Source: Rheinheimera lutimaris (GTDB taxonomy: Bacteria; Pseudomonadota; Gammaproteobacteria; Enterobacterales; Alteromonadaceae). From it: a stretch of DNA of 64,000 nt. The translations under genes and the position numbers were made by a program. The DNA is taken from positions 27,534 through 91,533 of the forward strand of contig NZ_JABSOD010000013.1 in the NCBI RefSeq assembly GCF_013283795.1. Reading direction: 5' to 3'. How positions within the stretch are numbered: position 1 is the first letter of the stretch; each line of letters starts with the position of its first letter. The notes under the pieces are model-generated. The model was not told the DNA's origin. It searched no databases and worked only from the letters and a program-made list of their open reading frames with translations. Positions 1-64,000 of this stretch are shown here, one piece after another.

Positions 1-80
1 ACCGGATAAACTTCATGGATGAAGTTTATAATCGAGCCTACAGGGACGTATTTACGGCGTGTTGGTGTGTGTAAACCGGT
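1..80 (+). repeat. Structured intergenic repeat, copy A
   Basis: A near-perfect hairpin (arms 6-16 and 19-29, ATAAACTTCAT and its complement) is followed after four bases by a 27-nt block at 34-60. That block matches 2968-2994 at 25 of 27 positions. ACCGG at 1-5 and CCGGT at 76-80 may be outer inverted ends, but the window starts here, so the left edge is unknown. The hairpin sequence differs completely from that of the other copy while the structure is kept. I read this as one member of a dispersed, non-coding repeat family. Confidence 0.7.
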
Positions 81-149
81 TCGATAGTTTGCACCTGAAG
101 TGATAGGCAACGTACACTTAAGTTATTCATCAACCAGCGTGGTAGCAGC

Positions 150-392
150 GTGGATCAGTTAGAGCTGTTTGAACTGCCTAATCCCTGTATCGGTGTTTGC
201 CAAAGCAACAGCCGCGGCTACTGCATTGGTTGCCTGCGTTCGCGTGATGAGCGCTTTAACTGGCATGCTAAACCGGTAGAAGAGCGCGCACATATCTTAA
301 AACTGCTAAGCCAGCGCCGCGCCAGATTAAACGCTAAAGCGAAAAAGGATAACGACTCACCAACCAGTGGTGAGTCGCTGGAGTTGTTTTAA
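150..392 (+). CDS. DUF1289 family small cysteine protein
   Basis: An 80-residue protein whose N-terminal half carries the DUF1289 cysteine pattern: C13 and C17 in PCIGVC, then C25 and C28 in GYCIGC, followed by an arginine/glutamate stretch. Four clustered cysteines suggest a small metal or Fe-S site, but function is not established for the family. The start is GTG at 150 with only a weak ribosome-binding site. The C-terminal third is lysine-rich and probably disordered. It converges on the GlsB-like gene with 16 bp between them, and no clear terminator is visible there. Its upstream region is mostly the repeat at 1-80. Confidence 0.8.
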   Translation: MDQLELFELPNPCIGVCQSNSRGYCIGCLRSRDERFNWHAKPVEERAHILKLLSQRRARLNAKAKKDNDSPTSGESLELF

Positions 393-408
393 GCCGCTTA
401 AAACGTAT

Positions 409-651
409 CTAAGCTTTTTTAACCAAGCCAATTAAAAACAGCAGCACTACCGCACCGACGGTGGCAGTAATCAGCGAGCCAATCAAGCCATAGGATGCCA
501 GACCAACAGCGCTAAATAAAAAGCCGCCGATAAAGGCACCGACAATGCCCACTACCATATTACCCAGCAAGCCAAAACCACGGCCTTTCATAATGGTACC
601 GGCCAGCCAGCCGGCGATGGCGCCAATAATTAAAAACAGAATAAAGTTCAT
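409..651 (-). CDS. GlsB/YeaQ/YmgE family stress-response membrane protein
   Basis: An 80-residue, very hydrophobic, glycine-rich protein. Three membrane segments are visible at about residues 3-20, 28-50 and 56-76, with the typical motif GWLAGTIMKGRGFGLLGN near 14-31. This is the transglycosylase-associated (GlsB/YeaQ/YmgE) family of small inner-membrane proteins, often induced under envelope or acid stress; the molecular role is unknown. A good ribosome-binding site (GGGGAA) lies about eight bases before the ATG at 651. It is transcribed alone. Confidence 0.88.
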   Translation of the reverse strand: MNFILFLIIGAIAGWLAGTIMKGRGFGLLGNMVVGIVGAFIGGFLFSAVGLASYGLIGSLITATVGAVVLLFLIGLVKKA

Positions 652-732
652 CGCAATTCCCCATATGTATTTGTCGTGTAACCTGAAATAGCAGGTTAGC
701 TAAAGCCTGGCACTAACAAATTAAATTGCCAG

Positions 733-1362
733 TTAAGGCGTTGATATGCCGGGGTAAGGCTGCTGATATTGCATTAATACCTGTGGCAAGCGACTAAAAG
801 TCGTGAAAGTTGCCTTTAACGCCACCTTGTCAGCAATAAAGTGCGGCAACTTGCCACCAGGATCGGCCTGCCCCTGATATTGGATCCGCAATACGCCACT
901 TTCCTGCGGTGTCAAAGTCCACAACCCTTGCACGCTTTGCATCCGCACGTAGCCTTTTACCAGCGGATAATGCTGCCCTGCATCGCTCACCTGCATAGTC
1001 AGTACGCCGCTACCGGCATCTTGTTGCCAAACCGATTGCGTCACCATATCCCGCTTCGATACCGGCCAGATAGCGGTAAAATAAGTATGCACGATATGAG
1101 TGTTGGCATCCGGCTGGCCCAGCAGCTGCGCTTTTTCGGTATTTTCTGCCCATTTACTGATGTTGGCGGTGTCTTCAAGCAGATGCAGGAACGCTGCTGT
1201 TGTTGCATTAACCTCAGTTTGCGCTCTGACTTCCAGCAGTTTCTCTGTATTGTGACGATACTCAACGCTGGTTGTGCCAACGGTTTTATACTGTTGCCAT
1301 TCGGCTGCATCAGCCGTTACTGCAACAGAAAAACACACCAGCCAACTCAGCAAAAAACGCAT
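733..1362 (-). CDS. Exported START-domain protein
   Basis: A 209-residue protein with a signal peptide (MRFLLSWLVCFSVAVTADA, cleavage near residue 20). The rest resembles bacterial START/StAR-related lipid-binding domains, with the motif AIWPVSKRDMV in the middle and a helical C-terminus. Such proteins are thought to bind a hydrophobic ligand in the periplasm; the ligand is unknown. It starts only 4 bp after the rsuA stop, so it is very probably the last gene of that transcript. No functional tie to pseudouridylation is evident. Confidence 0.75.
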   Translation of the reverse strand: MRFLLSWLVCFSVAVTADAAEWQQYKTVGTTSVEYRHNTEKLLEVRAQTEVNATTAAFLHLLEDTANISKWAENTEKAQLLGQPDANTHIVHTYFTAIWPVSKRDMVTQSVWQQDAGSGVLTMQVSDAGQHYPLVKGYVRMQSVQGLWTLTPQESGVLRIQYQGQADPGGKLPHFIADKVALKATFTTFSRLPQVLMQYQQPYPGISTP

Positions 1363-1366
1363 CGCT

Positions 1367-2062
1367 TTATCCTTTTAGCAATAACAGTTGTTCAGCACTC
1401 AATTCACGGTATTCGCCTTCAGCTAAATCGTCCGGCAATTGCAAGCCACCAATTTTCTCGCGGTGCAGCCGCTCAACCTTATTACCAATGGCGGCAAACA
1501 TGCGTTTTACCTGGTGGTAACGGCCTTCATGGATAGTAAGCAGGGCTTCGTTGTCGCTAATGATTTCCAGCTCAGCCGGCAAGGTGGCGTTTTTTTCATT
1601 GCGCAGCATTACGCCCTCAGCAAATTGCGCGATGGCAGACTGTGGAATGGGATCGGCGGTCCAGACACGGTAGGTTTTGGCCACGTGATGCTTGGGGCTG
1701 CTGATACGGTGCGACCATTGGCCGTCATCGGTTATCAGCACTAAGCCGGTGGTATCTAAATCGAGCCGGCCAACGGTGTGCAGCCGTTCAATTAACGGCT
1801 CGTCCATTAAGGTAAATACCGTTGGGTGATCCGGGTCTTCAGTCGAACAGATATAGCCATCCGGCTTGTGCAGCATAAAATAGCGCAGGCCAATTAATTG
1901 CAGTTGTTCGCCGTCCAAACAGACCACATCGCTATCTTTTACCTGCAGCGCAGCCTGTTTTACCAGCTCGCCGTTAAGGGTTACCAATTTTTGCCGGATC
2001 ACTTTGCCGGCCTGACTGCGGGTTAAGCCGGTGCAGTCACATATAAATTTATCTAAACGCAT
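1367..2062 (-). CDS. rsuA: 16S rRNA pseudouridine(516) synthase RsuA
   Basis: 231 residues, the same length as E. coli RsuA and collinear with it. An S4 RNA-binding domain occupies residues 1-60. The RsuA/RluB/E/F catalytic domain follows, with the GRLDLDTTGL motif at 98-107 (catalytic Asp101) and the conserved GRYHQVKRMFAA stretch near 180-190. It isomerises U516 of 16S rRNA during small-subunit assembly. It lies 52 bp downstream of cysQ on the same strand and 4 bp upstream of the START-domain gene. Confidence 0.92.
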   Translation of the reverse strand: MRLDKFICDCTGLTRSQAGKVIRQKLVTLNGELVKQAALQVKDSDVVCLDGEQLQLIGLRYFMLHKPDGYICSTEDPDHPTVFTLMDEPLIERLHTVGRLDLDTTGLVLITDDGQWSHRISSPKHHVAKTYRVWTADPIPQSAIAQFAEGVMLRNEKNATLPAELEIISDNEALLTIHEGRYHQVKRMFAAIGNKVERLHREKIGGLQLPDDLAEGEYRELSAEQLLLLKG

Positions 2063-2114
2063 AAGTCATAAATCACTGGAAGGTATGGCGTTTAGTGTAA
2101 CGAATTTTCTGCTG

Positions 2115-2876
2115 TTAGTCGTTAACTGCCGATACGATAAAGTTGGGGTTACGCAGGTTTTCGCGCTGGTATACCTTGTCGGCTATACCGTCGAAGCTGA
2201 CACTGGCACCGGCTTCCAGCGCGATAATATGCCCGGCACCGGTGTCCCACTGCATAGTCGGGCCAAAACGAGGATACGCATCGGCGCTACCTTCGGCGAC
2301 TAAGCAAAACTTTAATGAGCTGCCTACCGGCACCATTTCATGCTGCGGGAACTGAGCCAAGTAACCGGCCAGATCCGGGCTGGGGTGGCTGCGGCTGCCT
2401 ACTACGCGAACGGTGTCGCCGACTTGGGCAACCTGAATGGCGCACGACTGGCTGTCGATTTTAACAAAGGCGCCCTCGCCTTTAGCGGCGTAGTAGGTTT
2501 TTGCTAAGACCGGCGCATGGATAACGCCCAGCACCGGCTCACCGTTATCAATCAGCGCGATATTAACGGTAAACTCACCGTTGCGTTTAATAAACTCTTT
2601 GGTGCCATCCAGCGGGTCTACCAGCCAGTAACGGCGCCAGTTTTGGCGGATGTCCCAGCTGATATCCGCGGCTTCTTCTGACAAAATCGGCAGCTCTGGC
2701 GTTAGTGCGGTTAACGCCTTAACAATTAACTGGTGCGCAGCTAAATCGGCTGCTGTCAGCGGTGAGTCATCGGCTTTGCCGGTAATATTAAACGCCGCGT
2801 TGTCTTGCTGATATACCGCCAGGATCGCCTGACCGGCTTGTTCTGCGATATCGATAATGGCCGGCAAATAATTCAT
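2115..2876 (-). CDS. cysQ: 3'(2'),5'-bisphosphate nucleotidase CysQ
   Basis: 253 residues of the inositol-monophosphatase superfamily. The metal-binding motifs are SEEAA at 66-70, DPLDGT at 87-92 and WDTGAGH near 210. It hydrolyses the PAP left after PAPS reduction, relieving inhibition of sulfur assimilation and of RNA turnover. That fits its place downstream of cysC in the sulfate operon. The 281-bp gap between cysC and cysQ is filled by the structured repeat, so the two may be transcribed separately or processed apart. A ribosome-binding site (AGGA) lies 5 to 8 bases before the ATG at 2876. Confidence 0.92.
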   Translation of the reverse strand: MNYLPAIIDIAEQAGQAILAVYQQDNAAFNITGKADDSPLTAADLAAHQLIVKALTALTPELPILSEEAADISWDIRQNWRRYWLVDPLDGTKEFIKRNGEFTVNIALIDNGEPVLGVIHAPVLAKTYYAAKGEGAFVKIDSQSCAIQVAQVGDTVRVVGSRSHPSPDLAGYLAQFPQHEMVPVGSSLKFCLVAEGSADAYPRFGPTMQWDTGAGHIIALEAGASVSFDGIADKVYQRENLRNPNFIVSAVND

Positions 2877-2923
2877 GCGGATGTCCTTTTATTTGATGTT
2901 ACACCGGCATCCCCGGCGCAGAA

Positions 2924-3146
2924 AGCTAACAGCTAAACGGGGCCTCTCCGGCAGGGATGCCGGAGAGGAGCCTATAGGGACATATTTACGGCGTCCCCGA
3001 GTGCTGTTAGCTGTCGAAGCTTCCAGCTCAGACGTAAACTCAGCGACAAGGCAATACTTTCTTCGCCGCCCTCAAGGAGCACATCCCTGTGCCCTCTCAG
3101 CCTGCGCGGCATCCCTGCCGCTGCTGCGAAAGCACACCTTGTCGCT
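2924..3146. repeat. Structured intergenic repeat, copy B (complex)
   Basis: This fills the gap between cysQ and cysC. Outer inverted arms are at 2924-2942 and 2995-3012 (AGCTAACAGC... and ...TGCTGTTAGCT). Inside is a 10-bp hairpin (2943-2952 with 2959-2968), then the 27-nt core at 2968-2994 shared with copy A. A second long inverted pair follows at 3042-3051 and 3137-3146 (AGCGACAAGG/CCTTGTCGCT). It encloses two small hairpins with TCCC loops (3079-3092 and 3106-3121). The reading frame through it is not credible as a protein. Confidence 0.72.
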
Positions 3147-3157
3147 ACGTCCCGGCA

Positions 3158-3757
3158 TCAGCTTATAATCTGTCTTTCCTTCAGTAATGCCAGCAACTGT
3201 TGCACGCTATCTTGCAGCGACGTCACGGAGGTGTCCAGCACCAAATCTGCGTGCTGTGGCGCTTCGTATGGATCAGAAATACCGGTAAAGTGGCTGATCT
3301 GGCCGGCGCGGGCTTTTTTATACAGGCCTTTCACATCGCGCTGCTCACACACTTCCAGTGGCGTGGCGATATGCACTTCAATAAATTTTCCCGGCGGAAT
3401 AAAGCTTTTAACCAGCTCGCGCTGATTGCGGTACGGCGAAATAAAGGCGCTTAGTACCAGCAAACCGGCGTCTACCATTAAGCCTGCTACAGCGCCAACG
3501 CGGCGCAGGTTTTCGGTTCTGTCCTCTGCACTAAAGCCTAAATCGGCACATAAACCGTGGCGCACATTGTCACCATCCAGCAAATAGGTATGTTTGCCCT
3601 GCGCTGCCAACGCCTGCTCCAGCGCATTGGCCACGCTGGACTTGCCGGAGCCGGATAAACCGGTAAACCAGATCACCGCACTTTGATGACCGAATAAGGC
3701 CTGGCGCTGCGCCGCGTTTACATCATGCTGTTGCCATTTAATATCGTTATGGGTCAT
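3158..3757 (-). CDS. cysC: Adenylyl-sulfate kinase CysC
   Basis: 199 residues. The P-loop GLSGSGKS is at 33-40, followed by the APS-binding DGDNVRHGL at 61-69 and the [10 protein letters not shown] segment near 105. It phosphorylates APS to PAPS with ATP, the second step of sulfate activation. It begins 13 bp after the SLC13 permease gene and is part of the cysG-D-N-permease-C operon. A separate kinase is expected because cysN here has no fused kinase domain. Confidence 0.95.
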
Positions 3758-3770
3758 TGCTTGTCATCAC

Positions 3771-5492
3771 TTAAAACGGATAAATCAACGGTAAAAATAC
3801 CAGTACTACCAACGAATATACTACGGCCATCGGTACGCCGAGGCGAACATAATCACGCAACTGGTAATTGCCGGCCGAATACACCATCAGGTTAGTTTGA
3901 TAACCAAACGGCGAGATAAAACTAGCCGAAGCACCAAAGGCCACCGCCATAAAAAACGGTACCGGATCAACACCAAGGTTTTGCGCTATGGTATAGGCAA
4001 TAGGAAAGGTCAGGGCTGCGGCCGCATTATTGGTCACCAATTCAGTAAACAGCCAGGTAGCGACAAACACCGCGACCAGCGCGCCATAAGCACCGCTGCC
4101 ATCAACCAGCACTAACAAAGCCGCAGCTATCTGGCCGGCCACCCCGGTTTGGATCATCAACTGGGCTAAACCGATAGCTGAGCCGACAATCAGCCACAGC
4201 TCCAGCGGAAAGCGGTTCTTAATTTCATTTACACTGACTGCGCCGCCGGCAACATAGGCCAGCAGCAGTACCGGCAGGCTTTTAATCAGCGGCAGGATGT
4301 CAGAAATAGAAAGCGCCAGCGCCGCGACAAAACCCAGTAATACCCAATGGCTGCGGGCTTTTGACAGCGGTGTGGCAATAGCTAAACCATTAACGTAAAC
4401 AAACTCCTGGCTTAACTGATGCTGGCCGGGGAAGTGCTTACCTACCGATAAAATTAATACATCGCCGGCGTGCAGCACCAAATCGCCCAGGCCGCCCTGC
4501 AAACGTTCGTGGCCGCGGCGGACGGCAATAACCACCGCATCGTATTCATGGCGAAAGCGCAGCTGCTTTAAGCTTTTACCGACTAAACGCGAGCTGTAGC
4601 TGATAACCGCTTCGAGTAATTCACCTTGCTGCTGGTGTTGCTGCAACAGCTCTAAGCCGGGAAATTGTTGTAAGCGTGATACCGCGTCTAAATCACCGAC
4701 AAAACGCAGTTCATCACCGGCGGCAATCACGGTTTCCGGCGTTACCGGACAAATATGCTCAGCGCCGCGCTGAATTTCAGCTAAAAACAGTGCCTGCAAT
4801 TCACGCAACTGGTTTTGCTCTACCGTTTTACCAATTAACTGGCTGTCATCACGCACGTGAGCCGTTAAATAGTAAGGCGTGGCTTTGCTGTCATCATCGC
4901 GCTTGTCCGGCAACCAGCGGGCGCCGATAATCAGCACCACTATACCGGCACTGAGCACCAGCAGGCCCAATAGCGTAAAGTCAAAAAAGCCCAGCAAGGG
5001 CTCGCCACTTTGCTCAACAAAGCCATTCACAATAAGGTTGGTAGAGGTGCCGATTAAGGTCAGCATGCCGCCTAAAATGGCGCTGTACGACAATGGCAGC
5101 AGCAATTTAGACGCAGCAAAATGGTTATGATGCCTAAGCGACGACATCAACGTTGATACCACCGCGGTGTTATTGATAAAGGCCGACATCAGCGCACTGG
5201 ATAAACTTAACCGGGCAATAACGCTGCTTAAACGCTTGCCGGCAAAACCGCGGCTTAGCCAACTGACTAACTGTGATTTTTCAATGCCGATGGATACCAG
5301 CAGCAGCAATAACAACGTAACCAGCGACGGATTGGCGAAGTTTTGCAGTGCACTTTCCAGCGGCAGCCAGCCGATAAGGTAGCTAAGCAATATGGCGCCA
5401 CCAAACCACAGCGCCGGCGAGCGTTTGCTGAAAATCAGCCCCGCTACCAGCGCCAGTAGCAGGGCGATGACACCATACTGCTGATACGGCAT
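3771..5492 (-). CDS. SLC13-family permease with TrkA-C domains, probable sulfate transporter
   Basis: 573 residues. Membrane helices lie at about 5-185 and 390-573, and two soluble TrkA-C (RCK-C) modules sit between, at about 205-370. That layout is typical of SLC13/DASS-type anion transporters found in marine and freshwater gammaproteobacteria. Its start codon overlaps the cysN stop by one base (TAATG) and cysC follows after 13 bp, so it is translated together with the sulfate-activating enzymes. Sulfate is the most likely substrate. No CysTWA or CysP genes are in this window, so it may be the main uptake route. Substrate assignment rests on context. Confidence 0.82.
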   Translation of the reverse strand: MPYQQYGVIALLLALVAGLIFSKRSPALWFGGAILLSYLIGWLPLESALQNFANPSLVTLLLLLLVSIGIEKSQLVSWLSRGFAGKRLSSVIARLSLSSALMSAFINNTAVVSTLMSSLRHHNHFAASKLLLPLSYSAILGGMLTLIGTSTNLIVNGFVEQSGEPLLGFFDFTLLGLLVLSAGIVVLIIGARWLPDKRDDDSKATPYYLTAHVRDDSQLIGKTVEQNQLRELQALFLAEIQRGAEHICPVTPETVIAAGDELRFVGDLDAVSRLQQFPGLELLQQHQQQGELLEAVISYSSRLVGKSLKQLRFRHEYDAVVIAVRRGHERLQGGLGDLVLHAGDVLILSVGKHFPGQHQLSQEFVYVNGLAIATPLSKARSHWVLLGFVAALALSISDILPLIKSLPVLLLAYVAGGAVSVNEIKNRFPLELWLIVGSAIGLAQLMIQTGVAGQIAAALLVLVDGSGAYGALVAVFVATWLFTELVTNNAAAALTFPIAYTIAQNLGVDPVPFFMAVAFGASASFISPFGYQTNLMVYSAGNYQLRDYVRLGVPMAVVYSLVVLVFLPLIYPF

Positions 5493-6970
5493 TACTGCGC
5501 AGCCTTAACCATTTCGCTGTTAAACAGCTCGGCGTTAAACAGCTCGCGTACATCACGGGCGCCCCAATGCGGGAAGTGCTTGCGAATAAGTGCATTTAAC
5601 TCCAGTTCGAAGGCACTGAAATCGCCGCTGGCGGCTTTCTCTTCTGCCAGCACATTCTGAATTAACCCAGCCGCAACAGTGGCATTGGTTAAGCGATCAA
5701 TCAGAATAAAATTACCGGTGCCGGGCTGGGTACTGAAGGTATCCAGCGGCAAAGTCTCAGTCAGCTCCAGCTCTACCAGCGCGATATCGTTCATTGCTAC
5801 CTGCTCTGCCGCCTCCTGCGCCAGCGTATTCACATTAACTTTATGGTTTAAACGGTTAATGCTGACACTGCTTTTGCGCGTCGCCAGTTTTAAATCGTAC
5901 AAGCGGCCGGTCTCAAGCGGCTGATCGTTAAACCACACCACATACGCCAGCGCCCGGTTGCTCAGGCTTACCGTATCATCCGACGGCACTAACCAATCAC
6001 CACGGCTGATATCAATTTCGTCGTTCAGCGTCAGCGTGACGGCTTCACCGGCGCCGGCCGATGGCCGCTCACCGGCAAAGCTGACAATTTGCTTAATGGT
6101 ACTTTTTTTACCGGACGGCCAGGCGGTAACGGCCTGGCCGACCGCTAAACGGCCGCTAACCAGGGTGCCGGCAAAGCCACGAAAATCCAGATCCGGCCGG
6201 TTGACATATTGCACCGGAAAACGGCTGGCGGCGCCGCCACGTTGCGGTATTGGCAGGGTTTCCAGCCGCGGCAGCAAGGCAGTGCCGGTATACCATGGCA
6301 TATTGGCCGACAAGGTTAAAATGTTCTCGCCCTTTAACGCACTCAGCGGTATCACATCTACCGTTGGCACCTGCAATTGCGCCATCAGTGCCTGTACGTC
6401 CTGCACTATAGCGTTATAAATGTGCTCGCTATAGTCGACAATATCCATCTTATTTACGGCAACAATTAAGTGCTTAATACCCAGCAAAGCACAGATAAAG
6501 CTGTGACGGCGGGTTTGGGTTTGCACGCCATAGCGGGCGTCAATCAACAGTATTGCCACATCTGAGGTAGAAGCGCCGGTGGCCATATTGCGGGTATATT
6601 GCTCATGGCCCGGTGTATCGGCCAGAATAAACTTACGTTCGGTGGTGGAGAAATAACGGTAAGCCACATCAATGGTAATACCTTGCTCACGCTCGGCCTG
6701 TAGGCCATCAACCAGCATCGCCAGCTCTAACTCACCTTCGCTGTTACGGCCTTTATGGTCGCGTTTCAACGCATCCAGCTGATCATCATACAGTTGTTGG
6801 CTATCGTGCAGCAGGCGGCCGATTAAGGTGCTTTTGCCATCATCAACGCTGCCGCAGGTTAATACCCGCAGCAGGCCTTTATCCTGATGCTGCTGTAAAT
6901 AGCCACGAATACCCAGGTTGTTTAGCTGCTCGTTTAACGAGGTAACCGGCGTTAAATTTACTACAGACAT
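5492..6970 (-). CDS. cysN: Sulfate adenylyltransferase subunit 1 (GTPase) CysN
   Basis: 492 residues of the elongation-factor-like GTPase subunit of ATP sulfurylase. G motifs are visible: GSVDDGKS at 40-47, DTPGH at 118-122 and NKMD at 173-176. EF-Tu-like beta-barrel domains follow. GTP hydrolysis drives APS formation by the CysD subunit. There is no C-terminal APS-kinase fusion. Its start shares base 6970 with the end of cysD, and its end shares base 5492 with the permease start, indicating coupled translation. Confidence 0.95.
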   Translation of the reverse strand: MSVVNLTPVTSLNEQLNNLGIRGYLQQHQDKGLLRVLTCGSVDDGKSTLIGRLLHDSQQLYDDQLDALKRDHKGRNSEGELELAMLVDGLQAEREQGITIDVAYRYFSTTERKFILADTPGHEQYTRNMATGASTSDVAILLIDARYGVQTQTRRHSFICALLGIKHLIVAVNKMDIVDYSEHIYNAIVQDVQALMAQLQVPTVDVIPLSALKGENILTLSANMPWYTGTALLPRLETLPIPQRGGAASRFPVQYVNRPDLDFRGFAGTLVSGRLAVGQAVTAWPSGKKSTIKQIVSFAGERPSAGAGEAVTLTLNDEIDISRGDWLVPSDDTVSLSNRALAYVVWFNDQPLETGRLYDLKLATRKSSVSINRLNHKVNVNTLAQEAAEQVAMNDIALVELELTETLPLDTFSTQPGTGNFILIDRLTNATVAAGLIQNVLAEEKAASGDFSAFELELNALIRKHFPHWGARDVRELFNAELFNSEMVKAAQ

Positions 6971-7881
6971 CAGAAATACCCCTCGCGTTTTTTCAATTCC
7001 ATACCGGATTGATCCTGGTCAATCACGCGGCCCTGCCGTTCTGACGTGCGGGCGCGCAGCATCTCTTCCACTATGCCTTCGAGCGTGTCAGCGCTGGATT
7101 CAATGGCGCCGGTCAGCGGATAACAACCCAGAGTGCGAAACCGCACTGACTTTAACTGTGGCGTTTCACCCGGCTCTAATGGCATACGCTCGTCGTCTAC
7201 CATAATCAGCGTGCCATTGCGCTCTACTACCGGCCGTGGCTTGGCCAGATACAGCGGTACTATGTCGATGTTTTCCTGCAGGATATATAACCAGATATCC
7301 AGCTCAGTCCAGTTCGACAGCGGAAATACGCGGATACTTTCGCCTTCATTAATGGCACCGTTGTAGATATTCCACAGCTCCGGCCGCTGATTTTTCGGAT
7401 CCCAGCGGTGGTGTTTATCACGAAACGAATACACCCGCTCTTTAGCGCGCGATTTTTCTTCATCGCGGCGTGCGCCGCCAAAGGCCGCATCAAAGCCGTA
7501 CTTATTCAGTGCCTGTTTTAAACCCTGTGTTTTCATCACGTCGGTGTGTTTGGCACTGCCATGCACAAAGGGGTTAATATTCATCGCCAGGCCTTCCGGG
7601 TTTTTATGCACCAGCAGCTCAAAGTTGTACTCTTTCGCAAGACGGTCACGAAATTCGATCATTTCGCGAAATTTCCAGTTGGTATCAACATGCAACAGTG
7701 GAAACGGGATCTTACCCGGTGCAAAGGCTTTGCGGGCCAAATGCAGCAGTACCGATGAGTCTTTGCCGATTGAATACAGCATCACCGGCTTTTTAAATTC
7801 GGCCGCGACTTCGCGAAAGATATGGATACTCTCGGCTTCCAGTTGCTGTAAGTGCGACAAGGCACCTGCTAACTCAGACAT
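6970..7881 (-). CDS. cysD: Sulfate adenylyltransferase subunit 2 CysD
   Basis: 303 residues of the PP-loop ATP pyrophosphatase family. The loop [13 protein letters not shown] is at about 36-48, [17 protein letters not shown] is in the middle, and the C-terminal [10 protein letters not shown] segment is typical of CysD. It forms APS from ATP and sulfate as the catalytic partner of CysN. It starts 10 bp after cysG and overlaps cysN by one base. Confidence 0.95.
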
Positions 7882-7891
7882 TGCTTTTTCC

Positions 7892-9313
7892 TCAAGCCAT
7901 TCGGGTCAGAGTCTGGCCAAATACCGCCGCTTGCGGCTTTTGACCAAACCAATGTAAATCTTGTTGTAGTGCCACCACTTCACCTATCACCAGCAACGCC
8001 GGCGAGCTAACCTGGTGTTGTGCCACCAAATCGGCCAGCTGTTGCAGCGTGCCGCTGACAATGCGTTGCTCTGGCCGGGTACCGTTTTCGATAATGGCAA
8101 CTGGTGTGTCACCACTGCGCCCGGCTGCCAGCAACTGCTGCTGAATATGGCCGGCTTTTATCAGGCCCATGTAAATAACCAGCGTTTGCCTGGCTTTGCT
8201 CATGCTGTGCCAGTCCGGCTCGCTGCCATCGGGCCGGCAATGGCCAGTCACAAACTGCACACTTTGCGCATGGTCGCGATGCGTTAGCGGTATACCGGCG
8301 TACGCAGCACAACCGGCTGCGGCTGTCACCCCAGGCACCACCTGAAAGGCGATGTTATACGGCAACAGAGCCTGAATTTCTTCGCCACCGCGGCCGAAAA
8401 TAAACGGGTCACCGCCTTTTAACCGGCAGACTTTCTTGCCTGCCAGGGCTAAATCGATCAGTAACTGGTTGGTATCCTGCTGCGGCACCGAGTGGTCGCC
8501 GGCTTTTTTACCGACGCAAATGCGTTCAGCATCACGGCGCACCAACTCCATGATTTGTGGCGAGACCAGATAGTCGTACACTACTACATCGGCTTGTTGC
8601 ATTAATTGCAAGGCTTTTAGTGTAAGCAACTCCGGGTCACCCGGGCCTGCGCCCACCACATAGACTTCACCGGCTTGTTGCTGCGGCTGATCCAGCAATT
8701 GCAGCAAACGCTGCTCTGCCTGCGGCAGTTGATTCGCCTGCACATCGCGCACTACGTCTGAATCAAATACTTTTTCCCAAAACTGGCGCCGGGCAGCAAA
8801 ACCACTGATTTTCGCCTTTACCTTGCTGCGAAAGCGGCCGACCAATTCGGCTAAGGGCCCCAAATGCTGCGGCAATAAGGTTTCGAGCTTTTCGCGCAAA
8901 CGTCGTGCCAGCACCGGCGCGGTGCCAAAGCTGGAGATAGCAATTAAAATCGGGCTGCGATCGATTATTGACGGAAAAATAAAACCACATTTGGGTTGGT
9001 CGTCTACCGTGTTTACCAGCATATTGCGTGCTGTGGCCGCCTCATAAACTGCCGCGTTCACGTCATCGTTATCGGTGGCGGCAATGACCAGTAATTTACC
9101 ATCAAGCAAATCGGGGGAAAAATAGCCGTTGATCAGCTCAGCCTGACCTTGCTGCTGCCATTGCACAAACTCAGCGGCAAACTCCGGCGCCACTACCGTT
9201 AATTTTGCGCCGGCGCTTAATAAGGTACCGGCTTTGCGCAGCGCCACCGAACCGCCGCCTACAATCAGCACCGGTTTATCGGTTAACTTTACAAATAAGG
9301 GTAAATACTGCAC
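7892..9313 (-). CDS. cysG: Siroheme synthase CysG (trifunctional)
   Basis: 473 residues with the full CysG layout. The N-terminal NAD-dependent dehydrogenase/ferrochelatase part ([11 protein letters not shown] at 19-29) is followed by a dimerisation segment and, from about residue 217, the uroporphyrinogen-III methyltransferase part ([18 protein letters not shown], then [13 protein letters not shown]). It makes siroheme, the cofactor of the sulfite reductase CysI encoded further right. The start is GTG at 9313 with GGAG about ten bases upstream. It is the first gene of the sulfate-activation operon. A perfect palindrome lies just upstream at 9338-9352. Confidence 0.95.
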
Positions 9314-9337
9314 ACCAGCTCCTGCGCTTTAACCATG

Positions 9338-9352
9338 CTCACTTAAAGTGAG
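9338..9352. promoter_or_regulatory. Palindrome in the cysG promoter region
   Basis: CTCACTTAAAGTGAG is a perfect 7-1-7 palindrome located 25-39 bases before the cysG start. On the minus strand it directly follows TATACT, a plausible -10 box, so it would overlap the transcription start. This suggests a repressor site, but no regulator can be named and no good -35 box is seen. Confidence 0.35.
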
Positions 9353-9482
9353 TATACAGCGTGCAGAATAGCCGTCCGTATGGCTTTTATAAAATAGTTA
9401 ATTACGCTCAGATATAACTAAAAGGAATTAATGCAGAGATCGTAATAAGTGGAATTGTAATAAACGAATAAGCTTCAGACAT

Positions 9483-9509
9483 AAAAAAACGGCAACCGAA
9501 GTTGCCGTT
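9483..9509 (-). terminator. Rho-independent terminator of ahpF
   Basis: A 9-bp stem (AACGGCAAC at 9488-9496 with GTTGCCGTT at 9501-9509) has a four-base loop (CGAA on the plus strand, TTCG as transcribed). On the minus strand it is followed by seven Ts (9483-9489, partly inside the stem). It lies about 43 bases after the ahpF stop. Confidence 0.9.
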
Positions 9510-9551
9510 AAAGCTACAGAGAGAGTGAAGCTAAACTGTTACGCCATTCAC

Positions 9552-11096
9552 TTACTGGCGGATCATATAGTCAAAGGCGCCCAATGCGGCATTAGCACCC
9601 GAGCCCATGGCAATAATAATTTGCTTGTAGGGTGCTGTAGTGGCATCACCGGCAGCAAATACGCCAGGTATTGAGGTTTGGCCACGCTCATCAACGATAA
9701 TTTCACCGCGGGGCGATAATTCCACTGCGCCGCGTAGCCATTCGGTATTCGGCACCAAGCCTATCTGCACAAAGATACCGGCCAGTTCAACATGATGTTT
9801 ATCACCGGTTTTACGGTCAGTATAATTAATACCATTTACACGGCTGCCATCACCGGTCACTTCGGTCGACTGCGCTTCGGTGATAATAGTGATATTGCCC
9901 ATAGAATTGGCTTTTTTCACCAGTACCGCATCGGCGCGCAGCTCGGCAGCAAATTCCAGCACGGTAACGTGCTCAACAATACCGGCCAAATCGATAGCCG
10001 CTTCGATGCCGGAATTACCGCCACCAATTACTGCCACCTTTTTACCTTTAAACAGCGGGCCGTCGCAGTGCGGGCAGTACGCCACACCCTTGCCGCGGTA
10101 TTCCTGCTCGCCGGGTACGTTCATTTCTCTCCAGCGTGCGCCAGGGCTTAAAATCACGGTTTTACTGTTAAGTACGGCGCCGTTTTGCAGCTCCAGCTGT
10201 ACTTTGCCGTCTTTACGCAGCGCCACAGCACGCTGGTTATTCATAATATCGACGTTATATTCACGCACATGCGCTTCTAAGCTGTTTACCAGTTTCGGCC
10301 CCTCGGTGTATTGCACCGAAATAAAGTTTTCAATGCCGACAGTATCCGCTACCTGGCCACCAAAGCGCTCGGCTACGATACCGGTGTTTAAACCTTTACG
10401 CGCAGCATAAATAGAGGCTGCGGCACCGGCCGGGCCACCACCGACTACCAGCACATCAAAGTCAGCTTTGTTTTTCAGCGCCTCGGCCTGGCGTTTTTCA
10501 GCATTTACATCCAGTTTCTGGATGATTTTTTCCAGCGTAATGGCGCCCTGGGAGAACAGCTCGCCGTTTAAGTAAACTGATGGTACGGCCATAATATTTT
10601 TATCGGCCACTTCCTGCTGGAACATAGCACCGTCGATCATAACGTTGGTAATGCCAGGGTTAATGGCCGACATGATATTCAGCGCCTGTACTACTTCCGG
10701 ACAGGTTTGGCAGCTTAACGACACATAGGTTTCAAAGGCGAAGCTACCTTGTAACTGGCGGATTTGCTCTATGGTGTCAGCTTCAACCTTGATTGGGTGG
10801 CCACCACTGTGCAACAGCGCCAGTACCAGTGAGGTAAATTCGTGGCCCAGCGGCACACCGGCAAAGGTAATATGGGTGTCATTAGCCACTGACCGCACCA
10901 GCATCGCTGGTTTGCGGCTCAGGGCGTTGTCATCGCGGCGCAATGACACTAAATCAGACAGTTCGGCAATGTCGCTTGCCAGGGCGTTTACTTCAGCAGC
11001 TTTGGCGCTATCGTCTAAAGATACCACCAGTTCAACCTGCGTTTTCAGGTTCTGCAGATAGGTTTTTAATTGTTGCTTCAGGTTAGTATCTAACAT
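9552..11096 (-). CDS. ahpF: Alkyl hydroperoxide reductase subunit F
   Basis: 514 residues. The N-terminal domain has two thioredoxin-like folds carrying C129-x-x-C132 (SCQTC), the same positions as in E. coli AhpF. A thioredoxin-reductase-like flavoprotein follows, with [10 protein letters not shown] near 219-228 and the redox pair C341-P-H-C344. It passes electrons from NADH to AhpC. It lies 321 bp downstream of ahpC on the same strand; that gap holds hairpins rather than a gene. It has a ribosome-binding site CGGAGCC before the ATG and a strong terminator at 9483-9509. Confidence 0.95.
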
Positions 11097-11417
11097 AATG
11101 GCTCCGGTTATACTCTTCGTCTTTCAAAATGCGCGGGTGTTGGCTGCGTTCATGAACTGGAACGCCAGCTCGGCCCAATCACTTAGTTCAGCTAAGCTCA
11201 AGGGGATTCACGGCCTTGCCGCCTACGCGCATCTTGAAATCCATTGGTTATAGATAATTCAGATAGTGCGAAAAAAAGTCAGCCGCTAAGGTCGGGCTGG
11301 TGTAATACCAGCCCGTGCAAACAAGTGTGTTGGCAGTGGGGAAGCTGGAAACAGCTTCTTAAAAGAGGAGCTGTTTGCCGCTTCCGGCACTGCAGTTGCC
11401 TGCAGTTTGTAGCAAAG
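11097..11417 (-). other. Structured gap between ahpC and ahpF
   Basis: No gene is seen in these 321 bases. Hairpins are present at 11293-11315 (9-bp stem around GGGCTGGT/ACCAGCCC), 11341-11358 (GAAGCTG, loop GAAA, CAGCTTC) and 11390-11405 (CTGCAG repeated). None has a run of Ts on the transcribed strand. They could stabilise or attenuate the ahpC message relative to ahpF. The ahpF ribosome-binding site lies at the left end. Confidence 0.5.
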
Positions 11418-11984
11418 TTAGATTTTACCAACCAGGTCCAGTGAAGGAGCCAGAGTGGCTTCGCCCGGAGTCCACTTAGCCGGACATACTTCGCCGTCGT
11501 GGTTAGCTACATACTGTGCAGCCTGTACTTTGCGGAACAGTTCTGCTGCAGAGCGGCCGATACCCAGGTCATGAATTTCAGCTACTTTGATTTCGCCTTC
11601 AGGGTTAATCACGAAAGTACCGCGCAGTGCCAAACCATCTTCTTCAATCATTACGCCGAAGTTACGTGTGATGGTACCTGTTGGGTCGCCAATCATCGGG
11701 TAGTTGATTTTCTTGATGGTTTCAGACGCATCGTGCCAGGCTTTGTGCGTGAAGTGAGTGTCAGTAGATACTGAGTATACTTCAACACCAATTTCCTGGA
11801 ACTTAGCATAGAAATCAGCCAGGTCACCTAATTCAGTTGGACATACAAATGTGAAGTCCGCCGGGTAGAAACATACAACAGCCCATTTACCCAGAATATC
11901 CTGCTCAGTTACCGGTACAAATTTACCCTGATGGAAAGCAGTAGCTTTAAACGGCTTAATTTTAGTATTGATAATAGAAGACAT
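11418..11984 (-). CDS. ahpC: Peroxiredoxin AhpC
   Basis: 188 residues of a typical 2-Cys peroxiredoxin. The peroxidatic cysteine C48 is in [10 protein letters not shown], and the resolving cysteine C167 is in DGEVCPAKW near the C-terminus. It reduces hydrogen peroxide and organic hydroperoxides and is recycled by AhpF. Its codon usage looks more selective than that of its neighbours, as in a highly expressed gene. The ribosome-binding site is strong (AGGAGC). An AT-rich promoter region with an imperfect inverted repeat lies upstream. Confidence 0.96.
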
Positions 11985-12047
11985 AGTCTTGCTCCTTTAG
12001 GTTAGTTCATAGGTTATGTTTCAACTGCAGCCAGTGTAACGCGCCGC

Positions 12048-12099
12048 AATCAATTATCAAAACGAATAAAACAAATTACTCTAATCGTTTTAATTGATT
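12048..12099. promoter_or_regulatory. Imperfect inverted repeat upstream of ahpC
   Basis: AATCAATTATCAAAACGAAT at 12048-12067 is mirrored by AATCGTTTTAATTGATT at 12083-12099. The two arms match apart from a three-base insertion and one mismatch. The element lies 64-115 bases before the ahpC start in AT-rich DNA. An OxyR-type or other peroxide-responsive operator is possible, but spacing does not clearly fit the classic OxyR pattern. The rest of the 306-bp gap (11985-12290) shows no gene. Confidence 0.4.
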
Positions 12100-12290
12100 T
12101 AAATAATATCTATTTACCCGCCTGTCTGCGCTATCGGTAACCGTAGAGCAGATGGGGGCAAGCTGGCAGTTTCTCAACCTACGGACATTATAATACTCTG
12201 CAGGCCTTCCTTTACATGATAATGCGACTGTTGTTGCCACTAGTGTTTTCGGTATACTGCGGTGCATAATTTAGTATTGTACTGAAACAG

Positions 12291-13310
12291 ATGAAGATAC
12301 TCGGCTACGGCATTTATCAGGATCACGCGCTCGGCGGCGACATTCTGCTCGCTAAAGGGCTACGCAGCAACGGCTGTACCGTCGACACTTACGATTTTAA
12401 ACAACAGGTAAAGCAGCACGGTCAGGTTGCGGCGGATAATGCCTTGCTTAGCATAGCCGGCAATTACGATCTATTGTTAATCGGTAAAGGCGAAAGGTTA
12501 AACCCAAAGCTGGCTGAGAGGCTTGCCGCGCAACGGCCTTTGGCGCTGTGGTATGGTGATATTCGTAACGAAGTGCCGGGCTACTTGACGGCTATATTGC
12601 CCTTTGTCGATTATTTTTTTATGACCTCGGGCGGCGAAACGTTAAAGCAGTATCATCGTCTTGGTGTTAAGAACGTATCAGCCTATCTGTTTAACCCGTT
12701 TGACCCTGACCTTATTAGCTCTGATGCTGTGACAGAAAAATCTCTCGACGTGCTTTTTACCGGCACCGGATACCGGTTCGCGGGGGACGAGCGTAAGGCC
12801 AGCCTGGATTATTTAAAACAACGCTCAGATGTTACTTTTTTTGGTGGCGCAGAAAAATTTACCGCGGCAAAGTTCTCTTTGTGGCAAAAATTAAAGAAAG
12901 AACTTTCGCGCTTGAATAAGCGCCGCAAAGTGCGCGGTGAAGACTATTTCGATGTTATTCAAAGAGCCAAAATAGGTATTGGCGTTAATGCCGTGCACCA
13001 TATAAATAAATACACCAGCGACCGTCTTACGCACTACACCGGCTTTGGCACCTTTTTCCTCGCTCATGAGTTTGATGGTTTACGGGAGCTTTTCACCGCA
13101 GACGAAGTGGTGTCGTTTAACACAATTGAACAACTGGACTCATTAATAACGCACTACCTGCACAACCCTGCCGAGCGCGAAGCTATTGCAAAAAATGCAC
13201 AGCAAAAAGTACTACAGCATTACAACTGCCAAAATATTACCGGCATGATGTTAGATATTATGAACCGCGGCAGCAGTGACCGTTTCCCCTGGATAGATAT
13301 AGTTAGCTAA
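12291..13310 (+). CDS. CgeB-like family 1 glycosyltransferase
   Basis: 339 residues. The C-terminal half (about 170-330) resembles the CgeB/Glyco_trans_1_2 domain, with the sequence YTSDRLTHYTGFGTFFLAHE near 238-257 and a closing segment with LHNPAEREAIAKNAQQKV typical of this group. The N-terminal half is a Rossmann-like domain with a conserved acidic patch. Substrate is unknown; surface polysaccharide or protein glycosylation is usual for the family. It stands alone between ahpC and cysH, with no other glycan gene nearby, and converges on cysH with 33 bp between them. It is read opposite to all its neighbours, which suggests later insertion into this locus. Confidence 0.72.
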   Translation: MKILGYGIYQDHALGGDILLAKGLRSNGCTVDTYDFKQQVKQHGQVAADNALLSIAGNYDLLLIGKGERLNPKLAERLAAQRPLALWYGDIRNEVPGYLTAILPFVDYFFMTSGGETLKQYHRLGVKNVSAYLFNPFDPDLISSDAVTEKSLDVLFTGTGYRFAGDERKASLDYLKQRSDVTFFGGAEKFTAAKFSLWQKLKKELSRLNKRRKVRGEDYFDVIQRAKIGIGVNAVHHINKYTSDRLTHYTGFGTFFLAHEFDGLRELFTADEVVSFNTIEQLDSLITHYLHNPAEREAIAKNAQQKVLQHYNCQNITGMMLDIMNRGSSDRFPWIDIVS

Positions 13311-13343
13311 ACACCAATACTGCATATTTGAAGCCGGTGATGG

Positions 13344-14105
13344 CTAAATGCCATCACCGTCCATATGCAGGCCGCACTCGCGGCCAAAACCGTTAAAACG
13401 GGTGTCTTCTTCGCTCATACCCAGCTCCAGTTTACGGGTAGAATGAGTATCGCCAACTGAAACATAGCCTTGCTCCCATAACGGGTGATAGCTTAAGCCG
13501 TGTTCTTTTAAGTAATAAAACACGTCTTTATTGCTCCAGTCGATAATCGGCTGAATTTTTACCACGCCACGGCTGATCTCAACAATGGCCTTATCGGCGC
13601 GGCTGCTGCTTTGGCTGCGACGCAGGCCGGTAAACCAGCTGCCTACATTCAGTTCCTGCAAGGCGCGCTGCATCGGCTCAACTTTATTTAGCTGGTTATA
13701 CTGCTTAATGCCTTCAGCACTTTGCCACAGTTGGCCAAAACGGGCTTCCTGCCAGGCCGGGCTTAACTGTGCGCGGTATACCTGCAAATTCAGCTGTAAT
13801 TGCGTGGTTAACTGATCAATAAACTGATAGGTTTCCGGGAACAAATAGCCGGTGTCGGTTAACACCACAGGAATATCCGCTTGTTGCTGCGTAACCAAAT
13901 GCAGCATCACCGCCGCCTGAATACCAAAGCTGGAGCTTAGCATCGGACTTTGCGGCAGGTTATCCAGCGCCCAACGCACCCGCTCTGCTGCGCTTAGCGG
14001 CGTAAGCAGGTGGTTGATTTCAGCCAGCCAGGCGTGCTGCGTTGCAGCATCCTGCTGCAAAATAGCGCGGTAATCAGTCTGTTGCGACTTAGCTATGGAA
14101 GTCAT
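13344..14105 (-). CDS. cysH: Phosphoadenosine phosphosulfate reductase CysH
   Basis: 253 residues. It has a PP-loop-like N-terminal region ([15 protein letters not shown] at 57-71) and the catalytic C-terminal motif ECGLH with Cys244. The CC...CxxC residues of Fe-S-containing APS reductases are absent, so it should use PAPS with thioredoxin or glutaredoxin, in line with cysC in the same window. It is the last gene of cysJIH and overlaps the cysI end by 17 bases. Confidence 0.95.
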
Positions 14106-15810
14106 CTTTTGGCACCACTACCGGTGCTATCACACCGGCCCTAATCACAAAATCACCAAAGCCTTCACTGCTGTTACTACGCTCTGTAGCCCAGCGGCCA
14201 ATTAAGCCGTCCAGCGTGGCCAGAATATCGGCTTCAGCAACGTTATCCAGCAGCAGGCGCGGAACACGGGTGCCTTCGCGGTTACCGCCCAAATACAGGT
14301 TATATTTACCCGGGCCACGGCCTACCAGGCCCACTTCAGCCAGCATGGCACGGCCACAGCCATTCGGGCAGCCGGTAACGCGCAGCACGATATGTTCGTC
14401 GGCAATGTTATGTTTGCCCAGTAAGGCTTCGACCTTAGTTACTAATTCCGGCAAATAGCGCTCGGCTTCGGCCATCGCCAACGGGCAGGTGGGAAACGAT
14501 ACACAGGCCATCGAATTTTTACGCTGTTCGCTGTGGCCATCATCAATTAAGCCATGCGCACGGGCAATGGCATCAATTTCGGCCTTTTGCGCCGCTGGTA
14601 CGCCGGCAATAATCAGGTTTTGGTTGGCGGTCATGCGCAAATCGCCCTGATGAATAGCGGCAATTTTCGCCAAACCGGTTTTCAACGGTTTGCCGGGGAA
14701 GTCCAGCACCCGGCCATTTTCAATAAACAGCGTTAAGTGCTGCTTGCCGTCGATACCCTCTACCCAGCCGATACGATCGCCGCGGCTGGTAAAGCTGTAG
14801 GGTACCACTGGCGCAAAAGCCACACCGGTGCGAGCTTCTACTTCAGCGCGAAACGCGTCCAGGCCAATGCGGTCGATAGTGTATTTGGTTTTGGCATTTT
14901 TGCGGTTTGAGCGGTTGCCGTAATCTCGCTGCACCGTTACCACATGCTCAGCCACTTTTAACGTGTGCTCCAGCGCGACATAGCCCAAATCGTCCGCCAT
15001 GCGCGGGTAAGTGGCGTCATCGCCAAAGGTCATGGCTAAACCGCCGCCTACCAGTACGTTAAAACCGACCAACTGGCCGTTTTCAGCTACAGCAACAAAG
15101 GTTAAATCGTTGGCGTGGACATCAATATCGTTGTGCGGCGGAATAACTACCGCGGTTTTAAATTTACGCGGCAGATAGTTGTCGCCGAGGATCGGTTCGA
15201 CTTCGGTGGTTTCAACTTTTTCTTCATCCAGCCAGATCTCAGCATAGGCGCGGGTTTTCGGCAGTAAATGCTCGCTGATTTTCGCCGCCCATTGATACGC
15301 CTGCTGGTGCAGCTCTGACTCTACCGGGTTAGAAGTGCACAGCACATTGCGGTTAACGTCGCCTGCGGTGGCGATAGAATCAATGCCAATGCTGTTTAAA
15401 AACTGGTGCATCGGCTTAATATGCGGTTTTAACACACCGTGAAACTGAAAGGTTTGTCGCGTGGTTAAGCGGATACTGCCGTACATAGTGTTGTCGGCAG
15501 CAAATTTATCAATGGCTAACCACTGCTGCGGCGTAATAATACCGCCCGGCATCCGGGCTCGCAGCATCACATTGTGCAGCGGCTCAAGTTTTTGCGCCGT
15601 ACGTTCAGCGCGAATATCGCGGTCGTCCTGCTGATACATGCCGTGAAAGCGGATCAGCATAAAGTTATCACCGTTAAAACCGCCGGTGATCTCATCTTTC
15701 AGATCGCGCTCAATAGTACCGCGCAAATGCTCGCTTTCAGCCTTTAAACGCTCGTTATCAGATAGTGCACCCGGTGCCACTAAATCTGGATTAATTGGAT
15801 ACTGGCTCAT
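14089..15810 (-). CDS. cysI: Sulfite reductase hemoprotein CysI
   Basis: 573 residues, about the E. coli length. Two ferredoxin-like/siroheme repeats are present. The four cysteines that bind the 4Fe-4S cluster and bridge the siroheme are visible near the C-terminal third: CVSFPTC and, about 40 residues later, TGCPNGCGR. With CysJ it performs the six-electron reduction of sulfite to sulfide. It starts at the last base of cysJ (shared base 15810) and overlaps cysH. Confidence 0.95.
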
Positions 15811-17651
15811 TAATACACGTCCTTCTGATAACGTTTTGCCACACGTAATTCGTCTAAGTAAGCTTGCGCTTGTTCCGCGGTTTTGCCGCCATATTGTTGC
15901 ACTATATCCAGTAAAGCCTGTTGCACATCTTTGGCCATACGGTTGGCGTCACCACAAATATACAAGTGGGCGCCTTGCTCCAGCCATTGCCATACTTCGC
16001 TGCCATATTGGCGTAGCTTGTCCTGTACATACACTTTAGCTGCCTGATCGCGGCTAAAGGCGACATCAAGCTTAGTTAACAGGCCGCGCTTAAGGTAATT
16101 TTGCAACTCCAGCTGGTATAAAAAGTCTTGGGTAAAATGCGGATTACCGAAAAACAGCCAGTTTTTCCCCGCGGCGCCGTTGGCATCGCGCTGTTGTAAA
16201 AAGGCGCGAAACGGCGCTATACCGGTGCCCGGGCCAATCATAATCACCGGCGTGTCATCGTTAGCCGGTAAACGGAAATTGTTATTCTGCTCAACAAATA
16301 CCTTTACCTTATCGCCCTCATTTAGACGCTCGGCTAAAAAGCCGGAGGCACCGCCCAAATGCGGCTGGCCGTAAGCATCGTAACGCACCACGCCAACGGT
16401 TAGATGCACTTCGTCTTCTACCTCGGCCTGGGCGGAGGCAATAGAGTATAACCGTGGTTGCTGCTTACGCAGGGCATCCACTAACTGCTGTGCACTGAGT
16501 AACCCCGGGTAATCACGCACAATATCAATAATCTGCCGCTCATTAATGTAAGCACGCAGCGCGGCTTTATCGGCTGCCAGCGCGATTAAGGCCGCATTGT
16601 TGGTAGCGGCCGCGTATTTCTCGACAAAGGCCGGATACGACTGTGTCAGTTCCAGTTGCTCTGTCAGCGCCAGCTCTACAGTAAGGCTGTCGTTGCCAAG
16701 TGTCACCGGGGTATCGCGGGCTATCGCCGTTAATAACAACAGCTCGCGCACCAGTGCCGGATCGTTAAGGAAATACACGCCCAGCGCATCGCCCGGCTGG
16801 TAAGTTAAACCGCTGGCGGCTAATGAAATTTCAATATGGCGCACATCTTTAGTGGAATCGCGGCCGGTAATTTTCTGGTTGGTGTACAGCTCGGCGGCGA
16901 ACGGCTTTTGCTTGCTGTACTGGCTTACCGCACCTGCCGTAGCATCACTACCCGGCGAATCCACGCGGGGCCAGGCAATAACCTGGGCCGAAGGACCGGC
17001 AGCAGCGGTTAATTCCGGCTCCAGCTTGCCAACCAGTTCATTGTTCCAGCTGTCGGCTTGTGCCTGATAATCGACATCTAAATCGAGGCGCGACAACACG
17101 GAAGTCGCGCCCAGCTCCGTTAAACGCTGATCAAAGTCTTGCGCAGTTTTACAGAAAAACTCATAGCTGGTGTCACCCAGGCCCAACACCGCATATTTTA
17201 ACCCCGGCAACTTAGGCGCTTTTTTGCTGAATAAAAAGCTATGCAGGCCAATGGCGTTTTCCGGCGGTTCGCCCTCACCATAGGTCGAGGTAACAATAAC
17301 CAGATACTGCTCATTCTTCAGCTGAGTGGTTTTATATTCGGCCATATCAACAACATTGGCTACGATGCCTTTAGCCTTTGCTTGTTTGGCTAAAGCTTCG
17401 GCAACATGGCGTGCATTGCCGGTTTGCGAGCCGAATAAAATGGTCAGGCTGGCGCTGGCAGCAGCCTGTGCAGTTGTTGGCTGCCCGGGCAGTTGTCCGG
17501 AGAGTTGCCCGGCAAGCTGGGCACTGGCCGCCAGATAACCGCTAACCCAGGCCTGCTGAATAGGGTTTAGCTGGCTGACTAAACCCTGCAACTGGCTTAC
17601 CTGCTGCTCGGATAACGGACTGGCCTGCGCCACTAACGAAGATAAAAGCAT
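15810..17651 (-). CDS. cysJ: Sulfite reductase flavoprotein CysJ
   Basis: 613 residues. A flavodoxin-like FMN domain lies at about 70-210 ([28 protein letters not shown]). An FAD-binding domain follows (RLYSIASAQ) and then an NADPH-binding domain ([30 protein letters not shown]), ending in the typical RYQKDVY tail. It feeds electrons from NADPH to CysI. It is the first gene of cysJIH; its promoter must lie in the 288-bp gap shared with the divergent yggN-like gene (17652-17939), where I cannot define a CysB site. Confidence 0.95.
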
Positions 17652-17939
17652 AAAACACCCTGCACACGATAATTGCAGCCATTTTAGCCGTCTATATGTA
17701 TACCGGTAAAAGAATGGATCTCTCTTCTTTATTCCAATAAGTAATTAAAAACCGACAACCGAGCCAGACCATAGCATTGATAAACAGACCAAAAAGTAGC
17801 GAAAACCACTAAAAACGGGAAAATCTTTTGTTCCAGCATTTAAACTTATTTATAAATAACATCGACTTAAATATTGGCATTAACTTTGTAACAGCTATAG
17901 CGTAATCAACAGCGGCTCAAGGCCAGAAGGATAACCAAA

Positions 17940-18755
17940 ATGAAAAACTTACTTATCGCCGGCGGTTTTATCTTAACCAGCATCAGCACTGCCGTTATGG
18001 CGCATGACGACACCAGCTGTAATGTCAATTTTGATAAAGATTTGTCTATCAACAGCCAACTGGTCAGCATGAAAGATGCCGGCACTGAACTTTGGCGTAT
18101 TAACAATAACGGCCAGTTGTGGCTGGATGGCAAAGCCATAACCACCGACAGCAATACCCAGGCGTTGCTGCGCGAGTATCAGGCCGGTATCCGCACACAA
18201 ACATTAGAAACCGTTGCGCTGGTAGAAGATGCGCTGGTGTTGGCAGCAGATGCCGTTAATTCGGTTATCACCGAACTGACCGGTGATTCACTGCAAGATC
18301 ATCCTTCTCTGCAAACCGCGCTGGATAAAATTAAAGCCAGCACCGACAGCATAGTGGTGCGCAGCGGCGATAGCATTGACATTTACGGCAGCCGTTTTGA
18401 CAGCTTAGATGACGCCTTTGGGCCCGGGTTTGAACAAGCCATTGAAGAAGCCGTTACCAGCTCTATCGGCAGCATTATGATGCTGGTAGGTAAAGCTATG
18501 ACCAGCGGTGAGGGCAATTTCGAGCAGCGTATGCAAGCTTTCGGCGAGCGCATGGAACGCTTCGGTGAAGATTTAGAAGCGCGGATGGAAACTAAGTCTG
18601 CCGCACTGGAGCAACGCGGCGAAGCAATGTGTAGCCATCTGCAGCAACTGGACACGCTTGAAAACCAAATTCAGCAAGCGGTACCGCAAATGCAGCAATA
18701 TGATCTGATTGATGTAAACAGCAGCAATAAAACGGCGTTTTACCTATACAACTAA
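17940..18755 (+). CDS. YggN-like DUF2884 exported protein
   Basis: 271 residues. A signal peptide (MKNLLIAGGFILTSISTAVMA, cleavage near 21) is followed by a domain of the DUF2884/YggN family. It has two cysteines, C28 near the mature N-terminus and C232 in EAMCSHLQQLD, that could form a disulfide. The central and C-terminal parts are strongly helical with charged heptads (QRMQAFGERMERFGEDLEAR). Function is unknown; a periplasmic location is expected. The ribosome-binding site AAGGATAA is good. It is transcribed alone and ends at a clear terminator. Confidence 0.75.
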   Translation: MKNLLIAGGFILTSISTAVMAHDDTSCNVNFDKDLSINSQLVSMKDAGTELWRINNNGQLWLDGKAITTDSNTQALLREYQAGIRTQTLETVALVEDALVLAADAVNSVITELTGDSLQDHPSLQTALDKIKASTDSIVVRSGDSIDIYGSRFDSLDDAFGPGFEQAIEEAVTSSIGSIMMLVGKAMTSGEGNFEQRMQAFGERMERFGEDLEARMETKSAALEQRGEAMCSHLQQLDTLENQIQQAVPQMQQYDLIDVNSSNKTAFYLYN

Positions 18756-18810
18756 CGCCGGCATTTATCTGCTAAAAAGATTTCGTGTACCATCCCAACC
18801 ACGACTTTGG

Positions 18811-18850
18811 CGCGCTGCTCTCATCCTGACAGCGCGTCTTTTTTGTTTTT
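18811..18850 (+). terminator. Rho-independent terminator after the DUF2884 gene
   Basis: CGCGCTG (18811-18817) pairs with CAGCGCG (18830-18836), followed by TCTTTTTTGTTTTT. It sits 56 bases after the stop and just before the convergent sua5 end. Confidence 0.85.
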
Positions 18851-18856
18851 ATTGGG

Positions 18857-19831
18857 TTAACTGCGGTTACTGCTGGCCCGGCTTAGCCGGTCATTTACGG
18901 CACGCCACTCATCTGTATCAGGCGGCAGCTCGCACCAAATAGCGCTTACCGGTAATTTATCAGCGGCAAACAAGCTTTGATAAAGCACCCTGGCAAACGC
19001 GGTTGCCGGGGTTGGCATTTTTAATTTTGTCACCTTAGCGCTGTCGACGGCGTCACTGTAGTGTAACAGCGCTATAGGTTGCTGCTGCTGTGGCAAATGC
19101 AATAACAATTCCTCATGGCTAAAACACAGCAGCGGCTTTTCCGGCTGATAGTGCGCACTAACATTGCCTGGTACCGCGACATTATGCTGCCGTGGCTGGG
19201 CTACCGGCCTACCCAGTACAGCTTCTATCTGCGCCGCACTGATGGGGCCAGCACGCACTATGGTAGGTATGGTTTGGGTTAAATCTATAATGGTCGACTC
19301 GACACCGAACCAGCAGTCACCACCATCCAGTACTGCGCTGATCTTCCCTTGCATCCCAACCATTACATGCTCTGCAGAGGTTGGGCTGAGTTTTTTATAT
19401 AAGTTGGCGGAGGGTGCGGCCACAGCCAGCTGCTGTTGTTGCAGTATATTAAGCAGCACCGGATGTGCCGGCATACGCAGTCCCACAGTATTTAAGCCGC
19501 CAGTAACGGTAGGGCTAACATGCGCGGCTTTGTGCAGTAATAACGTCAGTGGCCCTGGCCAGAATGCCTCTGCCAGCGCATACGCGGCAGTACTGACTTT
19601 AACTGCCCAATCGTTGACCGCCGTTTTGGCATGCAAATGTACAATTAACGGGTGATTTGCCGGGCGGCCTTTGGCAGAAAAAATGGCACTGACAGCATCA
19701 GGGTTGGTGGCATCCGCCGCCAGGCCATAAACCGTTTCTGTTGGCACAGCCACCAGTTGGCCTTGTTTTAGCAAGTCGCCACACAGCGCCACATCATTAG
19801 CATTATCTGCCTGTAACAATACCGTTTTCAT
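18857..19831 (-). CDS. Threonylcarbamoyl-AMP synthase, Sua5 type
   Basis: 324 residues. The N-terminal YrdC domain (about 10-195) has VPTETVYGLAADA near 29-41 and the KGRPANHPLIVH motif near 55-66. A C-terminal Sua5 domain distinguishes it from the short TsaC type. It makes threonylcarbamoyl-AMP from threonine, ATP and bicarbonate for t6A37 in ANN-decoding tRNAs. It is the last gene of dabB-dabA-DUF6671-sua5, overlapping the gene before it by ATGA. Placement of a bicarbonate-using enzyme in an inorganic-carbon uptake operon is striking. Confidence 0.9.
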   Translation of the reverse strand: MKTVLLQADNANDVALCGDLLKQGQLVAVPTETVYGLAADATNPDAVSAIFSAKGRPANHPLIVHLHAKTAVNDWAVKVSTAAYALAEAFWPGPLTLLLHKAAHVSPTVTGGLNTVGLRMPAHPVLLNILQQQQLAVAAPSANLYKKLSPTSAEHVMVGMQGKISAVLDGGDCWFGVESTIIDLTQTIPTIVRAGPISAAQIEAVLGRPVAQPRQHNVAVPGNVSAHYQPEKPLLCFSHEELLLHLPQQQQPIALLHYSDAVDSAKVTKLKMPTPATAFARVLYQSLFAADKLPVSAIWCELPPDTDEWRAVNDRLSRASSNRS

Positions 19832-20622
19832 GGGTTACACTCCTGGCAATATTGTGGGTCGGCATAGTGCTGCGCTACGCGCTGTGCTACACGGTGCTGA
19901 CAACGTTGACAGCACGCCTGTTTTTCTAAGGTTGATCCGGTGGCGCTACCACAGGCTTGACAAGGTAAGCCCGGCACAGTTTTATCCGGCCAGAAGCCCG
20001 GGGTATCGCACGCCGGACAAAGACTATTTAAGCGCAGTAGCAAATCTTCGGCGGCACTAATAATGTGGCGTTGCCGCTCGGGACTTAAATGCGCGCGTAA
20101 ATCATAACGAAGACTAACGGCACCGTTTGCCAACAGGGGCAGTGCAGTTTGCTTAGCCTCTGTACTGCTCAGGCCTTTAACAATAACGCTGCCTTGTTGC
20201 AGTAACAAAAACTGCCCCGCGCTCACCTTTTCCAGTGCTTGCTGTAATTGCGCTGGCGTGCTGATGTGCCACTGCTGCGCCAGCGATGGCCCGTAAAAGC
20301 GGCCGGTCACTGCCCAGCCTGCCGCCACATTAACGCAGCACAGCAGTTCAAGGTTAAAAGTGCCCAAACCGTATGGCCCGGGCGAAAAGCTGCCTTCGCT
20401 GCCAATACCGATGTCAGCACCGGACAGCTCAGCAGCTATCGCCGCTTTACGCAAGGCGCATTCATAGGGTGACATAAACCTTGCCCGCTCACCGGAAAAG
20501 CTGCCCAGCGCATCGGTATCAAAGCTGCTTAGTTCACTAAGCTGCCAACCAAGGCGATGCAGTACCGGAGCTATCAGCCGGGCTTTATCATGCTGAGTTA
20601 GTATCGCCGCCTGCAACTTCAT
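19828..20622 (-). CDS. DUF6671-like zinc-ribbon protein
   Basis: 264 residues from the chosen ATG at 20622. The start overlaps the dabA stop as ATGA; the in-frame ATG at 20655 would overlap dabA further and looks less likely. The N-terminal part has the conserved run GIGSEGSFSPGPYG near 71-84. The C-terminal 60 residues hold at least four CxxC-type pairs (CPAC, CQAC, CQRC, CQEC), a double zinc ribbon. I recognise it only as a DUF6671-like protein; no function is known to me. Its place between dabA and sua5, with 4-nt overlaps on both sides, ties it to inorganic carbon uptake or to t6A synthesis. Confidence 0.7.
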   Translation of the reverse strand: MKLQAAILTQHDKARLIAPVLHRLGWQLSELSSFDTDALGSFSGERARFMSPYECALRKAAIAAELSGADIGIGSEGSFSPGPYGLGTFNLELLCCVNVAAGWAVTGRFYGPSLAQQWHISTPAQLQQALEKVSAGQFLLLQQGSVIVKGLSSTEAKQTALPLLANGAVSLRYDLRAHLSPERQRHIISAAEDLLLRLNSLCPACDTPGFWPDKTVPGLPCQACGSATGSTLEKQACCQRCQHRVAQRVAQHYADPQYCQECNP

Positions 20623-23039
20623 AAGGTTACCGGCTGCCAGCTCTGTTGTTGCCACTGGTGTACACTGCCATCGTCGGCCAGCTGATACAAATACAGCCAG
20701 TGATTATTCACCAGCGCAGCGACATCGGCTGAGCGGTTAATTACGCCGGTAATGGCCTCACGCGGTGCGGCAATAACCACACTTAACCGCACCGGCTGAT
20801 GCACTAATTTTTTACCGTCGTGCACCGACTGCCAGGCCAGCCCGGTACGTAAATCGCCGCCATTGCCTTCAAATACGCCGATATGGCCCGCCACCACATT
20901 GTGCAGCAGTTTATTGCCGCTACCGTATTTGTCCGGTGCCACTACAGAGGCGTAGTACTGCAGGTTAATCCAGTTAGTTACTACCATTGGCGCGGTCATA
21001 ATAGTATGCAACAAGCTGAAATCAGTATCCTTAGCGGCATCATAGTCGTGCAAGAATGCCCGGCCGTTTAAATCCAGTGCTTTGGTCAGTTGGCGCGGCG
21101 CCACAATAAAGGCGGCATTATTCGCCAGGCCCCATTCCGGCCGCAGTTGTGCCCAGTCGGTACTGCGCAGCTTAAAAAAGCGCGCTAGTGCGCTATCGGT
21201 TTGGGCGGTCTGGCCAAATTGTACGGCCCGCTGCTGGCGTGCCTGAGTGCCCGCGGCGGTTAACCAGCTTAGCCAACCGGCTTGCTCCGGCGCTTGATAA
21301 ACCTGCAGCTCATCTGTGGTAGTATGATGCATGCCGGCATAAAACCGCGTATCCGGCGTTATAGTGATGCCATGATTTGCACTCAGTTGCTGCCTGACGG
21401 CGTCATCGTTCAGCATTTGCGCCAACACCTTTACATTTACCTCACCGGTTTGGCCGCCACAGGCGCCACAATCCAGTGCCGCAGCATGCGGGTTATTACA
21501 GCTGTTGCTGCCATGACCAAACAACAGCACCACCGGCGCCAAATGCGTGGTTAAGCCCATTGCGGTCAGTATCGCCGAGGCTAACGCGGCTTGTTCAGCG
21601 TCAGTCAGCGCTTGCTTATCGTGAAGCAGCTGCCAGCGGCTATCATCCAGCAGTTTATTTAGTGCATGTGGCGCCGCCGGGCGGAAAAACGCCCGCTTAA
21701 GCAGGCTTAGCAGTTTTGTCGGGCCGGCCGCTTCTACCATGCCTAAACCGGACGACGCCAGATCGAAGCTTTGCTTCCAGCCAAGATCAGGTTGGCGCGA
21801 TAACGGCGCGCTGTCTGGCTTTATTTGCGTCACGGTGAGTGCCGGCGCCAGCAAGCCGGGGAGCTGCGGCCTCTGCACTGCACTGTCGGCAGCTTTGTAG
21901 GCGATAGGTAAACCAAAGAAGCCGGCAAAACCCAGTGTTTGAATATTGCTGTGTTGCTGCTCCAGTGCGCGGCGCATCGGCTCTGAGCGCACATCAATAC
22001 AAAACGCGGCTTGCAGCAGAGGACGGGCCGGCGACGTAGCACTGAGCTTACGCTGTTGTTGTTGCAGTTGGTTTAACAGCGGCTGCCGGACACTTAACTC
22101 CAATGCGCGTTGCCATGCCTGGCGCACACTCTGCAAAGCCTGAGTATGCAGCAACATCGCCTTATACTGCCTGGCTTGCAGTTGCAATGCCGGTAATAAC
22201 GCACTGTGTTTCGCATTTTGCTGCTGACTGTGTTGCCACAACACCCAATCCCAACCCAGCAGCATATATAACAGCTGACATACCGCATCATTAGCGCTGT
22301 TGCCTTGCAACTGTTGTTGCCAATCCAGCCAGGCCTGCCAGCCGGCCCAGCCGGACAAACTTTGCAGTAACGCTTCAAAATAGGCCAGCCGGCTTTGTTC
22401 ATCGGCGCACCAGCTATCCAGCCAGGGCTGCATTTGCGCCAGTAGTTGGCCGGGTTCATCCGGCAGCGCAACAAACAGCGGCGTTAATTTAGTTCCGGTC
22501 AGCACCTGTAACCCTTTGTCCTGCCGTACCACACTAAGCCAGCTATGATAAGCATGATCCTTGCTGTCGGCATCGACACTGAAACGCTCCGGATACTGGT
22601 GATACAACGCCAGAAACTGACTAAGTTGCTGCACAATAAGCTGCTGCCACGGCAATTTATGCGACTGGGTTTCGCCTGACAAGTGCCCGGTTAAGCGCTG
22701 CCAGTGGCCAGCTGTAACCGGCTTAGACAAGGCCGCAACAGCCTCATCGACGCTGATGGCAAGTTGTGCTTCGTCTAATGCCTGCCGCAAATGCAGCGGC
22801 GTGATCTGGTGTGGGTATTGTGCCTGGTACCACTGCGCACTCATCAGGCAGTCAGTGCCGGCTAATAACTGTTGCTCTGCGCATACGGCAGCAAAAGAAA
22901 GCCGGCGCTTTGGCCACCAGGGATTCACGGCGATAAGCTGATCCAATGGCCATTGCGGTGCGATCTGGCTGGCGGCGCGGTTAATCAGTGCCATCATATT
23001 GTCGTCAGACATCGGTATACTGCTGGTTACTGCGCTCAT
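20619..23039 (-). CDS. dabA: Inorganic carbon transporter subunit DabA (DUF2309)
   Basis: 806 residues of the DUF2309/YbcC family. The zinc-site residues known from Halothiobacillus DabA have counterparts here: C347 and D349 in FCIDVRSEP, H509 in FGHGSNS and C524 in LDCGACGG, with the same 15-residue spacing between His and Cys. DabA is a beta-carbonic-anhydrase-like soluble subunit that works with DabB to trap CO2 as bicarbonate using the proton gradient. Its start overlaps dabB by four bases (ATGA). Confidence 0.9.
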   Translation of the reverse strand: MSAVTSSIPMSDDNMMALINRAASQIAPQWPLDQLIAVNPWWPKRRLSFAAVCAEQQLLAGTDCLMSAQWYQAQYPHQITPLHLRQALDEAQLAISVDEAVAALSKPVTAGHWQRLTGHLSGETQSHKLPWQQLIVQQLSQFLALYHQYPERFSVDADSKDHAYHSWLSVVRQDKGLQVLTGTKLTPLFVALPDEPGQLLAQMQPWLDSWCADEQSRLAYFEALLQSLSGWAGWQAWLDWQQQLQGNSANDAVCQLLYMLLGWDWVLWQHSQQQNAKHSALLPALQLQARQYKAMLLHTQALQSVRQAWQRALELSVRQPLLNQLQQQQRKLSATSPARPLLQAAFCIDVRSEPMRRALEQQHSNIQTLGFAGFFGLPIAYKAADSAVQRPQLPGLLAPALTVTQIKPDSAPLSRQPDLGWKQSFDLASSGLGMVEAAGPTKLLSLLKRAFFRPAAPHALNKLLDDSRWQLLHDKQALTDAEQAALASAILTAMGLTTHLAPVVLLFGHGSNSCNNPHAAALDCGACGGQTGEVNVKVLAQMLNDDAVRQQLSANHGITITPDTRFYAGMHHTTTDELQVYQAPEQAGWLSWLTAAGTQARQQRAVQFGQTAQTDSALARFFKLRSTDWAQLRPEWGLANNAAFIVAPRQLTKALDLNGRAFLHDYDAAKDTDFSLLHTIMTAPMVVTNWINLQYYASVVAPDKYGSGNKLLHNVVAGHIGVFEGNGGDLRTGLAWQSVHDGKKLVHQPVRLSVVIAAPREAITGVINRSADVAALVNNHWLYLYQLADDGSVHQWQQQSWQPVTL

Positions 23040-24403
23040 TTTAACTCCTGCAAGGCTGCCAATTTCTGCTCTTCAGCCAGCTGTCTGCTGCTGTAAGGCC
23101 ATATTTTTAACGTAATGCGGGTCGCCCATTCATCCAGATAACCGCCGGCATTCAACCAGATAAAGACCTTATTCATGGTTTTATGGTGGCTTTGATAGCG
23201 CAACAGCAGCGCGACGATAAATAAACCGGCAAAGGCAACACTGCTTAGCAGATCGGCGGCCAGTGAGATGCTATGCGGCGTCGGCATAACCGGCTGCAAC
23301 AGGGTTTTCAGGCTGAAATACAGCGCCAGCAAGCCAATGGCGTAACCCAGCGCCAGCAACAGCCGTGGTATGCGCCGCTTATCGGCTGTCATTAACGCAG
23401 GAGCCAACAGCACTGTTATCGCCAGTAGCAGCAGTACCGCACTGCTTAAACTGGAAAACGCTAACAGCTGCTGTGTCAGCCCCAGCAAGCCGGCCGCCAG
23501 TAACAGCGACAGCAGCCAATGCCGGGCACGCGGCTGGGTTTGCCCGGCCAGTTGCGCAGCCAGGTAGTGATTCACTGCATTGCCGCTGTGCAAAAAGGCG
23601 TAAGCTTTGTAGCAGGAGTGTGCCAACAGGTGCAGCAGCGCCAGGGTGTACAAACCAAGGGCAATTTCTACCAGCATCAGGCCCATTTGCGCTACGGTAG
23701 ACCAGGCCAGCCGCACTTTAATACTGATGCGGGTACCCATAATCAAGGCAGCTAATACCGTGCTAACCAAGGCCGCAACCAGCAGCAGGGCGCTGGCGAT
23801 AGTGCTGTAGTCCAGCAGTGGTGCAAACAACAGCAATAAAATGCCGCCTAAGTTAATAATGCCGGCGTGTAGTAAGGCTGATACCGGGGTGGGCGCTTCC
23901 ACCACCTGGATCAGCCAGCCATGCAGCGGCAACTGGGCACACTTAAGCAGGGCCACCAGCACCAGCAGTACCGCAGCACTGTGCAGCATCGGGTTGGCCG
24001 CGTCTGCTGAACTCAGCAGCAGGTTTATCTGGCTGATACTGGCAGTATCAAATTGCAGATACAGCAGCGCAAAAGCCAGCGCCAGCAGCGTTTCACTCAA
24101 ACGGGCGCTGAGGGCTTTTTTATGCGCCGCCAACTGCGCCCTTGGCCGCTCAGGGTAAAACAGCAATAATTGCTGCAGTGCCAGGCTAATACCGACCCAA
24201 CCCAGCCAAAACAACAGCAAATGGTTACTCAGCAGCGTAAACAGCACCGCCGCCAGCGTGGCGGCCAGGGCGCGCATAAAACGCGGCTTATCAACTTCGC
24301 CGGCTAACGCAGTCGCGCTATAGCGCCAGATCACCAACGCTAATAACGCCACCAGCACCAGCAACACCAGCTTAAAAGAGTTAATAGAGAACAACATTTG
24401 CAT
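23036..24403 (-). CDS. dabB: Inorganic carbon transporter membrane subunit DabB (NuoL-like)
   Basis: 455 residues, almost entirely transmembrane, of the proton-antiporter/NuoL-MrpA family. The conserved run PTPVSALLHAGIINLGGILL near 176-195 includes the histidine of the proton path, and a lysine/glutamate pattern is seen in the central helices. It is shorter than NuoL and lacks its long C-terminal lateral helix. It is the first gene of the four-gene operon and divergent from a LysR regulator 125 bp away. Confidence 0.88.
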   Translation of the reverse strand: MQMLFSINSFKLVLLVLVALLALVIWRYSATALAGEVDKPRFMRALAATLAAVLFTLLSNHLLLFWLGWVGISLALQQLLLFYPERPRAQLAAHKKALSARLSETLLALAFALLYLQFDTASISQINLLLSSADAANPMLHSAAVLLVLVALLKCAQLPLHGWLIQVVEAPTPVSALLHAGIINLGGILLLLFAPLLDYSTIASALLLVAALVSTVLAALIMGTRISIKVRLAWSTVAQMGLMLVEIALGLYTLALLHLLAHSCYKAYAFLHSGNAVNHYLAAQLAGQTQPRARHWLLSLLLAAGLLGLTQQLLAFSSLSSAVLLLLAITVLLAPALMTADKRRIPRLLLALGYAIGLLALYFSLKTLLQPVMPTPHSISLAADLLSSVAFAGLFIVALLLRYQSHHKTMNKVFIWLNAGGYLDEWATRITLKIWPYSSRQLAEEQKLAALQELK

Positions 24404-24528
24404 ATGCGCACCCAGAGCGAGAATAAACTGGCGCTATTGTGCGCAGCGCACTAGTATAAGTAAAATACATAATAAATGACTAAACGTTCACTTTGACAGA
24501 ACCATTAACAGGGCTATTTAACAAAGCG
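24404..24528. promoter_or_regulatory. Divergent promoter region, dabB operon and LysR gene
   Basis: This 125-bp gap must hold promoters in both directions and probably the LysR binding site. It includes AT-rich DNA around 24453-24490. I cannot pick out a clear T-N11-A operator by eye. Confidence 0.4.
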
Positions 24529-25410
24529 ATGAACCGGCTGAACTACCACCATCTGTATTATTTCTGGCAGGTCGCTAAAGGCGGCAACCTTACCGAGACC
24601 GCACAGCGGCTGCATATTTCGCAGTCAGCTTTGTCGGCGCAAATTAAGCAATTAGAACACAGCATGCAGGTGCAGTTGTTTTCACGCCAGGGCCGCAAAC
24701 TGGTGCTGACCGACAGTGGTTATCAGACATTAAAATATGCTGAAGATATTTTCAGCCGCGGTGCCGAGTTGGAGCAACTGCTGCTAAAAGGCATGCAGCC
24801 GCAAAGCAGCCCGATACGCATTGGTACTCTGGCCACCATGTCGCGTAATTTTATTGAAAGCTTTATTACGCCGTTATTGGCAACAGCTGACAGCCGTTAC
24901 AGCCTGGTGTCGATGAACCAGACTGCGTTACTTAATGCCCTGGCGCAGCACCAGCTGGATCTGGTACTGAGTAACATTGCGGTACAAGGCAACGACAGCC
25001 AACTGTGGCAATGCCGCCTGCTGGCCCGCCAGCCGGTAGCCGTCATTGGCCCACCGGGTAAGGCGCCTAGCGATAATTTAGCCGCTTATCAACAGCAGCG
25101 CTGGGTATTGCCGCCGGTGCAAAGTCCAATCCGTACTGCTTTTGATGCCTTGGCCGCGCAATATCAGTTGCGGCCGGACGTAGTGGCTGAAGCCGACGAT
25201 ATGGCGATGCTACGCTTGTTGGCGCGTGACAGCGGTGCACTAAGCGTGATGCCTGAGGTTGTGGTAAAAGACGAGCTAAAAAGTGGCCGGTTGCAAAAGT
25301 ACCTGGCATTGCCGCAGGTGTATGAAAATTTCTACATCATCACCACCCAACGCGAACTACTGCATCCGCAGCTTACTGTGCTATTGCAGGCGTTTACGCA
25401 AACAACATAA
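24529..25410 (+). CDS. LysR-family regulator, probably of the dab operon
   Basis: 293 residues from ATG 24529; an upstream TTG at 24493 would add 12 residues and is less likely because the family begins near MNRLNYHHLYYFW. The winged helix-turn-helix is at about 18-37 (NLTETAQRLHISQSALSAQI), and the C-terminal two-lobed ligand domain follows. The N-terminus resembles NhaR (NYxHLYYFW). Position directly opposite dabB argues that it controls that operon, perhaps in response to CO2 or bicarbonate; this is inferred from layout alone. Confidence 0.85.
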   Translation: MNRLNYHHLYYFWQVAKGGNLTETAQRLHISQSALSAQIKQLEHSMQVQLFSRQGRKLVLTDSGYQTLKYAEDIFSRGAELEQLLLKGMQPQSSPIRIGTLATMSRNFIESFITPLLATADSRYSLVSMNQTALLNALAQHQLDLVLSNIAVQGNDSQLWQCRLLARQPVAVIGPPGKAPSDNLAAYQQQRWVLPPVQSPIRTAFDALAAQYQLRPDVVAEADDMAMLRLLARDSGALSVMPEVVVKDELKSGRLQKYLALPQVYENFYIITTQRELLHPQLTVLLQAFTQTT

Positions 25411-25484
25411 ACAGGCGCACTGCTCCGACTGGTCAGCGGCAGAAGTTCAGGTTAGCCTGTAGCAACCAATCTGAGGAGTAATGC

Positions 25485-25832
25485 ATGACCATACAACGTA
25501 TTTTACCCGCCAGCCGCTATTCTGAAGCGGTAATTGTTAACGGCTTAATTTTTTGTGCCGGTATGGTACCGGACACCCGCAGCACCGATACAACCTTACA
25601 AACCGAAGATGTACTGGCGCAAGTTGATGCACTATTGGCGCAGTGCGGCAGTGATAAAACCAAGCTGGTTGACACCACCATTTATCTGGCTGATATGGCC
25701 GATTATGCCGCGATGAACTTAGCCTGGGATAACTGGGTAGCACCCGGCCATGCCCCGGCCCGCGTCACGGTAGAAGCTAAGCTGGCCGACCCGCAGTGGA
25801 AAGTTGAAATTAAGATTATCGCTGCACAGTAA
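25485..25832 (+). CDS. RidA-family protein
   Basis: 115 residues of the YjgF/YER057c/UK114 family. The arginine that in RidA holds the substrate carboxylate is present (R93 in PARVTVEA), and E108 is in the KVEI strand. Active RidA proteins hydrolyse reactive enamines/imines made by PLP enzymes. The N-terminus departs from canonical RidA, so it may be another subfamily (Rid1-7). It lies 75 bp after the LysR gene with its own ribosome-binding site (GAGGAG). A weak hairpin (25844-25861) without a T-run follows the stop. Confidence 0.85.
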   Translation: MTIQRILPASRYSEAVIVNGLIFCAGMVPDTRSTDTTLQTEDVLAQVDALLAQCGSDKTKLVDTTIYLADMADYAAMNLAWDNWVAPGHAPARVTVEAKLADPQWKVEIKIIAAQ

Positions 25833-26035
25833 TCATACCGCAGGCCTGCTCTGATGCAGGCTAAATGGTTAAATTGGCGATTTTTTCGTGCTATTTGCTA
25901 TCTCACGATAAAGCGATAACCACAACAGATTGAATTTAAACAACTATTTAATGGCATCAATTCTGCTATACGTTATTACACAGCGAATTAAACACCAACT
26001 TATGCTGCAAAGCGTATAACGATGGCAGGAACAAC

Positions 26036-26869
26036 ATGCTAATACCCGGATTCAAGCAAACGTTACAACACACCGGTTTATATGCCGGTTTTGAACTACG
26101 CCGCTTGTGGCTGACCCGCCGCGGCGTGATGACGTTAACCGCCACCGCCGTGATTTGGTTTTTTCTGTTGCGCTACGCCATCGCACCGGCAAGCAATCTG
26201 GTAGCCTCTGATGGTTTTCAGCAGTTGTTTCGCGATATGTTCGGCAGCGCCGGTTTAAGCCAGCTGTTTGCCTGGCCGGCAGCAGAACTGGCCATTTACT
26301 GGGTGCTGAGTTTACTGCTGTTGCCAACCTTTTGCCTGTTTTTTACTGCTAATCAGCTGTGCAGCGATCTTGAGCGCGGCACTTTGCGTTATCTTGCCCT
26401 GCGCAGCAGCCGGCTGAGCATAGTGCTGGGCCGTTTCGCCGGCCAAATGTTGGTGCAGGGTTGTCTGATTTTGCTGTCATTGGCTGCCACCTTGTCGCTG
26501 GCGGCCTGGCGTGAAGGCGGTTTAACACTGCCGATGCTGCACGCGGCCGCAGTTATCAGCGTTAACCTGCTGTTGGTGTTGGCCCCCTTTACTGCGCTGA
26601 TGAGCGGCTTTTCTGCTCTGGTACGCTCTTCGCGGTTGGCGGTCAGCCTGGCTATTGTTAGCCTGGGTTTGCTGTTTGCGCTGCTAAGCTGGTTTATTTT
26701 CTACTTTCCCGACTTCCTGTTTTTACTCGGTTATCTGCCGGGCACCCAGGTATTGCAGTTGCTGCCGTTACACGGTTGGCAAACACTGCAGCATGCGTTG
26801 TTACCACTGCTGCAAACCCTGATACTGCTGAGTGTTGCTGTTCTGTTATTAAAAAGGAAGGCCTTATGA
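26036..26869 (+). CDS. ABC transporter permease (ABC-2 type)
   Basis: 277 residues with six membrane segments: about 28-48, 80-105, 130-155, 170-190, 200-228 and 250-272. This is the usual ABC-2 exporter layout. The ATPase gene follows with a 4-nt overlap (ATGA), so the two form one transporter. Substrate is unknown. The N-terminal cytoplasmic stretch LYAGFELRRLWLTRRGVM is typical of membrane subunits of drug, bacteriocin or sodium exporters. A 203-bp gap upstream (25833-26035) contains no gene and probably the promoter. Confidence 0.8.
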   Translation: MLIPGFKQTLQHTGLYAGFELRRLWLTRRGVMTLTATAVIWFFLLRYAIAPASNLVASDGFQQLFRDMFGSAGLSQLFAWPAAELAIYWVLSLLLLPTFCLFFTANQLCSDLERGTLRYLALRSSRLSIVLGRFAGQMLVQGCLILLSLAATLSLAAWREGGLTLPMLHAAAVISVNLLLVLAPFTALMSGFSALVRSSRLAVSLAIVSLGLLFALLSWFIFYFPDFLFLLGYLPGTQVLQLLPLHGWQTLQHALLPLLQTLILLSVAVLLLKRKAL

Positions 26870-27774
26870 GTACGATTATCCAATGCCGCGATCTGTGCAA
26901 ACGCTTTGGCAGTAAAACCGTGCTAAAACAGCTGAGCTTTGAGCTGGCGTCAGGCGATGTGGCGGCATTGATCGGCCCGAACGGCGCCGGCAAAACCACC
27001 CTGTTCAGTATTCTGTGCGGTTATGCTTTGCCAGACAGCGGCAGTGTCAGCCTGTTTGGCCATAAACCGGGTAGCAGCGCCTTGTTCGGTAAAGTTGCCG
27101 CGCTGCCGCAAGATGCGCAGTTTGACCCTGCGTTTAGTATTGCTGAGCAACTGGACTTTTACGGCCGTTTGCAGGGCCTGAGCCCAAAAGCGGCACAACA
27201 GGAAACGCGACGCGTACTGGCGTTAGTTGATTTAGCTGACCAGGCGCAACAAAAAGCGGCGGCACTAAGCCACGGTATGCGTAAAAGAGCCGCTATTGCC
27301 CAGGCGTTTATCGGCGCACCGCAGCTTATTCTGCTGGATGAACCTACCGCCGGGTTGGACCCGGTTAATGCCTTGCAAATCCGGCAGCTTATTAACCGCT
27401 TAAGTGACGGGGTAAGTTTTATGATCAGCTCGCATAATATTTTTGAACTGGAGCAGCTGTGTAACAAAGTACTGTATTTAGAGCAGGGACAGCTGAAACA
27501 ACAGACCACAGCAGCGGACGATAACGCGGCGCAGTACCTGACCTTAGTGCTGGAGCAGGATAACAGCGCAGAGGTAACTGCGGCACTTAGCCAGCTGCCC
27601 GGCTTGATCAGCCTGGGCGCCGAACAGAAAAAACAGCTGGTGTTATGTTACAACCCACAGCTAAACAACGACTTTGACCTGGCAGTATTACAATGTCTTG
27701 CTGCTAACGGCTGGCGTTACCGTAACCTTGTAAAAGGCCAAACGCTGGAGCAAAAGCTGTTTAGCGCCAATTAA
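26866..27774 (+). CDS. ABC transporter ATP-binding protein
   Basis: 302 residues from ATG 26866, which overlaps the permease stop; a longer in-frame start lies inside the permease gene and is rejected. Walker A GPNGAGKTT is at 37-45, the signature LSHGM (weak form of LSGGQ) at 134-138 and Walker B LILLDEP at 154-160, with the H-loop in SSHNIFELE. The C-terminal 80 residues are an accessory domain of the kind seen in CcmA/NatA-type ATPases. Confidence 0.88.
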   Translation: MSTIIQCRDLCKRFGSKTVLKQLSFELASGDVAALIGPNGAGKTTLFSILCGYALPDSGSVSLFGHKPGSSALFGKVAALPQDAQFDPAFSIAEQLDFYGRLQGLSPKAAQQETRRVLALVDLADQAQQKAAALSHGMRKRAAIAQAFIGAPQLILLDEPTAGLDPVNALQIRQLINRLSDGVSFMISSHNIFELEQLCNKVLYLEQGQLKQQTTAADDNAAQYLTLVLEQDNSAEVTAALSQLPGLISLGAEQKKQLVLCYNPQLNNDFDLAVLQCLAANGWRYRNLVKGQTLEQKLFSAN

Positions 27775-27783
27775 CGCCGGCGA

Positions 27784-28710
27784 TTAAAAGCCACACTGCT
27801 GCTGCAGCGCTTGTATATCTTCAGCTGTCAGCCGGCGCTGCGCAGCATTTAACTGGTGGTGCATCACCGATGTCTCACCGCTTGTATGGCCCACTCCCAG
27901 CGCATGGCCAAATTCATGCGCCATGGTTAGCTGTAAATCGGCGAGGGTTTTATAGGCATAAATGGTCATGCTGCGCTGGCGGCCTTTAATTTCCATAACG
28001 CCCACTTCAGCTGTTGTCGCAACGCTGGCTTGTAACGGCAACAACGCATTACGATCAGCTACGGTTTCATTTAAATAACGTTGTTCGCGCTGCAGTCGCT
28101 GTTGCTCGGTATTCAGAGCCGTGGCCTGTTGTTGTAGCTGCTGCTGTTGCGCATTAAGTTGCTGTTGCTCTTGCTGTAAGGCGCTGCGATTAGCCGCATT
28201 CACCTGCTGCGCCTTACGTTCAAAGGCAGCTACTGCCGCCGCAAAGCGGCGGTTTTGCTGTTCAAACTGCTGCTGTTGCTGTTTCAGCCGTTCACTTTGC
28301 TGTATCAGGCTGGCGCCGCGCTGATCTATATTGCTGTCGTAGCGGGCGATATTACGCTGCAGTAAAGCTTGTTGCAGTAATTGCTGCTGTCGCTCGTCAT
28401 AGGCAAAGTTAATCGGTAAACCATCCAGGCTGTCATAACGAAACAGCTCGCGGCCAAGCGCAGTATTCCATTGTGCCGCCGCCGCATGCGCTGCTTGTTC
28501 GGCCTGTTCAAGGGTTAAATCAAACGCCGGGTCCAGCCGGCCAATACGCCAGGTCACCGGCGCCTGACATAAATACTGCTGCAGCGATTTATCGGCATAG
28601 TTTTGCAACAGCTGCGGCAGTGCCGTGTCCTGGCGCGACATAGCGGCAAATAACTGATAGCAGGCATATAACAAAGCGCTGTAAAACAACGCACGCAGAA
28701 CAAACTTCAT
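27784..28710 (-). CDS. Matrixin-like zinc metalloprotease with inserted coiled coil
   Basis: 308 residues from ATG 28710, which has GGGAG eight bases upstream; a TTG 42 bases earlier is rejected. An N-terminal anchor or signal lies at 5-24. Residues 50-110 (APVTWRIGRLD..., AAAQWNTALG) look like the first half of a matrixin fold. Residues 130-218 are a glutamine-rich coiled coil. The active site HEFGHALGVGH at 265-275 and a Met-turn at 281-285 (SVMHH) complete the zinc site. It would act outside the inner membrane. The coiled coil splitting the catalytic domain is unusual. It converges on the ABC ATPase gene with 9 bp between them. Confidence 0.78.
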   Translation of the reverse strand: MKFVLRALFYSALLYACYQLFAAMSRQDTALPQLLQNYADKSLQQYLCQAPVTWRIGRLDPAFDLTLEQAEQAAHAAAAQWNTALGRELFRYDSLDGLPINFAYDERQQQLLQQALLQRNIARYDSNIDQRGASLIQQSERLKQQQQQFEQQNRRFAAAVAAFERKAQQVNAANRSALQQEQQQLNAQQQQLQQQATALNTEQQRLQREQRYLNETVADRNALLPLQASVATTAEVGVMEIKGRQRSMTIYAYKTLADLQLTMAHEFGHALGVGHTSGETSVMHHQLNAAQRRLTAEDIQALQQQCGF

Positions 28711-28825
28711 TGCAGCTCCCGGCCGGTGGCGAAAAACCCTGTTACAAAGCAAGTACGTATTCGATTGACCGCTTTGTATGCCTTACGTTAATGTGCAGCA
28801 TAACAATTGTTACGGAGCAAATTAA

Positions 28826-29272
28826 GTGGATATTGCGACCATCTGGATAATCATTGGCATAGTGCTGATTTTATCTGAGCTGCTGGCTACCAGTATTGTG
28901 GCGGTGTTTCTCGGCATCGCCGCCATTATTGTCGGGTTATTGCTGCACTTTGGTGTAATTGAAAGTTACAGCATGCAGTATTTGCTGTTTGGCGCACTGT
29001 CACTGGTATTACTGTTCAGCGCCCGCGGTCGTTTTAAGCGCTGGTTTGTCGGGTATACCGCCGACAGCAACGAACAACCTTCTGGCTTTGCCGAAGATAT
29101 TGGCTGTCGCGTTACGGTACACAGCGATTTTGTTCAGGGCGCCGGCCGCGTAGTGCTAAACGGTGTACAGTGGGATGCCGAGTCAAATGATGACTTAAAA
29201 GCCGGTGATGTCGCCTGGGTGGTGGCCAATCACGGTATTAAACTGGTGGTATCTGCCACCAAACCAAACTGA
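28826..29272 (+). CDS. NfeD family membrane protein
   Basis: 148 residues. Membrane helices lie at about 3-45 and 50-68, followed by a small OB-fold (about 85-145) typical of short NfeD proteins (NfeD1b, YbbK class). It starts at GTG 28826 with CGGAG upstream. Such proteins partner with an SPFH protein in membrane microdomains, and the SPFH gene follows 40 bp downstream. Confidence 0.88.
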   Translation: MDIATIWIIIGIVLILSELLATSIVAVFLGIAAIIVGLLLHFGVIESYSMQYLLFGALSLVLLFSARGRFKRWFVGYTADSNEQPSGFAEDIGCRVTVHSDFVQGAGRVVLNGVQWDAESNDDLKAGDVAWVVANHGIKLVVSATKPN

Positions 29273-29312
29273 TTTTTTATAACGCTTACCATCTGTTTAA
29301 GGAGTAAATCTG

Positions 29313-30248
29313 GTGGAAACCATCGATATCAACACTATTTTAATGGCCGGCTTTGCCATCGCCGTTGTTATTACCATTGTAAAAACCGCGCGCGTGGTAC
29401 CGCAGAAAAGTAATTTCGTCATAGAGCGTTTAGGTAAATACTCACGCACGCTGGATTCCGGCTTTCATATCCTGATCCCGTTTATCGATAAAGTGGCCTA
29501 TACCCACAGTTTAAAAGAAGAAGTGATCGACGTAGAGCGGCAAACCTGTGTTACCCGCGACAATATCCAGGTAGGCATTAACGGCGTGCTGTATTTGCAG
29601 GTGGTAGACCCGCACAAAGCCAGTTATGGTATTAACGATTACCGCTATGCGGCATCGCAGCTGGCACAAACCACTATGCGTTCGGTTATCGGCCAAACCG
29701 ACCTGGATAAAACCTTTGAAGAGCGCGCCAAAATTAACGAAGAAGTGGTAAAAGCGCTGGACGAAGCGGCCTCGCCGTGGGGCATTAAGGTGCTGCGCTA
29801 TGAGATCTCTGATATTGAACTGCCGTTAAGCATTAAAGATGCGTTAGAGCAACAAATGCGCGCCGAGCGTGAACGCCGCGCCGCTATTGCCAAGTCTGAA
29901 GGTGAGCGCCAAGCGATGATTAACGTGTCAGAGGGCCAGAAGCAGGAGGTCATTAACCTGTCTGAAGGTGACAAGATGCGCCAGATTAACGAGGCCGAAG
30001 GCCGCGCCCGCGAAATCGAGCTTATCGCCGTTGCCACCGCCGAAGGTATCCGCCAAATTGCTGAAGCCATTAACATGCCGGGCGGTTCAGAAGCCGTAAG
30101 CCTGCGCGTAGCCGAGCAATACGTTAAAGAATTCGGTAACCTGGCCAAGGTTAACAACACCATGATAGTACCGGCCGAACTGGCCAATATCGGCGGTGCG
30201 GTTGCCGGTTTAACCGAAATCTTAAAAATCGCCCAGCCGAAGAAGTAA
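29313..30248 (+). CDS. SPFH/band-7 protein, QmcA/paraslipin type
   Basis: 311 residues. One N-terminal membrane helix (about 8-28) is followed by the SPFH domain (VVPQKSNFVIERLGKYSRTL from about 28) and a long alanine/glutamate-rich coiled coil (about 195-255). It resembles E. coli QmcA (YbbK/YbbL partner). It forms oligomeric membrane scaffolds thought to regulate proteases such as FtsH. The start is GTG with AAGGAG upstream. It is the second gene of the nfeD-SPFH unit and ends at a strong hairpin terminator. Confidence 0.9.
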   Translation: METIDINTILMAGFAIAVVITIVKTARVVPQKSNFVIERLGKYSRTLDSGFHILIPFIDKVAYTHSLKEEVIDVERQTCVTRDNIQVGINGVLYLQVVDPHKASYGINDYRYAASQLAQTTMRSVIGQTDLDKTFEERAKINEEVVKALDEAASPWGIKVLRYEISDIELPLSIKDALEQQMRAERERRAAIAKSEGERQAMINVSEGQKQEVINLSEGDKMRQINEAEGRAREIELIAVATAEGIRQIAEAINMPGGSEAVSLRVAEQYVKEFGNLAKVNNTMIVPAELANIGGAVAGLTEILKIAQPKK

Positions 30249-30280
30249 AACGGTAGATCCGGCTAACAACAAAAACACAC

Positions 30281-30312
30281 AGAAAAGCCTATGTTCAAGC
30301 ATAGGCTTTTCT
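30281..30312. terminator. Terminator after the SPFH gene
   Basis: A perfect 13-bp stem (AGAAAAGCCTATG at 30281-30293 with its complement at 30300-30312) has a six-base loop. The T-rich right arm is followed by TTATAT. It sits 33 bases after the stop and could work in both directions. Confidence 0.88.
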
Positions 30313-30351
30313 TTATATCTGCGTTAAGTGCATAAGGACGTCTGTGCCGTG

Positions 30352-30891
30352 ATGGAAGCAAAAATATTTGAGCGTAAACAGGTTAGTGCAGCCGTAGTCA
30401 GCTCAAGATTATATAATCTTATTATTGGCGCTGTGCTGTGTTGGGGCTTCTGGGTTAACTGGATGATGGTATCGACTATTCCGGTGGCGTCTATTCAGTC
30501 CATTTCACCGTGGATATTTTTCCTCGGGTATTTCGCCAGCTGTTTCTTGGGTGTGTATTTATTCACCAAATCTGACAGCCCGCTGGTAAGCTTTATTGGT
30601 TACAACTTTGTTGTTGTTCCATTTGGTTTGATTATCAATATTGCCGTATCGCGCTACGACCCAGACTTGGTAGTGGAAGCTATAAAAATAACCGGTGTAG
30701 TAACAGGCATAACGATGGTGCTCGGTGCGCTGTTTCCCAAGTTTTTCGCCAGAATATCAGGCGCATTGACCATTTCATTGCTGATTGTTATCGATCTGGC
30801 GACAAGCAGCGAGCTAACGCTGCGGTTTCGCGCTACCACACCAATAACCCCAGCTTCTGGCAAGTTTATATTTAAGCAAACCCGGCTTTGA
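30352..30891 (+). pseudogene. Truncated Bax-inhibitor-1-like membrane protein
   Basis: The open frame codes for 179 residues from ATG 30352 (GTG 30328 is an alternative). Six hydrophobic segments run to about residue 150 (ITMVLGALFPKFFARISGAL), as in Bax1-I/YccA-like proteins. The family normally continues with another helix, a conserved IGYDW-type motif and a cytoplasmic tail. Here the frame instead runs into an unrelated polar tail (residues about 149-179) read out of frame from other debris. The junction is near 30795. Probably non-functional, but a folded truncated product cannot be excluded. Confidence 0.6.
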
Positions 30892-31259
30892 TGCCGGCAG
30901 CGAGCCACTCAGTTGGAACCAGCTGCAGCTGATTTACCAACAAAGTGATGTGCCTGCCGACGCCGGTTGCTACACGCCGCAGGTGCCATTACCAACCGTT
31001 CGTAGCGGCCCGGCGGTACTGTATACCCCGGCCGAAGTCGGCGGCTATGCGCAGCTGCGGTTGTTTGACGCTTCAGGCCAGGAGCTGATAGACCAAAGCC
31101 GGCAGATCACTGCCAACAATATTGCCAACGCACTGTGGGCGACAGAATTGGCGGCGCAGATAAATACGCAATACAGCAACCTGCTACAAATTGGGCTGTT
31201 AAACGGCGATAACGTGGAATTTAGCAGCGATATAGCCGCCAACCGCGCCTATTGTACAA
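30798..31259 (+). pseudogene. Remnant of an unrecognised gene
   Basis: Protein-like sequence can be followed in two frames. At 30801-30872 it reads as a polar segment ending NNPSFWQVYI before a stop. From 30872 it continues in another frame through SKPGFDAGSEPLSWNQLQL, QVPLPTVRSGPAVLYTPAEV and QITANNIANALWATELAAQ to about 31259. There is no credible start, and the right end runs into the terminator of the next gene. I do not recognise the family. Together with the truncated gene on its left this looks like a deletion that joined parts of two genes. Confidence 0.5.
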
Positions 31260-31260
31260 G

Positions 31261-31292
31261 AAAAACCACATGCCATGGCTGGCCTGTGGTTT
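31261..31292 (-). terminator. Probable terminator of the serine hydrolase gene
   Basis: On the minus strand AAACCACA pairs with TGTGGTTT (31285-31292 and 31263-31270) around a 14-base loop, followed by Ts. It starts 31 bases after the hydrolase stop. Confidence 0.6.
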
Positions 31293-31322
31293 GTAATCAA
31301 TCAGATCGTGCAATGCTTATTA

Positions 31323-32615
31323 TTAGTCTGACGGCTGTAGCGTTAACGTCTGCTGTTGCCGCGCCAGCAAAAATGCCCGCACCAACTCAGTTGACACTTT
31401 ACCAAAGTCCCAAAAATGCTCAGTTGTAGTATTAATATTAGCTGCTACAACCATGTTGAACTCCGGTATTACCATCAACCAGCTTTGCGCACCTCTGGAA
31501 ACACCGCCATGATTGGCAGTAAACAGCACACCCAGCGGCTGTGCAAAATCATAATCTCTAACCCGCCAGCCAATAGCGTATTGCTGCTCATTCACCTCGC
31601 CATTGTTCAGCTGTTGCGGCGTCCAGAATTGTTGCCTGATAGCAGGTGCAACAAAATCATCACGCAGAAAGCCAAGGCCCAGTTTAACTAAATCTGTAGA
31701 GGTAGAAATAAAGCCACCGGCTGCCAGTCGATGGCTTAAATCGACATCGCGCCATACCCTGACAACCGGCTTCGATTCATCTTTACGCCAGTAAAAACGT
31801 GCCAGCTGTGCAGTATCTTGTGCTGTAGCGCCAATTTCCGGCTCAATAGCGGTGTCGGTCATCCCCAATGGCGCGAACACCTGCGTTTGCATTAGTTGCG
31901 CATAACGGGTTTTACCTGCTTCCTGCATTACAGCACTAAGCAAAACCGTACCCAGACTGGAGTAACTAAACTGTTCGCCCGGCAAAAACAACATTTTACT
32001 GTCATCAAATACGGCAAGTGCTGCGCCAACATCCTGGTAGCGTGTGGTTAATGCTATGGTTTTATATAGCCCCCGCCAATCGGTGTTTTCATCGTAGTGC
32101 GGTATACCCGCCATATGCGAAGCCAATTGCCGCGGTGTAATATTGCGCCAAGCCGGGTTGCGCTCACTCAGTTTGTAGCGTTGCAGCGGGGTATCCAGTT
32201 CAATATTGCCTTGCTGCACCATGCGGGCCAGCAAGGTTGATGTCAGCGCCTTGGATGTGCTGCCAATTCTGAACTGTGTTTGCGGGCTTATTGGCTTCTT
32301 TGCAGCGATATCGGCCCAGCCGGCAACACCTTGCCACACCAACTTACCCTCTATCGCTACCGCTGCAGAGATACCCGGGCTGTTAATAGCCCGGCGATGC
32401 GTTTTTAACTGCTGCATCGCCGTATCTGCAGCTTCACGGTAGTTGTTGTCCAACACCCGACTGAGCTCTGGCACCGGTTCAGCAATGCTAACAAAGCCCC
32501 AAAAAGGCATTGGCAAGCCCCCCTTGTGGCTAAAGAACTGATACACCGGTTGTAAAAAGGCATAAGCACCAGCCAGCAATAATAGCATTAGCGCCACGAT
32601 AATTTTTTTCCGCAT
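31323..32615 (-). CDS. Serine hydrolase of the beta-lactamase (class C/PBP4*-like) family
   Basis: 430 residues. An N-terminal anchor lies at about 4-25. The catalytic S119-T-S-K122 motif is in FRIGSTSKAL, Y218-S-S serves as the second motif, and HGG appears near residue 390 (FTANHGGVSRGAQSW). It belongs to the broad group of membrane-anchored class C-like esterases and peptidases. A role in antibiotic resistance is not implied; the substrate is unknown. The membrane-anchored AraC regulator just upstream on the same strand (97 bp) may control it. Confidence 0.85.
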   Translation of the reverse strand: MRKKIIVALMLLLLAGAYAFLQPVYQFFSHKGGLPMPFWGFVSIAEPVPELSRVLDNNYREAADTAMQQLKTHRRAINSPGISAAVAIEGKLVWQGVAGWADIAAKKPISPQTQFRIGSTSKALTSTLLARMVQQGNIELDTPLQRYKLSERNPAWRNITPRQLASHMAGIPHYDENTDWRGLYKTIALTTRYQDVGAALAVFDDSKMLFLPGEQFSYSSLGTVLLSAVMQEAGKTRYAQLMQTQVFAPLGMTDTAIEPEIGATAQDTAQLARFYWRKDESKPVVRVWRDVDLSHRLAAGGFISTSTDLVKLGLGFLRDDFVAPAIRQQFWTPQQLNNGEVNEQQYAIGWRVRDYDFAQPLGVLFTANHGGVSRGAQSWLMVIPEFNMVVAANINTTTEHFWDFGKVSTELVRAFLLARQQQTLTLQPSD

Positions 32616-32711
32616 TTACAGCTTTCCTTAAAGTAGTGAAATAGAGCTGCTGCAAAATAGAACTAAGGCGGCGACCTGTCTTATCGAAACTGAAAAAAGT
32701 CTGATCGATTG

Positions 32712-33752
32712 TTAAAATTGAGCGCGATATTGGCTTGGTGTCATACCCACGCTCTGCTTAAAGGCACGATTAAAGGGTGCAATAGAATTAAAACCAGCCT
32801 CAAGCGCCAATGTCAGTACTGGCTTATCATTGTCTTTGGCATCTGCCAATCTGGCGCAAACTGCAGGTATACGATAACTGTTAACAAACTGCGAGAAGTT
32901 ATCAAAACCTAATTCGACATTAATCAACTGCCGCAACTGATATACCGGCATGCCAAGCTCTGCTGCCAACTGACTAATGCTCAGGCCGTTAATTGCATAC
33001 AAACCGGCGGCCATTTTGTTTTTTAGCAACCTAACTGCGGCATTGTCGCTGTGCAGTTCAGCAGCATCAATGTACCAAGCGGGTTCTGCCACATCAGCTT
33101 GCTGCTCAATGCGAAAGCCGGCTAAACGATAAACTGCAATCAGTGATGTAGTCGCAAAAATAAGCCCGGCATTAATGCTGCTGAACAGCCCATGATCTTT
33201 TATGGCCAATGGGGAAAATTCCAGCAGCGTCAACACGGCCATATAAGCGCCGCCAGCCGCAATAATGCCGATTCTGAGCCGGCGTCGACGTTCAACTAAG
33301 TCATCGCTCAGGCCGGTGAAGGCATCGATAACGACAAAAGCCAGCACCAATAGCAGCACTGCGTGATGGATATCATGAAACCAGCCTTTGCCTTGCAGCA
33401 GCAAAAAGAAGTAACACAGCCATACCAGCCAAAGGCTAAGCATAACTTTTAACCAACCAGACAGCTGTGACAATAAACTTTGGTTATGCACTGCATGCCA
33501 GTACACCGCCAACAGCGCATAGGCCGTAAGGTCAGTAAAGAACAACAGCGGCGGCCTTAACCAACCATAATGGACATCATCAACAGGCGCCGTAAGCAAT
33601 ATATAGGCAATGCAACATAACAGCAGCACACTCATGGCGGCCTTGGTAACTATCACCTTACTGCGCCAGAGCAACAGCATTAGCAAGATCAGTTGCCCGA
33701 CAGCCGCAAAACGAAAAAACAGGTCTAACATCTGAACGTCAGTGAGTAGCAT
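32712..33752 (-). CDS. AraC-family regulator with N-terminal membrane domain
   Basis: 346 residues. About six hydrophobic helices occupy 10-225, followed by a C-terminal AraC/XylS DNA-binding domain (about 245-346). The second helix-turn-helix is LALEAGFNSIAPFNRAFKQS, and the end GMTPSQYR is typical. Regulators of this layout sense from the membrane; the ligand is unknown. It is followed by the serine hydrolase gene, its most likely target. Confidence 0.85.
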   Translation of the reverse strand: MLLTDVQMLDLFFRFAAVGQLILLMLLLWRSKVIVTKAAMSVLLLCCIAYILLTAPVDDVHYGWLRPPLLFFTDLTAYALLAVYWHAVHNQSLLSQLSGWLKVMLSLWLVWLCYFFLLLQGKGWFHDIHHAVLLLVLAFVVIDAFTGLSDDLVERRRRLRIGIIAAGGAYMAVLTLLEFSPLAIKDHGLFSSINAGLIFATTSLIAVYRLAGFRIEQQADVAEPAWYIDAAELHSDNAAVRLLKNKMAAGLYAINGLSISQLAAELGMPVYQLRQLINVELGFDNFSQFVNSYRIPAVCARLADAKDNDKPVLTLALEAGFNSIAPFNRAFKQSVGMTPSQYRAQF

Positions 33753-33859
33753 CTGGCTGGTATCTTCCTTGTAATAACTAAAGCAATGCCAAAAAGGTAA
33801 CCAAGGGCACTATAGCAAACAACACAGGCCGTGACTGCGGCTTGTGTTTTCAAAAATAA

Positions 33860-35290
33860 TCAGCGCAGTAATGCTTCAAGCACTTGTTGCTTTAGTGCCT
33901 CTGCCGCGTCGCGGCCGGTAATGCCTTCGGCCAGTAGTAAGGTTTTGCCGTCGGCTTTGGCTTGCAGGCAGTAATACTCGGTGCGCTGGTTTTCGCTGTT
34001 GGTAGATACCATGGTTTGTTTAATCTGCAGCTGCTCCGCATTACTCAGGGCAGCCTGGCGCTGATACAACGTAATGCCAAACATAGCGCGCTGCATCTGC
34101 ACGGTACCCGGTGCGATACCGGCTTTAAGACCGCGGCCAAGCCAGAACAGGCCGTAGCATAAAATCAGCAAGCCTATAGGCGTAAACGTTAGCGCCATTA
34201 GCCAGAGCATGCCGCCCTGACGCATGGCTTCAAAGCTGAGAAACACACCGGAGCCGGTGAAAATAGCCCCGAATAACATTAACACCAGTGCAGTACCAGT
34301 ATGGCGGCCGGCTTTGCTGACCAACCGCAAGCTATCACCTTGCACCTGTTGCAGGATCTGGCTGGCGGCAGCATCAAAGGCGGCAACCTGGCGCTGCTGT
34401 TGCTGCAACGCCACTTCGCTGGCATGCGGCTGCCAAACACAACGTGCTGTACCGCTGATCACCGGCAGTGTCCATTGCCGGCTAAATTTAAGCCGCTCAC
34501 TGCCCTGCTGTAACTCACCGTTGCAGCTTAACTGCCACTCTATGCGACCTTTATAACGCGCATCTTTGCCGCTGGCCGGTAACTCCGCCGGCACATCCAA
34601 CACCAGCCAGTGTTTACCGTCGACGCTGCGCGACACCACAGCCTGACTGTGCCATAGCGGCTGGCGATGGGTGGTGCGATCTTTACCGCTGCCACTTTGG
34701 TACACATGCAAACAGCTCAGCTCTGCCTGCGGCATCTGCGCAAAGCGGCCATGTTGCAACGTAAAATAGCCTCCGACCTGACCACCGGCATTGCCGGGAA
34801 ATGGCTCAGCGAAGAACGGTGTTTTACCGATTTTTTGCCAGTGCTGCATCGTGCGGCGGCCTTGCCATATCAGTAGAGCTCCCACCAGCGGAAACAGCAG
34901 CACCAGCAATACCACATAATTGCCCTTGGGCAACTCGTCACTCAGTGCCAAATAACTAATAGGTACACCGAAGCCCAAAAATACTACGCCCATGCCGAGC
35001 ATGACCTGATAGCCAGTCTTATTATTGCTGGCGATGCCAGCTGCAGGGGCCTGGCCTTGCAACATTGCCTGCTCTGCCAGCGTTTGGTTTTGGCCATGCA
35101 ACAACAGAAACATCATCAAACCGGATATACCGCAAAACATGCCGGCGAACACCAGACCCGCACCAATCTGACCAGCGCTGAAAAAATCGAAACCACCAGC
35201 AATACCGACCAGCATAAACAGACTAAGGACACCCAATGCGAACCAGGGCCGCCCCGACGTTTTACTGCCGGTATTATGTTGTTTTTGCAT
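33860..35290 (-). CDS. Unrecognised multi-pass membrane protein, DUF3592-like
   Basis: 476 residues. Hydrophobic segments lie at about 17-37, 43-63, 92-113, 124-143, 332-355 and 360-385. Between the second and third pair is a soluble beta-rich region of about 185 residues with LSCLHVYQSGSGK and KGRIEWQLSC, resembling DUF3592 modules. A cytoplasmic C-terminal tail follows. I cannot assign a function. It is transcribed alone. Confidence 0.55.
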   Translation of the reverse strand: MQKQHNTGSKTSGRPWFALGVLSLFMLVGIAGGFDFFSAGQIGAGLVFAGMFCGISGLMMFLLLHGQNQTLAEQAMLQGQAPAAGIASNNKTGYQVMLGMGVVFLGFGVPISYLALSDELPKGNYVVLLVLLFPLVGALLIWQGRRTMQHWQKIGKTPFFAEPFPGNAGGQVGGYFTLQHGRFAQMPQAELSCLHVYQSGSGKDRTTHRQPLWHSQAVVSRSVDGKHWLVLDVPAELPASGKDARYKGRIEWQLSCNGELQQGSERLKFSRQWTLPVISGTARCVWQPHASEVALQQQQRQVAAFDAAASQILQQVQGDSLRLVSKAGRHTGTALVLMLFGAIFTGSGVFLSFEAMRQGGMLWLMALTFTPIGLLILCYGLFWLGRGLKAGIAPGTVQMQRAMFGITLYQRQAALSNAEQLQIKQTMVSTNSENQRTEYYCLQAKADGKTLLLAEGITGRDAAEALKQQVLEALLR

Positions 35291-35405
35291 CCGTTACCTC
35301 CAGGCTTGCAAATCATAAGCGCTTGATGAAAACTCAATGTATCGTTTTACATTAAGCAGCAGTCATCGGCAATTCAAGCGGGCAAAAACACAGCCCAACA
35401 AATCG

Positions 35406-35442
35406 GCATAAATATGCTTTAAAAGTGGATATAAAACCACTT
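35406..35442. promoter_or_regulatory. Candidate ArgR box and adjacent inverted repeat upstream of argA
   Basis: GCATAAATATGC (35406-35417) fits the core of ARG boxes (TGMAT-N4-ATKCA) except at its outermost bases. Six bases further, AAGTGG (35423-35428) and CCACTT (35437-35442) form an inverted repeat. Both lie 110-146 bases before the argA start, where arginine repression of the first pathway step would be expected. Confidence 0.4.
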
Positions 35443-35551
35443 ATCACCTAAAATGCCGGCTTTGCCGCAGCTCAACTTGGCATTTTGTCATACAGCTGCC
35501 ATCTTTATGTCCTATACAGCTATAGTCTTATCAAAAGGAAGCCCAACGCCC

Positions 35552-36871
35552 GTGCGCACTACTGAACTTGTTTCCGGTTTTCGTCAGTCTGCCCCCTATG
35601 TAAATGCACATCGCGGCAAAACCTTTGTGGTGATGCTCGGTGGTGAGGCCATTATGCAAAGCGGCTTTCGCAGCATTATTAATGATGTGGCCCTGTTAAA
35701 CAGCTTAGGTATTAAAGTGGTACTGGTGTATGGCGCGCGGCCACAAATCAACGCCGCCTTGCAACAAGCCGGGCTTGAACCGGCTTACCACAACCGGGTG
35801 CGGGTAACAGATGATGATTCATTCAAACTGATTAAACAGGTTGCCGGTGCGCTGCAACTGGATATTACCGCGCGCTTATCGATGAGCTTAAGTAATACGC
35901 CGATGCAGGGCGCACAAATTAACGTGGTTAGCGGTAACTTCGTTATTGCCCAACCACTGGGCGTGGACGAAGGCATAGATTACCACCACAGCGGCCGTGT
36001 CCGGCGCATTGATGCCGCCGGTATCCGCCGCCAGTTGGATAATAACGGCATAGTGTTGATGGGGCCAATTGCCGCCTCAGTAACGGGTGAAAGTTTTAAC
36101 TTAACTGCCGAGGATATTGCTACTCAGGTAGCGATAAAACTTAAAGCCGACAAAATGATTGGCTTTAGCGAAATAGGCGGTATTGTTGGTGCCGATGGCG
36201 AAATTACCGCAGAGCTGATGCCCAATGCTGCAGAGCAAATTATGCTGCGGATGGAACAGCAACCCGAAGCCTGCCCGGGTACGCTGGCGTTTTTACATGC
36301 TGCTATTACCGCCTGCCGTGCCGGCGTGCCACGTTGCCACTTAGTCAGCTACGACGAAGACGGCGCCCTGCTGCAGGAACTGTTCTCGCGCGATGGTATC
36401 GGTACTCAAATTGTTACCGAATCGGCAGAAAAGCTGCGTCAGGCGACTATTTCTGACATTGGCGGTATTTTAGATTTGATCCGACCGCTGGAACAGCAAG
36501 GCTTATTAGTACGCCGTTCGCGTGAACAACTGGAAATGGAAATTAACCAGTTCAGCTTAATTGAGCGCGACGGCCTGGTTATCGGCTGTGCCGCACTGTA
36601 TCCGTTTCCGGAAGATAACGTCGGTGAATTTGCCTGTTTAGCCGTGCACCCGGATTATCGCGATGCCGACCGCGGCAGCATTTTACTTAAAGCTGTTATT
36701 CAGCAAGCGCGGCAGCAGAAATACAGCAAACTGTTTGCTTTAACCACACGCAGCATTCACTGGTTTTTAGAGCATGGCTTTGAGCTGCTGACGGTAGATG
36801 ATTTACCGGCACAGAAAAAGCAGTTATACAACTATCAACGCCGGTCAAAAATCCTCGCTATTACGTTGTAA
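35552..36871 (+). CDS. argA: Amino-acid N-acetyltransferase ArgA
   Basis: 439 residues from GTG 35552; E. coli ArgA starts at the matching residue (RKTELVEGFR), and an AAGGAA ribosome-binding site lies upstream. An amino-acid-kinase-like domain comes first (about 20-275, [22 protein letters not shown]). A GNAT domain follows (about 290-439). It makes N-acetylglutamate, the first step of arginine synthesis, and carries arginine feedback inhibition. An in-frame TTG at 35453 is rejected as start. Confidence 0.93.
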
Positions 36872-36961
36872 TACCGGGCGGGGCGAGTTCAACGCTAAAA
36901 TTTTCTGCCGGCCGCTGCCAACTGACTACACTAAAGTTATTGGCCGCTGGCGGAGGATCTT

Positions 36962-39073
36962 GTGCGCAGCTTGTTGCTCAGTTTGTTATTTGGCCTGTCA
37001 GCACTGTTAACGGCACTCTGGCTGGTGCTGCAATTCAGCAGCACTCCGGGTGAGCGCTGGCGCGAGCCTAACCCGGTGCAAGCCATAGCGCCGGCGCAAG
37101 CCGGGCCGCTGTTACAGATAACACAGCATATCCGCCTCACGCCCAGGCCGGACGATCCCTACCCTTATCCTATTGCGCTCGGTGAGCCCGGCCCGCTAAT
37201 ACCGCTTTACAGCGGCGGCCTGAGCTACCCGTTGTATTGCGATTTCAACCGACAAGGCCTAAGCGCCCCGCTAATTGATAATCAACAAGGTTATGGCGTG
37301 GCTGTAGCACAGCACGGTGCAACAACAGGCTACAGCAAAGACTGCCTGCATCCGGTACAGTTACTGTACTTTTATGTTAGTGCTGATGGCAGCATCAGCC
37401 CCTATCAGCAGCAACAGCCTGCAGCAGATGATTTATTGGTACGGCTTGAACTTGGCACGATAAACCGGCATTTTTACTACCTGCTGATGCCGGTGCAGGC
37501 AGCAGAAACCACTACGCGTAACAGCGCGACGCTATGGAACCGTAAACTGATTTACCAGTTTTACGGCGGCGTAGGTATTGGTTACCGCCAGGGCTACCTG
37601 CGACCAGATCGGCTGATCCGCGACCGGCTGGACGAACTGCGCCAGGGTTTTGCCGTAGCCAGTGCCAGCATTAATAAAACCAGCTATGGCTATAACTTTT
37701 TACTGGCCGAAGATACTGCCAGCCGGGTAAAGCGCCAGTTTATCAGCTTGTATGGCCAGCCACTGTATACGCTGGGTATTGGCGGTTCCGGCGGCGGTAT
37801 AGCGCAGTATTTACTGCTGCAAAATCACCCCGATCTACTCGACGGCGGCATAGCGCTGTACAGCTATCCGGATATGCTCAGTCAAACCCTGTATGCACTG
37901 GACTGCGATTTGCTGCATAACTATTACTACTTCGGCGCTGCAGACAAAGGTCGCTGGCAATCAATAACGCAACGCCAATCAGTGGAGGGCCTCAGCGTCT
38001 CGGCTGCGTACTCACTCAAGTTCGAAGCGCAGGTGTGGCTAGCCCAGCTCAGCAGCGGAATCTGGCCAACCCTGCCGGATGGTGCCACCCAATGCCATAA
38101 TGCCTGGCTGGGCTTGTCATCACTGGTACACAACCCAACTCAGGGTAAGCTGAAACGGCTTACCACCGATGAGATTTTGCCACAGGTAAACTGGAGCTAC
38201 TGGGGCGATATGGCCGGCATTTATGGTAAAGATCAACATGGCTTTGGCCATAGCTTGTGGGCCAATAACGGTGTGCAGTATGGCCTGCAGGCAGTAAAAA
38301 CAGGCGAGCTGAGTGTGGCTGAGTTTATTGCACTGAATAGCGCCGTCGGCAGTTGGCAGCAGCAATCGCAAAAGCAGGCTGAGCGCATCGCGTATCTGCC
38401 GTTTATAGATGTACCGCTGTGGCAAAGTGCATTTAGCCGGCAGAATATTATCAGCCGCACCGGTAACAGCCCGGCAGCACGTTTTAGTGCCGACCAGCAG
38501 GCGCTCGGTCGCGCTTACCGCTACGGCCAGTTATTTTTGGGTATGACCGACAAACCGATTCTGGATTTGCGCCACTACCTGGATCCACAGCTGGATATGC
38601 ATCATCTGCAGCCGTCGTTCTCTGCCCGCGAACGCTTAATAAAACGTAACGGCCATGCCGATAACCAACTGATTTGGGTTAGCCACCCTGATCACACCCC
38701 ACTGCCGCAGGCTATTGCCTTAATGGATCAGTGGTTAAGCCAACAGCAAAAACCGGCACAGGCTACAGATCAATGCTTTGCCGCCGACGGCAGCGTTATT
38801 GCCGGCGGCGCAACCGTATGGCAAACAGGTGAGTTATGCGCGCTGACTTATCCGCCACTCAGTAACAGCCGGTTGCAGGCCGGTGCACCGGCACATGGTT
38901 TGATGTTTAACTGTGCTTTAATCAGCGTAGATGTTGCCATAGCCAGGGGTGATTATTTGCCACTGGATATGCAACCTTATGCTGCACAATTACAGGCCGT
39001 GTTCCCGGCGGGAGTCTGTGATTACAATCTGCCGGATCAGGCGTTACCTGCAGAGCTAGCCTTTCCCTATTGA
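36962..39073 (+). CDS. DUF6351-like secreted or anchored alpha/beta hydrolase
   Basis: 703 residues. An N-terminal signal or anchor lies at about 4-24. The nucleophile elbow GIGGSGGGI places the putative catalytic serine at 276. Downstream, RYGQLFLGMTDKPILDLRHYLD and WVSHPDH regions could carry the acid and histidine. The overall sequence resembles DUF6351, a group of large uncharacterised hydrolases. The start is GTG at 36962 with GGAGG nearby. It converges on the glycerol-3-phosphate dehydrogenase homologue, overlapping its end by 18 bases. Substrate unknown. Confidence 0.62.
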   Translation: MRSLLLSLLFGLSALLTALWLVLQFSSTPGERWREPNPVQAIAPAQAGPLLQITQHIRLTPRPDDPYPYPIALGEPGPLIPLYSGGLSYPLYCDFNRQGLSAPLIDNQQGYGVAVAQHGATTGYSKDCLHPVQLLYFYVSADGSISPYQQQQPAADDLLVRLELGTINRHFYYLLMPVQAAETTTRNSATLWNRKLIYQFYGGVGIGYRQGYLRPDRLIRDRLDELRQGFAVASASINKTSYGYNFLLAEDTASRVKRQFISLYGQPLYTLGIGGSGGGIAQYLLLQNHPDLLDGGIALYSYPDMLSQTLYALDCDLLHNYYYFGAADKGRWQSITQRQSVEGLSVSAAYSLKFEAQVWLAQLSSGIWPTLPDGATQCHNAWLGLSSLVHNPTQGKLKRLTTDEILPQVNWSYWGDMAGIYGKDQHGFGHSLWANNGVQYGLQAVKTGELSVAEFIALNSAVGSWQQQSQKQAERIAYLPFIDVPLWQSAFSRQNIISRTGNSPAARFSADQQALGRAYRYGQLFLGMTDKPILDLRHYLDPQLDMHHLQPSFSARERLIKRNGHADNQLIWVSHPDHTPLPQAIALMDQWLSQQQKPAQATDQCFAADGSVIAGGATVWQTGELCALTYPPLSNSRLQAGAPAHGLMFNCALISVDVAIARGDYLPLDMQPYAAQLQAVFPAGVCDYNLPDQALPAELAFPY

Positions 39074-40135
39074 CTGCGCTACGCGCTGGCTAACCTGTTT
39101 ACCCAGCGCCCGCGCAGTGGTCCATTTACCACCGGACACTGTCAACAATTGGCCCTGCCAGTTAAGCTGATATTCGCGGCTGGCTTTGCTGGCGTTGGCA
39201 GTGCCGCCCAGCAATGGCCGCACGCCGGCAAAATCGGCTAATACGGTTGCAGCACCGGCTCGCTGTTGAAAATAATGGTTATATACATCAAGCAAATAAT
39301 CACGCTCTGCAGCAGAGCATTTAATCGGCTCATCCAGTTGCTGGCGTACTTCGGTCGTGCCAAGCAGGGTGTTACCCTGATACGGCAGTACAAATACAAT
39401 GCGCGCTTCGCCCGGCACCTCCAGCATATGGCCGTAGCGGCTTATCGCCGGCAGCAGCAAATGGCTGCCGCGCACTAAATCCAGCGGCTGCTGTGCTAAT
39501 CCCGACTGTTTCAGCAATTGCTGGCTCCAGGGCCCCGCCACATTTACCACCCGATCAAACTGTTGCCAGCCATTGCCAAGCAACACGCGGCCATCGGCGG
39601 CCACCTGCTGCGCTGGGTTGTGTTCAAACAATTGCACACCGGCTTTGCGACATTGCTGCGCCATCCACAGCCCCAGCTTTTGATCATCCATCTGACCGTC
39701 AAAAAACAGGTAAGCACCGCTTAAGCCTTCTGCCTTTAACTGTGGTGAGCAGCGTAGCGCTTGCGCTGCCGTTAACCAGCGATGGCGGCCGATACCTTTG
39801 CGACCGGCAAAGGCGTCGTACAGCCACAGGCCTATTTTTAACTGCCAGCGGGCACGACGCGAGTCGTTATACAAGGGATATAAGATGGGTAACCTTCGCG
39901 TGAGTTGCGGTGCCTTTTTCAGCCACCAGCGCCGCTCCTGCAGCGCTTCGCGCACCAGGCGGAATTCGCCCTGCTCCAGATAACGCAAGCCACCATGCAG
40001 TAATTTCGATGACGCAGCACTGGTGGCCTGCATCAGGCTGTCGCGCTCAAACAAACTAACATTATATCCGGCCAGCGCCAGCTGCCAGGCGCTGCTTAAG
40101 CCGTTAATGCCACCACCAATTACCGCAATTTTCAT
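39056..40135 (-). CDS. Short FAD-dependent glycerol-3-phosphate dehydrogenase homologue
   Basis: 359 residues. The FAD-binding motif GGGINGLSSAWQLALAGYNV starts at residue 7, followed by SSKLLHGGLRYLEQGEFRLV, characteristic of GlpD. The end SGGKWTTARALG matches the FAD domain end. GlpD is about 500 residues; the C-terminal helical domain is absent, so this is a short family member. It may oxidise glycerol-3-phosphate or a related substrate. No glp regulator or transporter is nearby. It lies 13 bp downstream of proB on the same strand. Confidence 0.8.
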   Translation of the reverse strand: MKIAVIGGGINGLSSAWQLALAGYNVSLFERDSLMQATSAASSKLLHGGLRYLEQGEFRLVREALQERRWWLKKAPQLTRRLPILYPLYNDSRRARWQLKIGLWLYDAFAGRKGIGRHRWLTAAQALRCSPQLKAEGLSGAYLFFDGQMDDQKLGLWMAQQCRKAGVQLFEHNPAQQVAADGRVLLGNGWQQFDRVVNVAGPWSQQLLKQSGLAQQPLDLVRGSHLLLPAISRYGHMLEVPGEARIVFVLPYQGNTLLGTTEVRQQLDEPIKCSAAERDYLLDVYNHYFQQRAGAATVLADFAGVRPLLGGTANASKASREYQLNWQGQLLTVSGGKWTTARALGKQVSQRVAQSIGKG

Positions 40136-40148
40136 CCGCCACCTGTCT

Positions 40149-41261
40149 TTAACTTGTCAGCGCAATATCATCCCGGTGCACCACTTCTTCACTGGGGCAA
40201 AAACCCAGCGTATCAGCAATTTGTTGACTGTGTAAGCCTTTGATTAACTGCAGCTCAGTCGCGCTGTATTGGCAAATGCCCTTAGCCAATTGCTTACCGC
40301 CACTGTCGCACAACCAAATTGCATCACCTTTATCAAAGCGCCCATTTACTGCGGTAACGCCTTTTGCCAGTAGCGATGCGCCTTTATGCAACAAGGCCTG
40401 CACTGCTCCACTGTCGAGCACGATACTGCCCTGGCTTTTTAAGCTGTTAAGCAACCAATGTTTTTTGGCGCTAAGCCGGTCCTGTTGGCGCAAAAACAAG
40501 GTACCAGCCTGCTCTCCACGCAACAACATGTCAAAGCTTCCGGCTTTTTGGCCGTTGATAATCAACGTATCGACGCCCAGTTTAGTGGCTTTTTCTGCTG
40601 CCTGAATTTTAGTCAGCATGCCACCAGTGCCAATAGCATGATGGCTGCCACCGGCCATGGCATAAATGCCGGCATCTATCTGTGCTACCTTAGGTATAAA
40701 GCGGGCTTCAGGCGTGGTTCTGGGGTTAGCACTGTACAGGCCATCAATATCCGAGCAAATAATCAGTGCATCGGCATCCACCAATACCGCCACCATCGCT
40801 GCCAGGTTATCGTTATCACCTACTTTCAGTTCAGCCGTGGCCACGCTGTCGTTTTCGTTAACGATAGGCAGTACCTGGTTAGCCAGCAAAGTACGTAGCG
40901 TATTGTCGATATTCAGGTAACGGCGCCGGTCAGCTAAATCATCATGTGTCAGTAAAATTTGTGCACAACGAAAATCAAACAGGTTGCTCCAGGTCGCCAT
41001 CATCTGCGTTTGGCCTACTGCCGCCATCGCTTGCTTAATATTGATTGGCAGCGGTTGATGGGCAAAGGCAATAGCAGAGCGGCCGGCCGCCACGCTGCCG
41101 GATGATACCAATACTACCTCTGTTCCGAGCTGACGACATTCACTGATAAAGCGGGCAATAGCCAATAGATAGCGGGTAGAACACCCTTTAGCATCGGGGG
41201 AAATCAGCGCACTGCCAACCTTGATAACAATGCGCCGCCAGGCTGAATTCAACATAGACAC
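40149..41261 (-). CDS. proB: Glutamate 5-kinase ProB
   Basis: 370 residues. An amino-acid-kinase domain (about 8-255, IVIKVGSALISPD, then VSSGSVAAG) is followed by a PUA domain (about 280-365). It performs the first step of proline synthesis. The usual partner proA is not adjacent. It is followed by the GlpD-like gene after 13 bp. Confidence 0.92.
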   Translation of the reverse strand: MSMLNSAWRRIVIKVGSALISPDAKGCSTRYLLAIARFISECRQLGTEVVLVSSGSVAAGRSAIAFAHQPLPINIKQAMAAVGQTQMMATWSNLFDFRCAQILLTHDDLADRRRYLNIDNTLRTLLANQVLPIVNENDSVATAELKVGDNDNLAAMVAVLVDADALIICSDIDGLYSANPRTTPEARFIPKVAQIDAGIYAMAGGSHHAIGTGGMLTKIQAAEKATKLGVDTLIINGQKAGSFDMLLRGEQAGTLFLRQQDRLSAKKHWLLNSLKSQGSIVLDSGAVQALLHKGASLLAKGVTAVNGRFDKGDAIWLCDSGGKQLAKGICQYSATELQLIKGLHSQQIADTLGFCPSEEVVHRDDIALTS

Positions 41262-41316
41262 ACCTTAGTGCTGCAGTAGTATCAGCAGCTTAAAGTTTGG
41301 GTGTCTATATGTCTAT

Positions 41317-41835
41317 TCAATTCTTTGTCCTTGCCATAGCAATTTCACAATTGCCGGCAGACAGATGGGTAAAGCCACCATAAGCGGCCAGCACCAGTTG
41401 ATCATCGGTCAGCTTTTTTACCTGCCAGCTTACCTGACCACTGCCAAATGCCGGATGATCGATAACAAAAGAGCCCGGCGATTGACGGATAGCATACTTA
41501 AAAGTGTCCATCCGCTGCTGTTGGCTGATGTGTTGCACCATCTGGCGCTCGCTGAAAATCCAGGTTTTACGCATAGCACTGTCTTGCTGCACCATACCAT
41601 CCGGCACATCAGATGTACCCACTTCGCACCAACTGCCGGCAATCAGGTTATCGACAGCTTGTTGTGATTGCTCAGCAAAACGGATATCCAGTTTAACTTC
41701 GTCACCGCTGCGGCACGGCTCGCCCTGAAATACGACTTCGCCGGTGCTGTCTGTGCATTTATATACTTCTGCTACAACAGGTTGCATCATGCAAGCACTG
41801 CCAAGCACTATTAAAAAGCGCGCAATTATTGTCAT
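41317..41835 (-). CDS. DUF4124 exported protein
   Basis: 172 residues. A signal peptide (about 1-22, ending VVAEVYKC) is followed by the DUF4124 module VYKCTDSTGEVVFQGEPC, with a cysteine pair near residues 26 and 41. The C-terminal region has two further cysteines and no family I recognise. Periplasmic location is expected. It lies 55 bp upstream of proB on the same strand. Confidence 0.72.
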   Translation of the reverse strand: MTIIARFLIVLGSACMMQPVVAEVYKCTDSTGEVVFQGEPCRSGDEVKLDIRFAEQSQQAVDNLIAGSWCEVGTSDVPDGMVQQDSAMRKTWIFSERQMVQHISQQQRMDTFKYAIRQSPGSFVIDHPAFGSGQVSWQVKKLTDDQLVLAAYGGFTHLSAGNCEIAMARTKN

Positions 41836-42035
41836 TATTCAATTCCTTTTTATCCGCATCAGCTGTGCTGAGCGTAATTAAACCCGCCTACAATACTGAA
41901 AAATGCCGGCAAAGTGAACAAAGCACACAAAATATACAAAAAAACAACAAAAGCATAAAGCTAAAGCCGTTATAGTTCAGCACGAATTCAGCTGAATAAA
42001 CTAAGCTGGCTATAACCAACGTTCCGGAGTGTATT

Positions 42036-42674
42036 ATGCGCCGTTCCTCATTGTTAGTTTCGATAATGTCTGCCAGCCTGGTTGTCGCAGGTTGCGCTTC
42101 CACTGAATACTCCAACACCACTAAAGGTGCTGCTATCGGCGCTGTCGTAGGTGCCGTGGCCGGTAAAGCAACCGGCAATCACAAAGATAAACGTCTGGTT
42201 ATTGGTGCCGCCGTAGGCGCGCTGGCAGGTGCCGCTGTCGGCAGCTATATGGATAAGCAGGAAAAAGCGCTGAACGAAGAACTCAGCGGCAGCGGAGTTA
42301 AAGTAGTACGCGAAGGCGATAAACTACGGCTGGATATTCCGGCACAATTAACTTTTGATGTTAACCGCTCAGATATCCGTTCTAACTTGTATCCGGTATT
42401 TAATGATATAGCCAAGGTACTGCGTGATTATGAAAAAACGATGCTGGTTGTGGCAGGCCACACTGACGATACCGGGCCGTATCAATACAATATGAATTTG
42501 TCCCAAGCGCGGGCCGACAGTGTAAAACAATATCTGCTGGCGCAGAATGTACAATCTATTCGGGTAGAAACGAAGGGCTATGGCCCGAATTACCCGGTGG
42601 TACCGAACACCTCAGAGGCTAACCGTACTTTAAACCGTAGGGTTGAAATTCATATAGAGCCGATTGTTGAGTAA
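42036..42674 (+). CDS. OmpA-family lipoprotein with glycine-zipper, YiaD-like
   Basis: 212 residues. A lipoprotein signal ends at the lipobox VVAGC with Cys20. A glycine-zipper region follows (about 31-72, AAIGAVVGAVAG). The OmpA-like peptidoglycan-binding domain is at about 95-210, with GHTDDTG, NLSQARADSV and the end LNRRVEIHI. It should be anchored in the outer membrane and bind peptidoglycan. CGGAG lies before the ATG. A GC-rich hairpin (42698-42718) without a T-run follows the stop. Confidence 0.88.
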   Translation: MRRSSLLVSIMSASLVVAGCASTEYSNTTKGAAIGAVVGAVAGKATGNHKDKRLVIGAAVGALAGAAVGSYMDKQEKALNEELSGSGVKVVREGDKLRLDIPAQLTFDVNRSDIRSNLYPVFNDIAKVLRDYEKTMLVVAGHTDDTGPYQYNMNLSQARADSVKQYLLAQNVQSIRVETKGYGPNYPVVPNTSEANRTLNRRVEIHIEPIVE

Positions 42675-42903
42675 CTACTGACTAGCAAAAGTAATCCCAG
42701 CCGGCTCCCCGCCGGCTGCCACGCAAAAATTACACCTAAAAAGAACTTAAATTAAACTTTTTTTACAAAATACAAACTCTTAGCTAAGCTTTTCGCTGAA
42801 CTCATCTGACATGAGTCCATTTCGCTGCTTATTGCTTGGCCAGAAGTATGTATCAAGCATGTTGTTGGCAGTTATTCGTTAAAATAACAATAAGGAATAC
42901 TGC

Positions 42904-45768
42904 ATGCGCATCTACTATTCACCCATATCACTAGGTGTACTTAGCGCTCTCAGTCTGATCTCTATCAACGCTGAAGCTCAGGAAACAACTACAGACAAAA
43001 GTGTCGAACGTATTGAAGTTACCGGCAGCCGCATTAAACAGACAGAGTTGGAGGGCCGTAGTCCGGTGCAAATTCTGGACCGTGACGCCATCGATCGCTC
43101 TGGTTTGTCATCTATTGGTGACATTATCCAGAATATTACAGCTTCGGGTTCAGCACTTAATACAAAGTTTAATTCCAGCGGCAACTTTGGTTTTCCACCG
43201 GATGGGGGCGGCGTTGGTGCGGGCGCCACAACGGTAGATTTACGCCATTTGGGTGCAAAACGGGTGTTGGTGCTGGTCGATGGTATTCGCTGGGTGAACG
43301 AGAGCTCTGCCTCAGGAGTTGGGGGTGTAGTGGATTTAAACACTATACCGCTGGCGATCGTCGAGCGTATTGAAGTGTTGGAAGATGGTGCTTCATCTAT
43401 TTATGGTTCGGATGCCATTGCCGGCGTAGTCAACATTATTACCCGCCGCGCCGCGACCGGCGTAACCCTTAGCACCAGCTTTGGCCAATTTAGCAAAAGC
43501 GACGGTGATACCAGCACATTTGAACTAAGCTTTGGCGGCGAAAGTGACAAACACAGCTATTTTATGGCAGCCAGCTACAACGAACAAAAGTCTGTTGCGG
43601 CTGATACCAGAGCACAGTCCAGCCTGCCAGTACCGGGCACCGGCCTGGCTTTTGGCAGTTCAGCTATTCCAGGTGGCCGCTTTATCATCAATGACCCAAA
43701 TACTGGCGCCTCATTAGATTTAGTGCCAAACGCCGGCATTACCAGCCCGAATTACGATCCAACCCTCGGCGATAGCTGTGACCGTACCGATGACTTTCAC
43801 TGCTTTACCACAGCAGACCGTTTTAACTATTCCAGTTATAACCTGTTGCAAACACCGAGCAAAAGAGTGTCACTTTACGCACAGCAACGCTATGAATTTA
43901 CACCTGATACCAACTGGTACCTACGCGCTTTGTACAACCAGCGCAGCAGCGTGAATCAGGCAGCCGCGGAGCCTATGTTTATCGGCACCTTCTCGCCCAG
44001 CAACTACTGGATGGATAATTTGACCATTGCCGCTGACAATCCATACAACCCGTTTGGTTTTGACTTGGTAGCATCAGGTGCCGACCCCATTTTGGAGCTG
44101 GCTGGTAAACGCCCGCTTGAGGGCGGAGCCAGACGCTTTGAGCAAGACGTAGACACCTTTTATATTGGCTCGGGTATCGAAGGCCAACTGGAATTAGCCG
44201 GTAATCTTTATTACTGGGACGTCAATGCAGCGTATAGCACTAACCGAGCCAAACAAGATAACTTCGGCAGTTATAATGCAAGGCGCGTTGCTACCGCACT
44301 GGGGCCTTTAGCAAGCTGTCAGGCTGATCCTGCTTGTGTGCCGTTAAATATCTTTGGCGTTGGCAGTATCACGCCCGATATGCTCGGCTATATTCAACCG
44401 ATTGTTCGCGATACCAGCGAAAACAAACTAAGCTTGTACTCTGCCAACTTCACCGGTGACTTGATTGAACTGCCAGCCGGCGCACTAAGCTTTGCTTCAG
44501 GTTGGGAATATCGGAAATACACCGGTGAATACAACCCGGACGGTCTTACCGTAGCGGGTGAATACAATGGTGTAGTGTCTTTACCCACTTCAGGTTCACT
44601 CAATGTTAATGAATTATTTGTCGAGTTTAATGTCCCCTTGCTGGCAGATCTGCCACTGGCAAAACAACTGGATTTAAGCCTGGCAAGCCGTTACTCCGAT
44701 TATTCAACATTTGGCAGTGAGACCACCAGCAAAGTAAGTTTTCGCTGGTTAATGCAGGATGAGCTGTTGTTCCGCGGCAGTTGGTCTGAAGGCTTCCGGG
44801 CACCAAACATCGGCGAGCTGTTTGGTTCTGCCAGTGGCTTTGACGCCGTTTTATCGGACCCATGCTCTGAGCCAACAGCTGCGCTGGCAGCAAATTGCGC
44901 AAGCTTAGGCGTGCCGGTAAACTATCAGCAACCTAACCCGCAAATCAGTGTTGTCACTGGCGGTAATCGCGATCTGGCCCCGGAAACTTCGACCAGCTAC
45001 AATCTTGGTATGGTGTTCAGTCCGGAGTTTGCTGCTGCAACGGCTTGGTCGGAGCGGTTGGACATCGGTGTCAGTTGGTATCAGCATGAACTTGAAGGTG
45101 CAATTCAGGCTTTGGATGCACAGACGCAACTGAATTTGTGTGTGCAAACGCTGTCGGACACATTTTGTAATGGCATTGGGCGCAACCAGTTAGGTGCGAT
45201 AGATCAGTTTAATAACGTCCTGACTAACATTGGCAGTATTAACACTTCTGGCCTGGACTTCGATATCGGCTGGTTATTGCCACAAACCAGCTTTGGTCAA
45301 TTTGATGTAAAACTGCGCGCGACCCTGGTTGAAGATTACAAAGTCCTGGATGCCAATGGTCAGCTGCAACCAAAAACAGTCGGCATTGAAGCCAACGATT
45401 CAGCAATTCCGGAGTGGAGCGGTAATTTGGCATTAAACTGGAAGCTTAATGCCTGGCAAGCCGGTTGGACAATGCGCTATACCAGTGATCTGGAAGAAAG
45501 CTGTGGCGATGCAGCAAGCTTTGCCATTTGCCGCAATAACCCTAAAGTAGGACAAAATCGCCTTGGTAGCACCACTTACCATGATGCCCAATTAAGCTGG
45601 CGCACTGACGCGGTATTGTCAGGCATGCAGCTAAGTTTCGGTATCAATAACCTATTTGGAAAAGAGCCACCGGTTTGTCTATCCTGCTCCTTAAATGGCT
45701 ATGACCCGTCAACCTATGATATGCCGGGTAGCAGATACTGGTATCTGCGCGCCACCTTTAGCTTGTAA
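42904..45768 (+). CDS. TonB-dependent receptor
   Basis: 954 residues. A signal peptide (1-25, ending NAEA) is followed by the plug domain (IEVTGSRIKQTELEGRSPVQ, then DLRHLGAKRVLVLVDG and EDGASSIYGSDAIAGVVNII). The 22-strand barrel ends at the C-terminal YLRATFSL. Paired cysteines in several barrel loops (for example DSCDRTDDFHC, CSEPTAALAANC, CLSC) suggest disulfide-stabilised outer loops. No TonB/ExbBD, hydrolase or regulator is adjacent, so the ligand cannot be inferred; nothing shows iron uptake specifically. Confidence 0.9.
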   Translation: MRIYYSPISLGVLSALSLISINAEAQETTTDKSVERIEVTGSRIKQTELEGRSPVQILDRDAIDRSGLSSIGDIIQNITASGSALNTKFNSSGNFGFPPDGGGVGAGATTVDLRHLGAKRVLVLVDGIRWVNESSASGVGGVVDLNTIPLAIVERIEVLEDGASSIYGSDAIAGVVNIITRRAATGVTLSTSFGQFSKSDGDTSTFELSFGGESDKHSYFMAASYNEQKSVAADTRAQSSLPVPGTGLAFGSSAIPGGRFIINDPNTGASLDLVPNAGITSPNYDPTLGDSCDRTDDFHCFTTADRFNYSSYNLLQTPSKRVSLYAQQRYEFTPDTNWYLRALYNQRSSVNQAAAEPMFIGTFSPSNYWMDNLTIAADNPYNPFGFDLVASGADPILELAGKRPLEGGARRFEQDVDTFYIGSGIEGQLELAGNLYYWDVNAAYSTNRAKQDNFGSYNARRVATALGPLASCQADPACVPLNIFGVGSITPDMLGYIQPIVRDTSENKLSLYSANFTGDLIELPAGALSFASGWEYRKYTGEYNPDGLTVAGEYNGVVSLPTSGSLNVNELFVEFNVPLLADLPLAKQLDLSLASRYSDYSTFGSETTSKVSFRWLMQDELLFRGSWSEGFRAPNIGELFGSASGFDAVLSDPCSEPTAALAANCASLGVPVNYQQPNPQISVVTGGNRDLAPETSTSYNLGMVFSPEFAAATAWSERLDIGVSWYQHELEGAIQALDAQTQLNLCVQTLSDTFCNGIGRNQLGAIDQFNNVLTNIGSINTSGLDFDIGWLLPQTSFGQFDVKLRATLVEDYKVLDANGQLQPKTVGIEANDSAIPEWSGNLALNWKLNAWQAGWTMRYTSDLEESCGDAASFAICRNNPKVGQNRLGSTTYHDAQLSWRTDAVLSGMQLSFGINNLFGKEPPVCLSCSLNGYDPSTYDMPGSRYWYLRATFSL

Positions 45769-45770
45769 GC

Positions 45771-45800
45771 AAAAAGCCCCGCGGCGCGGGGCTTTTTCTT
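45771..45800. terminator. Bidirectional terminator between TonB receptor and DUF4124 gene
   Basis: A 12-bp stem (AAAAAGCCCCGC at 45771-45782 with its complement at 45786-45797) has a three-base loop. A-rich and T-rich flanks let it serve both convergent genes. Confidence 0.92.
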
Positions 45801-45815
45801 AACAGGAGGGGACAC

Positions 45816-46262
45816 TTAGTTTTGCGCGTATTGCCGTTCCAGATTACCGGCTTTTAATTTCAGGCTGGCAAGATTGCTGCGTTCGGCCTGAATTTTCTCG
45901 TCGTATTGCTGTTCCATCCGGTCAATCTTTTGCTGCAATGTCGCAAGTTCTTCTGCTTTAGGGAAGCTGCGACGCAACTTGTACAAATCTGATTTAAGTA
46001 CATCCAGCTGTTGTTGTTTTTCCTGTTCCAGCTTGCTGATCTGAAACTCAACAAAACGCCCCTGGCGTTTAAGTGCATCTACTTGCTGTTTAAATTCGCT
46101 GCGGGTGCCAATCATCGCCGTACCGAGTGGTCGCATATCTACCTGCTCTGCTTCAGCAGCACAGGGAAACTGGCTAAACTCAACTACGCCGTTTTGCTCA
46201 CACTTATACACCGCAGCTTGTGCGGAAAATGCACCTAAAAACAACAAGTAACAATATTTCAT
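45816..46262 (-). CDS. DUF4124 exported coiled-coil protein
   Basis: 148 residues from ATG 46262. This start gives a good signal peptide (MKYCYLLFLGAFSAQA); an upstream in-frame start at 46331 adds an unlikely hydrophobic leader. The DUF4124 motif AVYKCEQNGVVEFSQFPC with two cysteines follows directly. The rest (about 50-148) is a charged coiled coil (QISKLEQEKQQQLDVLK, LQQKIDRMEQQYDEK). Function unknown. Confidence 0.72.
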   Translation of the reverse strand: MKYCYLLFLGAFSAQAAVYKCEQNGVVEFSQFPCAAEAEQVDMRPLGTAMIGTRSEFKQQVDALKRQGRFVEFQISKLEQEKQQQLDVLKSDLYKLRRSFPKAEELATLQQKIDRMEQQYDEKIQAERSNLASLKLKAGNLERQYAQN

Positions 46263-46399
46263 TATTTTGCACCCCACATATGAGCAATAAATGTACAGAA
46301 AGCTTGCCAAATACGCAAGCTGGCTTAGCAATTTATTTCTCTGTTCAGCCTGATGTCAGTGTAGCAGTTTTATCAGGCTGACAACTGTGTCCGGCAAAT

Positions 46400-47254
46400 T
46401 TAAGCCAATAGCGCTTTTTTCATAAAATTTGGCCAGGCAGAAGCGGCTTTATGCACATCGACATTGTAATACTCTGTGCTAAATGGCGCACCGGCGGCAT
46501 CCGCTTCACGAAAGCCGTTAAACGCGGCGCCTTTTCGTGCCAAAGTACAAGTCCACCAACCGGACGGATACACCATTTGCGGGAACAGTAGCGTTTGCAG
46601 GGCATCAAAGCCAGCGTCCAGCATGGCACCGCGCATGTCCTTCAACAATGGCATATGAATAAGCGGTGATTCGCTTTGTTGCACTAAAATACCGCCATGG
46701 CGCAGTGCTTTGCGACAGCTGTCATAAAAAGCACGGTTAAATAAACCTTCGCCCGGGCCAATAGGATCGGTAGAATCAACAATGATAACGTCAACAGACT
46801 CCGGCGCGGCCTCGCGCATAAACTTAATACCGTCGTCAAACTTCAAGGTAGCGCGCGGGTCATTGTTAGACGAACACAACTCCGGAAAGTATTTTTCCGC
46901 CATCCGCGTAACCTGCTCGTCAATATCAATTTGCGTTACGCTTTCTACACCGGGATGTTTTAACACCTCGCGCAGAGTACCGCAGTCGCCGCCACCAATA
47001 ATCACTACATTCTTCGGGTTCGCGTGAGTAAACAGCACCGGATGGCTCAGCATTTCGTGGTACAAAAAGTTGTCGCGGCTGCTCAGCATAATAACGCCGT
47101 CAATCACCATCAGATTACCGAAGTGGGTGGTTTCAAACATTTCTATCTTCTGAAATGGCGACTGCACTTCATCCAGTTTTTTAGTGATAGCCAAACCAAA
47201 GGCGCTGCCGCTGGGAGCGAAAATTTCAGTGAACCAAGTGTTGTCGCCAGACAT
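46400..47254 (-). CDS. speE: Polyamine aminopropyltransferase (spermidine synthase) SpeE
   Basis: 284 residues from ATG 47254, preceded by GAGGG; a start ten codons earlier is less likely. The Rossmann motif VVIIGGGDCGTLREVLKH and VDVIIVDSTDPIGPGEGLF (with the catalytic aspartate) are clear, and HEMLSHPVLF precedes them. It transfers aminopropyl from decarboxylated SAM to putrescine. The cysteine in GGGDCG replaces the usual glycine. It is divergent from speA, with 135 bp between starts. Confidence 0.92.
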   Translation of the reverse strand: MSGDNTWFTEIFAPSGSAFGLAITKKLDEVQSPFQKIEMFETTHFGNLMVIDGVIMLSSRDNFLYHEMLSHPVLFTHANPKNVVIIGGGDCGTLREVLKHPGVESVTQIDIDEQVTRMAEKYFPELCSSNNDPRATLKFDDGIKFMREAAPESVDVIIVDSTDPIGPGEGLFNRAFYDSCRKALRHGGILVQQSESPLIHMPLLKDMRGAMLDAGFDALQTLLFPQMVYPSGWWTCTLARKGAAFNGFREADAAGAPFSTEYYNVDVHKAASAWPNFMKKALLA

Positions 47255-47389
47255 AGTATTACCCTCAAAACAAATTAGCCGCATATTTTGCCCTCTTGCG
47301 CCGCCAAGGACAAATATTTCGACGGTTTTTGCTGCAGCTTTACTGCATTGGCTTTAAACTATGCACATCTTAATTTTAAAGGAACGACA

Positions 47390-49276
47390 ATGGCCGACTG
47401 GGGTACTGAAAAAGCACGCTCTATCTATAACGTAGCAGTTTGGAGTGAGGGATATTTTGATGTTAATACTGACGGTGATCTGGTTGCTTATCCGGACCAG
47501 GACCACAGTAAACAAGGCATCCGCTTTCCTGAGCTTACGGCACGTTTTAAAGAGGAGGGCTTAACCCTGCCTGTGCTGGTACGCTTTACTGATATTCTGC
47601 AGCACCGCGTTGATACGCTGATCAAATCGTTCCAGCGAGCCAAAGCAGAAAAAGACTATCAGGGCCAGTACACTGCGGTTTATCCGATTAAAGTAAACCA
47701 GCAGTTTTCGGTGGTAAAACGTCTGATCAGCCACGATAGCGGCAAAGTAGGCCTGGAAGCCGGCAGTAAGCCGGAGCTGATGGCGATTTTGGGTGTAACC
47801 GATCAGCCACTGCAAATTGTCTGTAACGGCTACAAAGACAGCGAGTTTTTGCGCCTGGCGACTATTGGCCAGATGATGGGCCATACAGTGTATGTGGTCG
47901 TCGAGAAGCTGTCTGAACTGAAAACGCTGTTACGCGAAATCGACAACTTAGGTGCTGCACCGCGGATTGGTATCCGCATTCGCTTAAACTCTGTCGGCAA
48001 AGGTAAATGGCAGAACACCGGCGGTGAGAAAGGCAAGTTTGGCTTAACCGCTACTCAGGTATTGCAGGCCATTGATATTTTGCGCGATGCCGGCAAACTG
48101 GATTTACTGCAGTTGGTACATTTTCATATCGGCTCGCAAATTGCCAATATCCGCGATATTCACAATGCTATTCGTGAGTGTGCCCGCCACTATGCCGAGT
48201 TACGCACCTTAGGCGTGCCCATTACTACTGTTGATGTCGGCGGCGGCCTGGGTGTGGATTATGAAGGTTCGAAATCCCGTTCGGCCTGCTCGATGAACTA
48301 CACCATGTACGAGTATGCCCGTAATGTGGTTAATGGTTTAAAAGAGGTGTGCGACGAGTACGACTTACCGCACCCGAACATTATTACCGAGTCCGGCCGC
48401 GCCATGACAGCACACCACGCGGTGCTGGTAACCGATGCGATTGATATTGAGCGCGCACCCGGTCTGGTTAATCTGCCGGAACCCGGCGAAGACTCACCAA
48501 CGGTTATTCATGGCTTATGGGAAGCGTATCAAAACGTGACACCCCGCACTGCCATTGAAGCCTACCACGATGCCGTGCACTATTTTACTGATGCTCATGC
48601 CCAATATGTGCATGGCTTGCTGACATTAAAAGACTGGTCATTACTGGAGCAAATTTACTTTGCCACCATCAACCGGGTAAAAGCCAATCTGGATATGACA
48701 GCGCGCTCACACCGTGCCATTCATGATGAATTGAACGAGAAGTTGGCCGATAAACTATTTGTTAATTTTTCCTTGTTCCAATCAATGCCGGATGCCTGGG
48801 GTATTGACCAGCTATTCCCGGTGATGCCACTGGAGCGCATGAATGAGCCACTGAACCATCGCGCGATTATTCAGGATATTACCTGTGATTCTGATGGTCA
48901 GTTAAAAAGCTATGCCGATGGCAATGGTATTGAATCCAGCTTACCACTGCCGCTGTACAAAGAAGACGAACAATACCTGCTGGGTATGTTTATGGTGGGC
49001 GCCTATCAGGAAATTTTAGGTGACTTGCACAACCTGTTTGGCGATACCGACTCGGTGCATGTTGAACTAACCGAAGACGGTAGCTACAAACTCACCAATA
49101 TTATTAAAGGTGACACGGTAGCGGACGTGCTGCGCTATGTGCAGTTTGACGCGAAAAAACTGATTGCATCCTACACCAGACAGTTAGCTAAGCTGGAGAT
49201 GACTGACAGCAACAAGGACGACATGCTGGATGAACTGAAAGCCGGCGTTTATGGTTACACCTATTTTGAAGATTAA
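47390..49276 (+). CDS. speA: Biosynthetic arginine decarboxylase SpeA
   Basis: 628 residues from ATG 47390 with AAAGGA upstream; longer in-frame starts lack a site. The PLP lysine is K101 in AVYPIKVNQQ, and the conserved VGLEAGSKPELM, DVGGGLGVDYEGS and TESGRAMTAHHAV motifs follow. It converts arginine to agmatine, the first step toward putrescine. A ureohydrolase (speB) is not adjacent. Divergent pairing with speE suggests shared control of polyamine synthesis. Confidence 0.94.
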   Translation: MADWGTEKARSIYNVAVWSEGYFDVNTDGDLVAYPDQDHSKQGIRFPELTARFKEEGLTLPVLVRFTDILQHRVDTLIKSFQRAKAEKDYQGQYTAVYPIKVNQQFSVVKRLISHDSGKVGLEAGSKPELMAILGVTDQPLQIVCNGYKDSEFLRLATIGQMMGHTVYVVVEKLSELKTLLREIDNLGAAPRIGIRIRLNSVGKGKWQNTGGEKGKFGLTATQVLQAIDILRDAGKLDLLQLVHFHIGSQIANIRDIHNAIRECARHYAELRTLGVPITTVDVGGGLGVDYEGSKSRSACSMNYTMYEYARNVVNGLKEVCDEYDLPHPNIITESGRAMTAHHAVLVTDAIDIERAPGLVNLPEPGEDSPTVIHGLWEAYQNVTPRTAIEAYHDAVHYFTDAHAQYVHGLLTLKDWSLLEQIYFATINRVKANLDMTARSHRAIHDELNEKLADKLFVNFSLFQSMPDAWGIDQLFPVMPLERMNEPLNHRAIIQDITCDSDGQLKSYADGNGIESSLPLPLYKEDEQYLLGMFMVGAYQEILGDLHNLFGDTDSVHVELTEDGSYKLTNIIKGDTVADVLRYVQFDAKKLIASYTRQLAKLEMTDSNKDDMLDELKAGVYGYTYFED

Positions 49277-49303
49277 GGTAAACTGGTAGCTGATCGGATG
49301 TGT

Positions 49304-49335
49304 TAACAGCAGGCTCGCCTGCTGTTATTATTTTT
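49304..49335 (+). terminator. Rho-independent terminator of speA
   Basis: An 11-bp stem (TAACAGCAGGC at 49304-49314 with its complement at 49317-49327) has a TC loop and is followed by TTATTTTT. It lies 28 bases after the stop. Confidence 0.9.
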
Positions 49336-49378
49336 GCCGGCATCTAACAACACCGGTAACAGATATCAGGTACTACTT

Positions 49379-50272
49379 ATGTTGCATTTTCTACCGCGCC
49401 CGTTTATCGGTGCAATCTCACTGCTGCTATACATCGTTAATACGCTGTTCTGGTTTGTGCCGATAATGCTGTTAGCTATTTTGAAGCTGCCACCTGTTAC
49501 GCGCTGGCAAAGCTGGATGACTTATTTACTGGATGCCTGTGCTGTGTCCTGGATCAGCGTTAATAACTTTACTGCCCGCTTATTTACCCGCATCCGCTGG
49601 CATGTCGCAGGGTTAGAAAAACTATCACGCAAAGACTGGTATCTGGTGCTGGCTAATCATCAATCCTGGGCAGATATTCTGGTGCTGCAAAAGGTGTTTA
49701 ACCGCCAAATTCCGTTTATTAAGTTTTTCCTGAAAAAAGAGCTGTTGTACGTACCGATAATCGGCCTGTGCTGGTGGGCGCTGGATTTTCCTTTTATGAA
49801 GCGTTACAGCAAAGCCTTCTTACAACGCAACCCGCATTTGCAAGGCAAAGACATCGAAACCACCCGTAAAGCCTGCCGTAAATTCCGTTTTAAACCGGCT
49901 GCTATCATGAATTTTGTTGAAGGCACCCGCCTTACACCGGCGAAGCACGCTATGCAGCAATCGCCATATCAAAACCTGCTGAAGCCCAAAGCCGGTGGTG
50001 CCGCTTTTGTACTGGGCGCCATGGGCGAACAACTGCATAAAATTCTGGATGTTACTATTCACTACCCCCAGGGCATTCCCAGTTTTTGGGATTATATCTC
50101 CGGTAAAGTTCGTGATATAACAGTACAAATTAACGTGTTGCCGATCACGCCGGAACTGGTGGGCGACTACAACGATGTACACTACCGCGAACGGTTCCAA
50201 CAATGGATAAACCAGTTGTGGCAGCAGAAAGATCAGCAACTGACCGCGCTGAAAAACGGAGTTAAACCGTAA
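49379..50272 (+). CDS. YihG-like 1-acyl-glycerol-3-phosphate acyltransferase, first paralogue
   Basis: 297 residues from ATG 49379; an earlier TTG at 49334 lies within the speA terminator. One or two membrane helices occupy about 8-38. The PlsC motif NHQSWAD is at 93-99 and NFVEGTR near 180-186, with the YihG-type CWWALDFPFMKRYS between. It should acylate lysophosphatidic acid or a related lipid at the inner membrane. The next gene is a close paralogue starting at the last base of the stop codon. Confidence 0.88.
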   Translation: MLHFLPRPFIGAISLLLYIVNTLFWFVPIMLLAILKLPPVTRWQSWMTYLLDACAVSWISVNNFTARLFTRIRWHVAGLEKLSRKDWYLVLANHQSWADILVLQKVFNRQIPFIKFFLKKELLYVPIIGLCWWALDFPFMKRYSKAFLQRNPHLQGKDIETTRKACRKFRFKPAAIMNFVEGTRLTPAKHAMQQSPYQNLLKPKAGGAAFVLGAMGEQLHKILDVTIHYPQGIPSFWDYISGKVRDITVQINVLPITPELVGDYNDVHYRERFQQWINQLWQQKDQQLTALKNGVKP

Positions 50273-51201
50273 TGTTAAGTTTTTTACCGGGCTGGCTGCT
50301 ATTGCCATTCAGCTTTAGTTTGTTTGCATTAAATTTGGCACTGTGGGGTCTGTTAGTAACCCCGCTGGGGCTACTGAAACTACTGCTACCGTTTCGCGGC
50401 GCCCACCGCATGCTGGCCTTTGCCGGTAAAGGCTGTTATCGCGGCTGGACCAGCGTCAACACCGCGCTGATTAATCTGTTTAACCAGGCCGACTGGCAAA
50501 TCAGCGGCGCACAAACGCTGGACAAAGCCAGCTGGTACCTGTTGATTTCGAACCATAAAAGCTGGTTGGACATTCCGGTTGTCAGCACAGTAGCGCACAG
50601 CCGCATCCCCGAGCCAAAATTTTTCTTAAAAGACGAGCTGAAATGGCTGCCATTTTTAGGCACCGGCTGCTGGGCGTTGGATATGCCGTTTATGAAACGC
50701 TACAGCGCAGCACAGCTGGCAAAAAAGCCGGAACTAAAAGGCCAAGACATAGAAACAACACGTGCGTCGTGCCAGAAATTTAAAACAGTACCTACCACTA
50801 TCATCAATTTTGTTGAGGGCACCCGCTTTACTGAAAGCAAAAAGGCCGACAAATGCAGCCCGTTTCAATACTTGTTGCCGCCCAAAGCCGGCGGCATTGC
50901 CTTTACCCTTGCCAGTATGGGCGAGCAGTTTAACGCCATTTTAGACTTTACCCTGTTGTATCCGGACAACCCGAATCACGTCGCATTAGACATGTTAATG
51001 GGCAGGTTAAAACGCATAGTGGTGCAGGTTGAAGTGCTGCCGGTAGATCAGCAGGTAGTTGGCGATTACTTTAATGATGCACAGTTTCGTGAACGCTTTC
51101 AGTTATGGTTGAACCAACGCTGGCTGCAAAAAGACCAGTTGATGCAACACTATCATCAAACTGACAATCTCAACCGCAGTGCGGAGCAATTGCCATGCTG
51201 A
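50272..51201 (+). CDS. YihG-like 1-acyl-glycerol-3-phosphate acyltransferase, second paralogue
   Basis: 309 residues. It has the same layout as the preceding gene: N-terminal membrane helices, NHKSWLD at 94-100, CWALDMPFMKRYS and NFVEGTRFTE. Start and previous stop share one base (TAATG). The two proteins are similar throughout but clearly diverged, so this is an old tandem duplication. They may differ in acyl-chain preference. Its end overlaps the channel gene by seven bases. Confidence 0.88.
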   Translation: MLSFLPGWLLLPFSFSLFALNLALWGLLVTPLGLLKLLLPFRGAHRMLAFAGKGCYRGWTSVNTALINLFNQADWQISGAQTLDKASWYLLISNHKSWLDIPVVSTVAHSRIPEPKFFLKDELKWLPFLGTGCWALDMPFMKRYSAAQLAKKPELKGQDIETTRASCQKFKTVPTTIINFVEGTRFTESKKADKCSPFQYLLPPKAGGIAFTLASMGEQFNAILDFTLLYPDNPNHVALDMLMGRLKRIVVQVEVLPVDQQVVGDYFNDAQFRERFQLWLNQRWLQKDQLMQHYHQTDNLNRSAEQLPC

Positions 51202-52409
51202 CAGACGCCCTCACACACTTAGCCGATGCGCTGCAATTGCCGCCCCCCTGGCATCCGGCATTTCTGCTGGGCTGTAATATGTTAATAGCAATATTGATAG
51301 TGACAGTATGTTTTTTGCTCAGCCGCGCCTGGATGAAACCAGGCCTGGCGCAACTGCTCGATAAGCTGGATGGCCGGCTAACTGATGAAACTGCGCGCGA
51401 ACGGCGTAAACTGGCCAGCCATCTGGCGCACCTGCTGCCGGCGCTGGTGCTGCAAGCCATTTCCCCCTTACTATTTAATCAGTCAGAACATTTAACCGCT
51501 ATACTTGGCGTTGCCGTTTGGCTGTATCTGTATGTGTTTATCGGCCTGGCGTTGGCGGCCGCTATTACATTGGTGGCAAAAAGCTATGCCCATCTGGTGC
51601 CTAACCCGACCATTCCGTATCAGGGCATTTCACAGTTGCTGAAGCTACTGACTTTTATTGTGTTCAGTATTCTGATTGTCAGTACAGCGCTGGATAAATC
51701 CCCCACCTTGTTGTTAAGTGGCCTTGGCGCGTTAACTGCCGTACTGTTATTGGTGTTTAAAGACGCCATTCTCGGCTTTGTTGCCAGTATTCAGATCGCG
51801 GTAAATAATATGGTGAATGTCGGCGACTGGATCGAAATGCCCAAATATGGCGCTGACGGTGACGTAGTTGAAATTGCCCTGACCACTGTAAAAGTGCGCA
51901 ACTGGGACAATACTATTACCACTATCCCAACTTATGCATTAATTTCTGACTCGTTTAAAAACTGGCGTGGTATGCAGCAATCCGGTGGCCGGCGGATTAA
52001 ACGGGCAATCAATATTGATATTGGTACTATCCGTTTTATAAAAGCAGACGAACTGGAACAACTACAAAAAAGGCAACGCCTGCAAACCTTCTTCCAGCAG
52101 CAGGACGTGCTTGATTTGCTGGCAAGTGAGGACGTTACCAACATTGCGCTATTTCGATTTTACGTACAATGGCTGCTACGCCACCACGAAAAAATTAACC
52201 AACAGATGACTCTGATGGTGCGCCAACTACAACCGACCGAGGTAGGCTTGCCGGTGGAGATATACTGTTTTAGTGCAGATAAAAATTGGCTGAATTACGA
52301 AGCCATTCAGGCGGATATCTTTGACAAGCTGTTTGCCATTCTGCCGGTATTTGATTTGGCCGCGTTTCAGCGTATCAGTTCTCGTCAGGAATTACCGGCC
52401 AAACACTAA
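51195..52409 (+). CDS. Mechanosensitive channel, YbdG/MscS family
   Basis: 404 residues. Four to five membrane helices occupy 25-195, ending in the pore helix (LSGLGALTAVLLLVFKDAI). The MscS beta domain follows (VGDWIEMPKYGADGDVVEIA), then a cytoplasmic C-terminal domain. The GADGDV sequence and length match YbdG-type miniconductance channels. It overlaps the second acyltransferase and is third in that unit, joining membrane-lipid synthesis to tension sensing. It converges on the methyltransferase gene with a 4-nt overlap. Confidence 0.87.
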   Translation: MLTDALTHLADALQLPPPWHPAFLLGCNMLIAILIVTVCFLLSRAWMKPGLAQLLDKLDGRLTDETARERRKLASHLAHLLPALVLQAISPLLFNQSEHLTAILGVAVWLYLYVFIGLALAAAITLVAKSYAHLVPNPTIPYQGISQLLKLLTFIVFSILIVSTALDKSPTLLLSGLGALTAVLLLVFKDAILGFVASIQIAVNNMVNVGDWIEMPKYGADGDVVEIALTTVKVRNWDNTITTIPTYALISDSFKNWRGMQQSGGRRIKRAINIDIGTIRFIKADELEQLQKRQRLQTFFQQQDVLDLLASEDVTNIALFRFYVQWLLRHHEKINQQMTLMVRQLQPTEVGLPVEIYCFSADKNWLNYEAIQADIFDKLFAILPVFDLAAFQRISSRQELPAKH

Positions 52410-53593
52410 AGTGGTTTTAACGCCCGTAACAACAAGTTGCGTGGCGTTATCTTATAATCGCACAAGGTGTGGATACCCACCTGATAACCGTGCTGCTGTA
52501 AATATAACGCCTTATCCAATGCTAACCATAATTCCAACGGCCGGCGGAACAAATGCCGCACCAGTTCGATACGCTGCACCAGCAGTGCACGTTGCTCCGC
52601 TAACTGCAGATAGTGGGCAAAGTCTGGCTGCACCGGCAAAGTAAGCTCGTGTTGTGCTGCCGCCCAATGGGCAAAATCAGCAAAGTCGCCGCTAAACCAG
52701 TGCTTGGCTACCGAGGCCAGCGGCCGGTAATGCCGTTGTGCACTGAGCTCAGCGCGCAGTTCATCATAAGCCAGGCGCCATAACACCTCTGTATTGCGCA
52801 GCTTCTCGATGCGCTCACCGGCGGTAACCTGGCCCTGCACCACCAATTTTAAATCGTCTTTGGTTAATAACAGGTCGTGCGCTGCCCCCGGGGCTGATAG
52901 CGGTTGATAGCGCGACTGCGGGATCAGATGATAACAACAGGGCACCAGTTGTAATTGCCGGCAACCGGCCTGCACTGCTTGCTGCAACATAGTAATATGC
53001 AACTGGCCACAAGCGTGCAACGCCACTATATGTTGCTCTGCTTGCAATATAGCGCTTAGCGGCGCGGCCAAAACATCGGCACAGACAAACTGCTGCGCTA
53101 CGTTATATTTTTTGGCCAATTCAGCACCGTCGTCGCATAATTTTTGCTGCCATTCTACACTGGTCACCGGCACAGCAAAGCGGTGTGCCAGAATGCGACC
53201 GAGATGGCCTTTACCGGCACACCATTCCAGCACCGGTAAGCCGCTGCCAGGCCACTGCCGGCACAAGGCATCAATTTGCTGCAATTTACGCCCGCCAATA
53301 CCGTTTTCCAACCAAAACGGTAATGCTGCTACCGCCTTGCTATCCGGCAGTGTTGCAACATCCGGTAACGTAAATAACTCAGGGAAAAAGGCGGAGAAGT
53401 ACTGCTGTTGCAGTGTGCTGCTAAGCTCAAGCTGTTTTATCTGCTGCTCATCCAACGCCAACAGGCATTGCTGCAGCGCCTCGTTCGGCCAGGGCAAGCT
53501 GGCGCAACTAAAGGGCAACAGTTGCCAGTACTGCCGATAGTGCTGCAGCACCGTGCTAAGTTGCTCAAACTGCTGCTGTAACATGGTACTCAC
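52406..53593 (-). CDS. SAM-dependent methyltransferase, GSTCD-like
   Basis: 395 residues. The central SAM-binding region runs from VLEWCAGKGHLGRILAHRF (about 134-152) to HIVALHACGQL (about 200-210) and QLVPCCYHLIP. The LHACG and PCCY signatures are typical of the Methyltransf_32 group related to GSTCD and to tRNA methyltransferase Trm13. The substrate is unknown; RNA is possible. N- and C-terminal extensions are glutamine-rich and helical. Confidence 0.75.
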   Translation of the reverse strand: MSTMLQQQFEQLSTVLQHYRQYWQLLPFSCASLPWPNEALQQCLLALDEQQIKQLELSSTLQQQYFSAFFPELFTLPDVATLPDSKAVAALPFWLENGIGGRKLQQIDALCRQWPGSGLPVLEWCAGKGHLGRILAHRFAVPVTSVEWQQKLCDDGAELAKKYNVAQQFVCADVLAAPLSAILQAEQHIVALHACGQLHITMLQQAVQAGCRQLQLVPCCYHLIPQSRYQPLSAPGAAHDLLLTKDDLKLVVQGQVTAGERIEKLRNTEVLWRLAYDELRAELSAQRHYRPLASVAKHWFSGDFADFAHWAAAQHELTLPVQPDFAHYLQLAEQRALLVQRIELVRHLFRRPLELWLALDKALYLQQHGYQVGIHTLCDYKITPRNLLLRALKPL

Positions 53594-53667
53594 AAATATC
53601 TGTCCGCCGTTTTGCCACTCTTGCGCTTGTGCTTTATAGTAAGGCTGTCGCTTAATTTAAGGCCGCT

Positions 53668-55020
53668 ATGATAATTCAACGCGTCAGCAGTACCAGCAAT
53701 TTTATTACCTGGCTTGGTAGCGCTTTGCTATTGGCTCTGTTTAGCTGGTTAGCCTGGCGTGGTTACCAACTTAATCCGTCTGCCGATGTGCTGCAACGAT
53801 GGGCCCTGGCCTTTCTGGTCAGCGAGTTGCTGTTGCTGCTCCTGTTATCGGATATGCAGAGAATAACCCGTAGACTAATGCGCGAATTGCAACAAAAGCA
53901 AAATGCCACCTTTAGCGAAGAGCGTAAAGCATCAGAGTTACTGGCAAAAATAGCCAGCCAACTGCCGGGCATGGTATTCCAATTCAAACTGACACCGGAT
54001 GGTACTGCCTGCTTTCCGTATTGTAGTGAAGGTATTCGTGATATCTATCATCTGACACCGGAGCAGGTAAAGTACAATGCAGAACCGGTGTTTGCCCTGA
54101 TCCACCCCGACGATTTACCACTGGTACAGGACAGTATCCGCTTGTCTGCTCAGCAACTGACACTGTGGAAGTTGGATTACCGTGTGCGCTATAGCGACGG
54201 CGAAATTATCTGGGTAACCGGCCGCTCGGTGCCGGAATTGCAAGATGATGGCAGCGTACTGTGGCATGGTTTTATTAACGATATTACTGAGCGTAAGAAA
54301 ATTGAACGCTTAAAACACGAATTTGTGTCAACGGTTAGCCATGAACTGCGCACGCCGCTAACCGCTATCAGCGGTGCCATAGGTTTGTTGCATGGCGAAG
54401 TGTTCGGTGCGCTACCCGCGCAAGCGGCACAGATGACCGCTGTGGCTCAGGCCAATGTGCTGAAGCTGCAGCTACTGATTAATGACCTGCTGGATATGGA
54501 TAAGCTGATTGCCGGCAAAATGCAATTTGATATTCAGCCACAACCCTTGCTGCCGGTGATTGAAAAGTCTCTACGTGACAATCAAAGCTACGCGCAACAA
54601 TATCAGGTGAGCTATCAGCTGCAAGTTGACGACACGGAGTTGTGGGTTAGCATCGACAGCTTACGGCTGCAACAAGTCATGGCAAACCTGCTGTCCAATG
54701 CCGCCAAGTTCTCACCACCCGGTGCAACAGTTACTGTTGATGTGCAGCACCTGGGCCGGCACGCTGTAGTGCGGGTTATTGATCAGGGCCCGGGTATCAG
54801 CGAAGAATTTAAACCTTATATTTTTGACAAATTTTCCCAGGCCGACAGCTCAGATATTAAAAGCAAAAGCGGTACCGGATTAGGGCTGGCTATCAGCAAA
54901 CAATTGATGACCCGCATGCAGGGCGAAATCGGTTTTCACTCAGAGCCGGGCAAAGGCGCTGAGTTCTATTTATTGCTGCCTCTGCTAAGCACTGCAGATG
55001 ACACGGAGCCAACGCCATGA
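53668..55020 (+). CDS. PAS-domain sensor histidine kinase
   Basis: 450 residues. Two membrane helices lie at 12-32 and 42-62, with almost no periplasmic loop. A PAS domain occupies about 90-210. HisKA has His225 in STVSHELRTPLTA. HATPase_c shows the N box (VMANLLSNAAKF), G1 (DQGPGIS) and G2 (GTGLGLAI). Sensing is likely by the PAS domain or within the membrane. The response regulator gene follows with a 4-nt overlap. Confidence 0.9.
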   Translation: MIIQRVSSTSNFITWLGSALLLALFSWLAWRGYQLNPSADVLQRWALAFLVSELLLLLLLSDMQRITRRLMRELQQKQNATFSEERKASELLAKIASQLPGMVFQFKLTPDGTACFPYCSEGIRDIYHLTPEQVKYNAEPVFALIHPDDLPLVQDSIRLSAQQLTLWKLDYRVRYSDGEIIWVTGRSVPELQDDGSVLWHGFINDITERKKIERLKHEFVSTVSHELRTPLTAISGAIGLLHGEVFGALPAQAAQMTAVAQANVLKLQLLINDLLDMDKLIAGKMQFDIQPQPLLPVIEKSLRDNQSYAQQYQVSYQLQVDDTELWVSIDSLRLQQVMANLLSNAAKFSPPGATVTVDVQHLGRHAVVRVIDQGPGISEEFKPYIFDKFSQADSSDIKSKSGTGLGLAISKQLMTRMQGEIGFHSEPGKGAEFYLLLPLLSTADDTEPTP

Positions 55021-55403
55021 TTGAATTACAACGCATTATGCATGTAGAAGACGACCCATCCATTCAACAGGTAGCAAAAATCGCCCTGGAAGCCGTTGGC
55101 GGTTTTACCGTACACACCTGCAGCAGTGGCAAACAAGCGTTGGCTGATTACCCGGATTTTGCGCCACAGCTTATTTTACTTGATGTCATGATGCCGGGTA
55201 TGGACGGCCCTACTACCTTGCAACATCTGCAGCAGCAATACGACCTGACAGCAGTACCGGCGGTGTTTATGACGGCCAAAGTGCAAAGTAACGAAGTCGC
55301 CTCATACAAAGCATTGGGCGCAGTCGATGTCGTGGTAAAACCCTTTGATCCGATGACGCTGTCAGACCAAATCCGCCGGATCTGGTCTGATTTTCAACAG
55401 TAA
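55017..55403 (+). CDS. Single-domain response regulator (CheY-like)
   Basis: 128 residues. A receiver domain only: acidic pair D12/D13, phospho-acceptor D56 in LLDVMMPGMDG, the switch threonine in FMTAKV and the lysine in VVKPF. No DNA-binding or enzymatic output is attached. It must act by protein contact or pass phosphate to another protein. Translationally coupled to the kinase before it. Confidence 0.9.
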   Translation: MIELQRIMHVEDDPSIQQVAKIALEAVGGFTVHTCSSGKQALADYPDFAPQLILLDVMMPGMDGPTTLQHLQQQYDLTAVPAVFMTAKVQSNEVASYKALGAVDVVVKPFDPMTLSDQIRRIWSDFQQ

Positions 55404-55413
55404 AAGGTCGGTA

Positions 55414-56259
55414 TTAATACAGCAAACTGTATAATTTGCGTCGGTACAGGCTGGCGACACTGTCGCCTTTGGGTAACGCAGCCAGAATATCCAGGTACAG
55501 CTTTTTGCTGCTGCCGAAGTTTAAATCCTGCTGCAGTACCGTTAACAGCAAAGCCAACGCTTCTTCGCTGCGCTGTACTGCCTGATATTGCACTGCTAAC
55601 TGCTCCTTTAATTCATGATTATCCGGCGTTGCCGCCAGTGCCGCTTCCAGTGCCTGAATTTCCGGTGTATCTGCCGCTTCTTTTGCCAGCTGTAACTTGG
55701 CCACTACCGCTTTATACAGCGCATCCTGCTCTGCCAGCTTTATTTCGCCAAGCAAGGCTTCAGCCTGAGGTAGCTGGCCTAAACTCACCGCGGCATCAGC
55801 CAGCCACAGCTTAATCTCTGTGCGCTGTGGCGCTAATGCCAGCGCATCTTTTAACAGCGGGTAGGCGCCGGCGTAGTCCTGGCTGCCAAGTAATTGTTCG
55901 GCCTGCGCCAGCAAGTCATCTTCCGGCTTGGGTAAGTATGGTGCCAGCTTGTCACGAATTGCCTGCTCGGTTTCCACTCCGGCAAAACCATCTACCGGCC
56001 GGCCTTGTTTAATCAGCATCACTGTCGGCAACGACTGTACACCAAACTGCATGGCTAAATCCGACTCTTTATCGCAATCTACCCGCGCCAACATCAATTG
56101 CTGCGGATACTGCTGCACTATGCGTTCCAGCAACGGGCTGAGTTGTTTACAGCCTTCACTGCGCGCTGACCAGAACTGAAACAGCACCAGTTTTTGCATA
56201 GAGGCATCAAGCACCTCACGGGCGTTATTCAATGACACATCAACGATAGTTTGTTGCAT
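55414..56259 (-). CDS. cnoX: Chaperedoxin CnoX (YbbN), thioredoxin-TPR protein
   Basis: 281 residues. A thioredoxin fold (1-110) has S34-E-G-C37 at the place of the CxxC motif, close to the SQHC of E. coli YbbN, so it lacks thioredoxin disulfide-reductase chemistry. TPR-like helices (about 115-281) follow. CnoX holds unfolding proteins during oxidative stress and hands them to GroEL. It converges on the response regulator gene with 10 bp between stops. Confidence 0.88.
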   Translation of the reverse strand: MQQTIVDVSLNNAREVLDASMQKLVLFQFWSARSEGCKQLSPLLERIVQQYPQQLMLARVDCDKESDLAMQFGVQSLPTVMLIKQGRPVDGFAGVETEQAIRDKLAPYLPKPEDDLLAQAEQLLGSQDYAGAYPLLKDALALAPQRTEIKLWLADAAVSLGQLPQAEALLGEIKLAEQDALYKAVVAKLQLAKEAADTPEIQALEAALAATPDNHELKEQLAVQYQAVQRSEEALALLLTVLQQDLNFGSSKKLYLDILAALPKGDSVASLYRRKLYSLLY

Positions 56260-56610
56260 AAAACGCTAAATCCTGTACCGGAGAATTAAAATTCAGTTAG
56301 CTGTTACTATGTGGGCTCGGCTATAGCTTTGCAAGCCTTGTACTTGCTGACAAATGCAGCAAAATCAAGCTAAAAAGCATCGACATCCGGCCGTCTATCA
56401 CGTAAATTAACTCTGCGCACCAAAAAATGACTGCACAGCAGCGAATAACTATAGCGCCATAGTTTAAGTTTAACAGCCTTGCCTGTTTTACCAGTCCACG
56501 TAGCAAACAAAAAGCAGCAACAACGCTGTTTATAACATAATTCACCCGCGACTTTGCCCGCAAAGCCGTGGCGTGTAACCGTTGCCACAGTAAACTATGA
56601 GATACAAAAA
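56260..56610. promoter_or_regulatory. Intergenic region upstream of ilvI
   Basis: 351 bases between cnoX and ilvI, divergent. It must hold both promoters. A small hairpin lies at 56447-56464 (AACTAT/ATAGTT). I looked for a leader peptide rich in Leu, Ile or Val followed by a terminator on the plus strand, as for ilv attenuators, and see none. Confidence 0.4.
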
Positions 56611-58380
56611 ATGACCAGCCAGACCCAGCCAGACGATAAGTCAGCCGAGCACAACCGCAGCACAGAAATGTTGTCCGGTGCCGCCATGGTAATTCGCGCC
56701 CTTGCCGATGAAGGTGTCGAATACCTGTACGGTTATCCGGGCGGTGCGGTGTTGCACATTTACGACGCCCTGTTCCAGCAAAATAAAGTTAAGCATGTGC
56801 TGGTGCGCCACGAACAGGCCGCTACCCATATGGCCGACGCCTATGCCCGCGCCAGCGGCAAAGCCGGCGTGGTGCTGGTAACATCAGGCCCGGGCGCCAC
56901 CAACGCCGTCACCGGTATTGCCACTGCCTATATGGATTCCATTCCAATGGTGGTGCTTACCGGCCAGGTCATGAGCCACTTAATTGGCGGCGATGCCTTC
57001 CAGGAAACCGATATGCTGGGCATCTCGCGGCCCATTTGTAAGCACAATATGTCGGTGCGCCGCCCGGAAGATATTCCGTATTTAATTAAAAAGGCCTTTC
57101 ATATCGCCCAAACCGGCCGGCCGGGCCCGGTGGTGCTGGATATTCCGAAAGATATGACCATGCCGAATCAGAAATTCCCCTATCACTACCCGGCGGATAT
57201 TAACCTGCGCTCGTATCAGCCAAAACAGCACGGCCACAGCGGCCAGATCAAAAAGGCTGTTACCGCGTTGCTGAGCGCGAAGAAGCCGATTTTATATGCC
57301 GGTGGCGGGGTCATTATGGGCGGCGCAGCCAATGAGCTGACCGAACTGGCGCAGCTGTTAAATCTGCCGGTAACCAATACGCTAATGGGGCTGGGCGCGT
57401 ATCCTGCCGGCGATAAGCAGTTTATTGGCATGTTGGGCATGCACGGCAGTTATGAGGCAAACCAAACCATGCACCACGCCGATGTTATTCTGGCAGTGGG
57501 TGCACGGTTTGACGACCGCGTAACCAACAACACCAAGAAATTCTGCCCTGACGCGACCATTATTCATATTGATATCGACCCGGCCAGTATCAGTAAAACC
57601 GTCAACGCCCATATTCCGATTGTTGGCCTGGTAAAACCGGTACTGACAGATATGTTGGCGCTGTTAAAGCAGAAAAAGAAAAAGTTGGACACCGCTGCAC
57701 TAGCACAATGGTGGCAGCAAATAGACCAGTGGCGCGCCGTGCACGGCGGCCGCTACGATACCGCAGCGCCATTATTGAAACCGCAATATGTTATTGAGCA
57801 GGTTAGCAAAATCACCAAAGGCGAAGCCTATGTCTGCAGTGATGTTGGCCAACATCAGATGTTTGCTGCGCAATATTATCCGTTTAATAAGCCGAACCGC
57901 TGGATCAACTCCGGCGGCCTTGGCACCATGGGTTTTGGCTTGCCGGCGGCAATGGGCGTTAAGCTTAATTACCCTGATGCCGACGTAGTGTGTGTTACCG
58001 GCGAAGGCTCTATTCAGATGAATATTCAGGAGCTGTCTACCTGTAAGCAGTATGGTTTGGGCGTGAAGATCATCAACCTGAATAACGGTTATTTAGGCAT
58101 GGTAAAGCAGTGGCAGGACATGAACTATGAGTCGCGCTACGCCAGCTCATACATGGACTCGCTACCTGACTTTGTCAAACTGGCCGAAGCCTACGGCCAT
58201 GTTGGCATCCGCGTAACTACACCGGAAGAGCTGCAACCGGCATTAGAGCGCGCTTTTGCGCTAAAAGATCAGCTGGTGTTTTTAGACATTCATATCGACC
58301 CGAAAGAGCACGTTTACCCGATGCAGGTACCCGGTGGCGCCATGAACGACATGTTTTTAAGCAAGACAGAGAGGACTTAA
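56611..58380 (+). CDS. ilvI: Acetolactate synthase large subunit
   Basis: 589 residues from ATG 56611; the open frame upstream to 56554 has no site and is not conserved-looking. The ThDP enzyme layout is clear: [15 protein letters not shown] with the catalytic glutamate in [27 protein letters not shown], and the ThDP/Mg motif [14 protein letters not shown] to [12 protein letters not shown]. It condenses pyruvate to acetolactate (or acetohydroxybutyrate) in branched-chain amino acid synthesis. The regulatory subunit follows after one base. Confidence 0.94.
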
Positions 58381-58381
58381 C

Positions 58382-58873
58382 ATGCGGCATATTATTTCTG
58401 TATTGCTGGAAAACGAATCCGGCGCCTTAGCGCGTTTGGTGGGCTTATTCGCCCAGCGTGGCTATAACATAGATTCACTTAATGTGGCGCCCACGGACGA
58501 CCCGACACTGTCACGGTTAACCCTGGTTACCCAGGGTAATGATCAGGTTATCGAGCAAATCAGCAAGCAGCTGCATAAGCTGATTGAAGTGGTTAAGGTA
58601 TCTGATATCAGCGAAGCGGCGCATATCGAGCGTGAACTGATGCTGGTTAAAGTTAAAGCTGCCGGCAACCAGCGCGAAGAAGTAAAACGCTGTGCTGATA
58701 TTTTCCGCGGCCAGATTATCGACGTTACGCCGGCTACCTATACCATTCAGTTGGTGGGTACCAGTGATAAACTGGATGCCTTTATTCAGGCGCTTGGCAC
58801 GACGCCGATACTGGAAGTGGTGCGCAGCGGCGCTTCGGGTATTGCCCGCGGTGAAAAAACCCTGGCGTTGTAA
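58382..58873 (+). CDS. ilvH: Acetolactate synthase small (regulatory) subunit
   Basis: 163 residues, the IlvH length. The N-terminal ACT domain (HIISVLLENESGALARLVGL) binds valine for feedback inhibition, and the C-terminal domain activates the large subunit. It starts one base after the ilvI stop, so translation is coupled. Confidence 0.94.
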   Translation: MRHIISVLLENESGALARLVGLFAQRGYNIDSLNVAPTDDPTLSRLTLVTQGNDQVIEQISKQLHKLIEVVKVSDISEAAHIERELMLVKVKAAGNQREEVKRCADIFRGQIIDVTPATYTIQLVGTSDKLDAFIQALGTTPILEVVRSGASGIARGEKTLAL

Positions 58874-58998
58874 AACCACACCTTTAGTAGTTATAAACCG
58901 GGCTGCAATACTCCCCCCGGCTCGCCACAGCAACTCGCGCACTCATGCGCTCAGACACTCTGTGACGACCGGGTCGGGTTTCCAGCCCTGTTATTTGG

Positions 58999-60237
58999 TC
59001 AAACAAAACCGATAAACCAAGCCAGAAACAGCAGTGCAAAACCAATAAGGTACGTCAGCCCCAGCCAGCTTAACAGCTTTAGCGGTGTGCTTAGCACTAT
59101 GGCGCCGTCGCCACGCATCAGGCTGTAGTTTAGCCAAGCGAATACCGGTGTGGTTAAAAATGCTAATGTCATAGCAAAAGTGAGCATCGGCGCCAGTGCG
59201 GCTTTAAAAAATATGATGAGTGCCATACCGCAGCCGGCTTGTGCCAGCAGCCAGTAATTCAGTGCAGCTTTGTGTTTTATCCAGCCCAGTTGTTCAAACG
59301 AGGCATGCAAGGTGCGGGCATAACCATCCAGCACGGTAATGGTGGTGCCAAACATACATAAAAAGGCAATGAGCGCCACCAACGGCCGTGCCCAATCGCC
59401 GATAGTGGCGGCATACATTTGCATCAGTTGCTGGGCAAAGGCAGTGCCGGCCAGCGCTATCGGTTGTTCACTGCCATATTGCACCAGTGCGCCTAACGAT
59501 AAAAACACCAACGCCAGTGCTGCTGTCAACCAGTAGCCAAGGTTAAAGTCAAACATACCCTGGGCGCGGGTAATATGGGTATGGCGCTGCTTGGCTTTTA
59601 GCCACAACGAGCTGATAGCTGATATTTCAATCGGTGCCGGCATCCAACCCATTAGCGCCACTAAAAAACCCAGACCGGCCAGGGTCCAGGGCGACGGGCC
59701 AACATAACCAGCCGGCGCCTGAGCACCATTTTGCCAGGCAATCACCGCAGCAATTACCGTGGTAATAGTCAGCACTACCATAATCAGCTTAGCGACATTA
59801 TCCAGCGCGCGGTAATGGCCCAGCAGTAAAATGGCTAAACAAGCCGCTAAAATCAGCCAGCATAATAAGCTAACGGATAACTGGCCCGGCAGCGCATACT
59901 GCAGCAAGCTGGCGGTGAGTAACAATACCCCGGCGGTATTGACCACCGCAGCAATAATATTCAGCACAATAAAGCTGTAGAAATAACCCCGGCCCTTGCG
60001 CTGATAACCGGCTAACAGGCTTTCTTTGCGTGTCAGGGTGTATTCGACACCAAAGCGGAAAAACGGGTATTTCAGCACATTAACCAGCAAAATAAGCCAG
60101 GCCAGCTGCCAGCCAAACAAGGCGCCGGCTTGAGTCGACGCTACCAGATGCGAGCCGCCGATGGCCGCTGTTGCCATTAAAACCCCCGGCCCCAGCGCTT
60201 GTATCCGGCCACGCCAGCCACTGATTTGTTGTTGCAT
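58999..60237 (-). CDS. Nramp-related membrane transporter lacking the canonical metal motifs
   Basis: 412 residues with about 11 membrane helices and the overall Nramp pattern (GPGVLMATAAIGGSHLV in helix 1). The DPGN motif of helix 1 is replaced by GGSH, and the MPH motif of helix 6 by MPAP (LMGWMPAPIEIS). These are the residues that hold transition metals in true Nramp transporters. It therefore probably carries another ion or another form of metal. It is transcribed alone. Annotation as a manganese/iron transporter would not be safe. Confidence 0.75.
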   Translation of the reverse strand: MQQQISGWRGRIQALGPGVLMATAAIGGSHLVASTQAGALFGWQLAWLILLVNVLKYPFFRFGVEYTLTRKESLLAGYQRKGRGYFYSFIVLNIIAAVVNTAGVLLLTASLLQYALPGQLSVSLLCWLILAACLAILLLGHYRALDNVAKLIMVVLTITTVIAAVIAWQNGAQAPAGYVGPSPWTLAGLGFLVALMGWMPAPIEISAISSLWLKAKQRHTHITRAQGMFDFNLGYWLTAALALVFLSLGALVQYGSEQPIALAGTAFAQQLMQMYAATIGDWARPLVALIAFLCMFGTTITVLDGYARTLHASFEQLGWIKHKAALNYWLLAQAGCGMALIIFFKAALAPMLTFAMTLAFLTTPVFAWLNYSLMRGDGAIVLSTPLKLLSWLGLTYLIGFALLFLAWFIGFV

Positions 60238-60387
60238 AGTTATTGTTCTGTCTGATTTTTTGTTGCGCTCCAGCTTAGCTAAAGCGACCGCTAAATACTA
60301 TCTGTCAGACGCTTTTTTGCCGCACCAATTGGCAACGCCGGTTAATTCTTCCATACTGGCACCACATCACGTAAAGCTGAGGCATTT

Positions 60388-60654
60388 ATGAGCGACGACC
60401 TGCTCGACCAGGCCATGTTATTTGAAGTAATAGAAAACCAACTGGCTGACAATTACCCGAAACAAGTTACCGAAACCCTGCTGCGGCTGCGCATGACCGG
60501 ACACAGCCGTGAAGACGCCATAGAACTGATAGCCTGTGCGCTGGCGCCGGAGATGGTTGATGTAATTGAACATCAGCAAAGCTTTAATTTAGACCGTTAT
60601 GCCGCTCATCTTGCGATGTTACCGCAAACGCCCTGGCTGGAAGATGACATATGA
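60388..60654 (+). CDS. Small helical protein of unknown function
   Basis: 88 residues, predicted all-helical. The core TLLRLRMTGHSREDAIELIA resembles a small helical module seen at the end of several bacterial uncharacterised proteins; I cannot name a family with confidence. The stop overlaps the start of the GNAT gene by ATGA, so the two are likely translated together. A weak start signal precedes ATG 60388. Confidence 0.55.
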   Translation: MSDDLLDQAMLFEVIENQLADNYPKQVTETLLRLRMTGHSREDAIELIACALAPEMVDVIEHQQSFNLDRYAAHLAMLPQTPWLEDDI

Positions 60655-60899
60655 CAGCGCCGCTGATCCAACATCAGGCAGAGCAACAGCGCTTTGTGCT
60701 GCAACTGGATGGTGCAGAAGCCGTGCTGGATTACAGCCTGAGCGGCAACTGCATTAATTTTCACCATACCTTTGTGCCACCGGCGTTTCGCGGCAAAGGC
60801 CTGGCAGAAAAACTGGTACGCCACGGTTTGGCGTGGGCCAAAAGCCAGCAGTATCAACTAAGCGCCAGTTGTTGGTACGTACAAAAGTTTTTACGCTAA
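60651..60899 (+). CDS. Small GNAT-type acetyltransferase (YidJ-like)
   Basis: 82 residues. It contains the acetyl-CoA-binding stretch VPPAFRGKGLAEKLVRHGL, typical of the very small GNAT/YidJ-C group. No substrate is known. It is coupled to the upstream small helical protein. Confidence 0.75.
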   Translation: MTAPLIQHQAEQQRFVLQLDGAEAVLDYSLSGNCINFHHTFVPPAFRGKGLAEKLVRHGLAWAKSQQYQLSASCWYVQKFLR

Positions 60900-60964
60900 C
60901 AACATCTACAAACCATTAACCTTGCGCTATAGTACGCCGCAGTATCAGCGGCAACAGGAGTAAG

Positions 60965-61537
60965 GTGTTGCAAACCAGTCAGTTATTAATTCAGTTAATG
61001 TTGTATGTGTTTCTGCCACTGTGGGGCATTGCCGGTTTCGTTGACTGGTGCTGTCACCGCGCCACCAAAATTGAACATACTTCAGGCTTAAAAGAATCGC
61101 TTATTCATTCGTTAATGGGCCTGCAAATGGCGCTACCGATTTTGCTCTGCCTGCTGTTTAAGGTAAATGTGCTGATAATGCTGATTTGCATTGCCGCCTG
61201 GCTGGCGCACGAAGCCGTAGCGCATTACGACGTACATTACGCCGCACCCAAGCGCCATATCAGCTTGTGGGAAATGCATGCACATAATTATTTAGCTACC
61301 TTGCCACTTTATATGTTGCTGCTGATAGTGGTGATTAACTATCCGGTGTTTATTAAACTCATCAGCTTTAACTGGCAGGGCGAATTTTATTTCCAGCGCA
61401 TGCCGTACGCCCATGGCGGCGATGCTTACCTGCCGTACTATCTGAGCTTTATGGCGGTGGTGTGCGTGCTGCCTTATATGGAAGAAAACCTGCGCTGTTT
61501 AAGGACGGCACTGCAGCAGCGCAAGGTGAGCGCATGA
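60965..61537 (+). CDS. Small histidine-rich membrane protein, first gene of the ketosynthase operon
   Basis: 190 residues. Four to five membrane helices alternate with conserved polar patches: DWCCHRATKIEHTSGLKES near 27-45, WLAHEAVAHYDVHYA near 79-93, then EMHAHNYLATLPLY. It resembles a group of short conserved proteins often mislabelled diguanylate cyclase; it has no GGDEF domain. Grouped histidines recall membrane di-iron hydroxylases, but the classic HX3H/HX2HH boxes are not present. The start is GTG with AGGAG five bases upstream. The ketosynthase gene overlaps its stop by ATGA. Confidence 0.72.
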   Translation: MLQTSQLLIQLMLYVFLPLWGIAGFVDWCCHRATKIEHTSGLKESLIHSLMGLQMALPILLCLLFKVNVLIMLICIAAWLAHEAVAHYDVHYAAPKRHISLWEMHAHNYLATLPLYMLLLIVVINYPVFIKLISFNWQGEFYFQRMPYAHGGDAYLPYYLSFMAVVCVLPYMEENLRCLRTALQQRKVSA

Positions 61538-62640
61538 GTGTGTATATCAACAGCACAGGCCACTTTTTACCCGGCCCACCCGTTAGCAATGACGAAATGG
61601 AACCGCTGCTGGGTTTAGTGCATGGCAAAGCCAGCCGGTTAAAGCGGCGCATTTTGCAATCTAACGGCATTCAAACCCGGCATTACGCTATTGATGCTGA
61701 GCATAACACCACTATTTCTAATGCCGGTATGGCAGCTAAAGCAGCGGAGCACTGCTTAACAGGCAGCTTTTTAGGCAAACGGCAGATAAAAATGCTTAGC
61801 GCCGCTACCAGCCAGGGCGATATAGTGCTGCCGGGCTTTGGCTCTATGCTGCAGGCTGAGCTGGGGTTAAGTGATATAGAGTTGCACAGCAGCCACGGTA
61901 TTTGCTCCGGCAGTATGATGGCGCTAAAAGCCGCCTTTACCAACCTTAAAGCCGGCGAGCAACCCAATGCACTGGTAGTGGCCAGCGAGCTTACTTCGCG
62001 CTTATTTAAAGCCAGCCGTTATGAAGCCGCCGGCAGCACGCTGGATTTTAACGCCGAGTTTCTGCGCTGGATGTTATCTGACGGCGCCGGTGCGCTGCTG
62101 TTGGAAAACCAGCCGCGTGGCCAGTGTTTCCGCATTGACTGGATCCGCAGTTTCTCTCATGCCGATGCCTACCCGGTATGCATGAGCGTGGGTTACCCAA
62201 CCGACAGCGATCACAGCAAAAGCTGGCAGGATTACGCCACCTATGCCCAGGCCGAAGCGGCCGGTGCACTGCTGATCCGCCAGGATGTGCGCCTGTTGGA
62301 AAATATCGTCAAGCTGGGCGTCGATGGTTATCTGCGCTTAATCGCTGAAGGCCGCATTCAACCGGACAATATTGACCATGTATTGTGCCATTATTCATCG
62401 CATTATTTTCGCGGCAAAATCTTCGATATGCTGCAGCGCGCCGGGGTTGGCATAGCCGAACATAAGTGGTATTCCAACCTGTACAGCCGTGGCAATACCG
62501 GTTGCGCCTCAATTTTTATTATGCTGGACGAGTTTCGCCGCACGCAACACTATCAAACCGGCGATACCATTATTTGTATGGTGCCGGAAAGCGGCCGCTT
62601 TAATAATGCCTATATGCAACTGACCGTAGTAGAGGCCTGA
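61534..62640 (+). CDS. StlD/DarB-type beta-ketosynthase (KAS III-like)
   Basis: 368 residues from ATG 61534, overlapping the previous stop; the longer in-frame start is inside that gene. A thiolase fold. The N-terminal FLPGPPVSNDEMEPLLG and SRLKRRILQSNGIQTRHYAID are characteristic of StlD/DarB ketosynthases, which make dialkylresorcinols and cyclohexanediones. The active cysteine is in SSHGICSGSMMALKAAF, and later histidine/asparagine motifs (HVLCHYSSHYF, WYSNLYSRGNTGCAS) complete the triad. It probably condenses fatty-acyl chains or a polyketide intermediate. Confidence 0.85.
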   Translation: MSVYINSTGHFLPGPPVSNDEMEPLLGLVHGKASRLKRRILQSNGIQTRHYAIDAEHNTTISNAGMAAKAAEHCLTGSFLGKRQIKMLSAATSQGDIVLPGFGSMLQAELGLSDIELHSSHGICSGSMMALKAAFTNLKAGEQPNALVVASELTSRLFKASRYEAAGSTLDFNAEFLRWMLSDGAGALLLENQPRGQCFRIDWIRSFSHADAYPVCMSVGYPTDSDHSKSWQDYATYAQAEAAGALLIRQDVRLLENIVKLGVDGYLRLIAEGRIQPDNIDHVLCHYSSHYFRGKIFDMLQRAGVGIAEHKWYSNLYSRGNTGCASIFIMLDEFRRTQHYQTGDTIICMVPESGRFNNAYMQLTVVEA

Positions 62641-63327
62641 ATGACAGAACACGTATTAAGCCCGCAGGGCCAGCAATGTTTACAAGCCTTAATGCGGGTG
62701 TGGTTTGAATTTGAGCGCCAGCTGGGCCGTGTGCCGCTGTTGCAACGGCTGGAGCGCGGCCAGTTTAGCAAAGCCGACTATTGCCAACTGCTGCTGAATT
62801 GGCGCCAGCAGGTAATAGAGGGCTCGCGCTGGATCAGCCGCTGCGCCTCAAGCTTTGAGCGCGATTACAGCGATGTGCGCTCAACTATTATCGGCCACGC
62901 CCGCGAAGAGCACCGCGACTATGAAATGTTAGAGCGCGATTATGTTGCCGCCGGTGGCAACTTAAGCGACATTCAAAACGCGCCGCGCAATATCGGCACC
63001 GAAGCGCTGCATGGCTTTTTAATGTACCGCGCCGGCCAACCCAATCCTGTCGATTTAATCGGCGCCATGTGGATTATTGAAGGCCTGGGCCAGAAAATGG
63101 CCAACGATTGGGCCACACAAATCGACAAGGTTACCGGCGGCGATGGCGGCTACACCCGCTTTATGCGCTACCACGGTGCCAATGACGATAACCATATGCA
63201 AAAGCTGTATCAGTTGATAGACCGTTTATGTCAACACCCGGCGCAACTGACTGCCATAGTGCGCACCGCCCGCGTTACCGCACGGCTGTACTGCCTGCAA
63301 CTGGAAGAGGTTGAGCATGACTATTAA
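62641..63327 (+). CDS. Haem-oxygenase-fold iron-containing redox enzyme (putative di-iron oxidase)
   Basis: 228 residues, all-helical. Candidate iron ligands are in GHAREEHRDYEMLERDY near 80-97 and in MWIIEGLGQKMANDW near 143-157, with a late H and D in HGANDDNHMQ. This fits the TenA/PqqC-like haem-oxygenase-fold group of di-iron enzymes that oxidise acyl chains or amines. It begins directly after the ketosynthase stop. In similar clusters such an enzyme tailors the polyketide; here the reaction is unknown. Confidence 0.75.
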   Translation: MTEHVLSPQGQQCLQALMRVWFEFERQLGRVPLLQRLERGQFSKADYCQLLLNWRQQVIEGSRWISRCASSFERDYSDVRSTIIGHAREEHRDYEMLERDYVAAGGNLSDIQNAPRNIGTEALHGFLMYRAGQPNPVDLIGAMWIIEGLGQKMANDWATQIDKVTGGDGGYTRFMRYHGANDDNHMQKLYQLIDRLCQHPAQLTAIVRTARVTARLYCLQLEEVEHDY

Positions 63328-64000
63328 AACAGGTAACGGCCCAAGCGCCTACTTAAAGGCCATTGCTAACGATAACTCGCTGCCAATCGAACAAGCGGCG
63401 CTGGATCTATGGTTAAAAGATTTACAAAACCCGCTGCGCTGGGGCGTGCGGCCGCTGTTACAGTTTATCTTTGCCATTTTGCTGCATCTTACCTGGCTGT
63501 TTAAGCGCCTGCCGTTGCCGCAATTCAGTGCGCATAACAGCCTGCAAAAACTGATTTGCTGGTTTTGCACCCATTTTGTTAGCAAAGAGGCCAATTTACT
63601 GATTTTGCGCCACTATGCTACCGAATCTAATGTACTGAACTTTTTGGCCGCCAATAGCCCAAACAGCGGTTTTAAACCGGTGCAGCTTTACCCTAAATGC
63701 ATTGCCGATATGCAACACGCCAGCTTTGTTGAGCATGATCAAGAACTGTTTCGCTTATTTGCGGAGCTGGGCAGCTGGCATCACCCGAAGCAGCCGTTAA
63801 CGCCACAGCAACTTAACTGGCAGCACTGGCAAAGTGTTGATATGGCACAGTTTGAATTTACTGAAAAACGTACGCAATGGCTCGATTTTGAAAGCGCGCA
63901 TGCCTTGTTTATGTGTTTATTTTGCTTATTGCTTACCCGCGAAGAATACCGCGATGCCATTAACGGCTTTAACCTTGATCAGTCCATCGCCATTCGCATT
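63317..64000 (+). CDS. Unrecognised protein, cut by the window end
   Basis: Partial: 228 codons are seen from ATG 63317 and the frame is still open at 64000. It overlaps the preceding gene by 11 bases, so it belongs to the same operon. One strongly hydrophobic segment (about 42-60) is followed by a polar helical domain containing SKEANLLILRHYATESNVL and other conserved-looking His/Glu patches. It resembles DUF6999-type proteins that accompany StlD/DarB ketosynthases; this assignment is from memory of gene neighbourhoods and is uncertain. Confidence 0.6.
   Translation, partial: MTIKTGNGPSAYLKAIANDNSLPIEQAALDLWLKDLQNPLRWGVRPLLQFIFAILLHLTWLFKRLPLPQFSAHNSLQKLICWFCTHFVSKEANLLILRHYATESNVLNFLAANSPNSGFKPVQLYPKCIADMQHASFVEHDQELFRLFAELGSWHHPKQPLTPQQLNWQHWQSVDMAQFEFTEKRTQWLDFESAHALFMCLFCLLLTREEYRDAINGFNLDQSIAIRI

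Follow-up and report, generated by a model that had tools for sequence, protein, structure and literature searches.

A conserved ketosynthase, haem-oxygenase-fold protein and DUF6999 protein cassette at a Rheinheimera locus: a candidate O2-dependent lipid or polyketide pathway

The right-hand end of the window, by which we mean the whole 64,000-nucleotide stretch of Rheinheimera lutimaris DNA analysed here, raises the question of what a StlD/DarB-like ketosynthase might make in partnership with a putative dimetal oxidase. The original prediction had described four overlapping or abutting genes there, the last of them cut by the window; all four are present on the forward strand (60965-64171), and the case proved stronger than claimed, the last three genes forming a conserved cassette. 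The first gene (60965..61537), taken from the open reading frames and a Pfam scan, encodes memb, a histidine-rich multi-pass membrane protein of 190 residues. It is followed by the genes for a ketosynthase (KS) of 368 residues (61534..62640), assigned by family models, profile, tree and individual residues, and for a haem-oxygenase-fold protein and putative dimetal oxidase (HDO) of 228 residues (62641..63327), assigned by profile and structural model. The KS start was taken as the conserved ATG at 61534 rather than the longer GTG start (61462) of the open reading frame list. Another 2,003 bases separate the end of the window from that of its contig, and these were read too. They complete the fourth gene (63311..64000 in the window, continuing to 64171), whose 286-residue product was identified through Pfam as a DUF6999 protein (PF22523). 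The remainder of the contig also holds an open reading frame of 291 residues, which overlaps the DUF6999 stop and has no Pfam or NCBIfam match, and one of 260 residues on the opposite strand. The former was found in only 13 of 81 loci (L002-L082), with another gene intervening in three of the 13, and was therefore not counted in the cassette. These 2 kb complete no dialkylresorcinol cluster and neither a flexirubin nor an aryl-polyene cluster, and the last two candidates were rejected.

The KS had been described as StlD/DarB-like, and the model scores bear this out. It scored 375.8 bits against NF005293 (cut-off 450) and 338.4 bits against NF053539 (cut-off 550), and thus lies below both DarB/StlD family cut-offs, as do three other cassette KSs. 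The FabH/KAS III models gave 79-91 bits as against 376 bits for NF005293, the FabH model itself giving 78.9 bits with a cut-off of 292.1. The best solved relative is StlD (5gk0), which the KS family profile matched over its full length with 371 bits. The Cys-His-Asn triad (C124, H286 and N321) is conserved, as are N315, E352, S353 and R355, residues of the StlD/DarB type that distinguish these enzymes from FabH. In the tree, ten DarB/StlD rows formed one clade (support 99/100) with the 30 cassette KSs outside it, and nine FabH rows formed a separate branch (100/100). These scores and the separate branch rule out the grouping of the KS with FabH. A tree in which all cassette KSs were constrained to one clade surpassed that of the free search by 5.0 log units (p-AU 0.74), and one that united the KSs of the type I (gammaproteobacterial) form of the cassette with DarB/StlD was 16.5 log units worse, which is not rejected at the 5% level (p-AU 0.069). 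As judged from sequence, the KS is close to StlD and DarB yet outside their clade, and its product may therefore differ from theirs.

The haem-oxygenase fold of the HDO had likewise been foreseen. Its sequence profile matched 3dde (E 3e-10), and its model (pLDDT 92) superimposed on 3dde with a TM score of 0.84, on CADD with 0.82 and on UndA with 0.75, at sequence identities of 10-17%; 3dde, a protein of unknown function, and CADD are thus structurally nearer to the HDO than UndA is. The predicted structure is that of a haem-oxygenase-like protein. Because TenA proteins and true haem oxygenases fit the model with scores similar to that of UndA (TM 0.66-0.77), neither a dimetal site nor the reaction can be deduced from the fold by itself. 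Eight residues were invariant in 40 aligned rows: H86, E90, H91, D93, E147, H178, D182 and H185. The H-x3-D-x2-H motif formed by H178, D182 and H185, together with E147, aligns with positions of 3dde, and the remaining four residues lie on an earlier helix, where the invariant D93 falls on the His of the 3dde Glu-x2-His motif. The metal ligands of the HDO may therefore differ from the usual 3H/3C set.

That UndA is among the fold matches bears on a reading in which the KS would work like OleA, which links two acyl chains in head-to-head fashion, and the HDO would oxidatively decarboxylate the resulting beta-keto acid to an unsaturated long-chain ketone or hydrocarbon. Although decarboxylation of fatty acids by an HDO is known, according to the available part of a review of these enzymes (PMC13108848), the KS aligns with StlD over its full length and retains the residues specific to StlD and DarB, and we consider this reading improbable.

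The part of the DUF6999 protein that lies in the window scored 252.3 bits against PF22523, above the gathering threshold of 27. Nine residues were invariant in 39 aligned rows (R100, H101, H142, D143, D192, D223, R260, H264 and E269), and the model is all-helical; a Foldseek search of the PDB for a solved fold gave no match (best E 1.5). An HD-domain-like metal site, suggested by the H...HD...D residues, was considered and dropped, no Pfam or fold match supporting it. Given its constant presence in the unit and its invariant His and Asp residues, the protein probably performs chemistry too. No paper using the term DUF6999 was found in the literature searched.

Comparison of the locus across genomes, which the original prediction had proposed, showed that the combination of a KS with a putative di-iron partner is conserved. 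The KS and HDO genes adjoin in all 89 loci found through the HDO or DUF6999 (L002-L090), and DUF6999 is present in 88 of them, the lone exception being cut by a contig end. When DUF6999 was searched alone in four phylum or class samples, KS and HDO lay directly upstream of 19 of 19 full-length genes; with the window and three chosen centres left out, the figure is 15 of 15. Two more hits were remnants. Among the 80 loci kept, this order of genes was seen again in 16 named genera, and the arrangement is therefore not a matter of chance. The hosts include Rheinheimera, Halomonas, Shewanella, Colwellia, Vibrio rumoiensis and Paenibacillus; among 14 control genomes, only that of Caulobacter vibrioides gave a DUF6999 match. 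We conclude that KS, HDO and DUF6999, in that order, very probably constitute one conserved biosynthetic unit. Among the neighbours annotated for a selection of loci, neither an acyl carrier protein nor a thioesterase was seen to accompany the unit consistently. The genes upstream of the alphaproteobacterial and Bacillota cassettes were rejected as members, as they are not common to the scanned loci: a response regulator lies upstream in both Alphaproteobacteria scanned, and in Paenibacillus an rRNA methyltransferase was seen in one case and an MFS transporter in another.

In 18 of the 89 loci, which belong to Bacillota, Acidobacteriota and a second gammaproteobacterial group, KS and HDO are encoded in one reading frame. 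This fusion to a KS with an intact active site argues against a role of the HDO, or of the entire cassette, in limiting reactive oxygen species as stress protection rather than in biosynthesis. An HDO domain can matter in oxidative stress, as the accessible part of a report on DtpC of Acinetobacter indicates, but DtpC is co-transcribed with a catalase (PMC13232832), and we regard such a role as very unlikely here.

Only the type I form of the cassette was seen with an adjoining memb gene, which is present in 65 of its 66 loci; among 31 congeneric genomes, memb and DUF6999 occur in the same 22. Eight residues, E44, H48, H82, H87, D89, E103, H105 and H107, were invariant in 29 aligned rows, and memb is a putative membrane metal enzyme. 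It belongs to no Pfam family, a scan of 29 members giving only stray hits (E 0.065 or worse), among them one to FA_hydroxylase at 0.59 in a single member. In the type II group, a membrane desaturase occupies the place of memb (five of six by Pfam), which fits a lipid substrate. Profile comparison indicated no relation between memb and these desaturases (probability 0.2%), and a profile hit of memb to 9j3n (E 0.00016), confined to a 63-position stretch of a carrier, was regarded as chance. A distant relative of memb (52 bits, L135) adjoins frames that look unrelated.

The original prediction had seen no aromatase at this locus, and a genome-wide search extends that observation. A DarA-type profile found a match in all nine DarB genomes, three of them outside the profile, and in none of three cassette genomes, including the 51-contig assembly of the source genome; an earlier single-sequence DarA search was likewise empty. 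The DarA label rests on position beside DarB, DarG and DarH, since two rows of the profile have no Pfam or NCBIfam name. Conversely, neither HDO nor DUF6999 was found within the 1.5-kb flanks of the nine DarB genes. These results, with the KS scores below both family cut-offs and its position outside the DarB/StlD clade, led us to reject a plain DarAB system. That the locus is one part of an ordinary dialkylresorcinol or flexirubin pathway, with the other genes at further sites in the genome, is hardly probable on the same grounds, even though the KS resembles DarB and its type I members can be joined with DarB/StlD without rejection at 5%.

The cassette is best explained as a small pathway, dependent on O2, to a lipid or polyketide. 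Its product is probably an aromatic or cyclic lipid, made by linking an enzyme that joins carbon units to an iron enzyme that uses oxygen. DarB and StlD form their rings by Michael and Claisen steps. By a similar ring formation, the KS would convert two fatty-acyl thioesters of primary metabolism, one alpha,beta-unsaturated and one beta-ketoacyl, to a 4-carboxy-2,5-dialkylcyclohexane-1,3-dione or its thioester; such diones are the products of DarB in the available text of one report (PMC5515871). The HDO, acting on the same chain as the KS, would activate O2 at a dimetal site and treat the ring acid as UndA treats a fatty acid, removing hydrogen from the carbon beta to the carboxylate with loss of CO2. 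A C4=C5 double bond would result, the cyclohexene-dione would tautomerise to a 2,5-dialkylresorcinol, and the HDO would thus replace the aromatase DarA. In UndA, as described in the accessible part of the HDO review, Fe1 binds the fatty-acid carboxylate, C3-H is positioned close to the cluster, and the products are a 1-alkene and CO2, electron transfer from the carboxylate being an alternative to C3-H abstraction (PMC13108848). The membrane enzyme (memb in type I; in type II the desaturase, alone or together with a hydroxylase) would modify the alkyl tail or the ring, and DUF6999 would carry out a further step. To the central proposal, that the KS makes the carboxy-cyclohexanedione and the HDO decarboxylates it oxidatively in the manner of UndA, yielding a dialkylresorcinol in place of DarA, we assign a probability of roughly 35%. 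Against it, the ring acid could shed CO2 unaided, leaving the HDO another role, and the reaction has no need of DUF6999 or the membrane enzyme.

Alternatively, the KS would make the cyclohexanedione and the HDO would insert oxygen or desaturate elsewhere, by ring hydroxylation, quinone formation or desaturation of the alkyl chain, so that an oxidised lipid rather than a plain dialkylresorcinol would result and DUF6999 would complete aromatisation or ring opening. The varied chemistry of HDOs described in the available part of the review (PMC13108848), the constant and probably catalytic DUF6999 and the second, membrane-bound and probably oxidative enzyme usual in gammaproteobacteria are consistent with this proposal, which we hold to be possible but doubtful. 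As the original prediction suggested, the product may differ from those of known systems; or, with the HDO in the aromatase's place, a new route could end in a familiar type of compound, a dialkylresorcinol. Only tentatively do we suggest an undescribed, phylum-spanning pathway in which a DarB-like KS, fused to the HDO in several groups, leads to a resorcinol-type lipid through a new aromatisation, the dimetal-oxidase decarboxylation of a carboxy-cyclohexanedione, with DUF6999 as a new enzyme family, perhaps of a new helical fold, used in this pathway only.

More than 10,000 HDOs have been counted and only about a dozen functionally validated, according to the part of the review available, in which a ketosynthase partner or fusion goes unmentioned and the words 'ketosynthase' and 'fused' do not occur (PMC13108848). 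The HDO described here carries a strong clue to its substrate, as it is joined, covalently in several groups, to the KS that would make it. Because the cassette comprises just three genes, or two where KS and HDO are fused, a search for its product requires the expression of only two or three genes. No description of the cassette was found in the literature searched, outside which most subscription journals lie. In the public annotation of Pseudoalteromonas sp. THAF3 its genes appear as 'beta-ketoacyl-ACP synthase III', 'iron-containing redox enzyme family protein' and 'hypothetical protein', and such generic names mask it.

Among known systems, the DarAB pathway to dialkylresorcinols and flexirubins (DarB ketosynthase, DarA aromatase and DarC acyl carrier protein) is one of the closest counterparts; DarA and DarB are termed 'DAR-aromatase' and 'DAR-cyclase' in the accessible part of one paper (PMC3949708). 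The cassette KS belongs to the same superfamily branch and shares the catalytic and family-specific residues, but it falls outside the DarB/StlD clade and under the NCBIfam cut-offs, and in place of a DarA-type gene (three genomes) and of an acyl carrier protein, none being seen in the unit, the cassette has the HDO and DUF6999. The cyanobacterial CylC dialkylresorcinol clusters (bartoloside-like) also combine a dialkylresorcinol-forming ketosynthase with a dimetal enzyme; they differ in having their own DarA and DarB with a dimetal-carboxylate halogenase, HDO and DUF6999 not being named in the available part of that report (PMC8406957). StlD, of the Photorhabdus isopropylstilbene pathway, is the closest solved relative of the KS over its full length, yet it groups with DarB, apart from the cassette KSs, and no further stilbene-pathway gene was seen beside the window cassette. 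Within the HDO superfamily (UndA, CADD, SznF, BesC and MboA), the likeness of the cassette HDO consists in its fold, the invariant H-x3-D-x2-H motif and E147, whereas its low sequence identity to 3dde, CADD and UndA, its partnership or fusion with a ketosynthase and a possible His-to-Asp ligand change set it apart.

The original prediction had placed four overlapping or abutting genes at the right end of the window, and this arrangement was borne out when the genes were read in the window sequence. All are on the forward strand, with starts that agree with the family alignments: a 190-residue histidine-rich membrane protein (GTG at 60965), a ketosynthase (KS; ATG at 61534, with a 4-base overlap of the membrane protein stop), a haem-oxygenase-fold putative dimetal oxidase (HDO; ATG at 62641, abutting KS) and a PF22523 protein, DUF6999 (63311–64171, with a 17-base overlap with HDO). 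The genome comprises 4.08 Mb in 51 contigs, and DUF6999 is completed (to 64171) in the 2,003 bases between the window end and the contig end. A 291-residue ORF (64168–65043 in window numbering; L002:3702-4577) overlaps the DUF6999 stop, and a 260-residue ORF, located beyond the window end within those last 2,003 bases, is on the strand opposite to the cassette. The 291-residue ORF had no match in Pfam or NCBIfam and is perhaps a hydrolase; an AHSLG hydrolase-like motif was read by eye. Of 81 loci it is present in 13, among which the only genus named is Rheinheimera; it may have been added recently. Rheinheimera also supplied the closest named relatives of the window (93–96% HDO identity across the top four).

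An HDO-based scan of genome contigs, in which 80 of 99 confirmed loci were kept, covered 16 named genera. KS adjoins HDO in 81 of 81 loci (L002–L082, L002 being the window's own), and DUF6999 comes next in 80, the exception (L050) breaking off inside HDO at a contig end. Since these loci had been picked through HDO, a reverse search was carried out with DUF6999 alone. Matches were detected in 9 of 398 genomes of the window's phylum, 4 of 149 of Acidobacteriota (the phylum of L068), 6 of 240 of Alphaproteobacteria (the class of L071) and 1 of 199 of Bacillota (the phylum of L069); genomes may overlap between the samples, and the coordinates differ for all 20 matches. KS followed by HDO lay directly upstream of every full-length match in these four samples (19/19), and still did so in 15/15 after removal of the window and the three sample centres, which had been picked for carrying the cassette. 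As far as sampled, intact DUF6999 is confined to the cassette. We put the probability that KS-HDO-DUF6999 is a module at about 0.9.

Broken copies were also encountered. L094 (Acidobacteriota) is a DUF6999 remnant of about 40 residues with neither KS nor HDO nearby; in L114, from the KS search, the C-terminal end of KS, a 17-residue piece of HDO and a broken DUF6999 survive in cassette order. HDO is interrupted in L017, L035 and L067, and DUF6999 in L043 and L045. These single-gene interruptions and remnants seem to reflect decay of the cassette in places, or assembly errors. The sole match among 72,556 plasmid records was an 801-kb large secondary replicon of Pseudoalteromonas sp. THAF3, which carries the cassette (L132). 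Caulobacter vibrioides, alone among 14 well-known control genomes, gave a DUF6999 match and would be a convenient laboratory host.

KS and HDO share a single open frame in 18 of 89 loci (L002–L090), the matched parts being separated by 72–162 bases. Such fused frames occur in 12 of the 15 loci L068–L082 (Paenibacillus/Bacillus and Acidobacteriota) and in the six gammaproteobacterial type II loci, L083–L088; L113 is a further case. The fusion is strong evidence that both proteins work on one substrate.

The window KS scored 376 bits against the StlD/DarB model (cut-off 450) and 338 bits against the DarB model (cut-off 550), in each case below the cut-off, and 79–91 bits against FabH/KAS III models. 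Scores from 185 genomes of the class left a clear gap, with nine DarB-like proteins at 543–621 bits, three at 313–413 bits and the rest at 61 bits or less, the 61-bit match being the remnant L114. All three mid-range proteins (L111, the window and L113) have HDO and DUF6999 beside them; neither was found within 1.5 kb of any of the nine high-scoring genes. A 49-sequence tree placed DarB/StlD in one clade (support 99/100) and FabH in a separate one (100/100), with the 30 cassette KSs outside both. Grouping with FabH, which would have counted against the original prediction, was not seen. Constraining all cassette KSs to a single clade gave a marginally better fit than the unconstrained tree (p-AU 0.74); joining the KSs of type I loci, the gammaproteobacterial group with the membrane protein, to DarB/StlD as one clade fitted worse, yet was not rejected at 5% (p-AU 0.069). 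Cassette KSs conserve the residues specific to StlD/DarB as well as the catalytic triad, and among positions 90% conserved in both groups only one differs, F102 in cassette KSs and His in DarB/StlD.

The membrane protein lies upstream in 65 of 66 type I loci (L002–L067), with an extra ORF intervening in L063; the exception, L065, has just 395 bases ahead of its KS. Within the genus, 22 of 31 genomes match it, and these are exactly the ones that match DUF6999. Among 369 genomes of the class it was found in three: the window, L134 (KS and HDO behind it) and a distant 52-bit relative away from any cassette (L135:1461-1985), flanked by a dehydrogenase-like frame on one side and an acyl-CoA-dehydrogenase-like frame on the other, as read by eye. 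Most of the His/Glu/Asp pattern is kept in this relative, so there may be a wider unnamed membrane family. The invariant Glu, His and Asp residues of the cassette membrane protein suggest a putative membrane metal enzyme. In type II loci a Pfam scan placed a fatty-acid desaturase (PF00487) ahead of KS-HDO in five of six, and in the sixth (L084) what reads by eye as the same protein occupies that position; L083 additionally carries a fatty-acid hydroxylase. Profile comparison detected no relation between the membrane protein and these desaturases.

HDO had no match in Pfam or NCBIfam, and a profile search retrieved 3dde, a structure sharing its fold (E 3e-10). The HDO model (pLDDT 92) gave TM scores of 0.84 to 3dde, 0.82 to CADD, 0.75 to UndA and 0.66–0.77 to TenA proteins and haem oxygenases. 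The number of invariant residues would fit a putative dimetal site, with D93 calling for caution; the usual ligand set is three His and three carboxylates (PMC13108848). The DUF6999 model is all-helical (pLDDT 85), and its best match in the PDB had an E value of 1.5; its invariant polar residues look catalytic or metal-binding. In Acidobacteriota, L093 has a DUF6999 remote from the other types (L093:1504-2292; 226 bits), perhaps a third subtype, despite an HDO 56% identical to a Paenibacillus one.

DarB produces 4-carboxy-2,5-dialkylcyclohexane-1,3-diones, and an isopropyl-styryl relative comes from StlD (PMC5515871); DarA is listed as an aromatase and darC as an ACP gene (PMC3949708). When expressed heterologously, Chitinophaga darA and darB gave rise to a dialkylresorcinol (PMC3992019). 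The nine high-scoring DarB-like genes have a conserved neighbour, an open frame of 308–414 residues (on the opposite strand in one case); L107, the one DarB locus scanned further, has additional neighbours named DarG and DarH. A profile built from the conserved neighbour, labelled DarA by position, matched nine of nine DarB genomes, three of which had not been used in building it, and none of three cassette genomes (G000, that of the window, G1093 and G1037). In UndA, Fe1 binds the carboxylate with C3-H near the cluster, the products are an alkene and CO2, and for the mechanism both abstraction of C3-H and transfer of an electron from the carboxylate are considered (PMC13108848). A carboxy-cyclohexanedione, like a fatty acid, bears a hydrogen beta to its carboxylate; an UndA-like outcome on this ring acid would give a C4=C5 bond, and the product would tautomerise to a 2,5-dialkylresorcinol. 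Such a one-step reaction would explain the presence of HDO in place of the missing DarA, and its tie to KS. By analogy with UndA we consider this reaction possible, though we would not bet on it, and it leaves DUF6999 and the membrane enzyme unaccounted for. The DarA-profile result firmed one premise of the proposal; the odds of the module and of the reaction were unchanged.

No description of the cassette was found in the literature searched, which included parts of PMC13232832, PMC13108848, PMC8406957, PMC3992019, PMC5515871, PMC11965152 and PMC3949708. Published work comes closest in cyanobacteria, where DarA/DarB is combined with a CylC halogenase (PMC8406957).
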